From: an uncultured Croceitalea sp.
Lineage (GTDB): Bacteria > Bacteroidota > Bacteroidia > Flavobacteriales > Flavobacteriaceae
Assembly (NCBI GenBank): GCA_947499565.1
Contig: CANMOV010000001.1
Span: forward strand, 558,001-622,000
Direction of reading: 5' to 3'
DNA length: 64,000 bases
The position numbers were made by a program, and so were the translations under genes. The notes beneath the pieces are model-generated. The model searched no databases and was not told where the DNA came from. It was given only the letters and a program-made list of their open reading frames with translations. Positions 1 to 64,000 of this stretch are shown piece by piece. Numbering within the stretch: position 1 is the stretch's first letter; each line of letters opens with the position of its first letter.

Positions 1-2
1 AA

Positions 3-299
3 AAGCTAGCAGCAGAAAGAACAGATAAAGCTGATATTTTTTGGAGTTATGAACGAATGAAAAAAAGAGGTATTACGGAAAATAACAAAGAAGAAATATA
101 TAACAGTATCAAGAATATGACGCTAGCTGATTTATCTACGTTTTTTAATGAGAACATTAAGAATGGGACTTATGATGTTATGGTAGTGGGTAATAAAAAT
201 GATGTTGATGTTAATGCATTGGCAAAATTGGGTGAAGTTCAAGAGTTGGATGTGGACTATTTGTTTAATTACGAAACTCCAATGCCAATTAAGAATTAA
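3..299 (+). CDS. M16 (insulinase-type) peptidase, C-terminal fragment
   Basis: The frame is open from the left edge of the window, so only about the last 98 residues are present. They contain helical stretches followed by a segment ending in 'YDVMVVGNKNDVD', which resembles the C-terminal inactive domain of M16 zinc peptidases of Bacteroidota, where a beta strand of the form 'vvvvGd...' precedes a short tail. The catalytic HxxEH motif would lie outside the window. The ATG at 57 is internal. A hairpin terminator follows 27 bases after the stop. The family assignment is moderately sure; being a 3' fragment is certain. Confidence 0.6.
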   Translation, partial: KLAAERTDKADIFWSYERMKKRGITENNKEEIYNSIKNMTLADLSTFFNENIKNGTYDVMVVGNKNDVDVNALAKLGEVQELDVDYLFNYETPMPIKN

Positions 300-325
300 T
301 TTAACAAGACCTTTTAAATAAATTA

Positions 326-354
326 GGACCCTGCTTTTTGCAGGGTTCTTATAT
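326..354 (+). terminator. Intrinsic terminator of the M16 peptidase gene
   Basis: Hairpin of nine pairs: GGACCCTGC (326-334), loop TTTTT, GCAGGGTTC (340-348), followed by a weak T-rich tail. It separates the peptidase gene from fabG. Confidence 0.7.
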
Positions 355-385
355 TTATATATTTGTTTTCTAATAGTAGATTTAT

Positions 386-1132
386 ATGAAACTCTTACAA
401 GATAAAAATGTCATTATAACTGGCGCAAGTCGTGGAATTGGAATGGGAATCGCTAAGGTTTTTGCCGAACATGGTGCTAATGTTGCTTTTACCTATAGTT
501 CTAGTGAAGCTCCTGCGTTAGCATTGGAAAAAGAACTATCAGGCTTAGGCGTAAAGGCTAAAGCCTATAAAAGTAATGCGGCAAGTTTTGATGACTCAGA
601 AAAGCTGGTAGCTTCGATTTTAGAAGATTTCGATGGTATTGATGTACTTATAAATAACGCAGGAATAACAAAGGATAATTTGTTAATGCGTATGGGAGAA
701 GAGGATTTTGATAAAGTAATCGAAATAAATTTGAAGTCAGTTTTTAATATGACAAAAGCGGTACAACGTACACTTTTAAAGCAGCGTAAAGGATCCATAA
801 TAAATATGAGTAGTGTGGTGGGTGTTAAAGGAAATGCTGGTCAAACTAACTACGCCGCATCTAAAGCTGGAATGATTGGATTCACAAAATCTGTCGCTTT
901 AGAGCTTGGGTCTCGAAACATTCGTTGCAATGCAATTGCTCCAGGATTTATAGAAACCGAGATGACAGATAAGCTGGACGAAAAAACGGTGCAGGGATGG
1001 CGAGATGCAATTCCTCTTAAACGAGGTGGCTCTCCGGAAGATGTCGCAAATGCATGTCTGTTTTTAGCGTCAGATTTATCAGCTTATGTGACGGGACAAG
1101 TATTGAATGTCGATGGTGGAATGCTTACCTAA
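386..1132 (+). CDS. fabG: 3-oxoacyl-[ACP] reductase FabG
   Basis: Classical short-chain dehydrogenase of 248 residues, the usual length for FabG. It reduces 3-oxoacyl-ACP to 3-hydroxyacyl-ACP with NADPH in type II fatty acid synthesis. Visible motifs are the cofactor-binding TGASRGIG (12-19), NNAG (90-93), and the catalytic Asn115, Ser142/143, Tyr156 and Lys160 (YxxxK). The C-terminal 'VTGQVLNVDGGM' is typical of FabG. It is cytoplasmic. A VWA membrane protein follows 27 bases later and then a prohibitin-like gene, probably in one transcript. Among SDR proteins FabG is the best fit, although other 3-oxoacyl reductases are close. Confidence 0.93.
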   Translation: MKLLQDKNVIITGASRGIGMGIAKVFAEHGANVAFTYSSSEAPALALEKELSGLGVKAKAYKSNAASFDDSEKLVASILEDFDGIDVLINNAGITKDNLLMRMGEEDFDKVIEINLKSVFNMTKAVQRTLLKQRKGSIINMSSVVGVKGNAGQTNYAASKAGMIGFTKSVALELGSRNIRCNAIAPGFIETEMTDKLDEKTVQGWRDAIPLKRGGSPEDVANACLFLASDLSAYVTGQVLNVDGGMLT

Positions 1133-1159
1133 ATTAGGATTATAATCGAATAAATATTA

Positions 1160-3190
1160 ATGCAGACAACAACGGTATTACTTATTATTCTTGCCGCGAT
1201 AGTCTCGTTATGTCTTGTTTTATTTCAATACTTTTTTAAGTCGAAAAAAGGAAAACTTCAGATACTTCTTAGTTTTTTGAGGTTTTTAATACTGTTTACT
1301 GGCTTTCTATTGCTTATAAACCCAAAGTTTATAAAAGAAGCATATACTATTGAGAAAGCACACCTGATTATCGCAGTTGATAATTCAACATCCATAAAAA
1401 ACCTCGATGGAACTTCAGCTGCTTTAGACAATTTAGATAGACTTAAATCCAACCCATCGCTTTTAGAGAAGTTTGAAATAAACTCTTATTCATTCGGAAA
1501 TTCAATACGCGAAGTTGATTCTATAAAATTTGATGCTAAAATCACCAATATATCTTCAGCTCTAAATAGTTTAAATGAAATTTATGGAAATTCTAAAAGC
1601 GCGCTTATACTATTGAGTGATGGTAATCAAACATTAGGTTTAGACTATGAATACCAAAAATTAGATGCTGCCCTTAGTGTTTTTCCTATTGTTATAGGAG
1701 ACACAACAACTTATGAAGACTTGCGTGTAGCATCGGTAAATGCCAATAAATATGCTTTTTTAAAAAACAAGTTTCCTATTGAAACTAGTATTTCCTACTC
1801 GGGAGAACGTTCTATAAATTCAATGGTGAAAATTTATTTGAACGGTAAACAGGTGTTTAGACAAGCGTTAAGTTTTAGTAAAACAAACACAAACACAGTT
1901 GTTAATGCATTACTTGAAGCAAGCGATGTGGGTATAAAAAGTTTAAAAGTTCAAGTTGATGAATTAAGTAATGAAAAGAACACTTTAAATAATAGCAAGG
2001 AACTTGTAATTGAAGTTATAGATGAAAAGACTAATGTTGGTCTCATATCATCCATTATACACCCGGATATAGGTGCTCTAAAGAAATCAATAGAGGCAAA
2101 TGAACAACGAGAAGTTCAAATTTTAAAACCCAATGCTTCAGTAGAAATTCTAGAGAATATTGATGTTTTTATTTTATATCAACCCAACACTACTTTTAAA
2201 TCAATTTATGATTTTATAGGCAAGCTAGGAGGAGGAGTTTTCACTATTACGGGTAGTAAAACTGATTGGAATTTTTTAAATGATATTCAATCTAGTTTTT
2301 CAAAAGAAAACTATAATCAAACAGAGGAGATACTTCCAATTAAAGACTCAAGTTTTCCTCTTTTTGATATTTCAGATTTATCTTTTGAAGGTTACCCACC
2401 TTTGGAAAGCGAGCTAGGAGATTTAGTAATTTCAAAGTCATATGAGACAATAGCCAGTCAACGGATTAAAGGTATAGATTTAGATTCACCATTATTTTTA
2501 ATTGTCAACGATGAAGAATCAAAAGAGGCTGTTCTTTTTGGTGAAAATATTTGGAAATGGCGCGTGCAGGCTTATAGAAATGAAAGAACCTTTAAGACTT
2601 TTGATGATTTTATGGGCAAGGTTTTGTTGTATTTATCCGATGTCAAACAAAAAAGCAGATTAGATATTACCTATGAAAGCCTGTATGAAGAAAGCTATAA
2701 TGCAAAAGTTTCTGCATCATATTTTGACAATTCTTACACTTTTGACCCAAATGCAAAGCTCACGCTAAAGTTAAAGAAGCAAGAATCAGATTTCTCCAGA
2801 GAACTTCCTATGCTTTTAAAAGGCAATACTTATGAGGCAAGTTTAGATGCCTTAGAAGCGGGTAATTATCAGTTTACAGTAATAGAATCAAAAAATAAAA
2901 TTTCTAAATCTGGACGGTTTAAAATACTTGACAGTAATTTGGAGGATCAATTTTTAGCTGCTGATTACGATAAGTTAGCTCGTTTTTCAAAAAGTACTAA
3001 TGGAGGACTTTATTTTCCAGAACAATTAGATTCGCTCATTGAAAATTTGCTTAGTGATAATCGTTTTACCCCAGTCCAAAAAAGCAATCGAAATGTAGTA
3101 TCTTTAATCGATTTTCGCTATCTGTTAATCCTTATGGTATTTGCATTAGGAGCAGAATGGTTTATAAGAAAGTATAACGGTTTATTATAA
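1160..3190 (+). CDS. VWA-domain membrane protein
   Basis: 676 residues. Two N-terminal membrane helices (about 4-25 and 36-55) are followed by a von Willebrand A-like domain starting near residue 85 with a MIDAS motif DNSTS (DxSxS). A middle region resembles the glutamine-amidotransferase-like part of Bacteroidota BatA-type proteins. A last helix near the C-terminus ('RYLLILMVFALGAEW') returns the chain to the membrane, so the large central part is probably periplasmic. It sits between fabG and a prohibitin-like gene (12 bases to the next start). The family is common in Flavobacteriaceae and has no firm role; I do not assign a function beyond a metal-dependent adhesion-type domain on the membrane. 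Confidence 0.8.
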   Translation: MQTTTVLLIILAAIVSLCLVLFQYFFKSKKGKLQILLSFLRFLILFTGFLLLINPKFIKEAYTIEKAHLIIAVDNSTSIKNLDGTSAALDNLDRLKSNPSLLEKFEINSYSFGNSIREVDSIKFDAKITNISSALNSLNEIYGNSKSALILLSDGNQTLGLDYEYQKLDAALSVFPIVIGDTTTYEDLRVASVNANKYAFLKNKFPIETSISYSGERSINSMVKIYLNGKQVFRQALSFSKTNTNTVVNALLEASDVGIKSLKVQVDELSNEKNTLNNSKELVIEVIDEKTNVGLISSIIHPDIGALKKSIEANEQREVQILKPNASVEILENIDVFILYQPNTTFKSIYDFIGKLGGGVFTITGSKTDWNFLNDIQSSFSKENYNQTEEILPIKDSSFPLFDISDLSFEGYPPLESELGDLVISKSYETIASQRIKGIDLDSPLFLIVNDEESKEAVLFGENIWKWRVQAYRNERTFKTFDDFMGKVLLYLSDVKQKSRLDITYESLYEESYNAKVSASYFDNSYTFDPNAKLTLKLKKQESDFSRELPMLLKGNTYEASLDALEAGNYQFTVIESKNKISKSGRFKILDSNLEDQFLAADYDKLARFSKSTNGGLYFPEQLDSLIENLLSDNRFTPVQKSNRNVVSLIDFRYLLILMVFALGAEWFIRKYNGLL

Positions 3191-3202
3191 AAACAAGAAC
3201 AC

Positions 3203-4018
3203 ATGGATAGATTACCAAAAATTGCTTTACCTGCAGTTTTCATTATTATTTTATTAATTATTTTAATTTCTAAATCTGCAGTTACAATAGGCTCAGGAGA
3301 AGCAGGAGTTTTGTATAAAACTTTTGGCGGTGGGGTAGTAACAGATGAGCCACCATTAGGAGAAGGCTTCCATTTGGTAGCACCTTGGAACAGAGTTTAT
3401 GTTTATGAAGTGCGACAGCAGGAATTATTTGAGAAGATGAAAGTGCTTTCATCTAACGGACTTGAAATTCAAATTGACGCATCTGCTTGGTACCAACCAG
3501 TGGCTAATGAATTAGGGAATTTGCATCAAAACTTAGGTGAAAATTATCTTGATCGGGTAATAAAACCTGCTATTCGAAGTGCAGCTCGTAGTGTTGTGGG
3601 TAGGTATACCCCAGAACAATTGTATTCAAGTAAGAGGGATGCCATCCAAGATGAGATATTTGCGGAGACTAAAAAGATTTTGGACAAACAGAATGTACAA
3701 TTAAATGAAGTTTTAGTGCGTGACGTAACCTTACCAAATACTATTAAAGAAGCTATTGAGCGTAAGCTAAGACAGGAGCAAGAATCGTTAGAGTATGAAT
3801 TCCGATTGGTAACTGCTAAAAAAGAAGCAGAAAAAGTTACTATTGAAGCGCAAGGTAAAGCAGATGCTAACCGCATATTAAGTGCTTCATTAACAGATAA
3901 AATTCTTCAAGATAAAGGAATAGATGCTACTTTAGAGTTATCAAAATCACCTAATTCAAAAGTAGTAATAGTTGGTTCTGGAGATTCTGGCTTGCCATTA
4001 ATTTTAGGAAATAACTAA
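3203..4018 (+). CDS. Prohibitin/SPFH (band 7) family membrane protein
   Basis: 271 residues. One N-terminal membrane helix (about 8-25) precedes an SPFH/band 7 domain with the typical 'GEAGVLYKTFGG', 'GFHLVAPW' and 'LSSNGLEIQIDASAWYQ' segments. A charged coiled-coil (about 185-230, 'RKLRQEQESLEYEFRLVTAKKEAEK') matches prohibitins. Such proteins form ring-shaped membrane scaffolds that influence proteases and membrane order. The stop lies only 46 bases before the leader of the histidine operon, and no separate terminator is seen before it. Confidence 0.88.
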   Translation: MDRLPKIALPAVFIIILLIILISKSAVTIGSGEAGVLYKTFGGGVVTDEPPLGEGFHLVAPWNRVYVYEVRQQELFEKMKVLSSNGLEIQIDASAWYQPVANELGNLHQNLGENYLDRVIKPAIRSAARSVVGRYTPEQLYSSKRDAIQDEIFAETKKILDKQNVQLNEVLVRDVTLPNTIKEAIERKLRQEQESLEYEFRLVTAKKEAEKVTIEAQGKADANRILSASLTDKILQDKGIDATLELSKSPNSKVVIVGSGDSGLPLILGNN

Positions 4019-4021
4019 AAT

Positions 4022-4049
4022 TTGCTTTTTTGTAAAGAAATTAAGTTTT
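4022..4049 (+). promoter_or_regulatory. Probable promoter of the histidine operon
   Basis: TTG (4022-4024), a 17-base spacer and TAAGTTTT (4042-4049) approximate the Bacteroidota pattern TTG-N17-23-TAnnTTTG with one mismatch. An alternative is TTG 4030-4032 with TAATTTTA 4049-4056 (16-base spacer). Either would start transcription just before the leader peptide ATG at 4064, leaving a very short 5' leader. Inferred only from pattern. Confidence 0.45.
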
Positions 4050-4063
4050 AATTTTACAACGTA

Positions 4064-4117
4064 ATGCAGAAGAATAACATACATCATCATATCGTAATAC
4101 ACGCTCAGGCGAGGTAA
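4064..4117 (+). CDS. hisL: Histidine-rich leader peptide of the his operon
   Basis: A 17-codon reading frame, MQKNNIHHHIVIHAQAR followed by TAA, lies 99 bases before hisG. Four of 17 residues are histidine: three in a row at codons 7-9 and one at codon 13. This is the signature of an attenuation leader: ribosomes stall on His codons when charged tRNA-His is scarce. The end of this frame overlaps a sequence that can pair with the 5' arm of the following terminator hairpin. It is too short for ordinary gene finders. Sequence support is strong, with no experimental evidence. Confidence 0.82.
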   Translation: MQKNNIHHHIVIHAQAR

Positions 4118-4178
4118 CGATATTTTGTATATTTCAAAATAGTAAAACCCGTTTGAGCAATCAAACGGGTTTTGTTTT
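4105..4178 (+). promoter_or_regulatory. his operon attenuator: antiterminator and terminator
   Basis: Terminator: a perfect 13-bp stem (4144-4156 with 4161-4173), GCAA loop and a T-rich tail. Antiterminator: TCAGGCGAGGT (4105-4115) can pair with ACCCGTTTGA (4147-4156) through ten pairs, two of them G-U, with one bulged A, which destroys the terminator. The antiterminator arm covers leader codons 14 to the stop. A ribosome stalled at the His codons 7-9 would leave it free (read-through), while one reaching the stop would mask it (termination). This is classical translation-coupled attenuation, inferred from base pairing. Confidence 0.8.
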
Positions 4179-4215
4179 ATATCCTTTTTGATTGTTTGGA
4201 CATTAAAATTAAAGA

Positions 4216-5073
4216 ATGACTAAAATTAGAATTGCTATTCAAAAAAGTGGAAGACTTAACGAGGATTCCCTTAAAATTTTGAAGGAGTGCGGTATCGCAA
4301 TAGATAATGGGAAAGACCAGTTAAAAGCAACTGCTAGAAATTTTCCCTTAGAAGTATTCTATTTACGTAATGGTGATATTCCGCAATATTTAAGAGATGG
4401 TGTAGTAGATATTGCGATTATCGGAGAGAATGTCTTAATTGAAAAGGGGGAAGGAATCACTATTGCGGAACGTTTGAATTTCTCCAAGTGTAAAGTTTCC
4501 TTAGCAATTCCAAAATCGGTAAAATATAATTCTGTAAAAGATTTTGAAGGAAAGCGAATTGCGACTTCATATCCAAATACAGTAAAAAACTATCTGAAAG
4601 AAAAAGGTGTAAAAGCAGATTTACATATTATTAATGGGTCTGTAGAGATTGCTCCAAACATTGGCTTGGCAGATGGTATTTGCGATATTGTTTCTAGCGG
4701 AAGTACACTTTTTAAGAACGGTCTGAAAGAAGTTGAAATAATGTTAAGAAGCGAAGCTGTTTTAGCAGTTTCACCTCAAATTAACCGAGAGCGCGAATTA
4801 CTGTTGAGCAAACTTCAATTCCGTATACAGTCTGTTCTAAGAGCAAGACAGTCAAAATATGTTTTGCTGAATGCACCTAACAATAAATTAGATGAAATTT
4901 TAGCATTACTTCCAGGAATGCGGAGCCCTACGGTTTTACCACTTGCTGAAGAGGGCTGGAGTTCCGTTCATACTGTAATAAATAAAGATACTTTTTGGGA
5001 AGTAATAGATGAATTAAAAACTGCAGGAGCGGAAGGCATTTTAGTTTGTCCAATTGAGAAAATGGTGCTCTAA
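4216..5073 (+). CDS. hisG: ATP phosphoribosyltransferase, long form
   Basis: 285 residues, the length of the long-form HisG with its own C-terminal ACT-like regulatory domain, so no HisZ partner is required. It catalyses the first step of histidine synthesis, ATP + PRPP to phosphoribosyl-ATP. Segments such as 'IAIQKSGRLNEDSLKILKECG' at the N-terminus, 'DGICDIVSSGSTL' in the PRPP-binding area and 'LPGMRSPTVLPL' in the C-terminal domain are diagnostic. It is the first gene after the attenuator. Its stop overlaps the hisD start by one base (TAATG). Histidine feedback probably acts on the C-terminal domain. Confidence 0.97.
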   Translation: MTKIRIAIQKSGRLNEDSLKILKECGIAIDNGKDQLKATARNFPLEVFYLRNGDIPQYLRDGVVDIAIIGENVLIEKGEGITIAERLNFSKCKVSLAIPKSVKYNSVKDFEGKRIATSYPNTVKNYLKEKGVKADLHIINGSVEIAPNIGLADGICDIVSSGSTLFKNGLKEVEIMLRSEAVLAVSPQINRERELLLSKLQFRIQSVLRARQSKYVLLNAPNNKLDEILALLPGMRSPTVLPLAEEGWSSVHTVINKDTFWEVIDELKTAGAEGILVCPIEKMVL

Positions 5074-6359
5074 TGAATAAAATTTATAATCCAGATAAGA
5101 AAGATTGGTCAGCATTGCTAAAGCGGCCTACCACAACTTTTGATGCTATAGAAGGTATTGTGAGCGAAGTTTTTAATGAAATAAGTACTAAAGGAGATTC
5201 AGCTGTTGCCTATTATACAAGAAAGTTTGATGGAATTGAGTTGGAATCCACATTAGTATCATCTCTAGAGTTTGAAGAAGCTGAAAACTTAGTAACTGAA
5301 GAATTAAAGAAAGCTATTCAACAGGCAAAAAAAAATATAGAGGCTTTTCATAAAGCTCAAATAACCGAAAAGGTGAAAGTTGAGACTATGCCCGGAGTAA
5401 CTTGTTGGCAAGAAAAGCGGCCTATTCAAAAGGTGGGTTTATACATACCTGGAGGCACCGCACCACTATTTTCTACAATCTTGATGCTAGCAATACCCGC
5501 CAAAATTGCTGGTTGTAATGAAGTTGTTTTATGCAGTCCCCCAGATAAACAGGGTAAATTAAATCCAGCTGTTTTATATACAGCTAGGCAATGCGGGGTA
5601 GAAAAATTTTTTAAAGTAGGTGGTATTCAGGCTATTGCGGCTATGACTTTTGGCACTAAAAGTATTCCACAAGTTTATAAAATATTTGGACCAGGAAATC
5701 AATATGTTACTGTTGCCAAACAGTGGGCCACGAGATACGGTATTGCAATTGATATGCCTGCTGGACCCAGCGAACTTTTAGTAGTTGCAGACGATAGTGC
5801 AAATGCAGCATTTGTAGCTTCAGATTTATTAAGTCAGGCAGAACATGGTATAGATAGTCAAGTTATTTTAGTTTCCATTTCTAAAACATTCATTTTAAAA
5901 GTTGAAGAAGAAATACTAAATCAAATTGTTAACCTTCCAAGAAAGGAGATTGCCCAAAAAGCCATAGCTAATAGTAAGTTAATTTATGTGGAAGACGATA
6001 CGACAGCACTAGAATTAATAAATGAATATGCTCCCGAGCATTATATTGTTTGCGTTGAAAATGAAGATTTTTACATACAAAATACAATGAATGCAGGCTC
6101 TGTTTTTATTGGTAATTATACACCGGAAAGCGCCGGAGATTACGCTTCTGGAACTAACCATACTTTACCTACTAACGGTTATGCAAAACAATATAGTGGC
6201 GTTAATTTGGACAGTTTTCTGAAGAGTATGACATTTCAGAAAATAACTAGTGAAGGAATTAAAAATTTAGGCAACACTATTGAACTAATGGCAGAAGCAG
6301 AAGGATTACAAGCACATAAAAATGCGGTTACCTTACGATTGGCAAGTTTAAAGAAATAA
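5073..6359 (+). CDS. hisD: Histidinol dehydrogenase
   Basis: 428 residues, the usual length. It oxidises L-histidinol to L-histidine in two NAD-dependent steps using zinc. Characteristic stretches are 'GLYIPGGTAPLFSTILMLAIPAKIAG', 'IFGPGNQYVTVAKQ', 'DMPAGPSELLVVAD', the zinc/catalytic 'LLSQAEHGIDSQ' and 'EYAPEHYIV', and 'FIGNYTPESAGDYASGTNHTLPT'. The ATG overlaps the hisG stop by one base and hisC follows after one base, so it is translationally coupled within the operon. Confidence 0.97.
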   Translation: MNKIYNPDKKDWSALLKRPTTTFDAIEGIVSEVFNEISTKGDSAVAYYTRKFDGIELESTLVSSLEFEEAENLVTEELKKAIQQAKKNIEAFHKAQITEKVKVETMPGVTCWQEKRPIQKVGLYIPGGTAPLFSTILMLAIPAKIAGCNEVVLCSPPDKQGKLNPAVLYTARQCGVEKFFKVGGIQAIAAMTFGTKSIPQVYKIFGPGNQYVTVAKQWATRYGIAIDMPAGPSELLVVADDSANAAFVASDLLSQAEHGIDSQVILVSISKTFILKVEEEILNQIVNLPRKEIAQKAIANSKLIYVEDDTTALELINEYAPEHYIVCVENEDFYIQNTMNAGSVFIGNYTPESAGDYASGTNHTLPTNGYAKQYSGVNLDSFLKSMTFQKITSEGIKNLGNTIELMAEAEGLQAHKNAVTLRLASLKK

Positions 6360-6360
6360 C

Positions 6361-7404
6361 ATGAGCTTCAATTTAGAAAATATAACTAGACAGAATATCA
6401 AGGATTTAAAGCCATATTCATCAGCGCGCGATGAATTTGTATCGCTAGGTGAAAACATGGTATTTTTAGATGCTAATGAGAATCCATATGCTAATGGAGT
6501 TAATCGTTATCCAGACCCACATCAACATAAGCTTAAAGCTTTGTTAGCGAAACAGCGAGGTATAAATAAAAAACAAATAGTACTAGGGAACGGAAGTGAT
6601 GAGATATTAGATTTACTCTTTAGAGCATTTTGCGAACCTAACGCGGACAATATTGTCTCACTACCACCAACATATGGTATGTATAAAGTACTTTCCGCAA
6701 CAAACGCGATAGAGAATAGAGAGGTATTGTTAAATGCAGATTTTCAACCGGATATAGATGCTATTTTTAAAGTAGTAAATAAGAATACCAAATTGTTATT
6801 CCTTTGTTCGCCCAATAATCCAACTGGAAATCTAATAGCTAATAATTTAATAGAAAGCATACTTACAGAATTTAATGGATTAGTAGTTATGGATGAGGCC
6901 TACATAGATTTTGCGAGTACAGCATCATGGATAAACAGGTTAGATGAATATCCAAATCTGGTGGTAACGCAAACCTTATCAAAAGCCTATGGAATGGCTG
7001 GAATTCGATTAGGGATGTGTTTTGCCTCTAAAGAAATTACCACGGTATTAAAAAAGATAAAACCGCCTTATAACGTAAATGAATTAACACAACAACGTGC
7101 TTTATTAGGTGTTAAGAATTCAGATAAAGTAGCTACGCAAGTTGAAGAGATTTTGGTAGAGCGTAAGAACCTTCTTAAAGCACTTAGCAAAAATTCGTTT
7201 ATTCGACATGTATACCCAAGCGAAGCTAATTTTCTTTTAGCTAAAGTAGATGACGCAAAGCTTCGTTATAAGCAATTATTAAATGCAGGAATTGTTATTC
7301 GGAATAGAAGTAACCAACCCCTTTGTGAAAACACCTTACGTTTTACCGTAGGGACAAGTGAGGAAAATACAAAGTTGATTAAAGCACTTAAAGAGATTAA
7401 ATAA
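6361..7404 (+). CDS. hisC: Histidinol-phosphate aminotransferase
   Basis: 347 residues, a fold-type I PLP enzyme that transfers an amino group from glutamate to imidazole-acetol phosphate. '[18 protein letters not shown]' at the N-terminus, '[16 protein letters not shown]', '[10 protein letters not shown]', '[10 protein letters not shown]' and the PLP-lysine segment '[16 protein letters not shown]' (Lys near 207) are typical of HisC. The stop overlaps the hisB start by one base. Confidence 0.97.
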
Positions 7405-8543
7405 TGGCACAGAAAGTATTGTTTATAGACCGCGATGGGACTTTAGCACTCGAACCACCAGTTGATTATCAATTAGATAGTTTTAAAAAGCTAGTGTTCT
7501 ATCCTAAAGTGTTTACTTATTTAAGAAAGATTGCAATAGAATTGGATTATGAACTTGTTATGGTAACTAATCAAGATGGTTTAGGTACCGATTCTTTTCC
7601 AGAGCATACTTTTTGGCCAGTTCAAGAATTTATAATTAAGTCATTTGAAAATGAAGGAGTTGTTTTTAAAGAAGTTTTTATTGATAGAACCTTCCCACAT
7701 GAAAATGCAGATACTAGAAAACCAGGAATAGGATTGCTAAGACATTATCTGACAGAGGATTATGACATGGATAATTCCTTTGTGATTGGCGATAGATTAA
7801 CCGATATGGAGTTAGCAAAGAATTTAGGAGCTAATGGGGTTTTTATTAACGATGAAACACATTTAGGTACTGATGAGATTACGATAAAAAAGACTGACCT
7901 TTCTGACTATATCTCACTAGAAACCAACGATTGGGAGAAGATTTATGAATTTTTAAAACTCTCAAACCGCGTGGGAAAAATCCACCGAAAAACTAAAGAA
8001 ACAGATGTTAAAATTGAACTGAATTTAGATGGAACAGGTGAAAGTGATATAAAAACAGGATTGGCATTTTTTGACCATATGCTAGATCAGTTAGCAAGAC
8101 ACGGTCAGATGGATTTAATAATCCACGTAAATGGCGATTTAGAAGTAGATGAGCACCATACCATAGAGGATACGGCAATAGCTTTGGGAGAAGTATTCCA
8201 TAATGCAGTAGGTAATAAGCTAGGTATAGAGCGTTATGGATTTTGTTTGCCGATGGATGATTGTTTGGCTCAAGTTGCTATAGATTTTGGAGGGCGTAAT
8301 TGGCTTGTTTGGGATGCAGATTTTAAACGTGAAAAAGTTGGTGATATGCCAACAGAAATGTTTTATCATTTTTTTAAATCATTTACCGATGGAGCTAAAG
8401 TCAACTTGAATATAAAGGCAGAAGGTACTAACGAACATCACAAGATAGAAGCAATATTTAAAGCTTTTGCTAAATCAATAAAGATGGCTGTAAAGCGGGA
8501 TGTAGAAAAAATGGTATTACCAAGCACTAAAGGAATATTGTAA
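7404..8543 (+). CDS. hisB: Bifunctional histidinol-phosphatase / imidazoleglycerol-phosphate dehydratase
   Basis: 379 residues with two fused domains. The N-terminal HAD phosphatase (about 1-165) has the nucleophile motif DRDGT (DxDxT) and removes phosphate from histidinol phosphate. The C-terminal dehydratase (about 185-379) has paired metal-binding motifs '[13 protein letters not shown]', '[15 protein letters not shown]' and '[14 protein letters not shown]' and converts imidazoleglycerol phosphate to imidazole-acetol phosphate. The fusion resembles that of enterobacteria. A palindromic repeat lies between this gene and hisH, the only sizeable gap in the operon. Confidence 0.97.
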
Positions 8544-8550
8544 AAACAAT

Positions 8551-8627
8551 GTCATTTCGAATGTCACATTGAGCGCAGTCGAAATGGACATGAGAAATCT
8601 AGATTTCTCACATACGTTCGAAATGAC
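8551..8627. repeat. Palindromic interspersed repeat, copy 1 (hisB-hisH gap)
   Basis: A 77-bp element bounded by GTCATTTCGAA and TTCGAAATGAC. It contains the perfect 20-bp palindrome TGAGAAATCTAGATTTCTCA (8591-8610) and the segment GTCACATTGAGCGCAGTCGA. The same 20-bp core recurs at 58313-58332, and a decayed copy lies at 29287-29346. It has the look of REP/BIME-type intergenic repeats. It splits the his operon and could form a strong RNA hairpin between hisB and hisH. Confidence 0.8.
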
Positions 8628-8639
8628 TAAACAAACAAC

Positions 8640-9227
8640 ATGAAACTAGTAATTATTGACTACGGTGCAGGTAATATTCAGAGCATAAAATTTGCTTTTA
8701 AGCGATTAGGAGTAGAAGCTGAATTAAGTAGCGAGATAGAAACTATCCGTAATGCAGATAAGGTTATTTTCCCAGGAGTTGGAGAAGCAAGCACTGCTAT
8801 GAATAAATTAAAGGGAAGTGGTTTAAACATTCTAATTCCTGAATTAAAACAACCAGTACTTGGTATTTGTTTGGGTATGCAACTAATGTGTAATTCATCT
8901 GAAGAAGGTAACACCAAAGGCTTGGGGATTTTTAATGTTGATGTAGTGAAATTTGATGGTACAAAGAAAGTGCCTCAAATTGGTTGGAATAAAGTTGAGG
9001 GACTGAAATCGCAATTGTTTTCTGGTCTTGAAAATGGTTTTATTTACCAAGTACATAGCTTTTATGCTCCAAGAATTAAAGAAACTATAGCAACTTGTAA
9101 TTACGGAATAACATATAGTGCAGCATTAAAAAAAGACAACTTTTATGGCACACAATTTCATCCAGAAAAATCTGGAGAATACGGTGCTAAGATTTTAGAG
9201 AATTTTATTTCCTTAAAGAATGAGTAA
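8640..9227 (+). CDS. hisH: Imidazole glycerol phosphate synthase, glutaminase subunit
   Basis: 195 residues, a class I glutamine amidotransferase. It releases ammonia from glutamine and channels it to HisF. The catalytic triad is visible as the nucleophile Cys in 'LGICLGMQLM' (about residue 76) and His/Glu in 'GTQFHPEKSGEYG' near the C-terminus; 'VIIDYGAGNIQS' at the N-terminus is typical. It begins after the palindromic repeat and overlaps the following GNAT gene by eight bases. Confidence 0.96.
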   Translation: MKLVIIDYGAGNIQSIKFAFKRLGVEAELSSEIETIRNADKVIFPGVGEASTAMNKLKGSGLNILIPELKQPVLGICLGMQLMCNSSEEGNTKGLGIFNVDVVKFDGTKKVPQIGWNKVEGLKSQLFSGLENGFIYQVHSFYAPRIKETIATCNYGITYSAALKKDNFYGTQFHPEKSGEYGAKILENFISLKNE

Positions 9228-9633
9228 AGAAATTAATATTTCCAGGAACAAGACAATGCTTGATATTGATTTTATTCATAATTACCTCTCTATGGAATCG
9301 TATTGGGCCAAAGGTAGATCTAGAGAAGATGTAGTTAAATCTATCGAGAATTCGATTTGTTTTGGCGTTTTTAATGAGGAGCAAAGTCAAATTGGTTTTG
9401 CTAGGGTAATTACAGATGGTGTCGTATTTGCATGGATAATGGATGTTTTTATTACTGATGATTATCGAGGAAGAGGCATTGCAAAAAAACTCATTAAGCA
9501 AGTAGTAAACGTCCCAGAATTAAAAAATGTAAATGGCATAGGTTTACGAACTAATGATGCACATGGACTTTATGAAAAGTTCGGATTTAAAAAAATTGAG
9601 AACTCAGAAACTTGGATGTTAAAGAATAATTAG
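9220..9633 (+). CDS. GNAT-family N-acetyltransferase in the his operon
   Basis: 137 residues with the GNAT fold. The acetyl-CoA pyrophosphate-binding motif A is 'VFITDDYRGRGIAKKLIKQ' (R/Q-x-x-G-x-G/A form), and a 'GLRTNDAHGLYEKFGFKKI' C-terminal part is typical of small acetyltransferases. Its start overlaps the end of hisH and its stop abuts the hisA ATG with no spacing, so it is co-translated with the pathway. Its substrate is unknown; it is not a standard histidine enzyme. Confidence 0.88.
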   Translation: MSKEINISRNKTMLDIDFIHNYLSMESYWAKGRSREDVVKSIENSICFGVFNEEQSQIGFARVITDGVVFAWIMDVFITDDYRGRGIAKKLIKQVVNVPELKNVNGIGLRTNDAHGLYEKFGFKKIENSETWMLKNN

Positions 9634-10410
9634 ATGAGAATAATCCCAGCCATAGATATTATAGATGGTAAATGTGTTCGCCTTTCAAAAGGTGATTATG
9701 ATACAAAGAAAATATATAATGAAAACCCTTTAGAAGTTGCTAAATCTTTTGAGGGACATGGGATAGAATATTTGCATCTTGTTGATTTGGATGGCGCCAA
9801 GTCCAAACATATCGTAAACCATAAAGTTTTGGAACAGATTGCCAGTAAAACCAATTTAAAAATTGATTTTGGTGGAGGGTTAAAATCTGATGATGATTTG
9901 CATATTGCCTTTGAGAGTGGTGCAAGTCAAATAACCGGTGGAAGTATTGCGGTTAAAGATAGCACCACATTTTTAAGGTGGTTAGCTATTTATGGGGTGG
10001 ATAAAATTATTTTAGGAGCAGATGCTTTGGATGAAAAAGTAGCTATTTCTGGATGGAAAGAAGAATCTGAGCAAGAATTAATACCATTTGTTAAGACCTA
10101 TCAAAATAAGGGTGTCAAATATGTGATTTGCACAGACATATCCAAAGATGGTATGTTAGAGGGGCCTTCTTTTGATTTATATAAAAGGTTGTTACAAAAT
10201 ACCAAGGTGCATAATACAGATATGGGAGTTAAGGTTGAAGGTTTTAAGGAAATGGGAATAAACTTAATTGCTAGCGGTGGTATTTCTCATTTTGAGGAAC
10301 TCCCAAAACTTAAAGATATAGGTTGTGAAGGAGTTATTATTGGTAAAGCCATTTATGAAAATAGGATTAACTTAAAACAACTAGAAAATTACATTTTACA
10401 AAATGGATGA
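9634..10410 (+). CDS. hisA: Phosphoribosylformimino-5-aminoimidazole carboxamide ribotide isomerase
   Basis: 258 residues, a (beta/alpha)8 barrel. It performs the Amadori isomerisation of ProFAR to PRFAR. '[20 protein letters not shown]' carries the catalytic Asp (residue 8 area). '[13 protein letters not shown]', '[18 protein letters not shown]' and '[13 protein letters not shown]' are phosphate-binding loops. It is homologous to HisF downstream but has the HisA-type N-terminus. The last eight bases overlap the DinB-like gene. Confidence 0.95.
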
Positions 10411-10921
10411 TTTAAATAAGTTTCAATCGGAATTTGTTAAGAATAGTTGTTATAGGATGGATGAAAGCTTCCGAATGATAAGAATTTCTTTGGAAAAGAT
10501 ATCTGAGAAGCAAGTTTGGGAAAAACCTAATACGTCTCTAAATAGCATTGGTAATTTGGTTTTGCATTTATGCGGAAATATGACGCAATATGGTATTACG
10601 TCTCTAAAAGGAACTGATGATTTACGTGAGCGCGGAATAGAGTTTTCTACAAAAGGAGGTTTACTAAAAGAGGAGCTCATTAAAAAGCTAGAAGTAACCG
10701 TGAACGAAGTGAAAACTTGTTTTCAAAATGTTTCTATAGAACGACTATTAGTTAAAAAGAAAGTTCAAGGTTATAACTTCTCGGGTATTGGAAATATAAT
10801 TCATGTAGTAGAACATTTTTCCTACCATACCGGTCAGATAGCATTTTGGGTTAAGCAAATTACTAATGAACAACTAGGTTTCTATGATGGGCAAGACCTT
10901 AATATAAAAAATGAGGATTAA
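10403..10921 (+). CDS. DinB-like (DUF1572-type) protein in the his operon
   Basis: 172 residues forming a predicted four-helix bundle of the DinB/YfiT superfamily. Conserved histidines appear as 'LVLHLCGNM' (about 53-57) and '[19 protein letters not shown]' (about 136-150), the usual metal-binding triad of this fold. It overlaps hisA by eight bases and its stop overlaps the hisF start by one base. Many members are metal-dependent thiol transferases, others unknown; there is no evidence that it takes part in histidine synthesis. Confidence 0.83.
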
Positions 10922-11676
10922 TGTTAACTAAAAGAATTATACCATGTTTGGATATAAAAGATGGTCGAACAGTTAAGGGAGTTAACTTTGTGGATTTACG
11001 TGATGCGGGTGACCCAATAGAACTAGCGCAGCGTTATGCAAAAGAAGGAGCTGATGAACTGGTGTTCTTAGATATATCTGCTACTGAACAAAAACGCAAA
11101 ACTTTGGCAAATTTGGTATATAGCGTAGCGGCAAAATTAGATATACCTTTCACGGTAGGTGGGGGAATTTCTTCTGTCGAAGATGTGGATATTTTACTAA
11201 AAAATGGAGCGGATAAAGTATCTATTAATTCTTCAGCAGTTAAAAATCCTAATTTAATTAATGAATTGGTTGCAAAATTTGGTTCGCAATGTATAGTTGT
11301 AGCTATTGATGCCAAACAAATAGATGGAAATTGGAAAGTGCATTTGGTAGGAGGTAAGGTACCTACAGAACTAGATTTATTTGAGTGGGCAAAAGAAGTA
11401 GAAGAGCGAGGTGCAGGTGAAATTTTGTTTACGTCCATGGATAATGATGGTACAAAAAATGGTTTTGCGAATAAGGCTTTAGCAAGATTATCGGCAACAC
11501 TAAACATTCCAATTATCGCATCTGGTGGTGCCGGAAAAACCGAACATTTTATAGACACATTTATAAAAGGAAAGGCCGATGCTGCATTGGCTGCGAGTGT
11601 ATTTCATTTTAAGGAGATTGAAATAAAAGATTTAAAAGAAGAATTAAAATCGGAAGGTATTCCAGTAAGATTATGA
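10921..11676 (+). CDS. hisF: Imidazole glycerol phosphate synthase, cyclase subunit
   Basis: 251 residues, a (beta/alpha)8 barrel that uses ammonia from HisH to form imidazoleglycerol phosphate and AICAR. '[19 protein letters not shown]' carries the catalytic Asp11. '[14 protein letters not shown]', '[11 protein letters not shown]', '[19 protein letters not shown]' and '[13 protein letters not shown]' are diagnostic. It overlaps hisIE by four bases. Confidence 0.97.
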
Positions 11677-12272
11677 AAATAGATTTCACAAAAAATAGCG
11701 ACGGACTTGTCCCAGCAATAATTCAGGACGCTACTACAAAAAATGTATTGATGCTTGGGTATATGAATGCGGAAGCGTTAAAAATGACTCAAGATTCCAA
11801 AAAAGTAACATTTTACAGTCGTACCAAACAAAGACTTTGGACAAAAGGTGAGGAGAGTGGTAATTTCCTTCATTTAGTAAGTATTAAGAACGATTGTGAT
11901 AATGATACGCTTCTGGTTACCGTAAATCCAAAGGGTCCTACTTGTCACAAAGGAACAGACACCTGTTGGTCCGAAGAGAATACAAGTACTTTTGGTTTCT
12001 TATCAGAGCTGGAGAGAACGATAGCTTCTCGAAAAGAAAATAAAGAAGACGAAAAAAGTTATGTGTCCTCATTATTTAGAAAAGGGATAAACAAAATCGC
12101 TCAAAAAGTTGGGGAGGAAGCTGTAGAAACCGTTATTGAAGCTAAAGATGATAACGATGATTTATTTTTATATGAAAGCGCAGATTTACTATTTCACTAT
12201 TTAATATTGCTCCAAGCAAAAGGATTTACTCTAAAAGATATTGAGACTGAATTACTAAAAAGAAAAAAGTAG
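11673..12272 (+). CDS. hisI: Bifunctional phosphoribosyl-AMP cyclohydrolase / phosphoribosyl-ATP pyrophosphatase
   Basis: 199 residues, a HisIE fusion. The N-terminal cyclohydrolase (about 1-110) shows '[12 protein letters not shown]', '[18 protein letters not shown]', and the zinc cysteines in 'DCDNDTLLV' and '[12 protein letters not shown]'. The C-terminal pyrophosphatase (about 113-199) shows '[30 protein letters not shown]' and '[13 protein letters not shown]'. Together they carry out steps 2 and 3 of the pathway. It is the last gene of the operon; the next gene is convergent, 12 bases away, and I see no clear hairpin in between. Confidence 0.97.
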
Positions 12273-12284
12273 TAGTAAACTAAT

Positions 12285-12686
12285 TTATTCTGCCGTTTGT
12301 ACTTCACTTATTTGAATCATTGGCAGAATATTGGTATAGTTTGGAACATCTGCCCTAAGTGTTTCTGAGTGTGCTCCCATAGAATTTTTAAAAGTATCCA
12401 TGTCTTCAAAATAAAAATACCCAACGGCCACATATGGAAGAGGCTTATCTGGCGCACCATTAGCTAATCCTTTATCTATGGACATTGCTTTTAAATCATC
12501 ACCAAACAGGCTCGCAGCCATTGGCATATGCTTATTAGCATAATAATCCATATCAAAAGTTTTACCTTCTCCATTTTCATAGAAGATGGCTACTTTAATC
12601 ATACCTTCTTCTATTTTAGGACTATTTTGTTGGCAGCTAACAAAAATCAACAAAACTATAAGCAAAAGGCTAATTTTTGATTTCAT
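12285..12686 (-). CDS. EthD-domain lipoprotein
   Basis: 133 residues. The N-terminus 'KISLLLIVLLIFVSC' is a lipoprotein signal with a lipobox Cys at about residue 18, so the protein is probably membrane-anchored. The rest, 'IKVAIFYENGEGKTFDMDYYANKHMPMAASLFG...', matches the EthD family (ferredoxin-like alpha/beta barrel, often about 100 residues), including the His in 'NKHMP'. EthD proteins accompany degradation systems; an exported lipoprotein form has no defined role. It is convergent with the his operon. Confidence 0.82.
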   Translation of the reverse strand: MKSKISLLLIVLLIFVSCQQNSPKIEEGMIKVAIFYENGEGKTFDMDYYANKHMPMAASLFGDDLKAMSIDKGLANGAPDKPLPYVAVGYFYFEDMDTFKNSMGAHSETLRADVPNYTNILPMIQISEVQTAE

Positions 12687-12842
12687 ATCTGGTAAGTTTA
12701 AATGGTTTCTACAAAAACCTAGTTATTGTCATAATAACTAGTGATAGCACTAAGTTAATAAATCTGCAGCAAGTATGGTTTTAATTTTTTCACACCCCTT
12801 TTTTGTTATAGACAGTAAGATCTAAACTTAGCTTATTTAAAA

Positions 12843-12983
12843 CTACTTAATTAAAGGAACCCACTGAAATGGAATTGGGAACCAGTCTCCAGTTACTTCT
12901 TTTGCAAATACCTGGTTGTATTCCGTAAATACTTGTTGTGTTTTGATGGGTTCTTGTTTATTTTTTTTACGATTAGGTCCCAT
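12843..12983 (-). CDS. Small 46-residue protein, coupled to the outer membrane protein gene
   Basis: A 47-codon frame starts with ATG overlapping the stop of the upstream outer-membrane protein gene by one base (TAATG). It begins 'MGPNRKKNKQEP', continues with 'VFTEYNQVFAKEV' and ends 'DWFPIPFQWVPLIK'. A basic N-terminus and a Trp/Phe/Pro-rich C-terminus are visible; there is no signal peptide. The overlap is a strong sign of translational coupling. I know of no family for it. Confidence 0.55.
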   Translation of the reverse strand: MGPNRKKNKQEPIKTQQVFTEYNQVFAKEVTGDWFPIPFQWVPLIK

Positions 12984-13648
12984 TAGTCTAATTGTTTTTT
13001 ATAGCGATTTCTTCCCATATTAAAGATACCAAGCTTAATGCCAATACCAGCAGAGAAACCATTAATGCGATTGATAGGGCTGTTGGTCAACTCGATTTTA
13101 CTTGAAAAACGATATTTTATCCCTGCCTCTAACTGAACATATCTGGAAATATTAAAAAGTGCACTCATACCCGGTTCTAAAACGAACACGGGATCCACAT
13201 CATCCTCATCAATATTAATATCTTCATCTCTTCTCACTGCATCACCGTCTATATAGCCTACTGCGCCTCCACCAATAAATAAAGGAAAAGAAAGGTTTAC
13301 TCTAGATTTGCTAAAGAAAATAGGCTCTAAATGAAAACCAGCATAGGCTGCAAATAAATCTTCATTAAGATTATTGGTTGTATTAAAAATATTCTGTTCG
13401 GAGTACAGAAATTTACCCTCAAAACCAACTTCAAATTGTTGATTGGCTACATAAGCCACTTTTATCCCTCCTATATAAGTATCTTCCCCTTTAATTTCTC
13501 CATAAGCCATTGTGAGTCCCACATAAACACCATGCACAACGTTCTTACGGTCATTGAAGGTGATATATTCGCCTTCATCATCTTGAGCAAAGCTTTGAAA
13601 GCTAAGAAATAGAAGAAATAGAATTAGGTTTACTTTTTGATTGTTCAT
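12983..13648 (-). CDS. Outer-membrane beta-barrel protein
   Basis: 221 residues with a signal peptide ('VNLILFLLFLSFQSFAQ', cleavage after AFAQ, about residue 21). The mature chain has alternating short hydrophobic strands ('VVHGVYVGLTMAYGEI', 'FEVGFEGKFLY', 'VQLEAGIKYRFS', 'FSAGIGIKLGIF') typical of small eight-stranded barrels. It is the fourth gene of the ECF sigma cluster by order (78 bases after the DUF4097 gene), and a 46-residue gene overlaps its stop. Ligand or role unknown. Confidence 0.8.
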   Translation of the reverse strand: MNNQKVNLILFLLFLSFQSFAQDDEGEYITFNDRKNVVHGVYVGLTMAYGEIKGEDTYIGGIKVAYVANQQFEVGFEGKFLYSEQNIFNTTNNLNEDLFAAYAGFHLEPIFFSKSRVNLSFPLFIGGGAVGYIDGDAVRRDEDINIDEDDVDPVFVLEPGMSALFNISRYVQLEAGIKYRFSSKIELTNSPINRINGFSAGIGIKLGIFNMGRNRYKKQLD

Positions 13649-13726
13649 TGTGTAAGATTTTAAAGATTTTGATTGATTGTTTTTATGACACTAAAATTTA
13701 ATAATGCTTGCATCTGTGAGGAATAA

Positions 13727-14812
13727 TTATTCTTGTAAAGTCACAATTCCTTTTGATCCTTTTATAACGATTAACCCCATCTTTTCGTTACCATAAGTAG
13801 CTTCAATTTCTCTAAGCTTTCTACCTTTATCCAGCATATTGGAGTTTACATTTTCAAAAGACTTAGGTAAACGAACCACGCCTTGTTCTAAGGTTGCGTT
13901 AAAACGATGTGAAAAATCGGATACTACAAGTCTGATTTCAGAAGATTCTTGCACTATTGAAATTTCCGCAGCAGGTGCTAATATTTTAGACACTTTAAAA
14001 TCGGCAATTTTCATATTTAAATCCACATCTTTGGTAAGCTTACTAATTTCAATAGTGCTAAACTTTAAACTCCCATAAATAGTACCAATTTCAGCAACTA
14101 GGATTTCATCTTTGTTGGAATAAATCTCTAAAGAGTTTACAGAATCCATGTTTATTTCTGTTCCGCTACTATTTAAGCGAAGGCTTTTAGAATTGGCCAT
14201 TTCCAATTCCCCATTCTTAAGGTTTAGGCTGGCATAATCCATATCCTTAGCACGTAATTTTCCAAATTTTAAAACAATATCGGCTTTGCTCAAATTCTCG
14301 CCCAACCAAAGGTCACCATGCTCAATTATGGTGTTTAATTGCCCACTCCATCCATCGATAATAACATCACCAAAACGATTGGTAACCTTTAGTTTTGTCT
14401 TCTTTGGTAAAAATACCTCGTAATCAATTTGCACATGACTGCGCTCATAAGTAATAGGATTTGCATTATTAAATAAATCCGCAAACCAACCTGTATTTCT
14501 GTTAGCAATTTCTGAGACCACAGAAATGTTATCACTGCTCGATTTAAATTTGGGGTTTACCCGCTTTAATAGATCCTTAGCATTGTCCATCTTTCTGTGG
14601 TTGACCTTTATAGAAATCTTTATGGTGACTTCGTTCTTATCCCAACCCGTAAGGTTAATATTACCATACTTGTTTTCTAACTGTAAAGCACCTGCATTGG
14701 TAAGGGTAAAACTTTTTTCTATTGTTTTAGATACCCTTTCTTGGCCGGTAGCCAATTGTACCGAGAATAGCAGCATGGCTATCCAAAGGATTTTTTTATA
14801 GTGTGTATCCAT
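13727..14812 (-). CDS. DUF4097-type exported beta-helical protein
   Basis: About 361 residues from the ATG at 14812, which gives a clean signal peptide ('MDTHYKKILWIAMLLFSVQLATGQ'). In-frame ATGs at 14839 and 14821 would add nine or three residues and lie inside the upstream gene. The mature part has repeated 'LENKYGNINLTGW' and 'VTNRFGDVIIDGW' type segments, a DUF4097-like repetitive beta-strand surface found next to ECF sigma/anti-sigma pairs in Bacteroidota. It overlaps the anti-sigma gene by 17 bases. It probably acts in the periplasm or on the cell surface; the function is unproven. Confidence 0.8.
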   Translation of the reverse strand: MDTHYKKILWIAMLLFSVQLATGQERVSKTIEKSFTLTNAGALQLENKYGNINLTGWDKNEVTIKISIKVNHRKMDNAKDLLKRVNPKFKSSSDNISVVSEIANRNTGWFADLFNNANPITYERSHVQIDYEVFLPKKTKLKVTNRFGDVIIDGWSGQLNTIIEHGDLWLGENLSKADIVLKFGKLRAKDMDYASLNLKNGELEMANSKSLRLNSSGTEINMDSVNSLEIYSNKDEILVAEIGTIYGSLKFSTIEISKLTKDVDLNMKIADFKVSKILAPAAEISIVQESSEIRLVVSDFSHRFNATLEQGVVRLPKSFENVNSNMLDKGRKLREIEATYGNEKMGLIVIKGSKGIVTLQE

Positions 14813-15332
14813 AATCTTCATCTTGTGATTTAGAATCATTTATCTGCTTCAGTAAATTCTCAATGAGCTCGATTCGCTTTTTATAATTAGCCACTATAGC
14901 CTCTAACACCCGCCCATTGTCTAGGTTGTTGCGCATTTCTATTCGTAAGATTTCATATTCCGCATCAAGCTCATCCATAAAAGACAAGAATTCTGCTTTA
15001 TCATCATCCGTTAGGTTAGGATTGTTCTGCACCAATTTTACTTGGTACGATACCAAATTCTTGTAGTGCATATCAATATCCATAAGTTCTTTACTGGCGT
15101 ACTGCATTTGTTCATCACCGCCAAAAATGGAAAGTCCTATAAAACTGGCGATGCCTAAAAGCAAGAGAAAACTAGCAGCTACTCTTATCATTGGCGATTT
15201 CCAAAGCGAAATCACTTTTGGTTCTTCTTTTTCAAGTTCGGTGGAAATCTTAGCCCACATTTTAGTGCGGTCCGCCTTATGCTCATCAAATTCAGCGGCA
15301 TTATTTCTAATATGTTTTTCAAAATTGTCCAT
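14796..15332 (-). CDS. Putative anti-sigma factor, single-span membrane protein
   Basis: 178 residues. A cytoplasmic N-terminus (about 1-47) with 'FEKHIRNNAAEFDEHKADRTKMWAKI' is followed by one membrane helix (about 49-71) and a periplasmic helical C-terminus with coiled-coil character ('LDAEYEILRIEMRNN...', 'YKKRIELIENLLKQI'). It lies immediately downstream of, and overlaps by one base, the ECF sigma gene, the standard place for the cognate anti-sigma factor. No zinc-binding HxxxCxxC motif is seen, so the sigma-binding domain is divergent. Confidence 0.75.
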   Translation of the reverse strand: MDNFEKHIRNNAAEFDEHKADRTKMWAKISTELEKEEPKVISLWKSPMIRVAASFLLLLGIASFIGLSIFGGDEQMQYASKELMDIDMHYKNLVSYQVKLVQNNPNLTDDDKAEFLSFMDELDAEYEILRIEMRNNLDNGRVLEAIVANYKKRIELIENLLKQINDSKSQDEDYGYTL

Positions 15333-15871
15333 TACAATTCTTTAATGATTTTAACTAGTTTTTTCTTCGCTCTATGATATTGCGATTTCGAGGTCGCCGT
15401 GGCTATCCCCAATATTTCTCCTATTTCAACATGGTCATATCCTTCTATTAGGTATAAATTGATAATCTGTTTGTATCCTTTTGGTAATTTAGAAATGCCC
15501 AATTGTACTTTTTTAATATCCACAGCATCTACTTCTAAAGTTTCGTCATTAGTCAAATGAAACTCATGGTCATCCATGGGTACAACAGTAATACGTTTCG
15601 CTCTTAGGTGGTTAATGCTTTTATTTATAACAATGCGCTTTAACCAGGCCCCAAAAGAGCTTTCATACTTAAAACTTTTTAGACTTTTAAACGCATCTAC
15701 AAAACTATCTTGCACCACATCTTCAGCATCTTCTTTGGAGCTCAAAAACCGCATGCTCACATTAAACATAGCATCCACATAGAGCTCAAATAGCTCGTAT
15801 TGTGAACCACTATGACCTTTCTTGCAGCTTTCTACAAGCGATTTATGTGTAAAACGTACTTCGGTCGCCAA
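15332..15871 (-). CDS. ECF RNA polymerase sigma factor
   Basis: 179 residues, sigma-70 family of extracytoplasmic function type. Region 2 ('LFELYVDAMFNVSMRFLSSKEDAEDVVQDSFVDAFKSL', with the core-binding DAEDVVQD) and region 4 ('LPKGYKQIINLYLIEGYDHVEIGEILGIATATSKSQYHRAKKKL', a helix-turn-helix) are both clear. It has no N-terminal regions 1 or 3. It is the first gene of the sigma/anti-sigma/DUF4097/outer-membrane-protein cluster. A promoter upstream matches one in front of the TonB receptor gene at 20744, suggesting autoregulation and a local target. Confidence 0.93.
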   Translation of the reverse strand: MATEVRFTHKSLVESCKKGHSGSQYELFELYVDAMFNVSMRFLSSKEDAEDVVQDSFVDAFKSLKSFKYESSFGAWLKRIVINKSINHLRAKRITVVPMDDHEFHLTNDETLEVDAVDIKKVQLGISKLPKGYKQIINLYLIEGYDHVEIGEILGIATATSKSQYHRAKKKLVKIIKEL

Positions 15872-15898
15872 AGTTTATTTAAGGTTGATGTGTGTTAC

Positions 15899-15928
15899 TA
15901 AAGACAACTGCAAAAGTAAAGGGTTGCA
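15899..15928 (-). promoter_or_regulatory. Putative ECF-sigma promoter upstream of the sigma gene
   Basis: On the minus strand TGCAACCCTTT (15928-15918) is followed by 12 bases and GTCTTTA (15905-15899), with the ATG 28 bases further on. The same -35 11-mer and the same 12-base spacing to GTCTCTA occur at 20655-20684. The shared pattern suggests recognition by one ECF sigma factor, most simply the one encoded here. Confidence 0.6.
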
Positions 15929-15994
15929 TATAGAAGAGAAAAGTAATAGCTATTTAGTTGGTCTTAGGAATTTAAGCGAATACTTTAAGGAAAA

Positions 15995-16723
15995 TTAAAC
16001 CTTGCCATCCCATAAATTACCGCCTAAAATCTTGGGTAGTACATCCTTTTTATAGTGGCGACTCATAGGAATTCTATGAATTTGAATTTGAATTTCATGT
16101 TTGGCAACTCCTTCAATTTTATCAAGCGCAACGATATATGATTTATGAACTTGTACAAATGCCAATGTACCCAACTTTTCAACTACGCTTTTCAAGGATA
16201 GTAAACTTACATACTTGCGCTTGTTGGTTTGAATAATAACATAGTTTTGCATGGCTTGCACAAAAAGGATTTCATTGTGATAGATCTTCTCGTATTTACC
16301 ATCACATTTTATAAAAAAACAGCTACGCTCCTCATCTTTTAAAACTGGAACGCCCTTTTTTTGTAATAGTTCTAATTGTTGTTTGGCTTTTGTTGCAGCA
16401 GCAAAAAAGCGATTAAAAGATATTGGTTTTAATAGGTAATCCAGCACATTTAAATCAAAACCTTCTATGGCGTAGTTTGGAAAAGCGGTAGTCAAAATGG
16501 TCATGGGTGGAGTGGGGTTAGATTTTAAATATTCCAATCCATTCATTAAGGGCATTTGAACATCTAAAAACAACAGATCTATCTGACTCTCTGCCAATAA
16601 TTGAGGAATTTCCAAGGCAGAAACACCGGTGCCCACATCATTCATAAAAGCAACCTGGTCAATGTAATTTATAATACATTCTCGTGCCAATGGCTCATCA
16701 TCTATCACAATACAGTTTATCAT
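15995..16723 (-). CDS. LytTR-family response regulator
   Basis: 242 residues. N-terminal receiver domain with acidic pocket 'VIDDEPLA' and phospho-acceptor Asp in 'LLFLDVQMPLMNGLEYL', and a C-terminal LytTR DNA-binding domain (about 140-240; 'CFFIKCDGKYEKIYHNEILFVQAMQNYVIIQT', '...VHKSYIVALDKIE'). It overlaps the upstream histidine kinase gene by four bases, so they form a two-component pair. The divergent TonB-type receptor gene at 18096 is a candidate target, which is inference from position only. Confidence 0.93.
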   Translation of the reverse strand: MINCIVIDDEPLARECIINYIDQVAFMNDVGTGVSALEIPQLLAESQIDLLFLDVQMPLMNGLEYLKSNPTPPMTILTTAFPNYAIEGFDLNVLDYLLKPISFNRFFAAATKAKQQLELLQKKGVPVLKDEERSCFFIKCDGKYEKIYHNEILFVQAMQNYVIIQTNKRKYVSLLSLKSVVEKLGTLAFVQVHKSYIVALDKIEGVAKHEIQIQIHRIPMSRHYKKDVLPKILGGNLWDGKV

Positions 16724-17853
16724 CCACCAACTTTTTTTAACGGTATAATAAGCTCATGCTCTAGTTTTAAATTTAGGGTAACCGTATGATTATCTTTCCC
16801 TTTTGTTATGAGTAATGTGTGTTCATGGGGATAAATAATAGCCAATCGTCGTTTTACATTATTCAAGCCTAAGCCGCCATAGGCTAGACCTTCAGGCAAC
16901 GCTTGTTGCAAGTTAAAGTTTGCGCTATTGATTAACTCAAAATTTAGATTCTCTTCATCCATATTAATGTTCAAATGAATCCATTTTTTAAGATTCTGGT
17001 CTTCAGATAGGTGTTTAAAAGCATTTTCAATAAAAGGAATCAAGATAAAAGGTGCAATGTTGAAATCACCTTCCACCTTTTGAATACTGGTTTTCAACTC
17101 AAAATTTTGATTTTGCCGTAGACTTTCCAGTTCTATAAAACTTTCAATATAGGCAAGTTCGTTTTTCAAGGGAATTTTATGGCTATTGCATTCATAAAGT
17201 TGATACCGCAACAGACTTGAAAACTTTACCAAAGAATCGGAAGCCATTTTCGGATTTTTATTTATAAGCACAAAAATTGAATTGATGGTATTGAATAAAA
17301 AATGAGGGTTGAACTGTGATTTCAAAAATTTCAGTTCAGTCTCCAATTTTTCTTTTTCCAAAGCTTGTTGTCTTTTTTGAGAAGCTATCCAAATTTTAGT
17401 CAATTTTATACTAAGACCTAAGGTAGCAGCACCAACACAAGAAGGCAATGCATTGTGTTTAAATATAGTTATGGGTGTTTCGGGTGAAATATTGTACAAC
17501 TCGTACACCGATTCATCAGCGATAAATGCTGCCAGATAATAATTCGCAGTTATCGCAGCTGACATAAGGATAATTATACCAATTGTTGCGAGAAAGAACG
17601 GAATGTATCTTCCGTTTTGTAAAAATTTAGGAATCAGTACATACAAACAAAAGTATACGCCCAAAGCTTGATATACTACATATCCCAAATATTTTACAAT
17701 ACCATATGGCAGCATTATAGATTCAAAGACTACAGAAATACTTCCTGAAAACACGGTCCACCACGCAAAATGATATACTGCCCAAAATAGCACGTGATGT
17801 ATTTTATATCGTTCTAAGAAAGCGATGATATGTGTTAAACTGTTTGTGGTCAT
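16720..17853 (-). CDS. LytS-type sensor histidine kinase
   Basis: 377 residues. Four membrane helices occupy about 18-150. The His_kinase domain follows (PF06580 type) with the phospho-acceptor His in 'LKSQFNPHFLFNTINSIF', and a HATPase with 'FILIPFIENAFKHL' and 'GGLGLNNVKRRL'. There is no separate periplasmic sensor domain, so the membrane part probably senses the signal. It is co-transcribed with the LytTR regulator (four-base overlap) and divergent from the receptor gene. Confidence 0.92.
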   Translation of the reverse strand: MTTNSLTHIIAFLERYKIHHVLFWAVYHFAWWTVFSGSISVVFESIMLPYGIVKYLGYVVYQALGVYFCLYVLIPKFLQNGRYIPFFLATIGIIILMSAAITANYYLAAFIADESVYELYNISPETPITIFKHNALPSCVGAATLGLSIKLTKIWIASQKRQQALEKEKLETELKFLKSQFNPHFLFNTINSIFVLINKNPKMASDSLVKFSSLLRYQLYECNSHKIPLKNELAYIESFIELESLRQNQNFELKTSIQKVEGDFNIAPFILIPFIENAFKHLSEDQNLKKWIHLNINMDEENLNFELINSANFNLQQALPEGLAYGGLGLNNVKRRLAIIYPHEHTLLITKGKDNHTVTLNLKLEHELIIPLKKVGG

Positions 17854-18095
17854 AATTCACTAAAAAGGGACTTTTGAATTACAAGATACAACGGTAAGAA
17901 AGCAATATCAAACATGATATTTTACTACTTGATGTCAGGTAACGAATAATTGACGAAATGCATTACATACTATAATGGGAGCATTTCACTACAAAAACCA
18001 ACCATTTCTTCTAGTGGTAAAGTAAATCGTCCCTTATGACATTCTCTTTTTCAATAGGATTTTAATTGGTGCTACTTGCAATCAAATTCGTATCA

Positions 18096-20531
18096 ATGAA
18101 ATCAAACTTTCTATTTCTAGTATGCTGCTTGGCCTCCGTTGAATTCCTATTCGGGCAATTATCGGGTTCCGTGGTCGATGTTGACGGTAATCCCGTTTCG
18201 TATGCTAACGTACTAATTTATAGTGTTCCCGATTCTATCTTGCAAACAGGTTCTATTACTAATGAAAAAGGTGTTTTTAGAATAGATTATTCAACCATTG
18301 GCTCATTTATGCTCCGTATAGACCTTTTATCTTTCAAAACCTGGAATTCGGAACCCTTTATCATTTCAGGTACTGATTTCAAAAAAGATTTTGAGACAAT
18401 TACTTTGGAAGAGGAAGTTACCTCTCTGCAAGGCGTTGAAGTTAGAGGGCAACGAAAATTGATACAACGAACACAAGAGGGAAGTATCATAAATGTGCAA
18501 GCGAGTGTAATGACTCAAGGCAGTACTGCTTTGCAGCTATTAGAACGTTCGCCAGGGGTAATTCTGGACCAGTATAACAATACCTTTTCATTAAATGGCA
18601 AAAGCGGCACGCTGATTATGATTAATGGAAAGGCACAACGGATTCCAATAGCAGATTTAATTGCCATGCTCAACGGTATGAGCGCAAACACTATTGAACG
18701 AATAGAACTATTGACCAATCCTTCTGCACGGTATGATGTAGATGGTAATGCCGGAATTATAAATATTGTAATGACTAATAATGAAACCCTTGGTATTCGG
18801 GGTAATCTTAATTTAAGTACGGGCTATGGTAGGGGCATTAAGCAGACCACCGGACTTTCTCTTAATTATGGGGGTGAGCGTTCCACAATATTTGGCAGTT
18901 ACACCTTCTCTTACGACGATACTTTTAGTGGATTTAGGGGGGTCGGTGTAAGTGAAATTCCAGTTTTGGGAGGGAATACCGGTATCGACTTTACGAGTAG
19001 AACACAACAAATAAACCGAAATCACAACCTCAGTTTGGGCTATGAATACCAATTCTCAGAAACTTCTTCCTTAGGGCTTAGTACCTTGTTCAATAAATCT
19101 AGGCCTCTAGTTAGGACCCAAAATTTAGGGCTATACGACTTTATAATAGACCCTTTTTTAGAGGCTCAAATACGTTTGAACGGTAATGGAAATCTAAAGA
19201 ATTTAACTTCTTCCGTATACTATGAAAAAACTGGAGAGCAAAATAGTTTTACGATAACGGGAGATTACATTAATTACAACAGCCAAACTCCTAATCAGGT
19301 GAGTAGTACCTATTTTGACGAAAATGGTGCTCTTTTTCAGCCTGAAAGTGAAATCTATAATAATGGAAACCGCGGTTTTAATGAAACGGATATTAATGTA
19401 GGGGTATTAAAATTGGATTATAAACATACGATAGACAAAAAAACAGCCCTAGAAGGCGGTATTAAAGGGTCATTGTCCAAAACTGATAATGATGCGCGTA
19501 TTGAAATTCTGCAAGGGGAAGAATTTGTACCTGATGACCGATTTATAAGTATGATAGCCAATAAAGAAACCATAGGTGCCGCTTATTTATTGACCGATTA
19601 CAGCATTTCTGAAAAATCAAAGATACAGCTTGGGTTGCGCTATGAGTATTGGGACCAAGCTTTTGATGACAGCACGCTTGACCGTAGTTTTGGAAAACTA
19701 TTCCCTTCCTTTTTTGCTACACATACTTTTTCGGATACGACAGCACTCAATTTTGCTTATAATAAACGCATTACAAGACCCAATTATTCCGATTTGGCCT
19801 CCTTTTTGGTCTATAACGGTCCTACATCGGTATTTAGTGGAAACCCACAACTATTGCCTGCCATCACAGATAATATCAGTCTTACCTACAACAATAAATC
19901 TTTTAGCGTTTCTTTATTGGCCTCTAATGAAAATAACCCTATCGCACGTTTTCAAATAACCCGAAACCCTCAAAGTAATCTTGCTGTGGTAGCTCCAGTG
20001 AATATGAAATATCAACGAAATATAGATGCGCAAACCAATATTCCCATACGGATTTCCCATTGGTGGGAGATCAATCTTAATGGTACTCTGGGTATTAGAA
20101 AATTTAAACTATTGCATACCGATGAGCGTATAACCCATGATTACGTTCACTATAATTTTAATGGAAGCCAAACCATGCGATTACCAGCAAACCTATCGCT
20201 AGAAATATCTGGTTGGTATACCTCACGGCATTTTAATGGCAGTACTAGAAATGATGGTTTTGGTATTTTAAATGCAGGGTTAAAAAAAGAATTTAAGAAT
20301 GGTAGTAGCTTACAATTTGCAGTAACCGATATTTTTGAAAGTTTGGATATTGGCTTTAAGTATGGAACATTAACTCGGGAAGCTTTTGGGGATGTTTTTA
20401 CCGGAACCTTCAGCCCAGAATCTGGCTTCTCCCGTATTTTTAGAGTGAGTTATACCTACCCATTTGGAAACAAAAAAGTAAAAGAAAGTATAGGTAAAAC
20501 GGGAGCGGACACGGAGAAGTCTAGATTGTGA
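18096..20531 (+). CDS. TonB-dependent-receptor-like outer-membrane protein
   Basis: About 811 residues from the ATG at 18096, chosen because a signal peptide begins there ('MKSNFLFLVCCLASVEFLFGQ'). An upstream ATG at 18066 would add ten residues before it. An N-terminal carboxypeptidase-regulatory-like beta-sandwich (about 21-105) is followed by a plug-like segment ('SPGVILDQYNNTFSLNGKSGTLIMINGKAQRIP') and a large barrel ('GNLNLSTGYGRG', 'GLRYEYWDQAF', 'RISHWWEINLNG', C-terminal 'FRVSYTYPFG') of the outer-membrane beta-barrel family 3 type. The substrate is unknown. It is divergent from the LytS/LytTR pair. Confidence 0.87.
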   Translation: MKSNFLFLVCCLASVEFLFGQLSGSVVDVDGNPVSYANVLIYSVPDSILQTGSITNEKGVFRIDYSTIGSFMLRIDLLSFKTWNSEPFIISGTDFKKDFETITLEEEVTSLQGVEVRGQRKLIQRTQEGSIINVQASVMTQGSTALQLLERSPGVILDQYNNTFSLNGKSGTLIMINGKAQRIPIADLIAMLNGMSANTIERIELLTNPSARYDVDGNAGIINIVMTNNETLGIRGNLNLSTGYGRGIKQTTGLSLNYGGERSTIFGSYTFSYDDTFSGFRGVGVSEIPVLGGNTGIDFTSRTQQINRNHNLSLGYEYQFSETSSLGLSTLFNKSRPLVRTQNLGLYDFIIDPFLEAQIRLNGNGNLKNLTSSVYYEKTGEQNSFTITGDYINYNSQTPNQVSSTYFDENGALFQPESEIYNNGNRGFNETDINVGVLKLDYKHTIDKKTALEGGIKGSLSKTDNDARIEILQGEEFVPDDRFISMIANKETIGAAYLLTDYSISEKSKIQLGLRYEYWDQAFDDSTLDRSFGKLFPSFFATHTFSDTTALNFAYNKRITRPNYSDLASFLVYNGPTSVFSGNPQLLPAITDNISLTYNNKSFSVSLLASNENNPIARFQITRNPQSNLAVVAPVNMKYQRNIDAQTNIPIRISHWWEINLNGTLGIRKFKLLHTDERITHDYVHYNFNGSQTMRLPANLSLEISGWYTSRHFNGSTRNDGFGILNAGLKKEFKNGSSLQFAVTDIFESLDIGFKYGTLTREAFGDVFTGTFSPESGFSRIFRVSYTYPFGNKKVKESIGKTGADTEKSRL

Positions 20532-20654
20532 TATGAATAACCAATAAATGGAGAATGCAAAAACATATTACTACAATTCCATAGCATCTATAGCTATAAA
20601 TTAACATTTTTAAGCACTTAAGATTTTGATTACACCCAAAATTTTTACGTCCCA

Positions 20655-20684
20655 TGCAACCCTTTATTTTTTGGTCTGTCTCTA
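20655..20684 (+). promoter_or_regulatory. Putative ECF-sigma promoter upstream of the TonB receptor gene
   Basis: TGCAACCCTTT (20655-20665), a 12-base spacer and GTCTCTA (20678-20684) repeat the element found upstream of the ECF sigma gene at identical spacing. The receptor ATG is 59 bases downstream. This links receptor and lipoprotein expression to the ECF sigma factor at 15332-15871. Confidence 0.6.
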
Positions 20685-20743
20685 AGTATTGAAAATTATC
20701 ATCAACTATCCTGCCTTATTGGTAGGTCAAATTCAATCAAAAA

Positions 20744-23149
20744 ATGAACAGACAAAACACCGAAGACCCATTTGTACGCTATACCTTTTGGTTGCTATGG
20801 GCACTCTTTTTAGTAAGCACCTTGGCAATGGGTCAAAGTAAATATACTATAAGCGGTACCATTACAGATAAAAGCAATGGCGAAACCCTGTATGGAGCTT
20901 CCGTTTTCTTAAAAGGAACCACCATTGGTGGGGTAACCAACGAGTATGGGTTTTATTCAATTACCGCACCACAAGGCAATTACATTTTAAATGTGTCGTA
21001 TATAGGCTATCAAGAGACCAATGCCAACATCACCCTAAATCGTGACCAAAAATTGGATTATGAAATCATCGAACTGTCCACGCAATTAGAAGAGGTAGTG
21101 GTCACAGCGGAAGAACCAGAGAGGGCTTTACTGCGTAAACCAGAGATGAGTGTACTAAAATTGAACATTGGCACCGTAAAACAAATGCCCGTGGTATTGG
21201 GAGAAGTAGATATTTTAAAATCGCTACAAATGCTGCCGGGAGTTACCAGCAATGGCGAGGGCAGTGGTGGTTTTCATGTTCGTGGCGGTGCCTCAGACCA
21301 AAATTTAGTCCTCCTAGACGAAGCCATTATTTACAATACTTCACATATGTTTGGTTTCTTTTCGGTCTTTAATGCCGATGCCATAAAAGACATGAAATTG
21401 TATAAAGGAGGAATCCCCGCTCGTTTTGGGGGTAGGGTTTCTTCGGTGCTTGACGTTCGCCAAAAAGATGGGAACAATAAAAACTTTGCAGGAACGGGGG
21501 GAATCGGTGTTATCTCAAGCCGACTAACGTTGGAAGGCCCTATGTTTAATGATAAAGGTTCTTTCTTAATTGCAGGAAGACGTTCGTATGCCGACTTACT
21601 TTTAAAAGCTGCCGGCAACCAAAATAGCGTGAGTTTTTATGACTTGAATCTAAAATCTAACTATAGTATTAACCCAACGAACAAACTGTTTTTATCTGGT
21701 TATTTTGGCCGCGATGCTTTTAAGCTGGGGAATAGTTTTGATAGTAGTTATGGTAACACTTCAGGAAATCTACGTTGGAATCATATTTTTAATGACCGCC
21801 TATTTTCAAACCTATCGGCTATAGCTAGCAGGTATGATTATGATTTGGGTTTTTCCATGGAAGCCTTTGATTGGAAATCGTCTATAACCAATTATAACTT
21901 GAAGTATGATTTAAAGTATTACCTGAGCAATCAATTTAAGTTAGACTTTGGGGCTAGCGGTATTTACTATGATTTTGACCCTGGGCAAGTGAACCCCACT
22001 TCGGAAACTTCCGCAGTGAATCCTTTAAAATTAGACCGTAAAAAGGCTATAGAGTCCGGATTGTATGTTAATGCGGAGCATCAATTATCACCAAACCTAA
22101 CCGCACAATATGGTTTACGTTATAGTGCATTTACAAGGTTAGGTGGGCAAGCCCTAACGGATTATGCGAACAACCAACCTGTAGTGTATAATCCAACGCT
22201 AGGTATTTACCAACGTGGCGTTGGCATTGGGGAAACTGATTTTGCCAAAGGCGATGCTATTGAAACCTTTGGAAACTTTGAACCCCGTGTTTCTTTTTCG
22301 TACTTACTGAATGAGTCATCTTCAGTAAAAGCTGGCTACTCTAGAACGGCGCAGTATATTCATTTACTTTCGAACACCTCGTCTGCAACACCTTTAGATG
22401 TATGGACACCAAGTGGCAGGTTTATTAAACCACAATTGTCTGACCAGTTTGCAATAGGTTATTTCCGAAATTTTAAGGATAAAATGTATTCTATGGAAGT
22501 AGAGGCCTATTACAAAACTGTGGACAATAGAATAGATTATATAGATGGGTCAGATCTTATTGGGCAAAACACCATTGAGACCGAAATTTTGAATGGTGAA
22601 ATGCGGGCCTATGGTTTGGAACTATTATTACGTAAAAATGAAGGTGATTTTACAGGATGGATTGCTTATACCTTGTCAAAATCTGAACAACGTACTCCAG
22701 GAGGAAATGCAGGTGGTTTGGGGATCAATGATGGAGAATGGTATAATGCCGTTTTTGATAGAACGCATGATGTTTCTATCTCTGCTGCCTATCGCTTAAA
22801 TGATAAATGGAGCTTTGGCAGCAACTTGGTTTTTCAAACCGGACGACCAGTGACGTATCCAAACGGACAATACCAATATGAAGGCTTGTCCATTGCTAGT
22901 TATGCGCCAAGAAATTCTGATCGTTTGCCAGCCTATCATCGTTTAGATCTATCCATCAATTATAAGCCCAATAGAAAACCGCAAAACCGCTTAAAAGGGG
23001 AGTGGGTACTCGGAATTTACAACGCTTATAATAGAAAAAATGCGGCTTCCATCTCCTTCGGACAAAATGTGGAGAGTGGAGCTAATGAGGCCACCCGAAC
23101 TGCCATATTCGGTATCGTACCATCACTAACCTATAACTTTAAATTTTAA
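20744..23149 (+). CDS. TonB-dependent receptor
   Basis: 801 residues. Signal peptide (about 14-31, ending 'LAMGQ'); carboxypeptidase-regulatory-like domain (about 33-115, 'ISGTITDKSNGETLYGASVFLKGT'); plug domain (about 130-240, 'GGFHVRGGASDQNLVLLDEAIIYN', 'YKGGIPARFGGRVSSVLDVRQKDG'); then a beta-barrel ending in 'IVPSLTYNFKF' with a terminal Phe as in outer-membrane proteins. It should bind and import a substrate with energy from TonB. The following gene encodes a DUF4249 lipoprotein, a common partner. A probable ECF-type promoter precedes it. Confidence 0.92.
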   Translation: MNRQNTEDPFVRYTFWLLWALFLVSTLAMGQSKYTISGTITDKSNGETLYGASVFLKGTTIGGVTNEYGFYSITAPQGNYILNVSYIGYQETNANITLNRDQKLDYEIIELSTQLEEVVVTAEEPERALLRKPEMSVLKLNIGTVKQMPVVLGEVDILKSLQMLPGVTSNGEGSGGFHVRGGASDQNLVLLDEAIIYNTSHMFGFFSVFNADAIKDMKLYKGGIPARFGGRVSSVLDVRQKDGNNKNFAGTGGIGVISSRLTLEGPMFNDKGSFLIAGRRSYADLLLKAAGNQNSVSFYDLNLKSNYSINPTNKLFLSGYFGRDAFKLGNSFDSSYGNTSGNLRWNHIFNDRLFSNLSAIASRYDYDLGFSMEAFDWKSSITNYNLKYDLKYYLSNQFKLDFGASGIYYDFDPGQVNPTSETSAVNPLKLDRKKAIESGLYVNAEHQLSPNLTAQYGLRYSAFTRLGGQALTDYANNQPVVYNPTLGIYQRGVGIGETDFAKGDAIETFGNFEPRVSFSYLLNESSSVKAGYSRTAQYIHLLSNTSSATPLDVWTPSGRFIKPQLSDQFAIGYFRNFKDKMYSMEVEAYYKTVDNRIDYIDGSDLIGQNTIETEILNGEMRAYGLELLLRKNEGDFTGWIAYTLSKSEQRTPGGNAGGLGINDGEWYNAVFDRTHDVSISAAYRLNDKWSFGSNLVFQTGRPVTYPNGQYQYEGLSIASYAPRNSDRLPAYHRLDLSINYKPNRKPQNRLKGEWVLGIYNAYNRKNAASISFGQNVESGANEATRTAIFGIVPSLTYNFKF

Positions 23150-23210
23150 GACATGAATTCGGCAAGAAAATATATGACAATCCTGATTTGCTTTCTGAGT
23201 ATAGATTCGT

Positions 23211-23321
23211 CAGTTCGAGTGATTTTTCAAACTACAGCTTTGAAAAAAAGTAACGAGAAGCGAATTTTAGAATCAAAAACCATATTCTCCATACTTTTTC
23301 CTTTGGAAAAAACGCGAACTG
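23211..23321. repeat. Large palindromic interspersed repeat upstream of the DUF4249 gene
   Basis: The element is bounded by CAGTTCG (23211-23217) and CGAACTG (23315-23321). Inside are TTTTTCAAA (23223-23231) with TTTGAAAAA (23239-23247), and AAAAAGTA-AC-GAGAA with TTCTC-CA-TACTTTTT (23244-23299). Nested inverted repeats of this kind fit an intergenic repeat able to fold into a branched structure. It lies between the receptor gene and the likely lipoprotein start. It happens to be open in frame and so would read as an N-terminal extension of the lipoprotein. Confidence 0.65.
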
Positions 23322-23335
23322 ATGGTTTTCAGTTT

Positions 23336-24190
23336 ATGAATTTTTCAAAATTAACAGCGAGTATTTCGATGTTAATCCTTACCCTATTAAGCTCATGTAC
23401 TGATGTTATCGATGTGCCTGTCCAAGAGGGTCCAACACGCTTAGTTGTTGAGGCCTCTTTAGACTGGGAGAAAGGAACCCAAGGAAATGCGCAAACCATA
23501 AAATTGAGCGAGTCTAGTGCTTTTTTTGATACCAGTACTCAAAAGGCTGTGACCAATGCAAGCGTAACCGTCACGAATGATAATAGCGGAGCTAGCTCAG
23601 TGTTTACCCACCAATCTAATGGTGAATACGTAACAACGACTTTTGAGCCTATTATTGGACAATCATATACGTTACAAATTAATTATAACGGAGAATTATT
23701 TTCTGCTACAGAAACTATGACAAGTGTAACTGAGATTACCGATGTTTTTCAAGATCGTGAAGATGGTTTTGAAGATGATGTTTTAGAAGTGCATGTGGTG
23801 TTTACTGATCCCGTGGAAGAAGGAAATAATTACTTGTTTAAGTTTCAACGAAGGGGTGATTTATTACCAGAATTGGAAGAAGCTGATGATGAATTTGTAA
23901 ATGGGAATGAAATTGATTGGTGGTATGAGATTGAAGAAAATGAAGATGAAAATATACTCCCTTTTAGAGCAGGAGATATTGTTGATATAGAAATGTACGG
24001 AGTATCTAGAGCGTACTACGACTATATTGATATACTAATTGACCAAATAGGAGGTGTTGGACTTTTTGAAGCTACTCCCGTTGCCGTAAAGGGAAATTGC
24101 ATTAATAGGACCAATCCAGATAATTATGCCTTTGGGTATTTTAGATTAACCGAAGTGGTTCGAACAAGCTACACCTTTGTAGAAGAGTAG
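23336..24190 (+). CDS. DUF4249-type lipoprotein
   Basis: 285 residues from the ATG at 23336, which starts a lipoprotein signal ('MNFSKLTASISMLILTLLSSC', Cys at residue 21). A frame 61 codons longer begins at 23153 but runs through the palindromic repeat and places the lipobox internally, so the shorter start is preferred. The mature part has 'RLVVEASLDW', an Ig-like 'VTNASVTVTNDNSGASSVF' and an acidic middle, as in DUF4249 proteins, which are found next to TonB-dependent receptors and are thought to sit on the outer leaflet beside the receptor. It ends before a bidirectional hairpin. Confidence 0.82.
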   Translation: MNFSKLTASISMLILTLLSSCTDVIDVPVQEGPTRLVVEASLDWEKGTQGNAQTIKLSESSAFFDTSTQKAVTNASVTVTNDNSGASSVFTHQSNGEYVTTTFEPIIGQSYTLQINYNGELFSATETMTSVTEITDVFQDREDGFEDDVLEVHVVFTDPVEEGNNYLFKFQRRGDLLPELEEADDEFVNGNEIDWWYEIEENEDENILPFRAGDIVDIEMYGVSRAYYDYIDILIDQIGGVGLFEATPVAVKGNCINRTNPDNYAFGYFRLTEVVRTSYTFVEE

Positions 24191-24213
24191 GTTTAGGTTT
24201 GATTGATGTGTTG

Positions 24214-24248
24214 AAAGTGTTAAGTTTCTAGAGCTTAGCACTTTTACT
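24214..24248. terminator. Bidirectional hairpin between convergent genes
   Basis: AAAGTGTTAAG (24214-24224) pairs with CTTAGCACTTT (24234-24244), with one T-G pair and a nine-base loop. T-rich sequence follows on the plus strand, and the A run at the stem base gives a T run on the minus strand. It sits between the DUF4249 gene and the convergent membrane protein gene. Confidence 0.6.
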
Positions 24249-24274
24249 ATTATAATTTGAATTTTGAACTAAGA

Positions 24275-24748
24275 TTAACTTTTCGGAAGTTTTTCAATTT
24301 TATCGACTTTAAAGAAAAGCTGATAAAATTTTGGAACAAACAATAGAATCAAAAACAAAAAATCTATTACTGTCTGTATAATAGGGATTAGTAAAGGATT
24401 CATTCCTTCTTCCACAATAGAAGGAGGACCAACTATAGTGGTAGTGGTAAAATTACCGAAGTGATCTACAATAGAAATTACCAGATAAATAACAGCAAAT
24501 ACCCAGGTTAATAGTCCACGCCATGTAATAATTGCTACAATAAGCGGTAAGGCAAATACAGCGGCAAATATGTCCAGGTAAGCTGGATACATCCAGGCTG
24601 CAGATTCTAGGCCTTCATTAATATCATTAATTAAAACTAAGGCTATTAGCCTAGAGATTTGCAATAAAATCCAAACAAGCAACCCAATATAGAAAAGTTT
24701 TTGTTCGATTTTAAAATTTCGAAAATTAATTGTCGAGCTCAAAACCAA
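24275..24748 (-). CDS. Four-helix integral membrane protein, unknown function
   Basis: 157 residues with four hydrophobic helices (about 18-40, 52-72, 75-96 and 120-140) and a lysine-rich C-terminus. There is no signal peptide and no catalytic motif that I recognise. It lies ten bases after the cupin gene on the same strand and is probably co-transcribed with it and the SnoaL-like gene. It may belong to one of the small DUF membrane families; I do not assign one. Confidence 0.7.
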   Translation of the reverse strand: MVLSSTINFRNFKIEQKLFYIGLLVWILLQISRLIALVLINDINEGLESAAWMYPAYLDIFAAVFALPLIVAIITWRGLLTWVFAVIYLVISIVDHFGNFTTTTIVGPPSIVEEGMNPLLIPIIQTVIDFLFLILLFVPKFYQLFFKVDKIEKLPKS

Positions 24749-24758
24749 ATTTTGTTAG

Positions 24759-25193
24759 CTAACCTTCATATATGTCAAACTCTGCAGAAACCGATTTCAT
24801 TAGTTCCGGATCTTCAAAATCACTATCTGACATCTTTGATAATCTCTCTAGATAGAGATCAAACTGTCCATTTTTGAAAATAGACATCATTTTCCCTCCA
24901 TCTTTGCAAGCCGCTGCATGCCATACATTTGGTGGAACTGTAACAGTATCCCCGGGTTTAGTCATGATAGTTTCATCATCAAAAATCAACTCTACTTCCC
25001 CTTCAATTATATAGAAGATTTCGGTCATTATTTTATGGTGGTGTCTTGCCAAATAAAAACCAGGTTTTAATGTATCTTCAATAATGCTCAATTCTCCATT
25101 CGTATAATGAGAAGAAAGCTTAACAAAGCAATGATCTTGGGAGTAATTGTAATTTTCACCTTCTCCGTTTTTTATTACTTCTTTTTCTTTCAT
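24759..25193 (-). CDS. Cupin-domain protein
   Basis: 144 residues with a single cupin barrel. Motif 1 is visible as 'GFYLARHHHKIMTEIFYIIEGEVEL' (metal-binding HHH and Glu) and motif 2 as 'PGDTVTVPPNVWHAAA' (His). No fused domain. Stand-alone cupins act as small enzymes or ligand sensors, so only the fold and probable metal site can be stated. It lies between a SnoaL-like gene and a membrane protein gene on the same strand. Confidence 0.87.
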   Translation of the reverse strand: MKEKEVIKNGEGENYNYSQDHCFVKLSSHYTNGELSIIEDTLKPGFYLARHHHKIMTEIFYIIEGEVELIFDDETIMTKPGDTVTVPPNVWHAAACKDGGKMMSIFKNGQFDLYLERLSKMSDSDFEDPELMKSVSAEFDIYEG

Positions 25194-25246
25194 GATGGTA
25201 TTTTCATATTATTTAAACCGAAGTTTTAAGGTTAGTAGAATCACTG

Positions 25247-26179
25247 TTATTTGTTATGATATGCCCTCGATACCTCAAAGCTATCTTCAAACCAGTTCCA
25301 AAGGATTACTTTTCCATCTTTTACCTTAACTCTTAAAGCATAGGTGAATTCAGAAGTCTTAGTATTTGAAGTTTTAAGAAGACCAATCATTTGACCAAAG
25401 TAGGCAGCCGTATCTCCTCTTGATAAGGCATCATTGGGTTCCCATTTGATAGTTTGAAAATTTGCTCCAAAAGAAGGGAGAAAATCCTTTAGTATTACCT
25501 TTTTGCCTTTCCATGGGCCTATCCAAGGCAATGATTTGTCGCCAGCATTTTGCCATACCATATCATCATGCATAAGATTGCTCATAGCTTCCATATCGCC
25601 TTTGCCCATTGCACTCATAAAAGCATTTGCAATATCCATTGTACTTTTAGCTTCATCTTTTGATGAGTTACCACCTTTTGGTATTAATTGTTTCATCGCA
25701 GTTGCCCAATCTTCTACGTGGTAAGTACTTACAAATTTGCCATCTTTCATGGTATGCATATCAATGGTCATGATATTAAAAGGCTTCTTCCCATCAGTAG
25801 GTATTCCCATGAAATCACCATTTGGAGTGCCAGAAGCCAAGCTTCTTACAATATATATATTATCATCATTTACAATAGTTTGTGGTTCCCATTTTAAATC
25901 TGGTACTATTTTCCAGAAAAACTCGAGTTGCTCCATCAATTGTTCTGCACTTTTAACAGCTGTAGAACTTGATGATTTATACCCAGTTGCCATAAGTGGT
26001 GTTAAAATGGTGGTAGGTCGGGTATCGTCATTTACTGTCAACGCTTGGTTATAAAAAGCATTAATTGCTTCTTTGTTCTTCATGATTTCCTTAGATTTCT
26101 TAGTTGAGAGATTCTTTTGAGCCTGGCATACTCCGAAAATTGCCATAAGTGCTATACTTAATGTTGTAATTTTTTTCAC
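25247..26179 (-). CDS. Exported protein with two SnoaL-like domains
   Basis: 310 residues. Signal peptide 'KKITTLSIALMAIFGVCQAQ' (about 2-21). Two NTF2/SnoaL-like cone-shaped domains follow: about 30-165 ('KEAINAFYNQAL...', 'TYHVEDWATAMKQL', as in SnoaL-type ester cyclases) and about 180-305 ('FMSAMGKGDMEAMSNLMHDDMVWQNAG', 'VKDGKVILWNWFEDS'). Either may be catalytic or binding; the substrate is unknown. It probably forms a short operon with the cupin and membrane genes downstream. Confidence 0.82.
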   Translation of the reverse strand: MKKITTLSIALMAIFGVCQAQKNLSTKKSKEIMKNKEAINAFYNQALTVNDDTRPTTILTPLMATGYKSSSSTAVKSAEQLMEQLEFFWKIVPDLKWEPQTIVNDDNIYIVRSLASGTPNGDFMGIPTDGKKPFNIMTIDMHTMKDGKFVSTYHVEDWATAMKQLIPKGGNSSKDEAKSTMDIANAFMSAMGKGDMEAMSNLMHDDMVWQNAGDKSLPWIGPWKGKKVILKDFLPSFGANFQTIKWEPNDALSRGDTAAYFGQMIGLLKTSNTKTSEFTYALRVKVKDGKVILWNWFEDSFEVSRAYHNK

Positions 26180-26319
26180 CTTGGTATAAGATTAAGAACC
26201 TAATCATTTAAAAAATTATGAATGATAGGTAGGTTAATGAATAGCGTAAAGGTAAAATGGGTTTTCTTTAGTACTAAGGTTAAAAAATACAGTATTAGGG
26301 TAAAAACAGGAAAGTTCTC

Positions 26320-27195
26320 TTAATTATAATCTTCTCTAAACTGCTTAGGTGATAGTCTTGTGTTTTTTTTGAAATATTTAAAGAAGTTTGTAGGATCATC
26401 GAACCCTGATTTATAAGCTATTTCAGTAAAAGAGAGTTGCGAGTTAGCCAATAATCTTTTTATTTGAAGAATTACAATCTCATCTATAAAAGATTTTACA
26501 GATTTGTTGATGGTATTCTTTACAATGTTATTTAGCGTTCTAGTGGTGACACCCATTTTATTGGCATAGTAGACCGCTTTTTTACTTTCAAAACACTCAT
26601 TTTCAACTAATTCTTGAAGTTTCATAAATTGTAAATGATAATTGTGGTTTTTTAAATTATCATTTTTCTCTGATTTAATCCTAAAAAGTTTATGGATTAG
26701 TACCTGGACTAAACTTCTAATTACTTCGGCAGAATACTCGTCATTTAGCTCTAAATATTCTTTTTCAATTTGCTGAAGTAGGTTTTCAATCTCATCAAAG
26801 TCATTATTTGTTAATTGCAACTTTGGGGAACTTAGCATCTCATTAAAGAGTTGAAACAAGCGTAAATTTTCTTTTTTATTTGAGTTTTGAATTGCAAAAT
26901 CTTCGGTAAAAACAAGAAATTTCCCTTTCGCATTAGATTTAACGAATTTATGTATACTATTCTTACGCAAAGTAAAAATGGTTCCTTTTTTGTACTTGTA
27001 ATTCTTATAATTTATGCTATGAAGTCCTTTTTTTTCCGTGATAATAATGATAACATAAAAAGAAATTTTATGATGATCAAACTGGTTGTGGTCTTTAGGT
27101 CTTAAATCTAAAATACTTTCAAGATCTACCAAATCAAAAGAGAAATTGCTAGTTCCTTTATTTTTGAACACGATTTCTTTTACTTTTGTTTTCAT
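26320..27195 (-). CDS. AraC-family transcriptional regulator
   Basis: 292 residues from the ATG at 27195 ('MKTKVKEIVFKNKGT'). A longer frame from 27288 would overlap the DUF1853 gene by 55 bases and adds an unlikely N-terminus. The N-terminal half is a cupin-like ligand-binding domain ('FYVIIIITEKKGLHSINYKNYKYKKGTIFTLR'). The C-terminal 100 residues have the two helix-turn-helices of AraC/XylS ('YYANKMGVTTRTLNNIVKN' and 'FTEIAYKSGFDDPTNFFKYFKKNTRLSPKQFR'). Its targets are unknown; the SnoaL/cupin genes downstream on the same strand are candidates. Confidence 0.9.
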   Translation of the reverse strand: MKTKVKEIVFKNKGTSNFSFDLVDLESILDLRPKDHNQFDHHKISFYVIIIITEKKGLHSINYKNYKYKKGTIFTLRKNSIHKFVKSNAKGKFLVFTEDFAIQNSNKKENLRLFQLFNEMLSSPKLQLTNNDFDEIENLLQQIEKEYLELNDEYSAEVIRSLVQVLIHKLFRIKSEKNDNLKNHNYHLQFMKLQELVENECFESKKAVYYANKMGVTTRTLNNIVKNTINKSVKSFIDEIVILQIKRLLANSQLSFTEIAYKSGFDDPTNFFKYFKKNTRLSPKQFREDYN

Positions 27196-27233
27196 TTTGG
27201 TCTGTACATCATTCTTAAAATAGGAATCAGAAA

Positions 27234-28046
27234 TTACCACCAAACTACAAATAACTTTTCTAAATCTCCATTTGGCCGTTTCATCCAAAGCATCGGCGAA
27301 TTTTCTTTGAGCATTCTAAGATTTATATCTAATAAAGTCTCGTAATGTGTAGCAAAAGTTCGATTTGCTGACGGTGACAACACCCATTCTTGCTTGAATG
27401 GAATATAATATTCTAACTTCTTAAATTCGCTAGTATTAAAATCATCAAATCCAATCCAACTTCCGTTTATACAGTTTTTGTTTAAAGGTCTAATAGAAAT
27501 AGTTTCACTTCCATAAGGTGTAAACAACTGGGTCTTAAAGCATGCTTGCTGTTTCACTTCTATGGGGTTTACCCTTAAGTCCTGTAATTTTTTTGAAATT
27601 TCTTCACTATAAAGTAATGGGAACTGTTTTTCTTTTAATTTATCAAGTTTTGTATAGAACATATCTCGCTTATTTGGTCCCATTAGGCGATGGATGGGTT
27701 CAGTGATTTTTGGGTTAATAATATAAAATTTGTAAGCGAGCTCAATGTGATAATTCTCTCCACTGGCCCTATGATTCATCAAAAAATCTAATTCACCTAT
27801 TCTTATTTTACCTTTATCAATTAGAAGATTTTTTGCCAGCACTTTCCAATCTTTTGAATAACTAAGCAACTGTTCAAAAACATGTTCCATTTTATGACCA
27901 AGTCTTAGCTGTTCGGGAATAGTTTCTGAAATAAAATTGGAAAAATCAATAGTTGGGAATTGAAATTGAACAATTCCAAATTGTTCTTTCAACCATAATG
28001 GAGGTGTCTTATAAAATCCTATACATAATTCCTTTTCCATAAGCAC
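27234..28046 (-). CDS. DUF1853 family protein
   Basis: 270 residues. The pattern 'PEQLRLGHKMEHVFEQLL', 'RIGELDFLMNHRASGENYHIELAYKFYI' and 'LMGPNKRDMFYTKLDKLKEKQFPLL' matches DUF1853, whose conserved Glu, Asp and Lys residues (here GELD and ELAYKFY) suggest a nuclease-like (PD-(D/E)xK) core. That suggestion is inference from motif layout. No signal peptide. It is divergent from the VWA gene at 28118. Confidence 0.83.
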   Translation of the reverse strand: MLMEKELCIGFYKTPPLWLKEQFGIVQFQFPTIDFSNFISETIPEQLRLGHKMEHVFEQLLSYSKDWKVLAKNLLIDKGKIRIGELDFLMNHRASGENYHIELAYKFYIINPKITEPIHRLMGPNKRDMFYTKLDKLKEKQFPLLYSEEISKKLQDLRVNPIEVKQQACFKTQLFTPYGSETISIRPLNKNCINGSWIGFDDFNTSEFKKLEYYIPFKQEWVLSPSANRTFATHYETLLDINLRMLKENSPMLWMKRPNGDLEKLFVVWW

Positions 28047-28117
28047 AAACTTAAACGAAACCGTTAAGTTTTTTGTAAAGAAATGCAGATCAAACCAGAA
28101 TGTGTTAATTTTATCTA

Positions 28118-29281
28118 ATGGCTATGAATATGAGAAAAGGATTTCGTTTTACACCTTACGAAGCTCCCAATTTATCTCCCTTTGAAAAACTTTTTGAGAT
28201 TTTTCAGGAACTCATCACGCACACCTCTGGTGATTTTGATGAGGCCATTGATTGGTTGCGCGAATTAGATAAGGAATACGAACTTACTACGGACGATTAT
28301 AGCATTGAAGAATTTATTGAAGACTTAAAAGCCAAGGGCTATATACGCGAAGAGTTTGAAGATGGTGGGGGAAAAGTTGGGGAAGATGACGAAGATGGAG
28401 ATGAAGGAAATGGGAAAGGCACTATTTCTATTACTGCTAAATTGGAGCGCATGATTCGTCAGCGTGCTCTAGATCAAATTTTTGGTAAAATAAAGCGTAG
28501 TGGTTCTGGTAATCATAAAACTGGGAAATCGGGCAGGGGAGATGAGCATACTGGAGAGTTCAGAGAATATCGTTACGGCGATGGTTTGGACAGAATTTCA
28601 ATAACAGAAAGCCTTAAGAATGCTCAAATTAATCACGGTATCGGAAATTTTATGCTGGATGAGAGAGATTTGGTGGTTGAAGACACGCAGTACAAAGCTC
28701 AAATGAGTACGGTGCTTATGATAGATATTAGTCATAGTATGATTTTATATGGTGAAGACCGTATTACACCTGCAAAAAAAGTTGCTATGGCATTAGCGGA
28801 ATTAATAACCACAAGATATCCCAAAGACACTCTTGATATTTTGGTGTTTGGCAATGATGCTTGGCCCATCCCCATAAAAGATTTGCCTTATTTAAAAGTG
28901 GGGCCTTATCACACTAATACAGTTGCAGGTTTAAAATTGGCTATGGATATGTTGCGTCGCAAGAGGAATACCAATAAGCAAATTTTCATGATAACCGATG
29001 GAAAACCAAGTTGCTTAAGAATGCCAGACGGAACCTATTACAAGAATAGTGTTGGTTTGGATGACTATATTGTAGAGAAGTGCTATGCCATGGCTTCACA
29101 AGCTAGGAAATTACATATTCCAATAACTACATTTATGATTGCCCAAGACCCATACTTAATGCAATTTATTCGTGAGTTTACTCAGGCAAATAATGGAAAA
29201 GCCTTTTACACAGGACTTAAAGGATTAGGGGAGATGATTTTTGAAGATTACGAAAACAATAGAAGAAAAAGAATTAAATGA
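28118..29281 (+). CDS. VWA-domain protein paired with an AAA+ ATPase
   Basis: 387 residues. The N-terminal half is acidic and helical with a Gly/Asp/Glu-rich linker (about 85-110). The C-terminal half is a VWA domain with the MIDAS motif DISHS ('TVLMIDISHSMILYG') and downstream Thr/Asp ('HTNTVAGLKLA', 'FMITDGKPS'). It is soluble. It resembles magnesium-chelatase-subunit-D-like or CoxE-like proteins that act with an AAA+ partner, and such an ATPase is encoded next (86 bases later, across a decayed palindromic repeat). ATGs at 28124 and 28130 are alternative starts. Confidence 0.85.
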   Translation: MAMNMRKGFRFTPYEAPNLSPFEKLFEIFQELITHTSGDFDEAIDWLRELDKEYELTTDDYSIEEFIEDLKAKGYIREEFEDGGGKVGEDDEDGDEGNGKGTISITAKLERMIRQRALDQIFGKIKRSGSGNHKTGKSGRGDEHTGEFREYRYGDGLDRISITESLKNAQINHGIGNFMLDERDLVVEDTQYKAQMSTVLMIDISHSMILYGEDRITPAKKVAMALAELITTRYPKDTLDILVFGNDAWPIPIKDLPYLKVGPYHTNTVAGLKLAMDMLRRKRNTNKQIFMITDGKPSCLRMPDGTYYKNSVGLDDYIVEKCYAMASQARKLHIPITTFMIAQDPYLMQFIREFTQANNGKAFYTGLKGLGEMIFEDYENNRRKRIK

Positions 29282-29286
29282 TTTTA

Positions 29287-29346
29287 GTCATTTCAAACGA
29301 ACCTTAGAAATCTAGATTTTTTAATCACAAGTTTCTTTGAAATGAC
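29287..29346. repeat. Palindromic interspersed repeat, copy 2 (decayed)
   Basis: GTCATTTCAAACGAA at the left and TTTGAAATGAC at the right frame the decayed core TTAGAAATCTAGATTTTTTAA. It is clearly related to the elements at 8551-8627 and 58296-58355. It fills most of the gap between the VWA and AAA+ genes and starts six bases after the VWA stop. Confidence 0.7.
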
Positions 29347-29367
29347 CAATAGCTTTGAAATTAAAAT

Positions 29368-30831
29368 ATGAAAATAGATACTATAAAAACACTTGGACAA
29401 CTCAAAAAGTCAGAATACGAATCTAAAAGTATCAAGGATGAGTTGCGTGATAACCTTATTCGAAAAATTAAGAACAACGAGAATGTTTTTAAAGGGGTTT
29501 GGGGTTATGAAAATTCGGTAATCCCAGAATTAGAAAGAGCAATTCTTTCCCGTCATAATATTAATCTATTAGGATTGCGTGGTCAGGCGAAAACGCGTTT
29601 GGCTAGGTTAATGGTTAATCTTTTGGATGAATATATCCCGGTTGTTGAAGGTTCAGAAATTCATGATGACCCGACAAATCCTTTATCTAGATATGCAATA
29701 GAACTCATAAAAGAAAAGGGAGCTAAAACTCCAATTTCTTGGCTGCATAGAAATGATCGTTTTTATGAAAAGTTAGCTACTCCAGATGTTACTGTAGCCG
29801 ATTTAATTGGAGATGTAGATCCTATAAAAGCGGCTAATTTAAAATTGAGTTATGCAGATGATAGAGTAATTCATTTTGGTATGATTCCAAGGGCGAATCG
29901 TTGCATTTTTGTAATTAATGAGCTGCCAGATTTGCAAGCTAGAATTCAGGTTTCATTATTTAATATTTTGCAAGAAGGAGATATTCAGATAAGAGGTTTT
30001 AAACTAAGACTTCCTTTGGATTTACAGTTCATTTTTACAGCAAATCCAGAAGATTATACAAATAGAGGTAGTATAGTTACACCATTAAAGGATAGAATTG
30101 GCTCTCAAATTCTAACACATTATCCCGAAGATATTGCTATTGCAAAGCAAATTACAAAACAAGAGGCAAAGCTAGACGCCAGACAATCAGATTTGGTTAA
30201 TGTGCCTGAACTGGCCATGGACTTATTGGAACAAATAAGTTTTGAAGCTCGGAATAGTGAATATGTAGATGCTAAAAGTGGGGTAAGCGCACGTATGAGT
30301 ATTACGGCATTTGAAAATTTACTAAGCACTGCTGAAAGAAGGATATTAAAGTCTGGAGAGGGTAGCACCAATATTCGTTTGAGTGATTTCATGGGTGTTG
30401 TTCCTGCAATAACTGGTAAGATTGAATTGGTTTATGAAGGAGAGCAAGAAGGAGCTGGTTTTGTAGCAGAGACTTTGGTAGATGAAGCTATTAAAACTTT
30501 GTTTCCAACCCTTTTTCCCAAGATTAATAAATTAGAGCGTAAAGATGCGGAAACACCTTACGATGAATTAATTTCTTGGTTTTTTGACCAAGAAGGGTTT
30601 GAGTTATTTGATGAAGATTCCGATAAAGTACATCAGCAAAAATTGGACAGCATTGCACCTTTAAACCAATTACTCAAAGAACATTTACCAGATTTGAGCA
30701 AAAATGATAGCTATTTCGTTAAGGAATTGGCATTATGGGGACTAGTTGCTCATAAAAAGTTAAGCAAATATCGCTTTACCAATGGTGTTAGGTTTAAAGA
30801 TCTTTATGGAAGTTATATTAGCGATTTGTAA
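29368..30831 (+). CDS. AAA+ ATPase, magnesium-chelatase subunit I / MoxR-like
   Basis: 487 residues. Walker A is GLRGQAKT (69-76). The Walker B region reads 'RCIFVINELPDL' (about 178-189), with Asn in place of the usual Asp before Glu. Sensor-type 'FIFTANPEDYTNRGSIVTPLKDRIG' follows, and a helical lid with 'SGVSARMSITAFENLL'. With the preceding VWA gene it forms the usual ATPase/VWA pair, in which the ATPase remodels a target that the VWA protein recognises. The target is unknown here. A convergent gene follows five bases later. Confidence 0.87.
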   Translation: MKIDTIKTLGQLKKSEYESKSIKDELRDNLIRKIKNNENVFKGVWGYENSVIPELERAILSRHNINLLGLRGQAKTRLARLMVNLLDEYIPVVEGSEIHDDPTNPLSRYAIELIKEKGAKTPISWLHRNDRFYEKLATPDVTVADLIGDVDPIKAANLKLSYADDRVIHFGMIPRANRCIFVINELPDLQARIQVSLFNILQEGDIQIRGFKLRLPLDLQFIFTANPEDYTNRGSIVTPLKDRIGSQILTHYPEDIAIAKQITKQEAKLDARQSDLVNVPELAMDLLEQISFEARNSEYVDAKSGVSARMSITAFENLLSTAERRILKSGEGSTNIRLSDFMGVVPAITGKIELVYEGEQEGAGFVAETLVDEAIKTLFPTLFPKINKLERKDAETPYDELISWFFDQEGFELFDEDSDKVHQQKLDSIAPLNQLLKEHLPDLSKNDSYFVKELALWGLVAHKKLSKYRFTNGVRFKDLYGSYISDL

Positions 30832-30836
30832 GCAAG

Positions 30837-32057
30837 CTACTTACGTTTTATAGGCATTAGCTTAAAGAAGGTTAAGCTACGCCAAAGCCATTCCAGTGGT
30901 CCATAATTAAAATATTTTAGCCATACTTTGCTTAACCACATTTGAACTATGATTATGGCTAATGCCATTAAAAGCACATAGCGATGTGGTATTTTAGTTA
31001 AGTATCCTAAACCCCATCCAAAGAAGATAAATGTACCAATTACACTTTGTAAAAAGTAATTGGTCAACGCCATTTTTCCGTATGGTATAAACTTTTGTAA
31101 AAACCGTTGGGGTTTGTTTTTCTTGTAAAGGATAACAAAAATTGCTACAAGCAAAATTGTCATCGCAACATTCATTAAATCGTAGAATGTAAGCCCCAAC
31201 ATAGATGTCCATGAATTAAAGCTTACATCTGGTCCCATAGAAGCAAAAATAGCAATCATACTACCAATAGAAACTCCTAGAAGAATTAATGCACCAATCC
31301 AGAGCCGTTTTAAAAACTTCTTTTCAGTCAAATAATTTTTAAAAAACTCAATTCTACCAATAAATAAACCCAATAAAAAGAATCCAAAAGTTAGATAACC
31401 CCTTGAAAATACACCAAATTGAAATTCTGCTTTAGTAATATTTCCTTCCGTAGCATTGGATGTAAAAACTTCAGTGATTGAACCATTTTGCAATATATCA
31501 AAGTAGGCTGTAATCATAGGGCTTTCCGGGCCCATTTCTTCTGTTATAAATATGCCTTCTCCATTGGTGAAATAAAAAACAATGTAGCGCCCAAGACCAA
31601 TAAAAAATAGCGCTGCGATACCGAGTAACCATTTGTTACTAATACTATTAAAAGGGATTAATAATACTCCTAATACTGCATATAGTGTTAAAATATCGCC
31701 TCGGTAAAACATGCTGTGAAGAAAGCCAATGCCAAATAGAATAATCAAGCGCCAAAGAAAACGCCCGGCAAAATTCGCCCCTCTTTTTTTACCATTGTCC
31801 ATTTGAATAAAGAAGCTTAATCCAAATAGAAAAGAAAAAAGGGCGAAGAATTTCCCCCTAAATAAAAAGCTTACAAAGCCGTCGGCAATCTGATCTATAA
31901 TTCCTGGGCTCATTGTTTCGATTGCTTCCTGGGGTATAGGGGAAGCAACAAAGTTTTCAAGCATATGGCAGAATACAATTCCAGCTAGGGAAAAACCGCG
32001 TAATGCGTCAATAATTTCAATTCTTTGAAATTGAGATGAAGTGGGAGTAGTTGTCAT
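30837..32057 (-). CDS. DUF418-family membrane protein (YeiB-like)
   Basis: 406 residues with about ten membrane helices. The N-terminal 'RIEIIDALRGFSLAGIVFCHMLENF' and C-terminal 'FIPYGKMALTNYFLQSVIGTFIFFGWGLGY' and 'YGPLEWLWRSLTF' are the signatures of DUF418/YeiB proteins, which resemble membrane acyltransferases. No substrate is known. It is a lone gene, convergent with the ATPase gene and divergent from the hydrolase pair. Confidence 0.9.
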   Translation of the reverse strand: MTTTPTSSQFQRIEIIDALRGFSLAGIVFCHMLENFVASPIPQEAIETMSPGIIDQIADGFVSFLFRGKFFALFSFLFGLSFFIQMDNGKKRGANFAGRFLWRLIILFGIGFLHSMFYRGDILTLYAVLGVLLIPFNSISNKWLLGIAALFFIGLGRYIVFYFTNGEGIFITEEMGPESPMITAYFDILQNGSITEVFTSNATEGNITKAEFQFGVFSRGYLTFGFFLLGLFIGRIEFFKNYLTEKKFLKRLWIGALILLGVSIGSMIAIFASMGPDVSFNSWTSMLGLTFYDLMNVAMTILLVAIFVILYKKNKPQRFLQKFIPYGKMALTNYFLQSVIGTFIFFGWGLGYLTKIPHRYVLLMALAIIIVQMWLSKVWLKYFNYGPLEWLWRSLTFFKLMPIKRK

Positions 32058-32339
32058 GACTTAAGATTGATTGATGATTGATATTATGACTAGTAATAGC
32101 TACTATATGTTACATTTTGGTTTATAATTTTTAAAATTCATATTTAAACTAAGGTAAGCATAAATCTAGTTACTTTGTTTAATGACGTCTTCTATGGGAA
32201 AATTTTGAAAACCACATTAGAATTGCATTTCCAAAATGCCTTCTATTAATTTAAAGAAAAGATGACTATTATCTAAGCCTTCTTGTTAAGCTTAAATTTT
32301 GATATTCTAGTTTTTTGTATTTTCAAAGAAATTAAAAGT

Positions 32340-33215
32340 GTGCAACAAGTCTTTTATATTCTAGGAATTGTTTTAATAGCCTATGTGGTTGTTAGCATAC
32401 TATTGTATTTTTTTCAGGACTATTTTCTTTTTAAACCGGAAAAACTGTCTAAGGATTTTCAGTTTTACTATGAGAATCAGGAAACGGAAGAATATAATAT
32501 TGAGACTAGAGATGGTGCTGTTATTAATGGGCTTCGATTTAAGGCTAAAACACCTAAAGGCGTTGTTTTTTATTTAAAGGGAAATTCAAAGAGTATTAAA
32601 GGTTGGGGTAAGTTTGCGGTGGATTTCACCAGACATGGGTATGATGTTATCATGGTCGATTATCGTGGTTTTGGAAAAAGTACTGGACGCAGAACACAAA
32701 AAGCTGTAAAACGTGATATGCAGGTAGTTTACAATAAAATTAAGGATAATGTCTCGGAAAAGTACATCATTCTTTATGGGAGATCACTTGGTTCAGGTTT
32801 TGCGACTAAATTGGCGTCTATGAATAACCCAAGAATGCTGATTTTAGATGCCCCTTATTATAGTTTGAGTAAAGTTGCTAAAAAGTATATTCCTTTTATG
32901 CCACTTTCGTTATTAATAAAGTTTCCAATGCCAACCTATAAATGGTTAAAGTATGTAAAATGTCCTATACATATTATTCATGGCACTGATGATAGGTTAA
33001 TACCATACAAGACAAGTGTAAAATTATCTAGAATAAAGCCAAAAAACACTACGCTACATACTGTAATTGGTGGTGGCCATAAAAACTTGAATACTTTTGA
33101 GTCTTATCATCAGATGCTCTCAGAAATTGTGAATTCAAAACCCAAGAAAGTAAATCTGGAAGGTTCAAGCATTCATGTACAACATTCTTCAAAACCTTCC
33201 AATGCAAAAGCTTAA
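32340..33215 (+). CDS. Membrane-anchored alpha/beta hydrolase, first of two paralogues
   Basis: 291 residues when started at GTG 32340. This start aligns without gaps with the paralogue's N-terminus; a TTG at 32283 would add 19 residues. One N-terminal membrane helix, then an alpha/beta hydrolase (BEM46-type) with 'LKGNSKSIKGW', nucleophile elbow GRSLGSG, Asp in 'HGTDDRLIPY' and His in 'GGGHKNL'. In the oxyanion area it has 'FYLKGN' where the next gene has 'LYFHGN'. The paralogue overlaps its 3' end. Substrate unknown. Confidence 0.85.
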   Translation: MQQVFYILGIVLIAYVVVSILLYFFQDYFLFKPEKLSKDFQFYYENQETEEYNIETRDGAVINGLRFKAKTPKGVVFYLKGNSKSIKGWGKFAVDFTRHGYDVIMVDYRGFGKSTGRRTQKAVKRDMQVVYNKIKDNVSEKYIILYGRSLGSGFATKLASMNNPRMLILDAPYYSLSKVAKKYIPFMPLSLLIKFPMPTYKWLKYVKCPIHIIHGTDDRLIPYKTSVKLSRIKPKNTTLHTVIGGGHKNLNTFESYHQMLSEIVNSKPKKVNLEGSSIHVQHSSKPSNAKA

Positions 33216-34002
33216 ACGCGTTGGTAGAATACTTTTAATACTTTATATACTAGTTGCTGCTATGCTATATTTTTTACAGGAAAAGATAATTTTTCTTCCC
33301 ACAAAACTGCCTCAAGAATACGTCTATAACTTTTCGGAATCCTTTGAGGAATTTTTTTTAACTGCCCAAGATGGAGCAAAACTAAACGGGCTCCATTTTA
33401 AACGAAAAAACCCTAAAGGGGTTATTCTCTATTTTCATGGTAATGCAGGGGATTTATCTCGCTGGGGGGAAATAGCGATTTTTTTTGCGAAAAAAGAGTA
33501 CGATATTATTGTGATGGATTACAGAACCTATGGTAAAAGTACGGGAAAACTTAGTGAAACAGCTTTGTTTGAAGATGCTCAACTGTTCTATAATTTCACC
33601 TTAGAGAAGTATGAGGAGAATGCTATTATTATTTATGGTAGATCTCTTGGTGCCTCGGTCGCTACCTACACAGCTTCAAAAAACAAACCAGCAAAATTGG
33701 TTTTGGAAACTCCTTTTTACAATTTACTTGAAGTTGCAAAAAAACGTTTTCCAGTATTACCTGTAAAATGGCTATTGAAATATAAGTTAGAATCCAACAA
33801 ATATATTAGTAACATTGCCTGTCCAATAACCATTTTTCATGGAACTGAAGATACGGTTGTTCCTTATGAATCGGGTAAAAAACTCTTTGGTTTGGCTACA
33901 AGCAAAAAAGAATTTATTACCGTGGAAGGTGGTGGGCATAACGATTTGATTTCTTTTAAGCCTTATACAACAAATATTAATAAGGCATTAAAAATTGAAT
34001 AA
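33202..34002 (+). CDS. Membrane-anchored alpha/beta hydrolase, second paralogue
   Basis: 266 residues from the ATG at 33202, which overlaps the previous gene by 14 bases; an ATG at 33175 would add nine residues. N-terminal helix (about 6-25); hydrolase core with 'ILYFHGNAGDLSRWG', nucleophile GRSLGAS, Asp in 'HGTEDTVVPYE' and His in 'GGGHNDL'. It is a clear tandem duplicate of the preceding gene. Its last 15 bases overlap the end of the convergent cysM. Such proteins are esterases or depalmitoylase-like enzymes; no substrate can be given. Confidence 0.88.
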   Translation: MQKLKRVGRILLILYILVAAMLYFLQEKIIFLPTKLPQEYVYNFSESFEEFFLTAQDGAKLNGLHFKRKNPKGVILYFHGNAGDLSRWGEIAIFFAKKEYDIIVMDYRTYGKSTGKLSETALFEDAQLFYNFTLEKYEENAIIIYGRSLGASVATYTASKNKPAKLVLETPFYNLLEVAKKRFPVLPVKWLLKYKLESNKYISNIACPITIFHGTEDTVVPYESGKKLFGLATSKKEFITVEGGGHNDLISFKPYTTNINKALKIE

Positions 34003-34875
34003 ACCTGAGGATAAATAACGATCTCCGCGATCGCAAACAATAGAAACAATGATTCCCTCTTCTAGCGGATCAGCAATACGAAGAGCTACCACAGCTGCAC
34101 CACCGCTACTCATACCAGAAAATATCCCTTCTTCTTTGGCTAATCGTCTAGCCATAGTCACTGCTTCATTCTCGTTTACATAAAGAATATCATCTACTTT
34201 TTCTGAGTCATAGATTTTTGGAATGTAATCAGGTGACCATTTTCTAATACCTGGAATACGAGAACCTTCCTCTGGTTGTACCCCGATTATGTTCACATTA
34301 GGATTTTGTTCTTTTAGGAATGTGGAAGTTCCTGTTATAGTTCCTGTTGTGCCCATACTAGAAACAAAATGAGTTATTTTTTCATCCGTATCTTTCCAAA
34401 TTTCTGGTCCTGTAGTACTATAATGTGCTTTCCAATTATCTTCATTCGCAAATTGATTTAGCATTGTATATCCTTCATTTTTCACCTTATTTTCAGCATA
34501 ATCACGAGCACCTTCTATTCCAATATCTGAAGATGTTAACGTTACTTTAGCGCCGTAAGCACGCATAGTTTGTATCCGCTCTTTTGTTGAATTCTCCGGC
34601 ATTACTAATTCAATATTTAAACCATAAACCTTAGCTACCAATGCCAATCCAATACCCGTATTGCCACTTGTTGCCTCAATTAGTTTAGATTTTTTTGTGA
34701 AATCCCCACGTTCCAATCCATTTTTAATCATATTTAAAGCTGGTCTGTCTTTAACGCTACCTCCAGGGTTATGACCTTCTAACTTAAAATATAACTTCAC
34801 CTTAGGATTGGTATTTAAAACCCTTGATTCCACCATAGGGGTATTACCAATTAAATCCAGTATGTTTTTATACAT
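33988..34875 (-). CDS. cysM: Cysteine synthase B (O-acetylserine sulfhydrylase)
   Basis: 295 residues, a fold-type II PLP enzyme. It makes cysteine from O-acetylserine and sulfide or thiosulfate. PLP Lys42 sits in '[11 protein letters not shown]', the substrate loop is '[12 protein letters not shown]', and '[20 protein letters not shown]' and '[15 protein letters not shown]' bind cofactor phosphate. The N-terminus and length match CysM more than the longer CysK. It is downstream of cysE with an eight-base overlap. Its 3' end overlaps a convergent hydrolase gene by 15 bases. Confidence 0.94.
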
Positions 34876-35653
34876 TAGTTTTTATTTTGATTTCTGGAGT
34901 ATGAAAAACGGTAGAATTAGCTGGCACCGATTCTGTAAGCCATGCATTTCCGCCAATTGTAGAGTTCTCACCAATTACAGTTTCTCCCCCGAGAATAGTT
35001 GCATTTGCATAAATTGTAACATTAGATTCTATTGTAGGATGACGTTTGGTTTTTTTAAGAGATTTATTTACGAATAAAGCGCCGAGTGTTACACCTTGGT
35101 ATATTTTAACGTGGTCTTTAATAACGGCAGTTTCCCCAATTACAACACCAGTAGCATGATCAATAAAAAATGACTCACCTATAGTGGCGCCAGGATTAAT
35201 ATCTACGCCGGTTTGTCTATGAGCATATTCCGTCATTAGACGTGGAACTAATGGGAAACCTTCCTTGTAAAGTACGTTGGCCAATCTATAAATGGCAATA
35301 GCGTAAAATCCTGGGTAGGCCATATATACCTCTTGGATAGATAATGATGCAGGATCACAGTTAAGAATGGCTTCGGCATCCAAATTCAGTTTCTCGAGAA
35401 TATTTGGTAGTTCAGAAATATAATTTTCCCATACTTTTTTGCAGGGTCGGCTTGTTTCCCAACATGCTAGATTAATAAGCTCATCAAATTGCGCCTCAAG
35501 AATATCTATATTAGTTTCTACACTCGTATTTATGTCAAATAAGGTGTAGAATAAGGTATCTGTAAAAACTTCCGTATTTCTTTTTAATCTATAGTCTAAA
35601 TAGGGTTGTTTTTTATGAGCTTTTAACTCCTTAATAATTGACTGCTTATTCAT
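34868..35653 (-). CDS. cysE: Serine O-acetyltransferase
   Basis: 261 residues. An alpha-helical N-terminal half precedes a left-handed beta-helix of hexapeptide repeats ('[40 protein letters not shown]', '[24 protein letters not shown]'), with catalytic His and Asp in 'FIDHATG' and 'GVDINPG'. It transfers acetyl from acetyl-CoA to serine, giving the substrate of the next gene, cysM. A consensus Bacteroidota promoter precedes it. Confidence 0.94.
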
Positions 35654-35679
35654 TTTGGAATTTTAAACGCTAAAGTTGT

Positions 35680-35708
35680 CAAAATTAGTTATTCTGAAAA
35701 AACGACAA
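35680..35708 (-). promoter_or_regulatory. Promoter of cysE-cysM
   Basis: On the minus strand TTG (35708-35706), an 18-base spacer and TAATTTTG (35687-35680), a perfect TAnnTTTG box. Transcription should start near 35673, about 20 bases before the cysE ATG. The left arm of a 9-bp inverted repeat (GCTAAAGTT 35669-35677, AACTTTAGC 35723-35731) lies at that start point, a possible operator. Confidence 0.6.
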
Positions 35709-35754
35709 TGTTAGAATTGGTTAACTTTAGCATAAAATATCAATTGTTTGTTAC

Positions 35755-36435
35755 ATGTCTATTGAAATTATAAAGAAAGAGGCTTTTGAGTTTTTAAAGA
35801 AGCTAGAAAAGAATAATAACCGAGAATGGTTTACAGAAAATAAGAATACTTTTAAGGTCCATGAGACTGATGCAAAGGCATTTTACAATGCTGTTATGGA
35901 AAATCTTAATAAACACGACCAAATAGAGAAGCTAAAGATTTTTCGCATATACAGAGATGTAAGGTTTTCAAAAGATAAAACTCCTTATAAAGCACATTTT
36001 GCAGGTTCCTTTTCTAGAATGGGCTTAGAACGCCGAGGTGGTTACTATCTTAGAATAAAACCAGGCGAGACATTTTTAGCTGCTGGATTTTGGGAGCCCA
36101 ACAAAGAGGATTTATTACGTATACGTAAGGAATTGGAATTGGATGCTTCTGAATTTAGAGCAGTAATTGATAAAAAGTCTTTTAAATCTGTTTGGGGAGA
36201 ATTACAGGGAGATGCAGTTAAGACCGCGCCTAAAGGGTTTGATAAGGAACATCCAGATATTGACCTATTGCGTCACAAGCAATTTATCTTTGTTAGAAAT
36301 TTTGCAGATAAAGAAGTTCTTGCCAAAGATTTTATAACACAGGTTGACCATTCTTTTAAAGCGATAAGGCCTTATTTTGATTTAATGAGTTCTATTTTAA
36401 CTACAAACCTAAATGGAGAATCGTTAATAGACTAA
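35755..36435 (+). CDS. DUF2461 family protein
   Basis: 226 residues. 'FLKKLEKNNNREWFTENKNTF', 'KIFRIYRDVRFSKDKTPYKAHFAGSFSR', 'GGYYLRIKPGETFLAAGFWEP' and 'LLRHKQFIFVRNF' are the conserved stretches of DUF2461 (TIGR02453), a cytosolic family of unknown function. It is divergent from cysE. Its last 12 bases overlap the end of the convergent gene. Confidence 0.9.
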   Translation: MSIEIIKKEAFEFLKKLEKNNNREWFTENKNTFKVHETDAKAFYNAVMENLNKHDQIEKLKIFRIYRDVRFSKDKTPYKAHFAGSFSRMGLERRGGYYLRIKPGETFLAAGFWEPNKEDLLRIRKELELDASEFRAVIDKKSFKSVWGELQGDAVKTAPKGFDKEHPDIDLLRHKQFIFVRNFADKEVLAKDFITQVDHSFKAIRPYFDLMSSILTTNLNGESLID

Positions 36436-36834
36436 AACTGTCTCATCTAGCAATTGGACTTGGTCTTTTAACCGTTCAACAACCATATTCATCATACGTT
36501 TATTTAGTGCTGAGGAATTCTGAATATAACGATTGTATTCATCAATTGTAAACTGACCAATTACCATTCCTTTTAAAGAGTTTCGAAATTTGATATCTCT
36601 TTGAATAGCATTTTCTATGTATAATAGCTTTTTTTCAAGTGACAATTCCAGAAAAGTGTTTTTATGTTTTCTGATATAATTTCTAAACATTTCTAAAATC
36701 AACGGATTTTGAAACTTAAGAATTGGCCGGAGCGTTTCGTTTTGAAAACGTTCCTCAGGTCGCATATCACTGTTTATTTGGGTAGTTTTAATCTCTGGGC
36801 GGATGCGCAGTAAATTATTGTTTCTATCGTTCAT
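36424..36834 (-). CDS. Conserved small helical protein, often mislabelled glyoxalase
   Basis: 136 residues from the ATG at 36834 ('MNDRNNNLLRIRPEI'); a longer frame from 36876 adds 14 residues with no sign of conservation. The chain is helical and charged, with 'RPILKFQNPLILEMFRNYIRKHKNTFLELSLEKKLLYIENAIQRD' and 'NSSALNKRMMNMVVERLKDQ'. From memory, such proteins are widespread in Flavobacteriaceae under the name glyoxalase, but I see no vicinal-oxygen-chelate metal ligands. Function unknown. Confidence 0.72.
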   Translation of the reverse strand: MNDRNNNLLRIRPEIKTTQINSDMRPEERFQNETLRPILKFQNPLILEMFRNYIRKHKNTFLELSLEKKLLYIENAIQRDIKFRNSLKGMVIGQFTIDEYNRYIQNSSALNKRMMNMVVERLKDQVQLLDETVLVY

Positions 36835-36982
36835 TGTGATAGTTTTTATAAAGATAACGCAACTCTTTTGATGCAAAATTCTGATTTTCTTTAGTTGTCA
36901 ACTTATTTATAAACATCATAAAACATGGTGTAAGAAATCTAATTATGTATTTTTAGAATCTAGTTAAAACCTTACTACAACT

Positions 36983-37879
36983 ATGAAATTTGGAAAAGTT
37001 GACCACCCAGAATTAATAGATTTTACATTACCTTCTAACCATCTGGATACGGAGGTTTTATTGAACAGTTTTAATAATGATGGTCCATTTAATGTTTTTG
37101 TGGGTTGCGCAAAATGGAATAGACAGGATTTAAAGAATTTCTACCCTCGTGGCACTAAGGATGAATTAGGCTATTATGCAACACAGTTTAATGCTATTGA
37201 ATTGAATGCCACTTTTTATAGGATTTTTCCAGCTGAGACTTATAAAAAATGGTATGATAAGACGCCATCGGACTTTAAGTTTTTTCCTAAGATGACCAAT
37301 GAAGTTAGTCATTTGCGAAGAATGAATGACAAGGTATATGAAATTGCAGATAGATATTTAGAAGTGACGTCTATACTAAAGGAAAAACTTGGAACTATCT
37401 TTTTGCAAATGCATAACAACTTTGGCCCCAAAAACTGGGATAGGGTAGTACGGTTTGTAGAATACTGGCCAAAAGAATTCCCATTGGCAATGGAGTTTAG
37501 GCATACAGATTGGTTTAATGATGAGAAAGTAGCAGCTGAACTCTATCATTTACTCCAAGAAAATAATATCACTAACGTTTTAGTAGATACTGCGGGCAGA
37601 AGAGATATTATGCATATGCGATTAACAACTAATGAAGCTTTTGTAAGATATGTTGGAGCAAATCATAAAAGTGATTATGACAGACTTATAGATTGGATTT
37701 CCAAACTAGAGGAATGGAAAAGAATGGGTTTAAAAAACGTTCATTTTTTTGTACATCAAAATATGGAATTAGAATCTCCACTTTTATCAGCTTATTTTAT
37801 TGACAATTTGAACAAGAAGTTGGGTGCGGATTTAATTATTCCTAAAACTTTAGACGGAGGTCAGATGAATCTACTATAA
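36983..37879 (+). CDS. DUF72 family protein
   Basis: 298 residues with a TIM-barrel-like DUF72 pattern: 'VFVGCAKWNRQDLKNFYP', 'YYATQFNAIELNATFYRIFPAETYKKWYDKTPSDFKFFPKMTNEVSH', 'LGTIFLQMHNNFGP', 'LAMEFRHTDWF' and 'FVRYVGANHKSDYDRL'. Members resemble endonuclease IV-type barrels, but no activity is proven. It is cytosolic. A thioesterase gene follows 45 bases later. Confidence 0.9.
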   Translation: MKFGKVDHPELIDFTLPSNHLDTEVLLNSFNNDGPFNVFVGCAKWNRQDLKNFYPRGTKDELGYYATQFNAIELNATFYRIFPAETYKKWYDKTPSDFKFFPKMTNEVSHLRRMNDKVYEIADRYLEVTSILKEKLGTIFLQMHNNFGPKNWDRVVRFVEYWPKEFPLAMEFRHTDWFNDEKVAAELYHLLQENNITNVLVDTAGRRDIMHMRLTTNEAFVRYVGANHKSDYDRLIDWISKLEEWKRMGLKNVHFFVHQNMELESPLLSAYFIDNLNKKLGADLIIPKTLDGGQMNLL

Positions 37880-37924
37880 TCTTATTTTCTTCTCTAATTT
37901 TGCCATGAACCTTAAATTCATGCA

Positions 37925-38326
37925 ATGAGATTTCATACTAGGAAATGGGTAAAACCCGAAGATTTAAATGCTAACGGAACCTTGTTTGGTGGCAGAGTAC
38001 TGGCTTGGGTAGATGAAGAGGCTGCACTTTATAGTATTATTCAATTAGAGAATAAGAAAGTAGTTACCAAATACATGTCGGAAATTAACTTTATGAGTAC
38101 CGCCGTAAAAGGAGATATCGTAGAAATTGGGGTAGAGGCCATCAAGTTTGGAAAAAGCTCATTAAACCTTAATTGTGAAGTCCGTAATAAAATGACTCAA
38201 GAGACAATTGTTACAGTTGATAATATTATAATGGTAAATCTAGACGACAATGGAAAACCAAAACCTCATGGGAAAACCAAAATCGAGTTTGTAAAAGATA
38301 GATTGGCTAAAAAAGATATAGAATAA
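37925..38326 (+). CDS. Acyl-CoA thioesterase, hotdog fold
   Basis: 133 residues, single hotdog domain. 'NANGTLFGGRVLAWVDEEAALYSI' is the catalytic helix region of YciA/BFIT-type acyl-CoA thioesterases (conserved Asn, Gly-Gly and Asp). 'KSSLNLNCEVRNKMTQETIVTVDNIIMVNLDDNGKPKPHG' is the typical C-terminal strand pair. It hydrolyses acyl-CoA esters; chain-length preference cannot be read. It is three bases from the convergent dipeptidase stop. Confidence 0.9.
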   Translation: MRFHTRKWVKPEDLNANGTLFGGRVLAWVDEEAALYSIIQLENKKVVTKYMSEINFMSTAVKGDIVEIGVEAIKFGKSSLNLNCEVRNKMTQETIVTVDNIIMVNLDDNGKPKPHGKTKIEFVKDRLAKKDIE

Positions 38327-38329
38327 GAC

Positions 38330-39619
38330 TTAACTACCTTGTATCTCATTAGCAACTGCTTGTACTTCATCTAGAACACGTAACAAATTTCCTCCCCATA
38401 GTTTTTCTATTTGTTCTTCAGTGTAGCCTCTTTTCACAAGCTCTGTGGTAACATTTAATGTTTCAGAAGCATCAGACCAACCATCTATTCCACCGCCACC
38501 ATCAAAATCTGAACTAATTCCCACATGGTCTATACCAATTAAACCTACCATATAATCAATATGGTCAATAAAATCTGTAACCGCAACTGCAGGAGGAGCG
38601 TCTTTTTTACTTTTTACTAAATCTTTACCTATGCTCATTATTTTAGGGTAGTTCTCCATGAACTCACCTTTTTGCTGGTCTGATAATGCAGCAAACTCAG
38701 ACCGCTCGTACCAATTCATATTTAGAGAATCTGCGACCGATTGATATATAGTTTTCATATACGCAGCTCTAGTATCATGTTTTTCAGTATTTAAATAAGA
38801 ACTAAATGCCACTGTTTGTACCACACCTCCATTTTCTTTCAACAACATTAATTGTTCGTCATCTAGATTTCTGCTATGGTTGCATAAAGCTCTAGCCGAA
38901 GAATGTGATGCGATTATTGGAGCCTTAGATAACATTACCATTTGCTTCATGGATTCTTTAGATGGATGTGAAATATCAATCATTAGTCCTAATCTATTCA
39001 TCTCTTTAACAGCGTATTGCCCTATTTTACTTAAACCATTATATAGCCAAATACTATCTTTTTCTCCTGTGTTGGAATCACAAAATTGGCTATGCCCATT
39101 ATGGGATAAGGAGATATATCTTGCACCTCGTTTATGGTATTCTTCAAATTTGGACAGCTCTTCACCAATTGGATAGGCGTTCTCAACACCAATCATTGCT
39201 ACCTTTTTTCCTGCTTTTTGAATACGACGCACATCATCCGAAGTTAGTGCAAGTTCTATTTGGTCAGGTGCATAATCTTCGCAAAGCCTATGTATAGCTT
39301 CAAACTTGGATAGTGCATTCTTTTCAGCTTTAGCATAACCCTCAGCACTAAGAGAATCCTGCCCAGTGTAAACAATTAACCATGCTACATCCAATCCGCC
39401 CTCTTTCATTTTAGGTAAATTAACCTGATTATCAAGACGTTGCGTATAGTTTATTGAATCAGTAAAATTCTTGACATTGATGTCATCATGGGTATCTATT
39501 GTGATTACTTTTTCATGAATTCTTTCTGCTTTTTCTAGTAAGGTTTCTTCCTTCTTTTTCTCGTCTTCAGCACAAGCAAACATTGAAGCTACAACTAATA
39601 GGATACCAAATTTTTTCAT
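38330..39619 (-). CDS. Membrane dipeptidase (M19) lipoprotein
   Basis: 429 residues from the ATG at 39619, which opens a lipoprotein signal ('MKKFGILLVVASMFAC', lipobox Cys at 16); an upstream in-frame ATG at 39682 adds 21 residues and hides it. Zinc-site motifs of the renal dipeptidase family are visible: 'TIDTHDDINVKNF' (HxD), Glu in 'GVENAYPIG', 'YISLSHNGHSQFCDS', 'MIDISHPSKESM', 'IIASHSSARALCNHSRN', and 'GISSDFDGGGG'. It should cleave dipeptides in the periplasm. Single gene, convergent with the thioesterase. Confidence 0.92.
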   Translation of the reverse strand: MKKFGILLVVASMFACAEDEKKKEETLLEKAERIHEKVITIDTHDDINVKNFTDSINYTQRLDNQVNLPKMKEGGLDVAWLIVYTGQDSLSAEGYAKAEKNALSKFEAIHRLCEDYAPDQIELALTSDDVRRIQKAGKKVAMIGVENAYPIGEELSKFEEYHKRGARYISLSHNGHSQFCDSNTGEKDSIWLYNGLSKIGQYAVKEMNRLGLMIDISHPSKESMKQMVMLSKAPIIASHSSARALCNHSRNLDDEQLMLLKENGGVVQTVAFSSYLNTEKHDTRAAYMKTIYQSVADSLNMNWYERSEFAALSDQQKGEFMENYPKIMSIGKDLVKSKKDAPPAVAVTDFIDHIDYMVGLIGIDHVGISSDFDGGGGIDGWSDASETLNVTTELVKRGYTEEQIEKLWGGNLLRVLDEVQAVANEIQGS

Positions 39620-39785
39620 TCTCAAAAGTTTATACCTACAAATAAAGCATTTTGACAACAGAATACCGAATGTAGGTAACAATTAATTGTGCGTCCTGCA
39701 TGAAATGGGGAGCTTTAAAATTATAATAACCAGATTGTTATCCTTTTTTGGAAAAACATTCCCACTATAGATTAAAAAAACCACT

Positions 39786-41537
39786 TTGAATACCCGAGAA
39801 TTATTAACACAACTTTCAAGAATTGAAAACGGCTTAGAACAGTTTTCATTTGAGGAATTAAGTGCTTCTGAAGCATCTAATCTCAAAAAAACATTCTTAT
39901 CCTTCAAAAATGGATTAGAAAGTAAAGTTTTTGGCGAAAGAAATGCTGAAACTCTTATTGCTCTTGAAGACAAGCAACCTAAAAAACCAGAATCTCTAAC
40001 AGAAAGCTCATTAATTGCTAATGTTAGTCATGAGATTCGCACGCCACTTAATGGCATTGTTGGTTTTATAGATCTTTTAAAAGAAACTCAACTTTCTAAA
40101 GAGCAGCAAGAACTAGTAAATGCCCTTGGACTTGCTTCAAATAATTTAATGTCGATAATCAATGAATTGCTAGAATTTTCTAAACTATCAGCAGGAAAAG
40201 AAAGTTTCGCCTTCATTGAGTTTAATCTTAAAAACTTATTGAACGAACTAAGTTATTTAGCACAAACATTAATCGTTGATAAGAATATAAACTTCAACCT
40301 GAATATTGACAAAAATATTCCAGAGATTATTATTGGAGACCCATCTAAGTTATCGCAAATCTTGCTTAATCTTTTGGGTAATGCAGTGAAGTTTGTAGAA
40401 AAAGGAGAAATTAACTTCAATATAAGTTTAAAATCCATAAAGAAAAACGACATACGTTTAGGTTTTGAAATAAGTGACACAGGAATTGGGATAGCTCAGG
40501 ATAAACTTGGAAAAATCTTTGACTCCTATCAACAAGCAGAAATAGACACTCATATAAAATATGGCGGTTCTGGTCTTGGATTGAGTATTGTTAAGGAAAT
40601 TATTGAACAACTTGAAGGAGAAATTATAGTATCAAGTACTCTTGGGCAGGGAACAACATTTAAATTGGAAATACCATATCAAAAAACCACCCAAAAAGTA
40701 AAAAGGTCAAAGAAAATTAATAACAGCCAACCTAGTGATTCAAAGCCCTTAGCTGATATGAAAGTTTTGGTGTTTGAAGATAATCTTTTAAACCAAAAAC
40801 TAATTACAAGTCGTTTACAAAACTGGGGTTGTAAAACTATAGTTACAGATAATGGACTTTACGGTTTAAAAATTTTAAAAGACCATAAAATTGATGTTGT
40901 CTTAATGGACCTTAGAATGCCTAGCATGAATGGATTTGAAATTACAAAACGCATACGTAATAGTTCAAATAAATCTATAAAAGACATTACAATTATAGCA
41001 TTATCAGCGGACTTCAATGCATCAGATAAAGAACAGTTTAATGCTCTGGGCATGAACGACTTTATCCTTAAACCTTTTAAACCAGACAACTTACTCGATA
41101 AAATTGTTAACAGTAAAAATAGAAAGATGACGGAACGTGAAACTAAAACTGAAACCATGGAGCTAATTAGTAAGAATAATTTGACTGAAGAACTTAACCT
41201 AGAGCTAGTTTTAGAAGACTGCATGGGGCAAGTTGAGCTATTGGATGAGCTATTGCAGCTTTTTAAGAAGAATATTCTAGAGTTTGTTGGGAAAACAAAG
41301 GTGCATTTGTTAAACGATGATTTTGAGGGAGTAGCTTTTACAGCCCATAAAATTAAAAGTGGTTTAAGAATGTTTAAACTAAATAGCCTTATAGAAATAT
41401 GTGATCAAATGAGTTTGATTTGTAAGTCTGATAGAGATATAAAGCACCTTAATTTCCTTTATGAAGAGTTTTTAAAGGAATATGAGGTTATAGAACCAAA
41501 GATTGAATCAGAAATACAACGAATAAGAACAAAGTAA
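39786..41537 (+). CDS. Sensorless hybrid histidine kinase (HisKA-HATPase-REC-HPt)
   Basis: 583 residues. The start is TTG 39786: a stop lies six codons upstream in frame and the next Met is deep in the protein. Order: a short helical N-terminus (about 1-70) with no membrane segment or PAS domain; HisKA with 'SHEIRTPLNGIVGF' (His near 83); HATPase with 'LNLLGNAVKF', 'ISDTGIGI' and 'GGSGLGLSI'; receiver (about 320-440) with Asp in 'VVLMDLRMP'; and a C-terminal HPt domain with 'FTAHKIKSGLRMF'. This is a complete cytosolic phosphorelay. It heads the polysaccharide locus. Confidence 0.92.
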   Translation: MNTRELLTQLSRIENGLEQFSFEELSASEASNLKKTFLSFKNGLESKVFGERNAETLIALEDKQPKKPESLTESSLIANVSHEIRTPLNGIVGFIDLLKETQLSKEQQELVNALGLASNNLMSIINELLEFSKLSAGKESFAFIEFNLKNLLNELSYLAQTLIVDKNINFNLNIDKNIPEIIIGDPSKLSQILLNLLGNAVKFVEKGEINFNISLKSIKKNDIRLGFEISDTGIGIAQDKLGKIFDSYQQAEIDTHIKYGGSGLGLSIVKEIIEQLEGEIIVSSTLGQGTTFKLEIPYQKTTQKVKRSKKINNSQPSDSKPLADMKVLVFEDNLLNQKLITSRLQNWGCKTIVTDNGLYGLKILKDHKIDVVLMDLRMPSMNGFEITKRIRNSSNKSIKDITIIALSADFNASDKEQFNALGMNDFILKPFKPDNLLDKIVNSKNRKMTERETKTETMELISKNNLTEELNLELVLEDCMGQVELLDELLQLFKKNILEFVGKTKVHLLNDDFEGVAFTAHKIKSGLRMFKLNSLIEICDQMSLICKSDRDIKHLNFLYEEFLKEYEVIEPKIESEIQRIRTK

Positions 41538-41561
41538 CAATAACAAATCCCCCAAATCGCA

Positions 41562-41936
41562 TTGAAAAAACGACAAATCCTACTTGCTGAAGATGATGCC
41601 ATGCTGGCATCATTATTAAATTATCGTCTTGAAAAAGGTGGTTACGAGGTAATACTTAAAAATGATGGTAAGGAAGTAAAAACATGGTTAAATGAGTCCT
41701 TGCCAGATATTATAGTTAGTGATATTATGATGCCCTACTTTTCAGGCATTGAATTAGTAGACTATATTAGGAATGAGTTAAAATCCTCTATCCCAATTAT
41801 TCTTATATCATCAGCTTCAAATGAAGAAAATGTGTTGAGTGCCTTTGAAATGGGTGCAAATGACTTTATTTCTAAACCTGTTAGCCCTTCAGAATTATTA
41901 GTAAGGGTCTCTAGAGAAATTAGTAGAATGAATTGA
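41562..41936 (+). CDS. Single-domain response regulator
   Basis: 124 residues, receiver domain only: 'LLAEDDAML' (acidic pair), phospho-acceptor Asp in 'IIVSDIMMP', switch residue region 'LISSAS', and conserved Lys in 'FISKPVSPSEL'. The start must be TTG 41562, because an in-frame stop lies seven codons upstream and the next Met is inside the domain. With no output domain it must act by protein contact. The HEAT-repeat protein (its stop overlaps that start by four bases) or the upstream HPt are likely partners. Confidence 0.92.
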   Translation: MKKRQILLAEDDAMLASLLNYRLEKGGYEVILKNDGKEVKTWLNESLPDIIVSDIMMPYFSGIELVDYIRNELKSSIPIILISSASNEENVLSAFEMGANDFISKPVSPSELLVRVSREISRMN

Positions 41937-44152
41937 ATATAGAACTGCCAACATATAAAATTTTGTTTTTAGTTAACTCCACAACTGCTGATACAAGTAT
42001 ACTGTGGAACTTGACCTACCTCTTTTTGGGGCTAGGTTTTCTGTACTTTGTTTTCATTTTATTTATTAAAAACAGATTATCAAGAAAAGCAATAAAGACG
42101 GCAAGTAAAAGATCAGAACTAGCACCAATAATAAGCAACTTCTTATTTCATTCTGTAGAAGATACAAAGGATGAACAAAAGGAATATGTGCAATTAAAAA
42201 TTGAAATAAGGGAATACCTTAGAGATAGTGAATTTAGAAAAATACTATCCGAAATACTTTTTGATCTCCAAAAAGACGTTTCCGGAACTACAGAGAAAAG
42301 ACTTTTTAAACTTTATCGAGAACTAGATTTACATCATGACGCTTTTTTAAAACTTAAAAGTTGGAGGTGGGAAGTAGTATCACAGGGCATTATAGAGCTT
42401 ACTCAGATGCAGGTAAGCGAGTCATACCAGTTAATTACCAAATTTGTTAATGACAAGCGTGGTACAATACGTAAGCAAGCAGAAATAGCTGCTATAAAAT
42501 TACGTAATGAAGGAATTGAGCATATTCTAGATTCAACAAGATATGCTATAAGTGAATGGCAACAGCTTAAGATGATAGAAGCTTTAGTGAGCCTCAAAAA
42601 TTATAAGCCACCAAGATTTAAGTCTTGGCTAATTTCAGAAAATAAAGATGTAGTGCTATTTGCGTTAAGGTTAATAAAACACTACAACCAAAATGATGCT
42701 GTAGCATCTATAACACAATTAGTTAAGCATAAAAGTGATCAAATAAGACTGGCGGCAATCCAGTGTATAAAGGACTTTAATTTTGTAGAAGCTAAGACTA
42801 CTTTACGATCAGTCTTTGTGAATTGTTCCGATGAAGTTAAAATACAAATACTAGGGGCAATTGCACTTTTTGGAGATGAATCTGATATTCCTTTTTTAAA
42901 TGGAATAGCGGTAAAAGAAAGCAACTTTTTAATTAGTAGTAAAGCCAGAAGTGCTATTAATAGTATTGCACCTGGTACAGTATTACCAACAAAAGGCATC
43001 ACTAAAACTAAAACATCTGGTATAGAACTAGAGATTCCACTAGGAAAGAAAGAGAAACCTGCAATAAATCCTACTGAAGAAACTACCACAATTTCAATTA
43101 CAGATGAATATTTGGAGATAGCAACTAGGGACGATACGGAAATTTTAGAGATTGATGATGTAGAACTGGTTGTAGAAGATAATAAAGAAGTAGAAAAAGA
43201 TGAAGTAATTTCGGAAGAAACAAGTTTTGATTTTGAGGAAATGGATGTGGATACTAATTCATCTATAGACAAAGAACTTGGCCTATTAGCATCTGAGAAT
43301 GATGACCTTATGGATAAGAATCCTGTTGTGGAGAATATTGAGGATGAATACGTAAAAATGGATTTAGAACAAAAAGATGCGTATTTGGATAAGATAGATG
43401 AGAACATAGACTCCAACCAGGTTGAACTGCTTGAAATGATTATGGAGCGAGAGGATGAATCTGAATTACGTTTTAGAGCATTTAAAAAATTTAAACAACT
43501 TAAGACATTCTTTCCAGTAAAGGGAATTGTAGAAAAAGAACTGGAACAACCAGTAGAAGAGTCAGAAGCTGAAAGTCAACAAATAGTTGAGGAAAGTTTA
43601 GAACAAGTAATTGAACAACAAGTTTCTGAAATCGGAGAGGAACAGCAAAGTGTTTTTTACCAATTGTATCAGAAAGCAAATGACTTAGATTCAAAACTTA
43701 TTTTAATTGAACAAATAGAATCTATAGGGGATGAAAAAGAAATTGTTTTTCTAAAAACTTTATTGGACGCACAGAACTCAAAGATTGTAAAACATGCCAA
43801 AGCTACCATAGCTGCGCTGGAAAAAAGACTTTCTGGTACTTCCAAAGAAACTAGTGAGATTAAGTCCATAGATGATGATGCAGGCGTAGCTTTAAATTTA
43901 AATCCAAACGAACTTGATATAGAAAGTTATGAAAAGATTGAGTCTACTGAATTGAACATATCTTTTGAAATAGCTGATGATACTGAAAATAACGAAGAAA
44001 AAAAAGACAATAAATTACCCCTAGAGTTATGTTTTTTATATGATGAGTTAGGCATTAATGCTTCTGAAGAAAAAGATGATGATTTTGACTTTGAACTTTC
44101 GGAAGAATTTTTTTTGAATTTAAAGAACCAAAAAGAGAGATATGAGCACTAG
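41933..44152 (+). CDS. Membrane-anchored HEAT-repeat protein with acidic tail
   Basis: 739 residues, start TTG 41933 (in-frame stop three codons upstream, no Met nearby). A membrane helix (about 24-44) precedes a helical region. HEAT-like repeats cover about 150-330 ('KRGTIRKQAEIAAIKLRNEGI', 'KHKSDQIRLAAIQCIKDFNFVEAK'). A long, strongly acidic low-complexity region follows (about 370-600, rich in Glu/Asp) with another helical stretch (about 590-640). It overlaps the glycosyltransferase gene by 11 bases. A scaffold role linking regulator and synthase is plausible but inferred. Confidence 0.8.
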   Translation: MNIELPTYKILFLVNSTTADTSILWNLTYLFLGLGFLYFVFILFIKNRLSRKAIKTASKRSELAPIISNFLFHSVEDTKDEQKEYVQLKIEIREYLRDSEFRKILSEILFDLQKDVSGTTEKRLFKLYRELDLHHDAFLKLKSWRWEVVSQGIIELTQMQVSESYQLITKFVNDKRGTIRKQAEIAAIKLRNEGIEHILDSTRYAISEWQQLKMIEALVSLKNYKPPRFKSWLISENKDVVLFALRLIKHYNQNDAVASITQLVKHKSDQIRLAAIQCIKDFNFVEAKTTLRSVFVNCSDEVKIQILGAIALFGDESDIPFLNGIAVKESNFLISSKARSAINSIAPGTVLPTKGITKTKTSGIELEIPLGKKEKPAINPTEETTTISITDEYLEIATRDDTEILEIDDVELVVEDNKEVEKDEVISEETSFDFEEMDVDTNSSIDKELGLLASENDDLMDKNPVVENIEDEYVKMDLEQKDAYLDKIDENIDSNQVELLEMIMEREDESELRFRAFKKFKQLKTFFPVKGIVEKELEQPVEESEAESQQIVEESLEQVIEQQVSEIGEEQQSVFYQLYQKANDLDSKLILIEQIESIGDEKEIVFLKTLLDAQNSKIVKHAKATIAALEKRLSGTSKETSEIKSIDDDAGVALNLNPNELDIESYEKIESTELNISFEIADDTENNEEKKDNKLPLELCFLYDELGINASEEKDDDFDFELSEEFFLNLKNQKERYEH

Positions 44153-45572
44153 CTTATTCGACATAGTTTTAGAGTATATAGATCTCATTTTCCTGCTGTT
44201 TAGCTCAATACTATTCTGCCTATTTGTATTTATGGGCTATTTCTCTACACGAAGTTCTATACATTACAAAAACAAAAATAGCTTTGGAGACTTATCTAAA
44301 GTTATGGCATCACCTATAGCGCCAAGCATAACAATTATAGCACCAGCATATAATGAAAGTTTAACCATTGTTGAAAATATTAGATCTCTATTGTCACTTA
44401 AGTATGTTAATTATGAGGTCATGGTAGTAAATGATGGTAGTAAAGATGATACGCTTCAAAAAATGATTGAAGCATATGATTTAATAAAAGTGCCTAGAGA
44501 AATAGACCCCAACTGGAAGTCAAAACCTATAAGAGGCGTGTATAAATCCAAACAACTATCCTTTTCAAAACTAACGGTTATTGATAAGGAGAATGGTGGA
44601 AAATCCGATGCTTTAAATACAGGGATTTTTCTGTCTGAAAATAGATATGTTGGTTGTATAGATGTTGATTGTCTGCTACGCCCAGATGCGTTATTGCATG
44701 TTGTAAAATCCTTTTCTCAAAGGACTAAGAAAAAAGTAATTGCAGTTGGGGGTGTAATTCGTGTTGCAAATTCTTGTACAATATCTGGGGGGACATTAGA
44801 GAAAGTTAAGCTACCCAAAAATTGGTTGGCAAGATTCCAACTGTTAGAATACACCCGTTCTTTTTTATTAGGTCGTATGGCATGGGGCCGCATTGATAGT
44901 TTATTAATTATTTCAGGTGCCTTTGGTTTTTTTGATAGGGAAATAGCAGTGGCTATTGATGGTTACGATACTGGAACAGTTGGAGAAGATATGGAAATGG
45001 TTTTTAGAATGAGGCGTTATATGCATGAACGTAAAGAACCCTATACCATTGAATATATACCAGATTCTTTATGCTGGACAGAGGTTCCAGAAGACTTAAA
45101 TATTTTGGTTAATCAAAGAGATAGATGGGCGAGAGGTAACTTAGAAACATTATACAAGCACAAGGACATGCTTTTTAATTCAAAGTTTGGAAGACTTGGT
45201 TTGATTAGCTATCCGTACTGGTTTTTTTATGAGTGGTTGGCACCTTTATTAGAGTTTTTTGGGTTTTTTACAATCATCTATTTTTGGTATTTAGGCATCA
45301 TAAATTGGAGTTTTTTTATAGCGCTTACTGCAGCCATTTATGTTTTTTCAATCACCTTTTCTTTTTATGCAATTCTTTGGGATGTATACACATACAATGA
45401 ATATAAAAAGACAAAAGATATTTTATTACTGATGTTATGCGCAATTATTGAACCATTTGTATTCCATCCAATATTAGTGTACTCAGCAGTTCGCGGTAAT
45501 TATAAAAAACTTTTTAGAGTTAAATCTGGATGGGGCTCACAAGTGCGAAAAGGTTTTGCAAAAGCAGCATAA
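44142..45572 (+). CDS. Processive family 2 glycosyltransferase (polysaccharide synthase)
   Basis: 476 residues. N-terminal membrane helix (about 12-32), cytosolic GT2 domain, and three or more C-terminal helices (about 350-435). Catalytic motifs of processive synthases are present: 'IIAPAYNES', 'VNDGSKDDT', DxD as 'CIDVDCLL', 'TVGEDMEMVFRMRR' (acceptor ED) and 'NQRDRWARG' (QxxRW). It resembles synthases of the PgaC/hyaluronan/YaiP kind that polymerise and extrude a polysaccharide across the inner membrane. The sugar cannot be read from sequence. Confidence 0.9.
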   Translation: MSTSLFDIVLEYIDLIFLLFSSILFCLFVFMGYFSTRSSIHYKNKNSFGDLSKVMASPIAPSITIIAPAYNESLTIVENIRSLLSLKYVNYEVMVVNDGSKDDTLQKMIEAYDLIKVPREIDPNWKSKPIRGVYKSKQLSFSKLTVIDKENGGKSDALNTGIFLSENRYVGCIDVDCLLRPDALLHVVKSFSQRTKKKVIAVGGVIRVANSCTISGGTLEKVKLPKNWLARFQLLEYTRSFLLGRMAWGRIDSLLIISGAFGFFDREIAVAIDGYDTGTVGEDMEMVFRMRRYMHERKEPYTIEYIPDSLCWTEVPEDLNILVNQRDRWARGNLETLYKHKDMLFNSKFGRLGLISYPYWFFYEWLAPLLEFFGFFTIIYFWYLGIINWSFFIALTAAIYVFSITFSFYAILWDVYTYNEYKKTKDILLLMLCAIIEPFVFHPILVYSAVRGNYKKLFRVKSGWGSQVRKGFAKAA

Positions 45573-45581
45573 AATTTTGAT

Positions 45582-47957
45582 ATGAATACAAGTTCGATAG
45601 AAAGATATACTTTAAAACAATATACCAGATTGATCATATCATTCTTTGGTACATTGTTATTACTATCCATATACCAATATACCACGCTTTACTTTAAGGG
45701 AGTAGTAGATACAATTTTAAGCGGAAGTTTCTTTATTGCGGTTGCACATCAACTGGGCTATGCGTCTATAATTGGGCTTATTCTAGTATTTCCTTTTAAT
45801 TTTTGGGAAAACCTAAGACCAAAATATGGGTTTAATTTAGTATTTGTTATTATTGCTTTTTTGCTCATTATTGAGGCTGCTCTTATAAGTTACTATTGTA
45901 CAGCTTTAGTGCCTTTAGGGTCAGATTTATTGGGGTACAGTTTTTCTGATATTAAAATGACAATTTCCAATTCTGGAGGAATATCTTTTCTGCCAATTTT
46001 GGGATTAATCCTAATAATTGGTGTGTATTTTGGTTTGTATAAAGTCACATCCAAGTATTACCATTATATAGGTAGAATGTATCCTTTTACAATAATTCTA
46101 TTTAGCTTTTTTATATCAACTTTATATTTAGACGGAAAACCCATTAATCAAAATAAAAGTCAGTATTTAGCTATAAACATCTACAATAGTTCAACTGAAG
46201 ATACTTCTTACAGCGCAGATTTAGAATATCCTCTAATTAAACCACAACCTGTTGAAAATCCTTTAGGAGATTTTTTTGATTTAAAAGAGGAGAAACCAAA
46301 TATTGTTTTCATAATTGTAGAAGGTCTAGGTAGGGATTTTGTCGGTGAGGGTGCAGAATTTGGTGGTTTCACTCCGTTCTTAGATTCATTAACCCAGAAA
46401 TCCTTGTATTGGGAAAATTGTTTAAGTACAACGGGAAGAACGTTTGGGGTATTACCAGGCTTATTAGGTTCATTACCCTTTGGAAAAAGCGGTTTTATGG
46501 AGCTAGAAGAATATCCAAATAAGCTTACTCTTTTTAGCATACTAAAAAATAACGGGTATCACACGTCTTTCTATCAAGGTACTAACAGTGCATTTGATGG
46601 TGTAGACAAATTTCTTCTGAGTGAGAATGTTGATTTTATTCTGGATATGCAAAGTTTTGGTAATGACTATAAAATGCAAGAAAAGAATGCTGAAGGTTCT
46701 ACTTGGGGCTATCCAGATAAAGAATTGTTCAAAAAGAGCATGAGCATAGATAGAAAAGCCAATACGAATAGGTTGGAAGTTTATATGACCATTAGCAATC
46801 ATGAACCTTTTATACCGCCTCGTCAGGATTTTTACGAAAAGCAAGTGGAAGAGTTTTTAGCTAGAAATACTTTTGATAGCAGGGTAGAAAAAATAATCAA
46901 AAAAAATGATAACATCTTCGCAACACTATTGTATACAGACAATGCTTTAAGCTATGTACTTGAAGAATATAAGAAACAACCTGACTATGACAATACTATT
47001 TTTATCATTACTGGAGACCACAGGTTAATTCCTATTCCGCAAAGAAATACTTTAAGCAGATTCCATGTCCCATTAATTATACACAGTCCTTTATTAAATA
47101 CAAGTAGAAAAATGAGTGCGATAACTTCTCATTTTGATGTGACACCGACATTATTATCTCTATTGGAAAATAACTATGAATTAAAAATGCCAAAGAAGGT
47201 AGCATGGATGGGTGAGACATTAGATACTAATATAGAATTTAGGTCAGAAAAAGATATTCCATTAATGCGTAACAAAAATGAGCTAAAAGAATATATAAGC
47301 GGAGAAAAAATATTTTCCGATGGTACAGTTTATCAAGTTGACGAAAATATGAACTTAGGAAGTTCTTTTGGAGGTGCCAAGCTAGAAAGTAAGGTAAAAG
47401 CATTTAAATCATTGAATGCCTATGTAACTAATAATAATAAGATTATACCAGATAGTTTAGCAATATTCACAGTTAAAAAAGAGAAGTTTAGTGAAAGTGA
47501 AATGATTTGGTTTAATAGTCTTTATAATGGTTATAATTCTGACAAGTATTATATCATAGCCAGAGATTTAGCATTTAAAAAAGAATACGATAAATCTTTA
47601 CTGTTATGTCGTTATATCCTTTCTGAAAAAGCGCGTCATGTAGATACAAAGATTTTAATGGGTAGAATAAATGCTTGGAGGGGAAATTCTGAAACTGCCA
47701 TTGAAATATTGAAGGAATGTATAAAAGTGAATCCCGATTATGTAGACTCTTATTCCGCATTATTTGATGTGTATTTCTGGAATAAACGCAATCGTGAGGC
47801 ATTAGAATTAATAGACTTGGTAGAAAGTAATAGTTCTAGCGTAAATATTGTTGCTGATAAAATTGCAAGAGCTAGAAGAGAGGCCAGAAAAGCTGGGGTT
47901 AAAGTCTATAAGAAACCTGATTCCCAAAAAGTAGTAGCGACTTTAGATAATGATTAG
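45582..47957 (+). CDS. LtaS/sulfatase-fold membrane phosphotransferase with C-terminal TPRs
   Basis: 791 residues. Five N-terminal membrane helices (to about 200) precede an alkaline-phosphatase-superfamily domain as in lipoteichoic acid synthases and phosphoglycerol or phosphoethanolamine transferases: 'IVFIIVEGLGRDFVG', Thr nucleophile candidate in 'CLSTTGRTFGVLPGLLGSLP', metal ligands in 'FIITGDHRLIP' and 'TSHFDVTPTLLSLL'. A TPR-like region (about 690-770) closes the protein. In this locus it may attach a phospho-substituent to the polymer in the periplasm. The substrate is inferred; the fold is clear. Confidence 0.85.
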   Translation: MNTSSIERYTLKQYTRLIISFFGTLLLLSIYQYTTLYFKGVVDTILSGSFFIAVAHQLGYASIIGLILVFPFNFWENLRPKYGFNLVFVIIAFLLIIEAALISYYCTALVPLGSDLLGYSFSDIKMTISNSGGISFLPILGLILIIGVYFGLYKVTSKYYHYIGRMYPFTIILFSFFISTLYLDGKPINQNKSQYLAINIYNSSTEDTSYSADLEYPLIKPQPVENPLGDFFDLKEEKPNIVFIIVEGLGRDFVGEGAEFGGFTPFLDSLTQKSLYWENCLSTTGRTFGVLPGLLGSLPFGKSGFMELEEYPNKLTLFSILKNNGYHTSFYQGTNSAFDGVDKFLLSENVDFILDMQSFGNDYKMQEKNAEGSTWGYPDKELFKKSMSIDRKANTNRLEVYMTISNHEPFIPPRQDFYEKQVEEFLARNTFDSRVEKIIKKNDNIFATLLYTDNALSYVLEEYKKQPDYDNTIFIITGDHRLIPIPQRNTLSRFHVPLIIHSPLLNTSRKMSAITSHFDVTPTLLSLLENNYELKMPKKVAWMGETLDTNIEFRSEKDIPLMRNKNELKEYISGEKIFSDGTVYQVDENMNLGSSFGGAKLESKVKAFKSLNAYVTNNNKIIPDSLAIFTVKKEKFSESEMIWFNSLYNGYNSDKYYIIARDLAFKKEYDKSLLLCRYILSEKARHVDTKILMGRINAWRGNSETAIEILKECIKVNPDYVDSYSALFDVYFWNKRNREALELIDLVESNSSSVNIVADKIARARREARKAGVKVYKKPDSQKVVATLDND

Positions 47958-49245
47958 TTTTCGAAATATATGCAGCATGAGTTTTATGATACTATCCTTT
48001 GCAGGATGGGGTCAGGATACTGCCTATAATGAACTAGCAGAAGGTTCCTATGAACAGGCTTACCAAATGGCATATAATGGTAAACACAAGCTTGCAAAGA
48101 ACATGTTGGTGAGCATAACAGCCAAAACTCCTAAGGATTTAAAAGCTAAAGCTTTACTCGCTAAAACCTATACTTGGGTAAGACAATATAAAAAAGCTCG
48201 CATAGAATTTAATCAACTATTAACTAAAGAACGCAATAACAAACAATACTGGATTTCGGCAATAAAAAATGAATTGTATGCGGGTGAAAATGCAACTGCC
48301 TTAGGGCTTGCTAATAAAGCATTGTTTTATAAAAACGAAGATAGCGAGCTATTACGTTTAAAAAAACTAGCAGAAGAGCGTATTGAAAATAGGGTATACC
48401 CAGAGTTGGGATGGTTTAATACGGATCAAAAAATATCAAAAAAACTCAAAGAACAAAAGAGTAAAGAAAAAGAAGTTAAGACCGAAACTACAGAAGCTAA
48501 GAAAGAAGCATTTTCTGGCAGTAATTTTGGAATTAATAATTCTTATACTTTCTTTAGTGAACGGTATGACCCAATCTTCTTTTCAAGTATTTCCTATAAG
48601 CATCAAACAAAAATTGGAAGTATTATTCCAAAAATCAATTTAAATAATCGTTCTGGAAACAGTGGTGTACAATTTGAAGTAGATATGTATCCAAAGTTCT
48701 TAAAACGTTTTTATGCTTATTTAAGTTATGGTTATTCCAATGCAACTATATATCCTTCTCATAAAGCAAGTGGTGATATATATGCAAGCTTACCTGGGGC
48801 ATTTGAATTTTCCGCAGGGGGAAGATATATAGTAACGCAAACCCAAAATATTACTGCAATTACAAACTCTATTGGTCACTACCGCGGCAACTATTACTTT
48901 TCACTACGTTCTTTTATTAACCCTAGACCAGGAAATCTTACCAGAATTTCTGCCAATTTCTTAACCCGAAAGTATTTAAAAGATGCCGAGAATTACATGG
49001 GAATTAGTGTAGGACTTGGGTATTCACCGGAGCTTAGACAAATTGTAGCTGGTGATACTTTATTGGCAGAAACCTTACTTTTTATAGAATCACAACGGCT
49101 AAGTCTGGAATACCAGTTTACAAGTAAGAACAATCAAAATATATATAAAGCTAGAGTAGGTGTTAGGAGGCAAGAACTTGCATTTGATTCTGGTAGTTTC
49201 TTTTGGGGTATAACCGCAGGTCTTAATTATAATGTGAAGTTATAG
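47950..49245 (+). CDS. YaiO-like outer-membrane beta-barrel protein with TPRs
   Basis: 431 residues. Signal peptide ('MISFRNICSMSFMILSFAGWGQ'). TPR-like repeats (about 30-135, 'EGSYEQAYQMAYNGKHKLAKNMLV', 'QYKKARIEFNQLL'), a lysine/glutamate linker (about 155-175), then a barrel ('FGINNSYTFFSERYDPIFFSSISYKHQ', 'FYAYLSYGYSNAT', ending 'FFWGITAGLNYNVKL') as in YaiO. TPR plus barrel mirrors exopolysaccharide export proteins such as PgaA. It overlaps the preceding gene by eight bases and is the last gene of the operon. Confidence 0.86.
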   Translation: MISFRNICSMSFMILSFAGWGQDTAYNELAEGSYEQAYQMAYNGKHKLAKNMLVSITAKTPKDLKAKALLAKTYTWVRQYKKARIEFNQLLTKERNNKQYWISAIKNELYAGENATALGLANKALFYKNEDSELLRLKKLAEERIENRVYPELGWFNTDQKISKKLKEQKSKEKEVKTETTEAKKEAFSGSNFGINNSYTFFSERYDPIFFSSISYKHQTKIGSIIPKINLNNRSGNSGVQFEVDMYPKFLKRFYAYLSYGYSNATIYPSHKASGDIYASLPGAFEFSAGGRYIVTQTQNITAITNSIGHYRGNYYFSLRSFINPRPGNLTRISANFLTRKYLKDAENYMGISVGLGYSPELRQIVAGDTLLAETLLFIESQRLSLEYQFTSKNNQNIYKARVGVRRQELAFDSGSFFWGITAGLNYNVKL

Positions 49246-49252
49246 CTTTACC

Positions 49253-50551
49253 TTATTTTGAAGCCTCTTTTTTTTCTTCAGAATCAAAAGCCCATTTATC
49301 TGCATACATACCATAAACAAGGCCTATTTCGTTCTCGTAAACATATTTTTCATCTTTACCAGCATCAAAATTTACATGGTAGACATATACTTTTATACCT
49401 GCATCGCGTAGTTTTACAAGCAATTTCTTTTCCCTCTTAATCATTCTTCTGGAAAGAGCTATATATTTAATATTATTAATTTTAAGAAAGTCTAATTTGT
49501 CACCTTTTATACCCATAAATGGTATTTGAGAGATCATAGCATTTAGGCCATAGCTTGCGGCTTCTTCCGCAGCCATTATACTAAACAATTCCATAATTAA
49601 TCTGTCCTTATCTACAAATGATTCTGCGAAAGCTATGGGATCATTCAACTTATCTGTAACTAGAGTCGCATCAGGATGAGCTTTGAACCAATCATTTATA
49701 CCATTTAAATCTAGAGTAGTATAATCACCATAGATTTTATGTTTCTTAAATTCTTCATGCGAAGGAGGTAGTTCACCTTTATAATCAGTAAATCTAGACC
49801 ACATTCCCCAGTCATGTGCTGCCACTAACTTTCCATCAGAGGTAGAAATAATATCAAGCTCAAAAAGACGAAACCCTTTAGCGTAACTTTCATCTAAGGC
49901 ATCTTTAGTATTTGTAGACTTAATGCCATTTACTTCACCACCAGCATGAGCTATATATCTATTAGTATTAGGTTCAAAGTTGTAAACTTCCTTTGGAAAG
50001 TAAATCTTTTCATCTTTAATTGTTTTGGGTACTTCAACTATTAAGTCAATTGAGGTGTCATCTAATAGTTCTACAATTTCTCCAGTAAGGTTATGCATTA
50101 TATATGCTTGCCTACTTTTTATTGTACTTAATGAAGACAGCCCTAATTTTCTTAGTGTTGTGGTATTATCTGATAGGCTTTTAGCTGCAGAATCATGACC
50201 TAATATTATGAATTTAGCTTTATTGATAAATAATTCTGTTACCATCATGGTCATCGCCATTGCTTCTTCTGTGCTGCCATGAGTATCATAGGTTCTATAT
50301 TCAAATTTTTCATTAGAATGAAAATGAACAATAGTTAATCCTCTATCAATTTGTTCTTTTAGACCATTTAGCGAAAAGTTACTCTTTTTCTTTGCATTAA
50401 AGCTATTACTTTGTAATACCAATAATCCCTTGGTTCCATTTTCTTCGTTAACTATATTATAGCTATTGGCATTAAGGCAAGTTATTGTAGTAAAAAAAAG
50501 TGCTATTAAGGTTACAAGTCTAATTGAAGGTTTAATAGATGCTATTATCAT
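49253..50551 (-). CDS. Secreted GDPD-like phosphodiesterase with N-terminal ILEI/FAM3-like domain
   Basis: 432 residues. Signal peptide (about 1-28). The C-terminal half is a glycerophosphodiester phosphodiesterase-type TIM barrel: 'YIAHAGGEVNGIKSTNTKDALDESYAKGFRLFELDI' (His, Asn and Glu-x-Asp) and 'LVAAHDWGMW' (His-Asp), matching the HR(G)/ExD/HD metal and catalytic sites with AHAGG for the usual HRG. The N-terminal domain (about 65-165, 'GLTIVHFHSNEKFEYRTYDTHGSTEEA', 'FIILGHDSAAKSL') resembles the ILEI/FAM3 fold. It is convergent with the polysaccharide operon, seven bases away, and may trim glycerophosphate groups. Confidence 0.78.
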   Translation of the reverse strand: MIIASIKPSIRLVTLIALFFTTITCLNANSYNIVNEENGTKGLLVLQSNSFNAKKKSNFSLNGLKEQIDRGLTIVHFHSNEKFEYRTYDTHGSTEEAMAMTMMVTELFINKAKFIILGHDSAAKSLSDNTTTLRKLGLSSLSTIKSRQAYIMHNLTGEIVELLDDTSIDLIVEVPKTIKDEKIYFPKEVYNFEPNTNRYIAHAGGEVNGIKSTNTKDALDESYAKGFRLFELDIISTSDGKLVAAHDWGMWSRFTDYKGELPPSHEEFKKHKIYGDYTTLDLNGINDWFKAHPDATLVTDKLNDPIAFAESFVDKDRLIMELFSIMAAEEAASYGLNAMISQIPFMGIKGDKLDFLKINNIKYIALSRRMIKREKKLLVKLRDAGIKVYVYHVNFDAGKDEKYVYENEIGLVYGMYADKWAFDSEEKKEASK

Positions 50552-50879
50552 AGGTAGTTACATATATGGTGGTAGCATATAAACGCCTATATGAGTCTCT
50601 TATTGCTAATAACTTAGGTATGGGCAATTAATGTATGTCTGCATTAAAATAGCAAAAGCTAGAATAGAGGGGTAGGTTATTTTAAGGGATAAATGTAGAA
50701 TATTGATTTATATATAAGATTAGGATTACAAAAAGATCATTTCTTTAACATTTTTTTAGAAATCGATTACTTCACAACAATTTAGATATAGTTCACCACA
50801 TTTTATTGTTGTCCTCTAAAGTTTAGGATATGTTTACGGTGTTAATAAAATCACCCAAATTTAAAAAACCTAATCTAGC
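50552..50879. other. Intergenic region with a promoter near its right end
   Basis: 328 bases with no open frame that I can support. It is AT-rich, runs from the divergent phosphodiesterase gene to the first mini-gene, and carries the promoter at 50806-50836. Nothing else stands out. Confidence 0.6.
50806..50836 (+). promoter_or_regulatory. Promoter of the tandem mini-genes
   Basis: TTG (50806-50808), a 20-base spacer and TATGTTTA (50829-50836; seven of eight positions of TAnnTTTG). The first mini-gene ATG is 44 bases downstream. With the strong terminator at 51141 it frames a short transcript of about 320 bases. Confidence 0.55.
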
Positions 50880-50978
50880 ATGTTATACGATACCTACGGT
50901 GAGGAATACCTTGCATTTTTACAAGAATTAAATGAAATACTGAGTATTAACGAATTAGCCGAATTGGATTATCTATAG
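50880..50978 (+). CDS. Mini-protein 1 (32 residues), tandem pair
   Basis: ATG to TAG, 33 codons, beginning MLYDTYGEEY and containing 'YLAFLQELNEIL'. It is acidic and probably helical. The adjacent 33-residue frame shares the pattern Y-[LV]-x-F-[LI]-x-[EK]-L-N-E-I-L. The pair is preceded by a consensus promoter and followed by a strong terminator. No family is known to me. Confidence 0.5.
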   Translation: MLYDTYGEEYLAFLQELNEILSINELAELDYL

Positions 50979-51010
50979 TATAGCCTTTTTTGCCCCAAAA
51001 ACTTAAAACT

Positions 51011-51112
51011 ATGGAAAATCAGAATAATGAAAACACAGCCTACGTTAATTTCATTAATAAGTTAAATGAGATATTAACGGATTACAATATCAGTCAAATG
51101 AATTGTTCTTAA
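51011..51112 (+). CDS. Mini-protein 2 (33 residues), tandem pair
   Basis: ATG to TAA, 34 codons, beginning MENQNNENTAY and containing 'YVNFINKLNEIL'. It shares a core with mini-protein 1, 32 bases upstream, at protein level more than at DNA level, which favours real coding selection. It ends 'NCS', with a single cysteine near the C-terminus. No signal or membrane segment. Confidence 0.5.
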   Translation: MENQNNENTAYVNFINKLNEILTDYNISQMNCS

Positions 51113-51134
51113 GTTTAGTTTTAGTGTACTTATC

Positions 51135-51168
51135 AAAAAAAGAGCCGCAATTAGCGGCTCTTTTTTTT
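51135..51168. terminator. Strong bidirectional terminator
   Basis: AGAGCCGC (51141-51148), loop AATTA, GCGGCTCT (51154-51161), flanked by A6 on the left and T7 on the right, so it works on both strands. It ends the mini-gene transcript on the plus strand and the rpoD transcript on the minus strand; the rpoD stop overlaps its edge. Confidence 0.9.
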
Positions 51169-52030
51169 ATCCTAAATAAGTTTTTAGAATTTTACTCTTA
51201 GAATTGTGACGAAGCTTTCGAATTGCCTTCTCTCTAATTTGACGCACTCGTTCTCTAGTTAAATCAAACGTACTACCAATTTCCTCCAAAGTCATGGATG
51301 GCTGTTGTCCAATTCCATAATATAATCGAACCACATCGGCTTCACGTGGAGATAAAGTGTCTAACGCTCGATTTATCTCAGTATTCAAGGACTGATGCAT
51401 TAATTCCCTATCTGGTTTTGGCGATTCACCAGCACGCATTACATCATATAAATTAGATGTTTCACCTTCTTTTAATGGCGCATCCATGGAAACATGACGC
51501 CCGGAATTCTTAAGAGATTGCTTTACCTCAGTAACCGTCATATCTAATTCCTTTGCAATTTCTTCTGCAGAAGGTGGTCGTTCATGAGCTTGCTCTAAGT
51601 ATGAAAAAGTCTTCTTAATCTTATTAATAGATCCAATTTTATTTAGCGGTAAGCGAACTACTCGCGATTGCTCTGCCAAAGCTTGCAGTATGGATTGACG
51701 TATCCACCATACAGCGTATGAAATAAATTTAAATCCACGTGTTTCATCAAAACGCTTTGCAGCTTTTACTAAACCTACGTTTCCTTCATTGATTAAATCT
51801 GGGAGTTTTAACCCTTGATTTTGGTACTGTTTGGCTACAGAAACAACAAACCTTAAATTCGCGTTGGTCAACTTTTCGAGGGCAACTTGGTCTCCAGTGC
51901 GTATTCTTTGTGCTAATTCTACTTCTTCTTGGGCAGTTATTAAATCAATTTTGCTAATGTCTTGTAAGTACTTATCTAAAGATTTGGATTCTCTATTGGT
52001 AACCTGCTTAATTATTTTAAGTTGCCTCAT
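51167..52030 (-). CDS. rpoD: Primary RNA polymerase sigma factor (RpoD, short Bacteroidota form)
   Basis: 287 residues, the short primary sigma of Bacteroidota, which lacks region 1.1 and the large insert of proteobacterial RpoD. Region 1.2 ('[25 protein letters not shown]'), region 2 ('[59 protein letters not shown]'), region 3 and region 4 ('[49 protein letters not shown]') are complete. It recognises the TTG/TAnnTTTG promoters seen in this window. Single gene with a strong terminator. Confidence 0.96.
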
Positions 52031-52270
52031 GCGTATATTTGGTTTTTTAATGTATTAACTCTCATTATACATCATTAGAATCATTTTTCCTAATCACATT
52101 AGGCATTATTATCAAAATTTTATGAGCATACCCAAAAAATGCCTTACTTTTTAAAAAGTACATAATTGTTAATAGTATTTTGAATATTTCCTTTAAAAGA
52201 GTTTAGAACTAGCATTAAAATCTCATAATTTTGTAAGGTTTGATATTAACCTATTAGAAGCCATATCCTT

Positions 52271-53782
52271 TTGGACGTACAAAAAGAAGTTGCTAGAAAA
52301 ACCCTTTATGATTACCAATTAGAAGACCTTACCAGAATCTTCAAAGAATTGGACACCATGCCTAAAGGCAGCAATCTGCTATACCAATTGCCTACTGGAG
52401 GTGGTAAAACAGTTGTTTTTTCTGAAATTACAAGACGGTACATAGAACAGACCAAAAAGAAGGTTGTAGTGCTCACGCACCGCATAGAACTTAGCCGCCA
52501 AACATCTAAAATGTTACATGGTTTTGGAGTAACTAACAAGATTATCAATAGTGAGGTTAAGGAATTTGATGACCAAGATGAGTTTACTTGTTTTGTGGCC
52601 ATGGTAGAAACGCTAAATAATCGGTTACAAGAAGAAAAAATTAAGATTAAGGATATTGGACTAGTTATTATTGATGAGGCACATTATAATTCTTTTAGAA
52701 AACTATTCAAATATTTTGAAGACGCTACTATTCTTGGGGTAACCGCTACGCCACTAAGCTCAAACATTAAATTACCAATGAAAGACCACTACAAGAAATT
52801 GATAGTGGGTAAATCTATTAAATCCTTAATCCAAAATGGGTTCTTATCAAAGGCTGAGCTTTACAATTATGATGTTAGTTTAAAAAGTTTAAAACTTGGT
52901 ATTCATGGCGACTATACCGTAAAATCTTCAGACGAATTTTATGGTAATCAAAGCATGCTGGGTAAGTTAGTTACTGCTTATGAGGAAGTTGCGAAGGGTA
53001 CAAAAACACTAATTTTTAATAATGGTATCAATACATCGCATTATGTCTACGAGACCTTTAAAAAGGCAGGATACAATGTAAGGCACTTAGATAACAGAAA
53101 TAGTGCTGCAGAACGAAAAGAGATTTTAGAATGGTTCTCTAATACGCCGGATGCTATTTTAAGTTCAGTTAGTATTTTAACCACAGGTTTTGATGAGCCT
53201 ACGGTGGAATCTATAATTCTTAATCGCGCTACACGATCTTTAACATTGTATTTTCAAATGATTGGGCGGGGTTCTAGAGTATTACCCAATAAGAATAAGT
53301 TCAATGTTATAGATATGGGTAACAATATTGCCCGTTTTGGACCTTGGGATGAACCATTGGATTGGCAAGAGATATTTCATTTCCCTGATTTTTATTTAGA
53401 AAACATTAAAAATGATGAGGAAATAGAACGAGAATTCATTTATGAAATGCCGGATGAATTAAAAGCTAAGTTTAGTAAATCTGCAAATATTCATTTTAAC
53501 ATTAAAGAAGAATATAAAAAGGTATTTGCCCAAGGTGAAAAATCTAAATTAGTCTTAGAGAAGAGTATAGAACAGCATGCTCAAATTTGTTTTGAGAATA
53601 GTGAGGATGTTTTTGATGCTCGTATTCTTGCTAAATCTTTAAAAGAAGAAATTCAATTTAGAGTCCGTCAATATTCATATTGCATTATGAATAATACTAA
53701 AAACTACAAAGAGTGGTTGGAGGAAGATTATGAACGAAAACTGCGTTCCAATATATCTAAAAAGTTTGCTCAGTTGATGTAA
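52271..53782 (+). CDS. Superfamily 2 DEAD/DEAH-box helicase
   Basis: 503 residues, start TTG 52271 (in-frame stop eight codons upstream; the next Met, at residue 33, is just before the Walker motif). Motif I 'LPTGGGKTVVF', motif II DEAH ('VIIDEAHYNSF'), motif III 'GVTATPL', motif V 'ILTTGFDEPTVESIILNR' and motif VI 'QMIGRGSR' are all present, as in SSL2/type-III-restriction-like helicases. The C-terminal 130 residues are family-specific. No nuclease or methylase genes are adjacent, so a restriction role is not supported. The glycosyltransferase gene follows 28 bases later. Confidence 0.9.
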   Translation: MDVQKEVARKTLYDYQLEDLTRIFKELDTMPKGSNLLYQLPTGGGKTVVFSEITRRYIEQTKKKVVVLTHRIELSRQTSKMLHGFGVTNKIINSEVKEFDDQDEFTCFVAMVETLNNRLQEEKIKIKDIGLVIIDEAHYNSFRKLFKYFEDATILGVTATPLSSNIKLPMKDHYKKLIVGKSIKSLIQNGFLSKAELYNYDVSLKSLKLGIHGDYTVKSSDEFYGNQSMLGKLVTAYEEVAKGTKTLIFNNGINTSHYVYETFKKAGYNVRHLDNRNSAAERKEILEWFSNTPDAILSSVSILTTGFDEPTVESIILNRATRSLTLYFQMIGRGSRVLPNKNKFNVIDMGNNIARFGPWDEPLDWQEIFHFPDFYLENIKNDEEIEREFIYEMPDELKAKFSKSANIHFNIKEEYKKVFAQGEKSKLVLEKSIEQHAQICFENSEDVFDARILAKSLKEEIQFRVRQYSYCIMNNTKNYKEWLEEDYERKLRSNISKKFAQLM

Positions 53783-53810
53783 ATCAAATATTGTCTAAAA
53801 CAAAACTGCT

Positions 53811-55040
53811 TTGCTAAGGAAAGCTCTTTTTATTGGCTATTTATGGCCGGAACCTAAGACAACCGCGGCAGGACATCGCATGTTGCAATTATTGGAATGT
53901 TTTATGGCCAATAATTATAAACTAGTTTTTGCATCTACAGCACAAAAGACTAGTTATACAGCCAACCTTTCTGAACTAGGGATATCCACTGCTCAAATAC
54001 AGCTTAACCATAATTCCTTTAACGATTTTATCATTGACCTTAAGCCAGATGTGGTTGTTTTTGACCGATTCATGATAGAAGAACAATTTGGATGGAGAGT
54101 CGCAGAATTTGCACCAAACGCAATACGAATTTTAAACACAGAGGACTTGCATAGTTTGCGTAGTGCGCGCCAGTCCAGTATAAAAACTAATAAAGCGTTT
54201 ACAAATAAAGAATGGTTAGGTGCTGATATTACTAAACGAGAAATCGCTAGTATTTATCGTTCAGATTTAACACTTTTAATTTCTAAAATAGAAACAGAGT
54301 TACTTAAAAGTGTTTTCCATATTTCTGAAGATTTATTGGTAACACTGCCTTTTTTACTAGATACTGTTTCAGAAAAACAACAATCCAAATGGCCCAGATT
54401 TGAGGAGCGGCAGAATTTTGTTTTTATTGGCAACGGAAGGCATGCACCCAATGTAGATGCAATAAAATATCTTAAATCTGATATTTGGCCTCTTATTCAT
54501 AAAGAACTCCCAAATACTAAATTGAATATTTATGGAGCCTATTTACCACAACATGTTAATGAATTACATAAGCCTTCTGAAGGTTTTTTTATCCATGGAT
54601 GGATAGAAGAATTGGATACCGTACTGCAAGAAACTCGGGTAAACCTTGCTCCTTTGCGTTTTGGAGCTGGAATTAAAGGTAAAGTTATAGATGGTTTAAA
54701 AAATGGAACCCCAACTGTAACAACCGGAATAGGAGCAGAGGGAATCACTGACTTTACAACAAGTCATGATAATCCCATTGCATTTGCAAAAAATGCAGTT
54801 GCCCTTTATAATTTTGAAAAACAGTGGATAGCAATACAACAGCAAAATTCAGAAATAATTCGAAACAATTTTTCCAAAGAAAATCTAGCCCCGTATTTAT
54901 TTAAGATAATTGATAATATAAAAAGGAAGTTAGACGAGCACCGTTACAAAAACTTTATAGGCTCAGTTTTACAACATCAAACTATGGCAAGCACCAAGTT
55001 TATGAGTAAGTGGATTGAAGAAAAAAATAAGAAAAAGTAA
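53811..55040 (+). CDS. Family 4-type glycosyltransferase
   Basis: 409 residues, probable start TTG 53811 ('MLRKALFIGYLWPEPKTTAAGHRMLQLL'). A two-lobed GT-B fold with the C-terminal sugar-nucleotide site 'NFVFIGNGRHAPNVDAIKYL', 'IHGWIEELDTVLQETRVNLAPLRFGAGIKGKVIDGLKNGTPTVTTGIGAEGI'. It is soluble with no membrane segment. Donor and acceptor are unknown; it is not next to other cell-surface genes except the TPR protein downstream. Confidence 0.86.
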   Translation: MLRKALFIGYLWPEPKTTAAGHRMLQLLECFMANNYKLVFASTAQKTSYTANLSELGISTAQIQLNHNSFNDFIIDLKPDVVVFDRFMIEEQFGWRVAEFAPNAIRILNTEDLHSLRSARQSSIKTNKAFTNKEWLGADITKREIASIYRSDLTLLISKIETELLKSVFHISEDLLVTLPFLLDTVSEKQQSKWPRFEERQNFVFIGNGRHAPNVDAIKYLKSDIWPLIHKELPNTKLNIYGAYLPQHVNELHKPSEGFFIHGWIEELDTVLQETRVNLAPLRFGAGIKGKVIDGLKNGTPTVTTGIGAEGITDFTTSHDNPIAFAKNAVALYNFEKQWIAIQQQNSEIIRNNFSKENLAPYLFKIIDNIKRKLDEHRYKNFIGSVLQHQTMASTKFMSKWIEEKNKKK

Positions 55041-55131
55041 CACCATTTCTTAGTTCTAATACCGCATTAATTAAAATACGTAACACTTAAAATTATATAC
55101 TTTACATATATTAGTGGCTTTAATAAATTAT

Positions 55132-57456
55132 ATGAGTTCAGAAACAAATAAATCGTGGTTTCAAAACCTTTGGGATAGGAAAGTACCACAGTATTTAGGA
55201 ACCTATTTTGCTGTAGGCTTTGGTTTGCTTCAGTTTGTTGAATTTCTTACTATACGCTATAATTTGAGCGAATATTTAGTTGACAAATACCTTCTAGTAT
55301 GGTTCACATTGGTTCCTGCTATAATTACATTGATATATTTTAATGATCAACTTAATCCAAAAACAAAGTCTGGAGTAGTAAAATGGCCCAAGTTTCTGGT
55401 TATAGGTAACGTTATCGTGGCATTTTTGTTAGGTGGGCTCTTGTTTAATGGAGACAATACGAAACAAGTAGAGATTGTTAATTTAACAAACGAAGAAGGA
55501 AAAGAGGTTAAAGCATTGGTTCCGGCACTCAAAAAGGTCAAAACAGTTGCTAGCTTTCAATTTGAAAACTTAACAAACGATGCCGATCAGGATTGGTGGG
55601 GTGTTGCTTTCTCAGATTTGTTAGAATCCAGTTTAGACCAACGACCAGAATTTTATACTTTTTCGCAATACAGCCTGCATAGGTTTTATGATGGCTTAGG
55701 GCTTACTTCATTTACAGTTCCCAATGTTGGTATGCAGCGAGAAATTGCTCAAAAATCTCGTAGTGATTATTTCAGTAGAATATCATATAACATAGAAGGG
55801 AAACAATTTGTATTTAAAGGTAATCTATACAGCTCAAAAACTGGAAAAAGTGTTTTTTCTATTAGTGCTAAGAATTCAAGTCCCTTTTTAGCGATAGATG
55901 CCATAAAACAGCAGATTTACGATAATATACCTAACCCCTTAAAAACCGAAGAGAATCAGGTTAGTTTACCTAGTTCTTCATTGATAACCTCAAATGTAGA
56001 GGCCCTAAAGTACTTAACACAATCTAATATAAGTTTTCTAAAAAACCCAAGAGGTTTAGATGAAGTCGTAGCATTAGGAGAAAAAGCTATAGAATTAGAT
56101 GATACATGCGCTATCTGTTATTATACATTGGCTCAACCAGTTTTTGGGATGGGTAAAAGAGATGAGGCCATCGTTCTAGTAAAAAAAGCGATTAAGTATG
56201 GGGCTTCGCTGCCTGAACGCACACAGTTTTACCCTAAAGAAATATTGTACAGCATTACAAATAATACGGATGCCTACTACAAACTACAGGAGATGCGCAG
56301 AAAGATGTATCCTTATGAGTTTAAACCCTATCAGCAATTACTTCCACTTTATAAAACCAATTATGGAATAGATAGTGCAAAGGTTTTAATTAAAGAAGCA
56401 ATTGATAATGGAAACATTGAAAGAGGCATGTTAACATTATATAATTTACAAGTTGAAAGTGAAGATTACATAGAAGCGGAGAAAACACTGGATAAATTCA
56501 GTCTAGAATTTCCGGATAGGGAACAGGATAGAATGAAATATGCTAATATTTATGAAAAGCAAGGGCGCATAGAAAAGGCAAAGGAAATTTTAGAGGAGGA
56601 GGAAACTTTGGACCCGTTAAATACCGTTGTACAGACCAGACTCGCCTATCTGGATTTTAAAAATTTGGATATTGATGGTGCATACAAAAGAGTAGAGATG
56701 GGTATTGCCCAATCAACATCACTTACAGACAGCCTAAATTATTTATTAATTAAAACACATTTTTTAAGAATGTGCGGACAAATAGATGAAGCACTAAAAG
56801 TATACGCAGACTATGAAAATTATGGTTTAAAGACGATGCCTTTAAGTGCAATGCTTGGTAGGACTTTAATGGGAAAAGGAGACATGTATTACTCTATTAA
56901 TCAACCTCAAAAGACTAATGAGCTTTATAGAGAAATGGATAAATACTCTCCAGAATCAACTATTGCATTTAAATGTAATATTCAAGCTAATTCAATTTTT
57001 AGAGAATATGGATTGACTATTAAGGATGAAGATTTTATGCCATGTGGCAAGTTCTATGAGAATTATGGAGATGGTTTTAAAGAATATTTTAGTCTCGTAA
57101 ACTTTTATCGTTTGGGGGATTATGAGAAGTGCCTCTCAATTCTACAGGAAGATAAAGGCAGAATACGAGAGCTACTTGCTGATGCTCGTTATTTTTTAGC
57201 GGATATCTATTATAAGAATGGCGATGCAGAAAAGGCAAAAGATATTTTAGAAAAAGCGATAGAACAAAAAACAGATGAACCCTTTTATTACTATAGAATG
57301 GCCGTAATTCTAGAAAATGAAAATAAGAAAAAGGCAAGAGCGTATTTAGATATAGCAATGCAGTATTGGGCAGAAGCTGATAAAGATTTTATCCTAGTTA
57401 AGAAGGCCAATGAGCTGTCAAATAGATTATTAATCTACGATAAAGATGAAAGTTAG
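55132..57456 (+). CDS. TPR membrane protein with FlgO/TolB-like domain
   Basis: 774 residues from the ATG at 55132 ('MSSETNKSWFQNLWDRK'); a GTG at 55114 would add six residues. Three membrane helices (about 22-40, 52-72 and 88-105), then a domain 'KKVKTVASFQFENLTNDADQDWWGVAFSDLLESSLDQRPEFYTFSQ' like the nucleotide-cyclase-associated or FlgO-type domains that sense or bind in the periplasm or cytosol, then many TPR repeats (about 270-760, 'YEKQGRIEKAKEILEEEETLDPLN', 'YYKNGDAEKAKDILEKAIEQ'). No cyclase or kinase domain is present. A scaffold or regulatory role is inferred. Confidence 0.8.
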   Translation: MSSETNKSWFQNLWDRKVPQYLGTYFAVGFGLLQFVEFLTIRYNLSEYLVDKYLLVWFTLVPAIITLIYFNDQLNPKTKSGVVKWPKFLVIGNVIVAFLLGGLLFNGDNTKQVEIVNLTNEEGKEVKALVPALKKVKTVASFQFENLTNDADQDWWGVAFSDLLESSLDQRPEFYTFSQYSLHRFYDGLGLTSFTVPNVGMQREIAQKSRSDYFSRISYNIEGKQFVFKGNLYSSKTGKSVFSISAKNSSPFLAIDAIKQQIYDNIPNPLKTEENQVSLPSSSLITSNVEALKYLTQSNISFLKNPRGLDEVVALGEKAIELDDTCAICYYTLAQPVFGMGKRDEAIVLVKKAIKYGASLPERTQFYPKEILYSITNNTDAYYKLQEMRRKMYPYEFKPYQQLLPLYKTNYGIDSAKVLIKEAIDNGNIERGMLTLYNLQVESEDYIEAEKTLDKFSLEFPDREQDRMKYANIYEKQGRIEKAKEILEEEETLDPLNTVVQTRLAYLDFKNLDIDGAYKRVEMGIAQSTSLTDSLNYLLIKTHFLRMCGQIDEALKVYADYENYGLKTMPLSAMLGRTLMGKGDMYYSINQPQKTNELYREMDKYSPESTIAFKCNIQANSIFREYGLTIKDEDFMPCGKFYENYGDGFKEYFSLVNFYRLGDYEKCLSILQEDKGRIRELLADARYFLADIYYKNGDAEKAKDILEKAIEQKTDEPFYYYRMAVILENENKKKARAYLDIAMQYWAEADKDFILVKKANELSNRLLIYDKDES

Positions 57457-57498
57457 TAGTCCCAGGAATATACTATAAATGGTTAATTTTAAAAAAAC

Positions 57499-58275
57499 TT
57501 AAACAGCTTCTTTCTTTTCACTCAAATATTTCCAATAGCGCTTTGGCACATGTTGGGTATGTAGCTTTCTGTTAATACGGGATATAATATTCGTGCTTTG
57601 GAAATAGTTGTTCCATAAATTTTGATATTCATATTCTCCATCTACAAAAACGTTACTCTTTCGAGCGCGGTTAAAGTGCATCTCGGATAAATCTAACGAC
57701 ACAATTTCTACTCGTTCTAGATTATAGAATATCCCATATTTGCGTTTTAGATCATAAATTAACCATTGGTGGTCGGTATAACGGTTACGGAAATGTTTGG
57801 AGATAAGGGGTAAGACATCAAAATCAGGCTCTATATTGGCAAAATAAATGTTGTCCTTAGTTAATTGAAAATGCACAAAAGCTTCCATACGATGCTTTTC
57901 TCGACCTACTTTTTGCGCCAATTGCGAAATGTATGACACAGTTTCATCAGAGAAATCTATCTGCTTTTTATCCTTGGTAGTCATTAATTTTTTGATGTAG
58001 TTAAAACACATCATTTCGATACCTTCTTTTTCACTTAAAAAAGCAAAATAAATGGAGTTAATGATATTGTGATTCTTAGCCCGAATACCATTCCAAACGC
58101 GTTTGGCTTTTTCTACATTTGTGAAAATGGTTTCAGTCTCTGAGAACAAGCCATTTTGATTTTTAGTATTGCTTTGAATATCAACAACAAGCAGCTTTTG
58201 CTCAAAAGCTATAAAAACGGCAGTAAGAAAGCCATTAAAGCTTCCATCATAAATTAGGGTTTTTGAATTTTCCAT
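57499..58275 (-). CDS. TIGR03915/DUF4130-type putative DNA repair protein
   Basis: 258 residues. 'TLIYDGSFNGFLTAVFIAFE' at the N-terminus, 'KVGREKHRMEAFVHFQLTKDNIYFANIEPDFDVLPLISKHFRNRYTDHQWLIYDLKRKYGIFYN' and 'YQNLWNNYFQSTNIISRINRKLHTQHVPKRYWKYL' identify TIGR03915, a family that usually stands next to a radical-SAM protein (TIGR03916) and is thought to act in DNA repair. That partner is absent here; a 50-residue frame and a palindromic repeat lie upstream instead. It is divergent from an S24 repressor and shares its operator region. Confidence 0.87.
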   Translation of the reverse strand: MENSKTLIYDGSFNGFLTAVFIAFEQKLLVVDIQSNTKNQNGLFSETETIFTNVEKAKRVWNGIRAKNHNIINSIYFAFLSEKEGIEMMCFNYIKKLMTTKDKKQIDFSDETVSYISQLAQKVGREKHRMEAFVHFQLTKDNIYFANIEPDFDVLPLISKHFRNRYTDHQWLIYDLKRKYGIFYNLERVEIVSLDLSEMHFNRARKSNVFVDGEYEYQNLWNNYFQSTNIISRINRKLHTQHVPKRYWKYLSEKKEAV

Positions 58276-58295
58276 AGTGTCATAATTTTAAATGA

Positions 58296-58355
58296 GTCAT
58301 ATCGAACGCATGTGAGAAATCTAGATTTCTCATTCGTAAGCTTGTTCGAAATGAC
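58296..58355. repeat. Palindromic interspersed repeat, copy 3
   Basis: GTCATATCGAACG at the left and GTTCGAAATGAC at the right flank TGAGAAATCTAGATTTCTCA (58313-58332), identical over 20 bp to the core of the element in the his operon. It lies 20 bases before the TIGR03915 gene, between that gene and the 50-residue frame. Confidence 0.8.
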
Positions 58356-58360
58356 AAGTG

Positions 58361-58513
58361 TTAACTTACAATCCTTCTTTTTATAACAACCATTACTTTT
58401 TTCAGTTTGCTCTTAAATACAACATAGTCGTATCCAAGATTTAAAATAGCATTTCTACTACGTTCCAAATAATCGATTTGAGTGTGCGTCTGTGGTGCTT
58501 TTAATGTGTTCAT
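58361..58513 (-). CDS. Small 50-residue basic protein upstream of the TIGR03915 gene
   Basis: 51 codons, ATG at 58513 to TAA at 58361. It begins 'MNTLKAPQTHTQIDYLERSR', has 'AILNLGYDYVVF' in the middle and a basic end rich in Lys, Arg and Val. A consensus -7 box lies 17 bases before the ATG, so it is the first frame of the transcript that runs through the palindromic repeat into the TIGR03915 gene. No family is known to me. Confidence 0.55.
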   Translation of the reverse strand: MNTLKAPQTHTQIDYLERSRNAILNLGYDYVVFKSKLKKVMVVIKRRIVS

Positions 58514-58529
58514 GTTCTAGGTTTTAATC

Positions 58530-58606
58530 CAAAATTATGGAATTATTCCTAATAATGGAAATATTCCATAATATTTTTGGAATTATTCCATATTTAGTTA
58601 CATTTG
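58530..58606. promoter_or_regulatory. Divergent promoters with three repressor operators
   Basis: Three copies of GGAA-N3-TTCC: 58539-58549 (GGAATTATTCC), 58557-58567 (GGAAATATTCC) and 58579-58589 (GGAATTATTCC), centres 18 and 22 bases apart. The rightward promoter is TTG (58577-58579), 19 bases, TACATTTG (58599-58606), with operator 3 in its spacer. The leftward -7 box is TAATTTTG (58537-58530), with operator 1 abutting it. The S24 repressor encoded at the right is the obvious ligand: autorepression plus control of the leftward DNA-repair-type transcript. Confidence 0.78.
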
Positions 58607-58609
58607 AGT

Positions 58610-59371
58610 ATGGAAAATGAACTTACACTTAAGCGATTTATAGCTATTAGACGAGATTTAGGGCATACACAGATGGAATTTGCTAAGCTTTTAGGCATTT
58701 CTAGTACCACTGCCGATATTGAAAGAGGTCGCACTAAACTATCAGGTAGGGTAGTGGCAGAGTTGTTAAAACAGTTCAATATAAATCCGCTGTGGTTGTT
58801 TGGCGAGAGTGATGAAAAACATTTGGATACGGCGAGAACAAGTGTAATTCCTAAAGTAGTTACCGTAGATAGTGCTGACCAAGATAATATGGTTTTGGTA
58901 AATGCTAAGGCTGCTGCTGGTTATCCTCAGAATATCGCTGACACTAGTTGGTATCAACAATTGCCAGCTTTTGATATGCCTATTCCAGAGTTTAGAAATG
59001 CTACCTACCGTGGTTTTCAGGTAGAAGGTGATAGCATGTTACCCAATTTACAGCCAGGGGAATGGGTTTTAGCTAAAGGCATCGAACATATAGACCATGT
59101 TAGTGCCAATAAAATGTATGTAGTGGTTTTACAAGACTCTGTAATGGTAAAGAAAATAGAACGCAGACCCAATTCTAATAACATTACACTAGTTTCTTTG
59201 AACGAAACATATCCTCCTTATGATATTAAACCTTTTCAAATTCAAGAGATATGGGAAGTTAGTAGCAAGCTTACGTTTAATGTTGATGCTACAACGGAAA
59301 AAGGATTGCTACGACAGTTACAAGAATCCATGGAAGAATTAAAAAAGCAAGTAGGCCAGGTAAAGAATTAA
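58610..59371 (+). CDS. LexA/CI-like S24 transcriptional repressor
   Basis: 253 residues from ATG 58610; a TTG at 58604 would add two residues. N-terminal XRE-type helix-turn-helix (about 8-62, 'RDLGHTQMEFAKLLGISSTTADIERGRTKLSGRVV'). C-terminal S24 self-cleavage domain with nucleophile Ser142 in 'VEGDSMLP', catalytic Lys181 or 182 in 'VMVKKIERR', and a probable Ala-Gly scissile bond at 103-104 ('AKAAAGYPQ'). The C-terminal tail is a short coiled-coil. It probably represses itself and the divergent repair-type genes, with release on DNA damage by RecA-assisted cleavage, as inferred from family and operators. Confidence 0.9.
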   Translation: MENELTLKRFIAIRRDLGHTQMEFAKLLGISSTTADIERGRTKLSGRVVAELLKQFNINPLWLFGESDEKHLDTARTSVIPKVVTVDSADQDNMVLVNAKAAAGYPQNIADTSWYQQLPAFDMPIPEFRNATYRGFQVEGDSMLPNLQPGEWVLAKGIEHIDHVSANKMYVVVLQDSVMVKKIERRPNSNNITLVSLNETYPPYDIKPFQIQEIWEVSSKLTFNVDATTEKGLLRQLQESMEELKKQVGQVKN

Positions 59372-59415
59372 ACCATTTTAGTTTATCTTTAAAATCATAA
59401 CTAACCACCATCTCA

Positions 59416-60489
59416 ATGAAGCGATTTTTCTTCGTTTTCGTTTATATTCTTATTTTTTTTCGCTTATCTGGGCAAGAAGTAAAAGACACTCTTATAGTTG
59501 GTTACGCAGCAGCACCTCCGTTTATTATTGAGAATGAAGAATTACTGGAAGGTATTAATATTTGGCTATGGAAAAGAGTTGCGGAAGATTTGGAATTACC
59601 CTATAAGATAGAGCAAATGTCTTTTGCAGATATGTTGGAGGCTTTAAAAGCTGGTGAGATAGATGTGAGTATAAATCCACTAACAATAACAAGCGACCGT
59701 ATTAAAGAACTTGGATTCACACGTTCTTTTTTTGCTTCCCACTCTACAGTAGCAGTTGCAGAAAAGTCTTCATTTCAAAAAATAAAACAATTTCTTGGAG
59801 CCATATTTCAAATGAACTTCCTTCGCGGATTTCTATTGCTATTTATTATTCTTTTGTTTTTTGGATTCTTAACCTGGTTGTTTGAACGTAGACATAATCC
59901 AGACGATTTTAGACCAGGGCAAAAAGGAATTTGGGATGGGCTTTGGTGGTCCGTAGTTACACTTACAACAGTAGGTTATGGTGATAAAGCACCTAAAACT
60001 CGCTGGGGAAAGGTAGCAGCATTAGGTTTAATGCTAAGTGGCCTATTATTTGTATCAGGTTTAACAGCGAGTATTGCCTCTAGTTTAACCGTTAATCAGT
60101 TGACAGAAAATGTTGAAAGTTTTGATGAGTTTAAAGAAAGACCTGTAGGTACTGTGCGTAGTTCTAGTTCTTATGACTTTTTACGGGTACACTTTTTTAA
60201 GGATATTAATCAATATAATAGTGTAATACCAGGATTACAGGATTTAAAGAATCAAGAGATTGAAGCATTTATATACGATGAACCTATCCTTAAATATCGC
60301 ATCCGAAAAGACTCTACCTTATCCGAGCTACAACTATTACCCATTAAGTTTGATGTGCAATTCTATGCCTTTGGAATTAAAAAAGACAGTCTCGAACTGC
60401 AACGAAGAATATCACAACGGATTTTAGAGATAATTGAAACAACAGAGTGGGAAGTGGTACTTGCCGAATATGGGCTTACAGAGATTTAA
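59416..60489 (+). CDS. GluR0-like ligand-gated potassium channel
   Basis: 357 residues. Signal peptide (about 1-20), then a periplasmic ligand-binding domain of the amino-acid-binding-protein type split in two: S1 (about 25-115, 'LIVGYAAAPPFIIENEELLEGINIWLWKRVAEDL') and S2 (about 235-355). Between them is a two-helix pore module: M1 (137-156), pore loop with the potassium filter TTVGYGD (184-190) and M2 (198-224). This is the architecture of prokaryotic glutamate receptors such as GluR0, with the binding domain outside and K+ selectivity. The natural ligand is unknown. It ends four bases inside the convergent gene. Confidence 0.92.
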   Translation: MKRFFFVFVYILIFFRLSGQEVKDTLIVGYAAAPPFIIENEELLEGINIWLWKRVAEDLELPYKIEQMSFADMLEALKAGEIDVSINPLTITSDRIKELGFTRSFFASHSTVAVAEKSSFQKIKQFLGAIFQMNFLRGFLLLFIILLFFGFLTWLFERRHNPDDFRPGQKGIWDGLWWSVVTLTTVGYGDKAPKTRWGKVAALGLMLSGLLFVSGLTASIASSLTVNQLTENVESFDEFKERPVGTVRSSSSYDFLRVHFFKDINQYNSVIPGLQDLKNQEIEAFIYDEPILKYRIRKDSTLSELQLLPIKFDVQFYAFGIKKDSLELQRRISQRILEIIETTEWEVVLAEYGLTEI

Positions 60490-61190
60490 TTATATCCTTT
60501 AATATTATTAATATCTAAATTAATAGGCCCAAATTTATGTGATTTTGGGAGATAAGCTCCGCTCGATGTAAGTATCCAATCATTCCAGCTTGCCTCAACT
60601 CCACCAATTGGAATAATTTTCACCCACATTTGGTAAGCATTTGGAAATCCATTTGGGTTTAGTTTCCACAAATAACTATCTCCTGGAGTACTACCACCTT
60701 TAACATAAGTTACTAAAAGCCCTTTTGAGCCATCTTCAAGTTCAACAATGCTGCGTGTAGTTCCTTCATCCAGCACTTTGTAGGGCGCTACCAACCAAAA
60801 AGAATCGTTATTGAATTTATCCAATGCCTTATGGATTAAAGAGCTACGCTTTTCACCTGTAATAATTTCTTTAACACCAAAAACTTCACTTTTTTCAAGA
60901 TATGACAGATTTAAAAGTATACGATTATCACTCCATTTAACTTCTACCACACTACTTTCCTTATCCCATTTATAATGATGCGTATTGTTTCTAAACGACC
61001 ATTCTAGGAACCGTGTTTGTTTATAGCCTTCATAATTAATGGTTTTAAGCATTTTTTGAGCTAAGGCATCAGCCTCTATTCCCGATTTCCCTTCTGGTAA
61101 CGGTTTGCTAATTATCCATCCATAGACAAATAGTCCTAGGATAATTAGACCTATTAAAACACCTGTAATTTTTAAAATGCGTTTTATCAA
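60486..61190 (-). CDS. Membrane-anchored protein of unknown function
   Basis: 234 residues. One N-terminal membrane helix (about 6-28, 'ILKITGVLIGLIILGLFVYGWII'), then a soluble domain with 'TRFLEWSFRNNTHHYKWDKESSVVEVKWSDNRILLNL' and many Trp/Gly/Tyr residues, probably beta-rich and periplasmic. I do not recognise a named family. It is the last gene of an overlapping operon with the ATP-grasp and gamma-glutamyltransferase genes (four-base overlap upstream). Its stop overlaps the convergent channel gene. Confidence 0.72.
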   Translation of the reverse strand: MIKRILKITGVLIGLIILGLFVYGWIISKPLPEGKSGIEADALAQKMLKTINYEGYKQTRFLEWSFRNNTHHYKWDKESSVVEVKWSDNRILLNLSYLEKSEVFGVKEIITGEKRSSLIHKALDKFNNDSFWLVAPYKVLDEGTTRSIVELEDGSKGLLVTYVKGGSTPGDSYLWKLNPNGFPNAYQMWVKIIPIGGVEASWNDWILTSSGAYLPKSHKFGPINLDINNIKGYN

Positions 61191-62104
61191 AATAACCGTT
61201 CTTTAATGCCTTTAGCTAATACCTGTGCCGCTTTTGGGTAAAAGCGAAACCAAAGTTCAGGTTCAAATATTTCTAATTCTGCTAATGCCCAATTTCCTTG
61301 ATTGTCTTTGAAAATATCAACCCTAGCATAGATTGGAAGTTCCGGAGCTGCAAAAACGGTTTCAATTGCAAAATTTATTTGTTCTTTTGTAGGTTCATAG
61401 TTATGAACGGTACCGCCATAATCATCTTGTACTCTAAAATCTCCTGGCTTTGCTATTTTTAAAATAGCATGTGTAAATTCTCCATTGAAAAGCATCATAG
61501 AAATCTCACCTTCTGCAACTATGTTTTCCTGAAACTCTTGAAGCATCATGCATTCGCTAGCAATCAGCTTTTGAAATATAGCCTCCTGTTTTAGGCTTTC
61601 GGACTCATTGAATTTATAGGTATGAAAGGCTCCACCACCTACACAAGGTTTTAAAACAAAATCTGTAGTTATAAAACCCAATTCTTTTTTTGCTTTTTCT
61701 ATAGAATTAGCAAGCGTCGTTATGGTATTAGGTTCAATAAATAGTGTTCTAGGAATATTTACCCCGTTTTTATTCAAGTCCTGTAAATAATGCTTATCAA
61801 TATTCCATTTTAATAAGGCTTCTGAATTTATAAATGTCGTCTTTTTAGCAGCAGCATTAAACCAATCGGTAAACTCATCATAGCGATCAAAATAATCCCA
61901 TGTAGCTCTAACTAAGACGTATTTGGATGTTGACCAATCAAAATCTTTATCATCCCATGATTTTCTAGTGACAGTTAACCCAAGTTTTATGAGTTCATTT
62001 GAAACCAATTGATTTTCAAGAATAATATTTTCAATGAATTCATTAGTTTTCGTAGGATTAACAAATCTGCTTTCAGTAAGAATTACAAGATCAAAGTTTT
62101 CCAT
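61187..62104 (-). CDS. ATP-grasp ligase (RimK/DcsG-like)
   Basis: 305 residues. Three-part ATP-grasp architecture with 'VLVRATWDYFDRYDEF' in the N-domain, lysine of the ATP site in 'DFVLKPCVGGGAFHTYKF', 'MMLQEFQENIVAEGEISMMLFNGEFTHAILK', and magnesium-binding 'IYARVDIFKDNQGNWALAELEIFEPELWF' at the C-terminal end. It should join a carboxylate to an amine or thiol with ATP. The gamma-glutamyltransferase gene precedes it (one-base overlap), suggesting small-peptide or glutathione-like chemistry, which is inference. Confidence 0.86.
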   Translation of the reverse strand: MENFDLVILTESRFVNPTKTNEFIENIILENQLVSNELIKLGLTVTRKSWDDKDFDWSTSKYVLVRATWDYFDRYDEFTDWFNAAAKKTTFINSEALLKWNIDKHYLQDLNKNGVNIPRTLFIEPNTITTLANSIEKAKKELGFITTDFVLKPCVGGGAFHTYKFNESESLKQEAIFQKLIASECMMLQEFQENIVAEGEISMMLFNGEFTHAILKIAKPGDFRVQDDYGGTVHNYEPTKEQINFAIETVFAAPELPIYARVDIFKDNQGNWALAELEIFEPELWFRFYPKAAQVLAKGIKERLF

Positions 62105-63786
62105 TAGAACCCCACTGCCTTATCATCACCCCTTTTATCAGCTCCGCCCTCAAGTTTTCCATTTTGTAACACTCTAATTGCATCAACTTTACCTATAATT
62201 GGGGTTCGCTCCTCGTTAATGATATAACCTTTTCCTTTTAACTCAGTTTTTAATTCATCAGAAAATCCATCGGGCTCAAAAATAACCATATCTGGTAACC
62301 ATTGATGATGAAATCGTGGTGCATTAACAGCTTCTTGCATACTTAAGTTAAACTCATAAGTATTCAAAATAGTTTGAGCAACAGCTGTAATTATAGTAGA
62401 ACCACCTGGGGTACCTACAACCATATAAAGTTTTCCATCTTTTTCTACAATAGTCGGTGTCATACTACTCAACATTCGTTTCTCTGGGGCTATGCTATTA
62501 GCTTTAGCACCAATAAGACCAAACATGTTTGGAACACCTGGTTTTGCACTAAAATCATCCATCTCGTTATTTAAAAAGAACCCTAATTCTTCAGAATACA
62601 ATTTAGATCCATATCCACCATTAAGTGTTGTTGTAGCAGAAATTGCATTTCCCTCGGCATCAATAATAGAGTAGTGGGTAGTTTCCATACTTTCTACAAT
62701 TTCCACGTCACCATGACTAACATCTGATGAAAGCGTAGCCTTATCAAAAGAAAAGTTCTCCATTCTATCAGATAGATAAGTATCAGATAACAAAACATCT
62801 AGAGGAATGTCAGTAAAGTCAGGGTCACCTAAAAAGTAGTTTCTATCTGCATAAGCTCTTCTAGAAGCTTCTGTAAATAACTGAATGGTCTTAGCAGAAT
62901 TATGTCCATAATCCTTTACATCATAAGGTTCCATCATTTTAAAAATCTGATTTATGGTCACACCACCACTACTTGGCGGACTCATAGAAATAATACGTAA
63001 ATCTTTATAATTAAAAGTAACCGGATAACGCCATTTTGCTTCATACTTGGCTAAATCTTCCTCCGTAATAAAACCGCCGTTCTCTTGAATGAATGCGGCT
63101 AATTTTTCTGCAACTTCTCCTTTGTAGAACCCGTCGCGTCCTTCGTTCATTATTTTGGTAAGTGTTGTGGCTAGTTCTGGATATTTAATGGTGTCACCAG
63201 CTTTAAAATTCTGGGCAAATTTGGTGCTATCATTATTCACTTGGATAAAACGTTCTTTATAACTTTCCAATCTTTTAGCTTGCTTTTCTGTAACTACAAC
63301 CCCTCTATTTGCAAGTGCAATAACAGGTTCTAAAATTTCTGGGAGGGGTAAAGAACCATACTTTATATGCACTTCAATAATACCGGCGACTGTTCCTGGA
63401 ACACCTACCGCGGTTGCACCAACAGTACTCATATTTGGGATTACATTGCCTAACGAATCCAAGTACATATCTTTATGAGCCGCTAATGGAGCTTTTTCAC
63501 GATAATCCAATCCTCCAATATCACCATCCGCTTTGCGATATACCATAAATCCACCGCCACCTAAATTGCCTGCAAATGGGTATGCAACTGCTAAAGCCAT
63601 TTCTGTAGCAACCATAGCATCAAAAGCGTTTCCGCCTTTCTTCATGATTTCAACACCGATTTTACTGGCTTCTTCACGAGCAGAAACTACCATTGCTTTC
63701 TCGGCAACTTCTCCAGTTGGTTGTGCAGGTCTTTCTTTACAATTAATAAATAAAATAATTGGCAATAAGAGTATTAATCTTCGCAT
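62104..63786 (-). CDS. ggt: Gamma-glutamyltransferase lipoprotein
   Basis: 560 residues. Signal 'MRRLILLLPIILFINC' with lipobox Cys at 16. It is an N-terminal nucleophile hydrolase made as a precursor that cleaves itself. The catalytic Thr369 begins the small subunit in 'TTHYSIIDAEGNAISATTTLNGGYGS', and the oxyanion 'PGGSTIITA' and 'MSSMTPTIV'-like segment follow. It removes or transfers gamma-glutamyl groups in the periplasm. It is upstream of and overlapping the ATP-grasp gene, and its start overlaps the end of the preceding frame by 13 bases. Confidence 0.93.
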   Translation of the reverse strand: MRRLILLLPIILFINCKERPAQPTGEVAEKAMVVSAREEASKIGVEIMKKGGNAFDAMVATEMALAVAYPFAGNLGGGGFMVYRKADGDIGGLDYREKAPLAAHKDMYLDSLGNVIPNMSTVGATAVGVPGTVAGIIEVHIKYGSLPLPEILEPVIALANRGVVVTEKQAKRLESYKERFIQVNNDSTKFAQNFKAGDTIKYPELATTLTKIMNEGRDGFYKGEVAEKLAAFIQENGGFITEEDLAKYEAKWRYPVTFNYKDLRIISMSPPSSGGVTINQIFKMMEPYDVKDYGHNSAKTIQLFTEASRRAYADRNYFLGDPDFTDIPLDVLLSDTYLSDRMENFSFDKATLSSDVSHGDVEIVESMETTHYSIIDAEGNAISATTTLNGGYGSKLYSEELGFFLNNEMDDFSAKPGVPNMFGLIGAKANSIAPEKRMLSSMTPTIVEKDGKLYMVVGTPGGSTIITAVAQTILNTYEFNLSMQEAVNAPRFHHQWLPDMVIFEPDGFSDELKTELKGKGYIINEERTPIIGKVDAIRVLQNGKLEGGADKRGDDKAVGF

Positions 63787-64000
63787 AGAGAATTAAATTT
63801 TTGTTTGGAAAAGGTAATCAATTCTTCAAAAAAGGCAGTGAACTCTTTTTCAAAATCAGTATAATGTTCTTCTAGGTCTAGAATTGCAAAATTCATTTTT
63901 GATTTGTTTTTGGTGCGCCTATTCATTCCATCTAGTACCCTTGAAATACCTTTTAAATTAGAATAGTTATAGAGCCAATTATCAGTTATCATATAAGGCA
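63774..64000 (-). CDS. Conserved-looking protein, C-terminal part (truncated by window edge)
   Basis: At least 72 residues with the frame open to the window edge; the ATG at 63992 may be internal. Helical and charged, with 'NLKGISRVLDGMNRRTKNKSKMNFAILDLEEHYTDFEKEFTAFFEELITF'. No motif is recognised. It overlaps the ggt start by 13 bases and is likely the upstream member of the same operon. Confidence 0.6.
   Translation of the reverse strand, partial: PYMITDNWLYNYSNLKGISRVLDGMNRRTKNKSKMNFAILDLEEHYTDFEKEFTAFFEELITFSKQKFNSLCED

Follow-up and report, generated by a model that had tools for sequence, protein, structure and literature searches.

What kind of polymer machinery is encoded by seven neighbouring genes of an uncultured Croceitalea sp., how might it be controlled, and what does it attach to its product? 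The genes lie in a window of 64,000 nucleotides, the whole stretch of DNA that was analysed. A sequence-only reading had described them as one exopolysaccharide-type machine with synthase, periplasmic modifier, exporter and phosphorelay, and this description held, as the genes and domains were found and the set is conserved. With modest confidence we favour a synthase-dependent exopolysaccharide machine that would be controlled by a phosphorelay and whose product would be decorated with head groups by an LtaS-type enzyme, the decoration being edited by a GDPD-like enzyme.

Organization of the locus

Six co-directional genes on the forward strand nearly touch each other and a seventh converges on them, the open reading frame coordinates coinciding exactly with those recorded earlier. 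The first gene (39786-41537, 583 amino acids) encodes a hybrid kinase with the Pfam domains HisKA, HATPase_c, Response_reg and Hpt. It is followed by a lone receiver (41562-41936, 124 amino acids) with Response_reg only, a protein with a transmembrane segment and HEAT repeats (41933-44152, 739 amino acids, HEAT_2) and a processive GT2 synthase (44142-45572, 476 amino acids, Glycos_transf_2). Then come an LtaS-type protein (45582-47957, 791 amino acids) with a transmembrane domain, an LtaS/alkaline-phosphatase fold and a C-terminal TPR part, and a protein consisting of TPR and a YaiO outer-membrane beta barrel (47950-49245, 431 amino acids). Taken in gene order, the spacings are a gap of 24 bp, overlaps of 4 and 11 bp, a gap of 9 bp and an overlap of 8 bp. 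The gene of the secreted GDPD-like enzyme (49253-50551, reverse strand, 432 amino acids) is convergent, with 7 bp between its stop and that of the YaiO gene. Profile searches returned the domain content of all seven genes as it had been read from the letters, with a weak ILEI domain in addition.

Conservation of the gene set

Of 76 near loci, 66 have the order receiver-HEAT-GT2-LtaS-YaiO, nine of the ten others lying on cut contigs, as have 11 of 15 far family loci; the near counts leave out these 15, and six duplicate loci (the same contig stretch twice) were dropped. The complete locus is present, for instance, in the cultivable Maribacter stanieri (L088) and Zobellia russellii (L075). The expected joint conservation in Bacteroidota was thus found. 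The LtaS type of the window was detected by profile search in at least 38 of 395 Bacteroidota genomes, at least 35 of which have a GT2 gene within about 6 kb of the LtaS gene (hand count from tables). In at least 11 of the 38 both are one open reading frame of 1135-1273 amino acids. As the best two or four first-look candidates were scored per genome in these surveys and in that of the GDPD gene, the counts are lower bounds.

In 20 loci picked from the Bacteroidota sample, receiver, HEAT, GT2 and YaiO genes surround the LtaS gene in shuffled orders, and they also do so on an Emticicia plasmid. No receiver was found at the locus in three of these 20 (L147, L157, L161), nor in records of Bacteroides, Deinococcus and Planococcus. 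A receiver-HEAT-GT2 core is annotated without LtaS in three haloarchaea, and together with YaiO, again without LtaS, in three Mesorhizobium plasmids. In seven of 13 plasmid records the HEAT protein annotated beside GT2 was not matched by our own HEAT model, so that its kinship with the HEAT protein of the window is one of annotation only. The wider core of the system is HEAT-GT2, usually with a receiver. The form with lone receiver occurs in Bacteroidota, Pseudomonadota and haloarchaea, and in Deinococcota and Bacillota there are forms whose loci have no annotated receiver. The view of the six genes as a unit therefore stands as far as the set is conserved, but the unit is divisible: LtaS has been lost repeatedly, and in two genome samples, in one of which the best two or four candidates per genome were scored, GDPD was found in Flavobacteriaceae only. 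A neighbouring protein of 390 amino acids gave no Pfam match for two members and no convincing PDB match for one.

Phosphorelay and HEAT protein

The hybrid kinase contains His82 in HisKA, Asp375 in the receiver domain (REC) and the Hpt box AHKIKSG at 520; no hydrophobic segment was found in it. Among 68 near loci with a readable kinase gene the protein is short (less than 400 amino acids) in 21, and 20 of these 21 keep the Hpt end. The lone receiver has the box IVSDIMMP at 51, and a profile search detected no output domain. The HEAT protein combines an N-terminal transmembrane segment (residues 22-49) and HEAT repeats with a long acidic tail (27.5% aspartate plus glutamate in residues 351-739); distant relatives carry a short form of transmembrane segment and HEAT. 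Neither a GGDEF nor a PilZ domain was found in the genome of the organism (97% complete), and for this reason the phosphorelay may take the place of c-di-GMP control of the synthase.

Phosphate would pass from the cytoplasmic kinase to REC, Hpt and finally the lone receiver. Since the latter is without a DNA-binding part, it would act by contact. From the conserved adjacency, the phosphorylated receiver may contact the membrane-anchored HEAT protein, which in turn may hold and gate the GT2 synthase.

Synthase and exporter

The GT2 synthase shows the motifs DVD at 174, GED at 281 and QRDRW at 325, and hydrophobic segments at its C-terminus. Its closest NCBIfam model is PgaC/IcaA, at 141.5 bits as compared to a cut-off of 422.3. 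The enzyme would polymerise and extrude a glycan, probably one based on amino sugars. The YaiO barrel exceeds the cut-offs of PF19413 (189.7 bits, cut-off 23.9) and TIGR04390 (155.4 bits, cut-off 32), and the TPR of the same protein is a weak Pfam match. In cross-matches of hidden Markov models it resembles the TPR of the LtaS-type protein, a likeness which may be that of TPRs in general. The chain might be passed by the TPR of the LtaS-type protein to that of the YaiO protein and on to the barrel.

LtaS-type protein and GDPD-like enzyme

The LtaS-type protein has hydrophobic N-terminal segments, a catalytic domain at 46281..47171 (residues 234-530) which matches the Pfam Sulfatase fold with 117.8 bits, and a weakly matching TPR part at 47502..47861 (about residues 641-760). 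Its best NCBIfam models, LtaS (58.2 of 970 bits) and OpgB (48.5 of 572 and 39.3 of 574 bits), stay far under their cut-offs. The top six Foldseek matches of a weak AlphaFold model (pLDDT 58) are LtaS chains; in two sequence searches of the PDB, VP1736 came first and LtaS third or second. Candidate catalytic residues are E247, R286-T287, W375, D379, H407, D479-H480, H495 and D519, of which E247, T287, H407, D479 and H480 are kept in distant relatives. By motif reading we take the threonine and the glutamate, aspartate and histidine residues to be equivalent to the nucleophile and metal ligands of LtaS. A true sulfatase is not favoured, with Thr/Ser at the nucleophile position and LtaS heading the fold list; sulfatases come after LtaS in the lists of fold and sequence matches.

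In 14 related loci the LtaS site is dead or missing: the site is dead in 12, the catalytic domain is missing in one and the whole gene in another. The transmembrane and TPR parts are usually kept there and the rest of the operon stays, so that in some relatives the protein would be a scaffold without a working active site.

The GDPD-like enzyme has a hydrophobic N-terminus, read as a signal peptide, a FAM3/ILEI/POMGnT1-stem-like domain at 50027..50425 (reverse strand, residues 43-175) and a GDPD barrel at 49292..49969 (reverse strand, about residues 195-420). The first of these domains matches Pfam below cut-off and was absent from the sequence-only reading; its R70, D120 and R147 are invariant in 28 sequences. 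PF03009 covers just 47 residues of the GDPD-like protein, with 31.3 bits (cut-off 23.6), and matches 28 of 28 GDPD sequences at E <= 0.01; Foldseek lists GDPD matches from rank 2 on. In the barrel, H202, E231, D233, H246, D300 and K301 were noted, of which H202, E231, D233, H246 and K301 are invariant in the 28 sequences and presumably represent the catalytic positions of GDPD enzymes. What we assume to be the arginine position of the GDPD family's HRG motif is alanine in the window (A203) and in at least 90% of the 28 sequences. The secreted enzyme may bind the glycan via its FAM3-like domain and trim or turn over the phosphodiester.

It had been proposed, on the ground of adjacency, that this enzyme could remove what the LtaS-type enzyme adds. 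In line with such a pairing the GDPD gene is present at 47 of 58 near loci with a live LtaS site and at none of the 14 with a dead or missing one, and a genome-wide search found it in none of 12 dead-site genomes. In four other genomes that were inspected, a GDPD-like domain also forms one protein with an OpgB-type transferase; these fusions gave no match to the LtaS family model of the window and hence belong to another branch of the superfamily. Fisher tests gave 4.3e-8 by locus and 1.0e-4 by genome, but a kinship-aware test left three to six independent pairs and no significance, so that the Fisher values are descriptive only. The locus table comprised 13 dead loci, namely ten with rpoD read plus L128, L165 and L166, with the window uncounted; L063, dead and without GDPD, was outside as its stretch did not include rpoD. 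The fewest state changes were six on a GT2 tree and five on a five-gene tree, loci with a GT2 under 440 amino acids being left out of the trees; L166 fell among dead loci in the former and among live GDPD-bearing loci in the latter. Eleven of the 58 live near loci have no GDPD gene (the genome of L035 carries one at another place), and neither do 14 of the 15 far-group genomes whose LtaS site is live; GDPD is thus not needed for the system.

Alternative explanations and the head group

That the seven genes are chance neighbours without shared function has next to no probability and was rejected on the conserved order and the one-frame GT2-LtaS fusions across families. It is unlikely, too, that the receiver acts on transcription or on some other process and that kinase and receiver share no more than a transcript with the synthase genes. 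In favour of this are the direct-control reading's reliance on adjacency rather than shown contact, the separation of the receiver from GT2 at L056, L132 and L133, and its absence from other loci. Against it stand the lack of a detected output domain, the annotation of a receiver near HEAT-GT2 in nine of 13 plasmid records that span several phyla, archaea among them, and a genome without GGDEF or PilZ detected as an alternative control. Quite improbable is a third possibility, according to which the LtaS-type protein works mainly as a scaffold or in handing over the chain, its catalysis being dispensable or an unrelated side function such as chain release or anchoring, and the bulk polymer not being its target. 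The retention of the operon around the 14 dead or missing sites would fit, as would four of five pairs of dead proteins, in which similarity is higher in the TPR than in the LtaS domain, and the occurrence of YejM/PbgA, an LtaS-fold protein, among the fold matches. On the other hand, 18 of 20 loci of the phylum sample retain all eight residues of the catalytic set, and the two that do not belong to the near group. All five pairs of live proteins show greater similarity in the LtaS domain than in the TPR. Many distant live forms, moreover, have no TPR, nor do six of nine GT2-LtaS fusions inspected, so that catalysis is what is kept there.

The favoured reading, in which the LtaS-type protein, anchored beside GT2, would transfer a phospholipid head group onto the emerging chain, leads to the question of which group is added. 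Glycerophosphate, put forward in the sequence-only reading, fared poorly. PgsA was not found in the genome (97% complete), where two CDP-alcohol phosphatidyltransferases, one PssA-like (96.7 bits, under its cut-off of 107) and one other, both gave weak PgsA scores. In 149 Flavobacteriaceae genomes pgsA passes its cut-off in one; weaker matches in 36 others make phosphatidylglycerol (PG) possible for the family. The polar-lipid tables of Flagellimonas, in the excerpt of PMC12323373 used here, include PE and do not list PG. As PssA-like and Psd genes are present and PgsA was not found, phosphoethanolamine is the likelier group, judging from gene content. Two points count against phosphoethanolamine: the LtaS-type enzyme has its best sequence models among glycerophosphate transferases, and the best-known substrates of GDPD enzymes are glycerophosphodiesters. 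Transfer of glycerophosphate from phosphatidylglycerol to the polymer and its removal by GDPD, which LtaS as closest fold, LtaS and OpgB as closest models, the OpgB-GDPD fusions and the GDPD fold of the secreted enzyme would suit, is rather unlikely.

Implications and relation to known systems

The locus is a concrete candidate for post-transcriptional control of matrix polysaccharide in bacteria seemingly without c-di-GMP, and the core of this candidate control system recurs in several phyla and archaea. It also suggests that many Bacteroidota may make phosphorylated exopolysaccharides, and it shows an enzyme subunit which loses catalysis more than once with its frame usually kept. More tentatively, HEAT-GT2 with the lone receiver could be an unnamed synthase class that is switched by a phosphorelay via a HEAT scaffold in place of c-di-GMP; a head-group transferase of LtaS type, in many cases fused to GT2, would have come in with Bacteroidota, and a glycan-binding GDPD editing the decoration with some flavobacteria. 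Open-access literature in PMC, as far as titles and beginnings of abstracts tell, yielded no paper on the gene set or its parts. The main text of a survey of synthase-dependent operons, in the portion available, does not contain Bacteroid, Flavobacter, YaiO or HEAT (PMC7112194).

Mesorhizobium ciceri plasmids and haloarchaea have receiver, HEAT and GT2 side by side as annotated, but no LtaS is annotated there, the archaeal stretches are without YaiO, and the HEAT proteins are mostly unmatched by our model. In the E. coli cluster yaiO-yaiX-yaiP-yaiS the barrel gene likewise adjoins GT2, with putative acyltransferase and deacetylase genes; genes for HEAT, receiver, kinase and LtaS proteins are missing from the stretch examined, and the TPR-YaiO protein of the window is far longer than E. 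coli YaiO with its 257 codons. With OpgB/MdoB and LtaS the window protein shares the fold and, by alignment, the presumed threonine nucleophile and metal residues, but it scores far under their cut-offs and differs by its TPR extension and its GT2 operon or fusion. YejM/PbgA/LapC is an LtaS-fold membrane protein that acts without catalysis and so parallels the dead relatives, whereas the window protein retains the catalytic set. PgaA is an exporter of TPR and barrel with a similar export logic, and the window GT2 is nearest to the PgaC/IcaA model; membership in Pga/Ica was rejected on the score (141 bits, cut-off 422) and on the PgaB/IcaB deacetylase domain, which was not found among the seven genes, and the organism apparently does without c-di-GMP.

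BcsG has an alkaline-phosphatase fold and BcsC contains TPRs. Membership in Bcs was rejected on the CelA model (29.7 bits, cut-off 699) and the lack of PilZ in the genome; no BcsA-type synthase with PilZ and no other Bcs subunit occurs among the seven genes. The transferase of the window is LtaS/OpgB-like and includes a TPR of its own; in some genomes this type of protein forms a fusion with GT2. In type II Bcs of E. coli (BcsA-BcsG-BcsC), which makes phosphoethanolamine cellulose, the inner-membrane synthase recruits a phosphoethanolamine transferase and export proceeds through an outer-membrane porin, according to the part of PMC11470070 consulted. To that extent the logic of synthase, head-group transferase and outer-membrane exporter would be common to both systems, with HEAT protein, receiver and kinase in the window where Bcs has c-di-GMP.

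Gene content and conservation of the locus

The seven open reading frames of the exopolysaccharide locus (39786..50551) lie exactly where the sequence-only reading had placed them, six on the forward strand and one convergent to them. Pfam and NCBIfam models describe the first as a hybrid kinase with HisKA, HATPase_c, receiver, and Hpt domains and no hydrophobic segment, the second as a lone receiver, the fifth as an LtaS-type protein with sulfatase fold and C-terminal TPR, the sixth as a TPR-YaiO barrel exporter, and the convergent gene as a GDPD. The third gene encodes a HEAT-repeat protein that has a single hydrophobic segment (residues 22-49) and a tail that is long and acidic. As positive residues follow the hydrophobic segment, the sequence suggests that the HEAT part is on the cytoplasmic side, together with the receiver and the catalytic part of the GT2. 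The GT2 carries DVD, GED, and QRDRW motifs, its hydrophobic segments cluster C-terminally, and the closest relative by this protein, at 93% identity, comes from an assembly of an uncultured Croceitalea (L064), which makes a marine species of flavobacteria the most probable host.

In a sample of 149 Flavobacteriaceae genomes from 149 genera, the source genome included, LtaS-type matches occurred in 81 at E <= 0.001, the weaker ones including other LtaS-like and sulfatase paralogues; scores of at least 300 bits were reached in 33. Scanning of named genomes yielded 64 loci. Altogether 97 loci were compared, which after removal of six duplicates gave a near group of 76 and a far group of 15. The same-strand order receiver-HEAT-GT2-LtaS-YaiO was found in 66 near and 11 far loci; nine of the ten near exceptions are on cut contigs and in the tenth, L066, the HEAT frame is split in two. 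Most near loci lie between an upstream dipeptidase gene and a downstream rpoD-like gene and are therefore positional orthologues. The kinase gene, readable in 68 near loci, encodes at least 550 amino acids in 47 and fewer than 400 in 21; in L033 it is broken up. Twenty of the 21 short genes (e.g., L031, L067, and L038) retain the Hpt end while the kinase core is gone. The last relay step from Hpt to receiver thus persists where the kinase does not, and another kinase must supply the relay there, if it works.

With alignments as queries, the LtaS type was detected in at least 38 (E <= 1e-50) and the GT2 in at least 83 (E <= 1e-90) of 395 Bacteroidota genomes, both being lower bounds because only two or four candidates per genome were scored. 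Comparison of the tables by hand placed the GT2 within about 6 kb of the LtaS gene in 35 of the at least 38 genomes, the exceptions being G438 and G227 (different contigs) and G470 (far apart). The second LtaS copy of G239 also has no GT2 within about 6 kb; this LtaS-TPR gene (L157, contig 41) has an intact site, no YaiO nearby, and a neighbouring 1352-amino acid frame beginning with a receiver domain. In 11 of the at least 38 genomes (12 of at least 40 matches), spread over the families coded f1, f2, f3, and f4, GT2 and LtaS form one reading frame of 1135-1273 amino acids, with both domains present in all nine inspected, and such fusions speak for one common product. Twenty neighbourhoods picked from the LtaS and GT2 matches for a closer view contained a receiver in 17, YaiO in 17, and HEAT above threshold in 16 cases, in varying orders around LtaS. 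Loci without LtaS were also found (L128, at the same dipeptidase/rpoD site, L129, L131, L132, and L133).

A conserved protein of about 390 amino acids adjoins YaiO, GT2-LtaS, or HEAT in several relatives (L060:11401-12588, L061, L062, L149, L150, L151, L156, L158, and L162), mostly those with an LtaS lacking TPR. Its members are about 25-61% identical to each other and have a hydrophobic N-terminus, and the two scanned gave no Pfam match. A second GT2 match at G135:C1:162553-163698 contains four in-frame TAG codons and is apparently a decayed paralogue.

The receiver-HEAT-GT2 core and proposed control of the synthase

Among 72,556 plasmid records 13 contained the GT2 at E <= 1e-60. HEAT is annotated immediately upstream in 11, and in the other two (Emticicia and an unannotated Paenibacillus record) it was found at that position by our HEAT model. 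In seven of the 13 records the annotated HEAT protein went undetected by this model, so that the HEAT link there is based on annotation and position. Nine records have an annotated receiver nearby (three Mesorhizobium, Emticicia, Haloarcula, Salinirubellus, Halosolutus, Erythrobacter, and Devosia); none is annotated near HEAT-GT2 in the Bacteroides, Deinococcus, and Planococcus records, and the Paenibacillus record gave no receiver match. Mesorhizobium ciceri has a kinase-like ATP-binding gene, two receivers, YaiO, HEAT, GT2, and Hpt, and the Emticicia plasmid unites receiver, HEAT, GT2, YaiO, and LtaS. The three haloarchaea (Haloarcula, Salinirubellus, and Halosolutus) have receiver-HEAT-GT2; YaiO is absent from the annotated stretches of these loci, as expected for cells without an outer membrane. 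On the Planococcus maritimus plasmid (L180) the HEAT-GT2 pair follows DUF4956 and CotH kinase genes, and a Qat anti-phage gene is a few genes away. The sequence-only reading had proposed a decorated exopolysaccharide made under a phosphorelay by one fixed unit; its outline is supported, but the fixed unit is not, as LtaS is missing from some loci and the receiver-HEAT-GT2 core also occurs without it.

Neither a PilZ domain (control positive in 5 of 14 genomes) nor a GGDEF domain (control positive in 8 of 14) was found in the source genome, which is 97% complete, so that the usual c-di-GMP switch of this kind of synthase seems to be unavailable. Since a receiver without output domain adjoins HEAT and GT2 in several phyla, it is best read as a putative protein-contact switch acting on HEAT/GT2. 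Erythrobacter has the core plus a PilZ gene not far away, hence receiver and PilZ control need not be mutually exclusive everywhere. The larger point is the occurrence of this core within a genome seemingly devoid of c-di-GMP.

Repeated loss of the LtaS active site

LtaS chains came top in a fold search with the model of the LtaS-type protein, which is a weak one. In the PDB sequence search VP1736, an uncharacterised relative, ranked first, and LtaS of B. subtilis was third behind a sulfatase, or second with a profile. Eleven positions were tracked in the 97 loci and 20 more. Position 335 is freely variable, and H495 or D519 is singly changed in L086, L114, L122, L156, L159, L160, and L162. 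E247, R286, T/S287, W375, D379, H407, D479, and H480 are retained, where readable, in all 97 loci except L038, L039-L046, L057, and L063, and in 18 of the further 20, the exceptions being L165 and L166, the latter from the window's own genus according to its genus code. Twelve full-length proteins are dead, with metal, histidine, or nucleophile residues substituted. In L063 the catalytic domain is wholly gone, leaving the transmembrane part and TPR in one frame, and with L128, where the gene is absent, 14 loci have no working site.

A five-gene tree, calculated by a quick method, requires five or more changes in the state of the site. Dead L040 groups with live loci, two of them GDPD-bearing (support 99), and L166 lies among live GDPD-bearing loci (support 98 for the group that includes L032 and 88 within it), while the GT2 tree places L166 among dead loci instead. 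We claim that the site was lost repeatedly; as branches are long in places, an exact number is not claimed. In five dead pairs the TPR is 53-63% and the LtaS domain 53-57% identical, with the TPR ahead in four; among five pairs of live proteins the TPR trails the LtaS domain every time. HMM cross-hits relate this TPR to that of the YaiO protein, which may be generic TPR likeness.

The GDPD-like enzyme

The window's GDPD has a hydrophobic N-terminus, and H202, E231, D233, H246, and K301 are invariant in 28 sequences. The main fold matches of its model (pLDDT 82) are GDPD folds, with a phage spike protein (rmsd 21.6) ranking first. By fold, the N-terminal half matches the N-terminal domain of POMGnT1 and FAM3B. 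Pfam ILEI matches this half in 24 of 28 sequences at E <= 0.01, and its profile weakly matches FAM3B, FAM3A, FAM3C, and cell-surface hyaluronidase (best E 0.0084). The POMGnT1 stem binds beta-GlcNAc by Arg129, Asp179, and Arg207, described in PMC9802357 as conserved in FAM3 members. In the FAM3B alignment RG, HD, and R align with R70, D120, and R147, which would be the counterparts of these three residues. A decorated polysaccharide as substrate fits such a predicted glycan-binding phosphodiesterase.

GDPD relatives are rare, with 16 of the 149 family genomes and, at E <= 1e-20, at least one of 395 phylum genomes, the source genome itself. Of the 58 live near loci whose stretch reaches rpoD, 47 have the gene beside the locus; none of the 14 loci with dead or missing LtaS does. 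Genome-wide, seven of eight live as opposed to none of 12 dead near-group family genomes have it (Fisher 1.0e-4). Neither the locus nor the genome figures are corrected for kinship; by independent pairs on the GT2 and five-gene trees the association reached no significance. Among the 15 far-group genomes, all with live sites, the sole match is an OpgB fusion in G111, encoded away from the locus. Five more distant relatives were inspected. Four, from other flavobacterial genera, are in one frame behind a transmembrane, OpgB-type transferase (L138:676-3711, L139:6484-9429, L140:5975-8236, and L141:4871-7192), and L143 (282 amino acids) stands alone. All retain the catalytic residues, with the aspartate after the second histidine being tyrosine in L140. 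The L138 and L139 fusions adjoin a gene with threonyl-tRNA-synthetase domains, and that of L141 is part of a capsule-like cluster, which also contains GT2-like genes and one for a GNVR/AAA protein.

Predicted transferred group and polymer

The source genome encodes a PssA-like enzyme (96.7 bits, cut-off 107) and Psd, and PgsA gave no match at E <= 1e-8. In the family sample pgsA was above cut-off in one of 149 genomes, with weaker matches in 36 more. The Flagellimonas lipid tables in PMC12323373 list PE and not PG; for Bacteroides, PE and small amounts of PG are described (PMC5167729). PE is therefore the most probable available donor and phosphoethanolamine the better candidate for the group, in our judgement about twice as probable as glycerophosphate, the group originally proposed with the GDPD as its remover and not supported by these findings. 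Against phosphoethanolamine speak the LtaS/OpgB-like sequence of the enzyme and its GDPD partner. A second CDP-alcohol phosphatidyltransferase (L145:1399-2163, contig C1 of the source genome), closest to archaetidylinositol phosphate synthase below cut-off, might supply a further phospholipid as donor. As to the chain, PgaC/IcaA is the closest named model for the GT2, far below cut-off, and the core is followed in Halosolutus by genes for a sugar-phosphate nucleotidyltransferase and GlmS, a hint of amino-sugar supply. These findings and the FAM3-like domain are weak indications of an amino-sugar chain.

Comparison with known systems

Searches of the open-access PMC literature brought up no description of the unit by title or opening of the abstract. 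Pga follows a TPR-barrel export logic, and the window locus resembles it in combining GT2 and TPR-barrel. Membership in Bcs or Pga is ruled out because models and key parts fail. In yaiO-yaiX-yaiP-yaiS of E. coli, YaiO likewise adjoins a GT2, with putative modifying enzymes. The locus would work like the secretion of phosphoethanolamine cellulose in E. coli in joining synthase and transferase, the BcsG transferase being described there as recruited by the synthase (PMC11470070).
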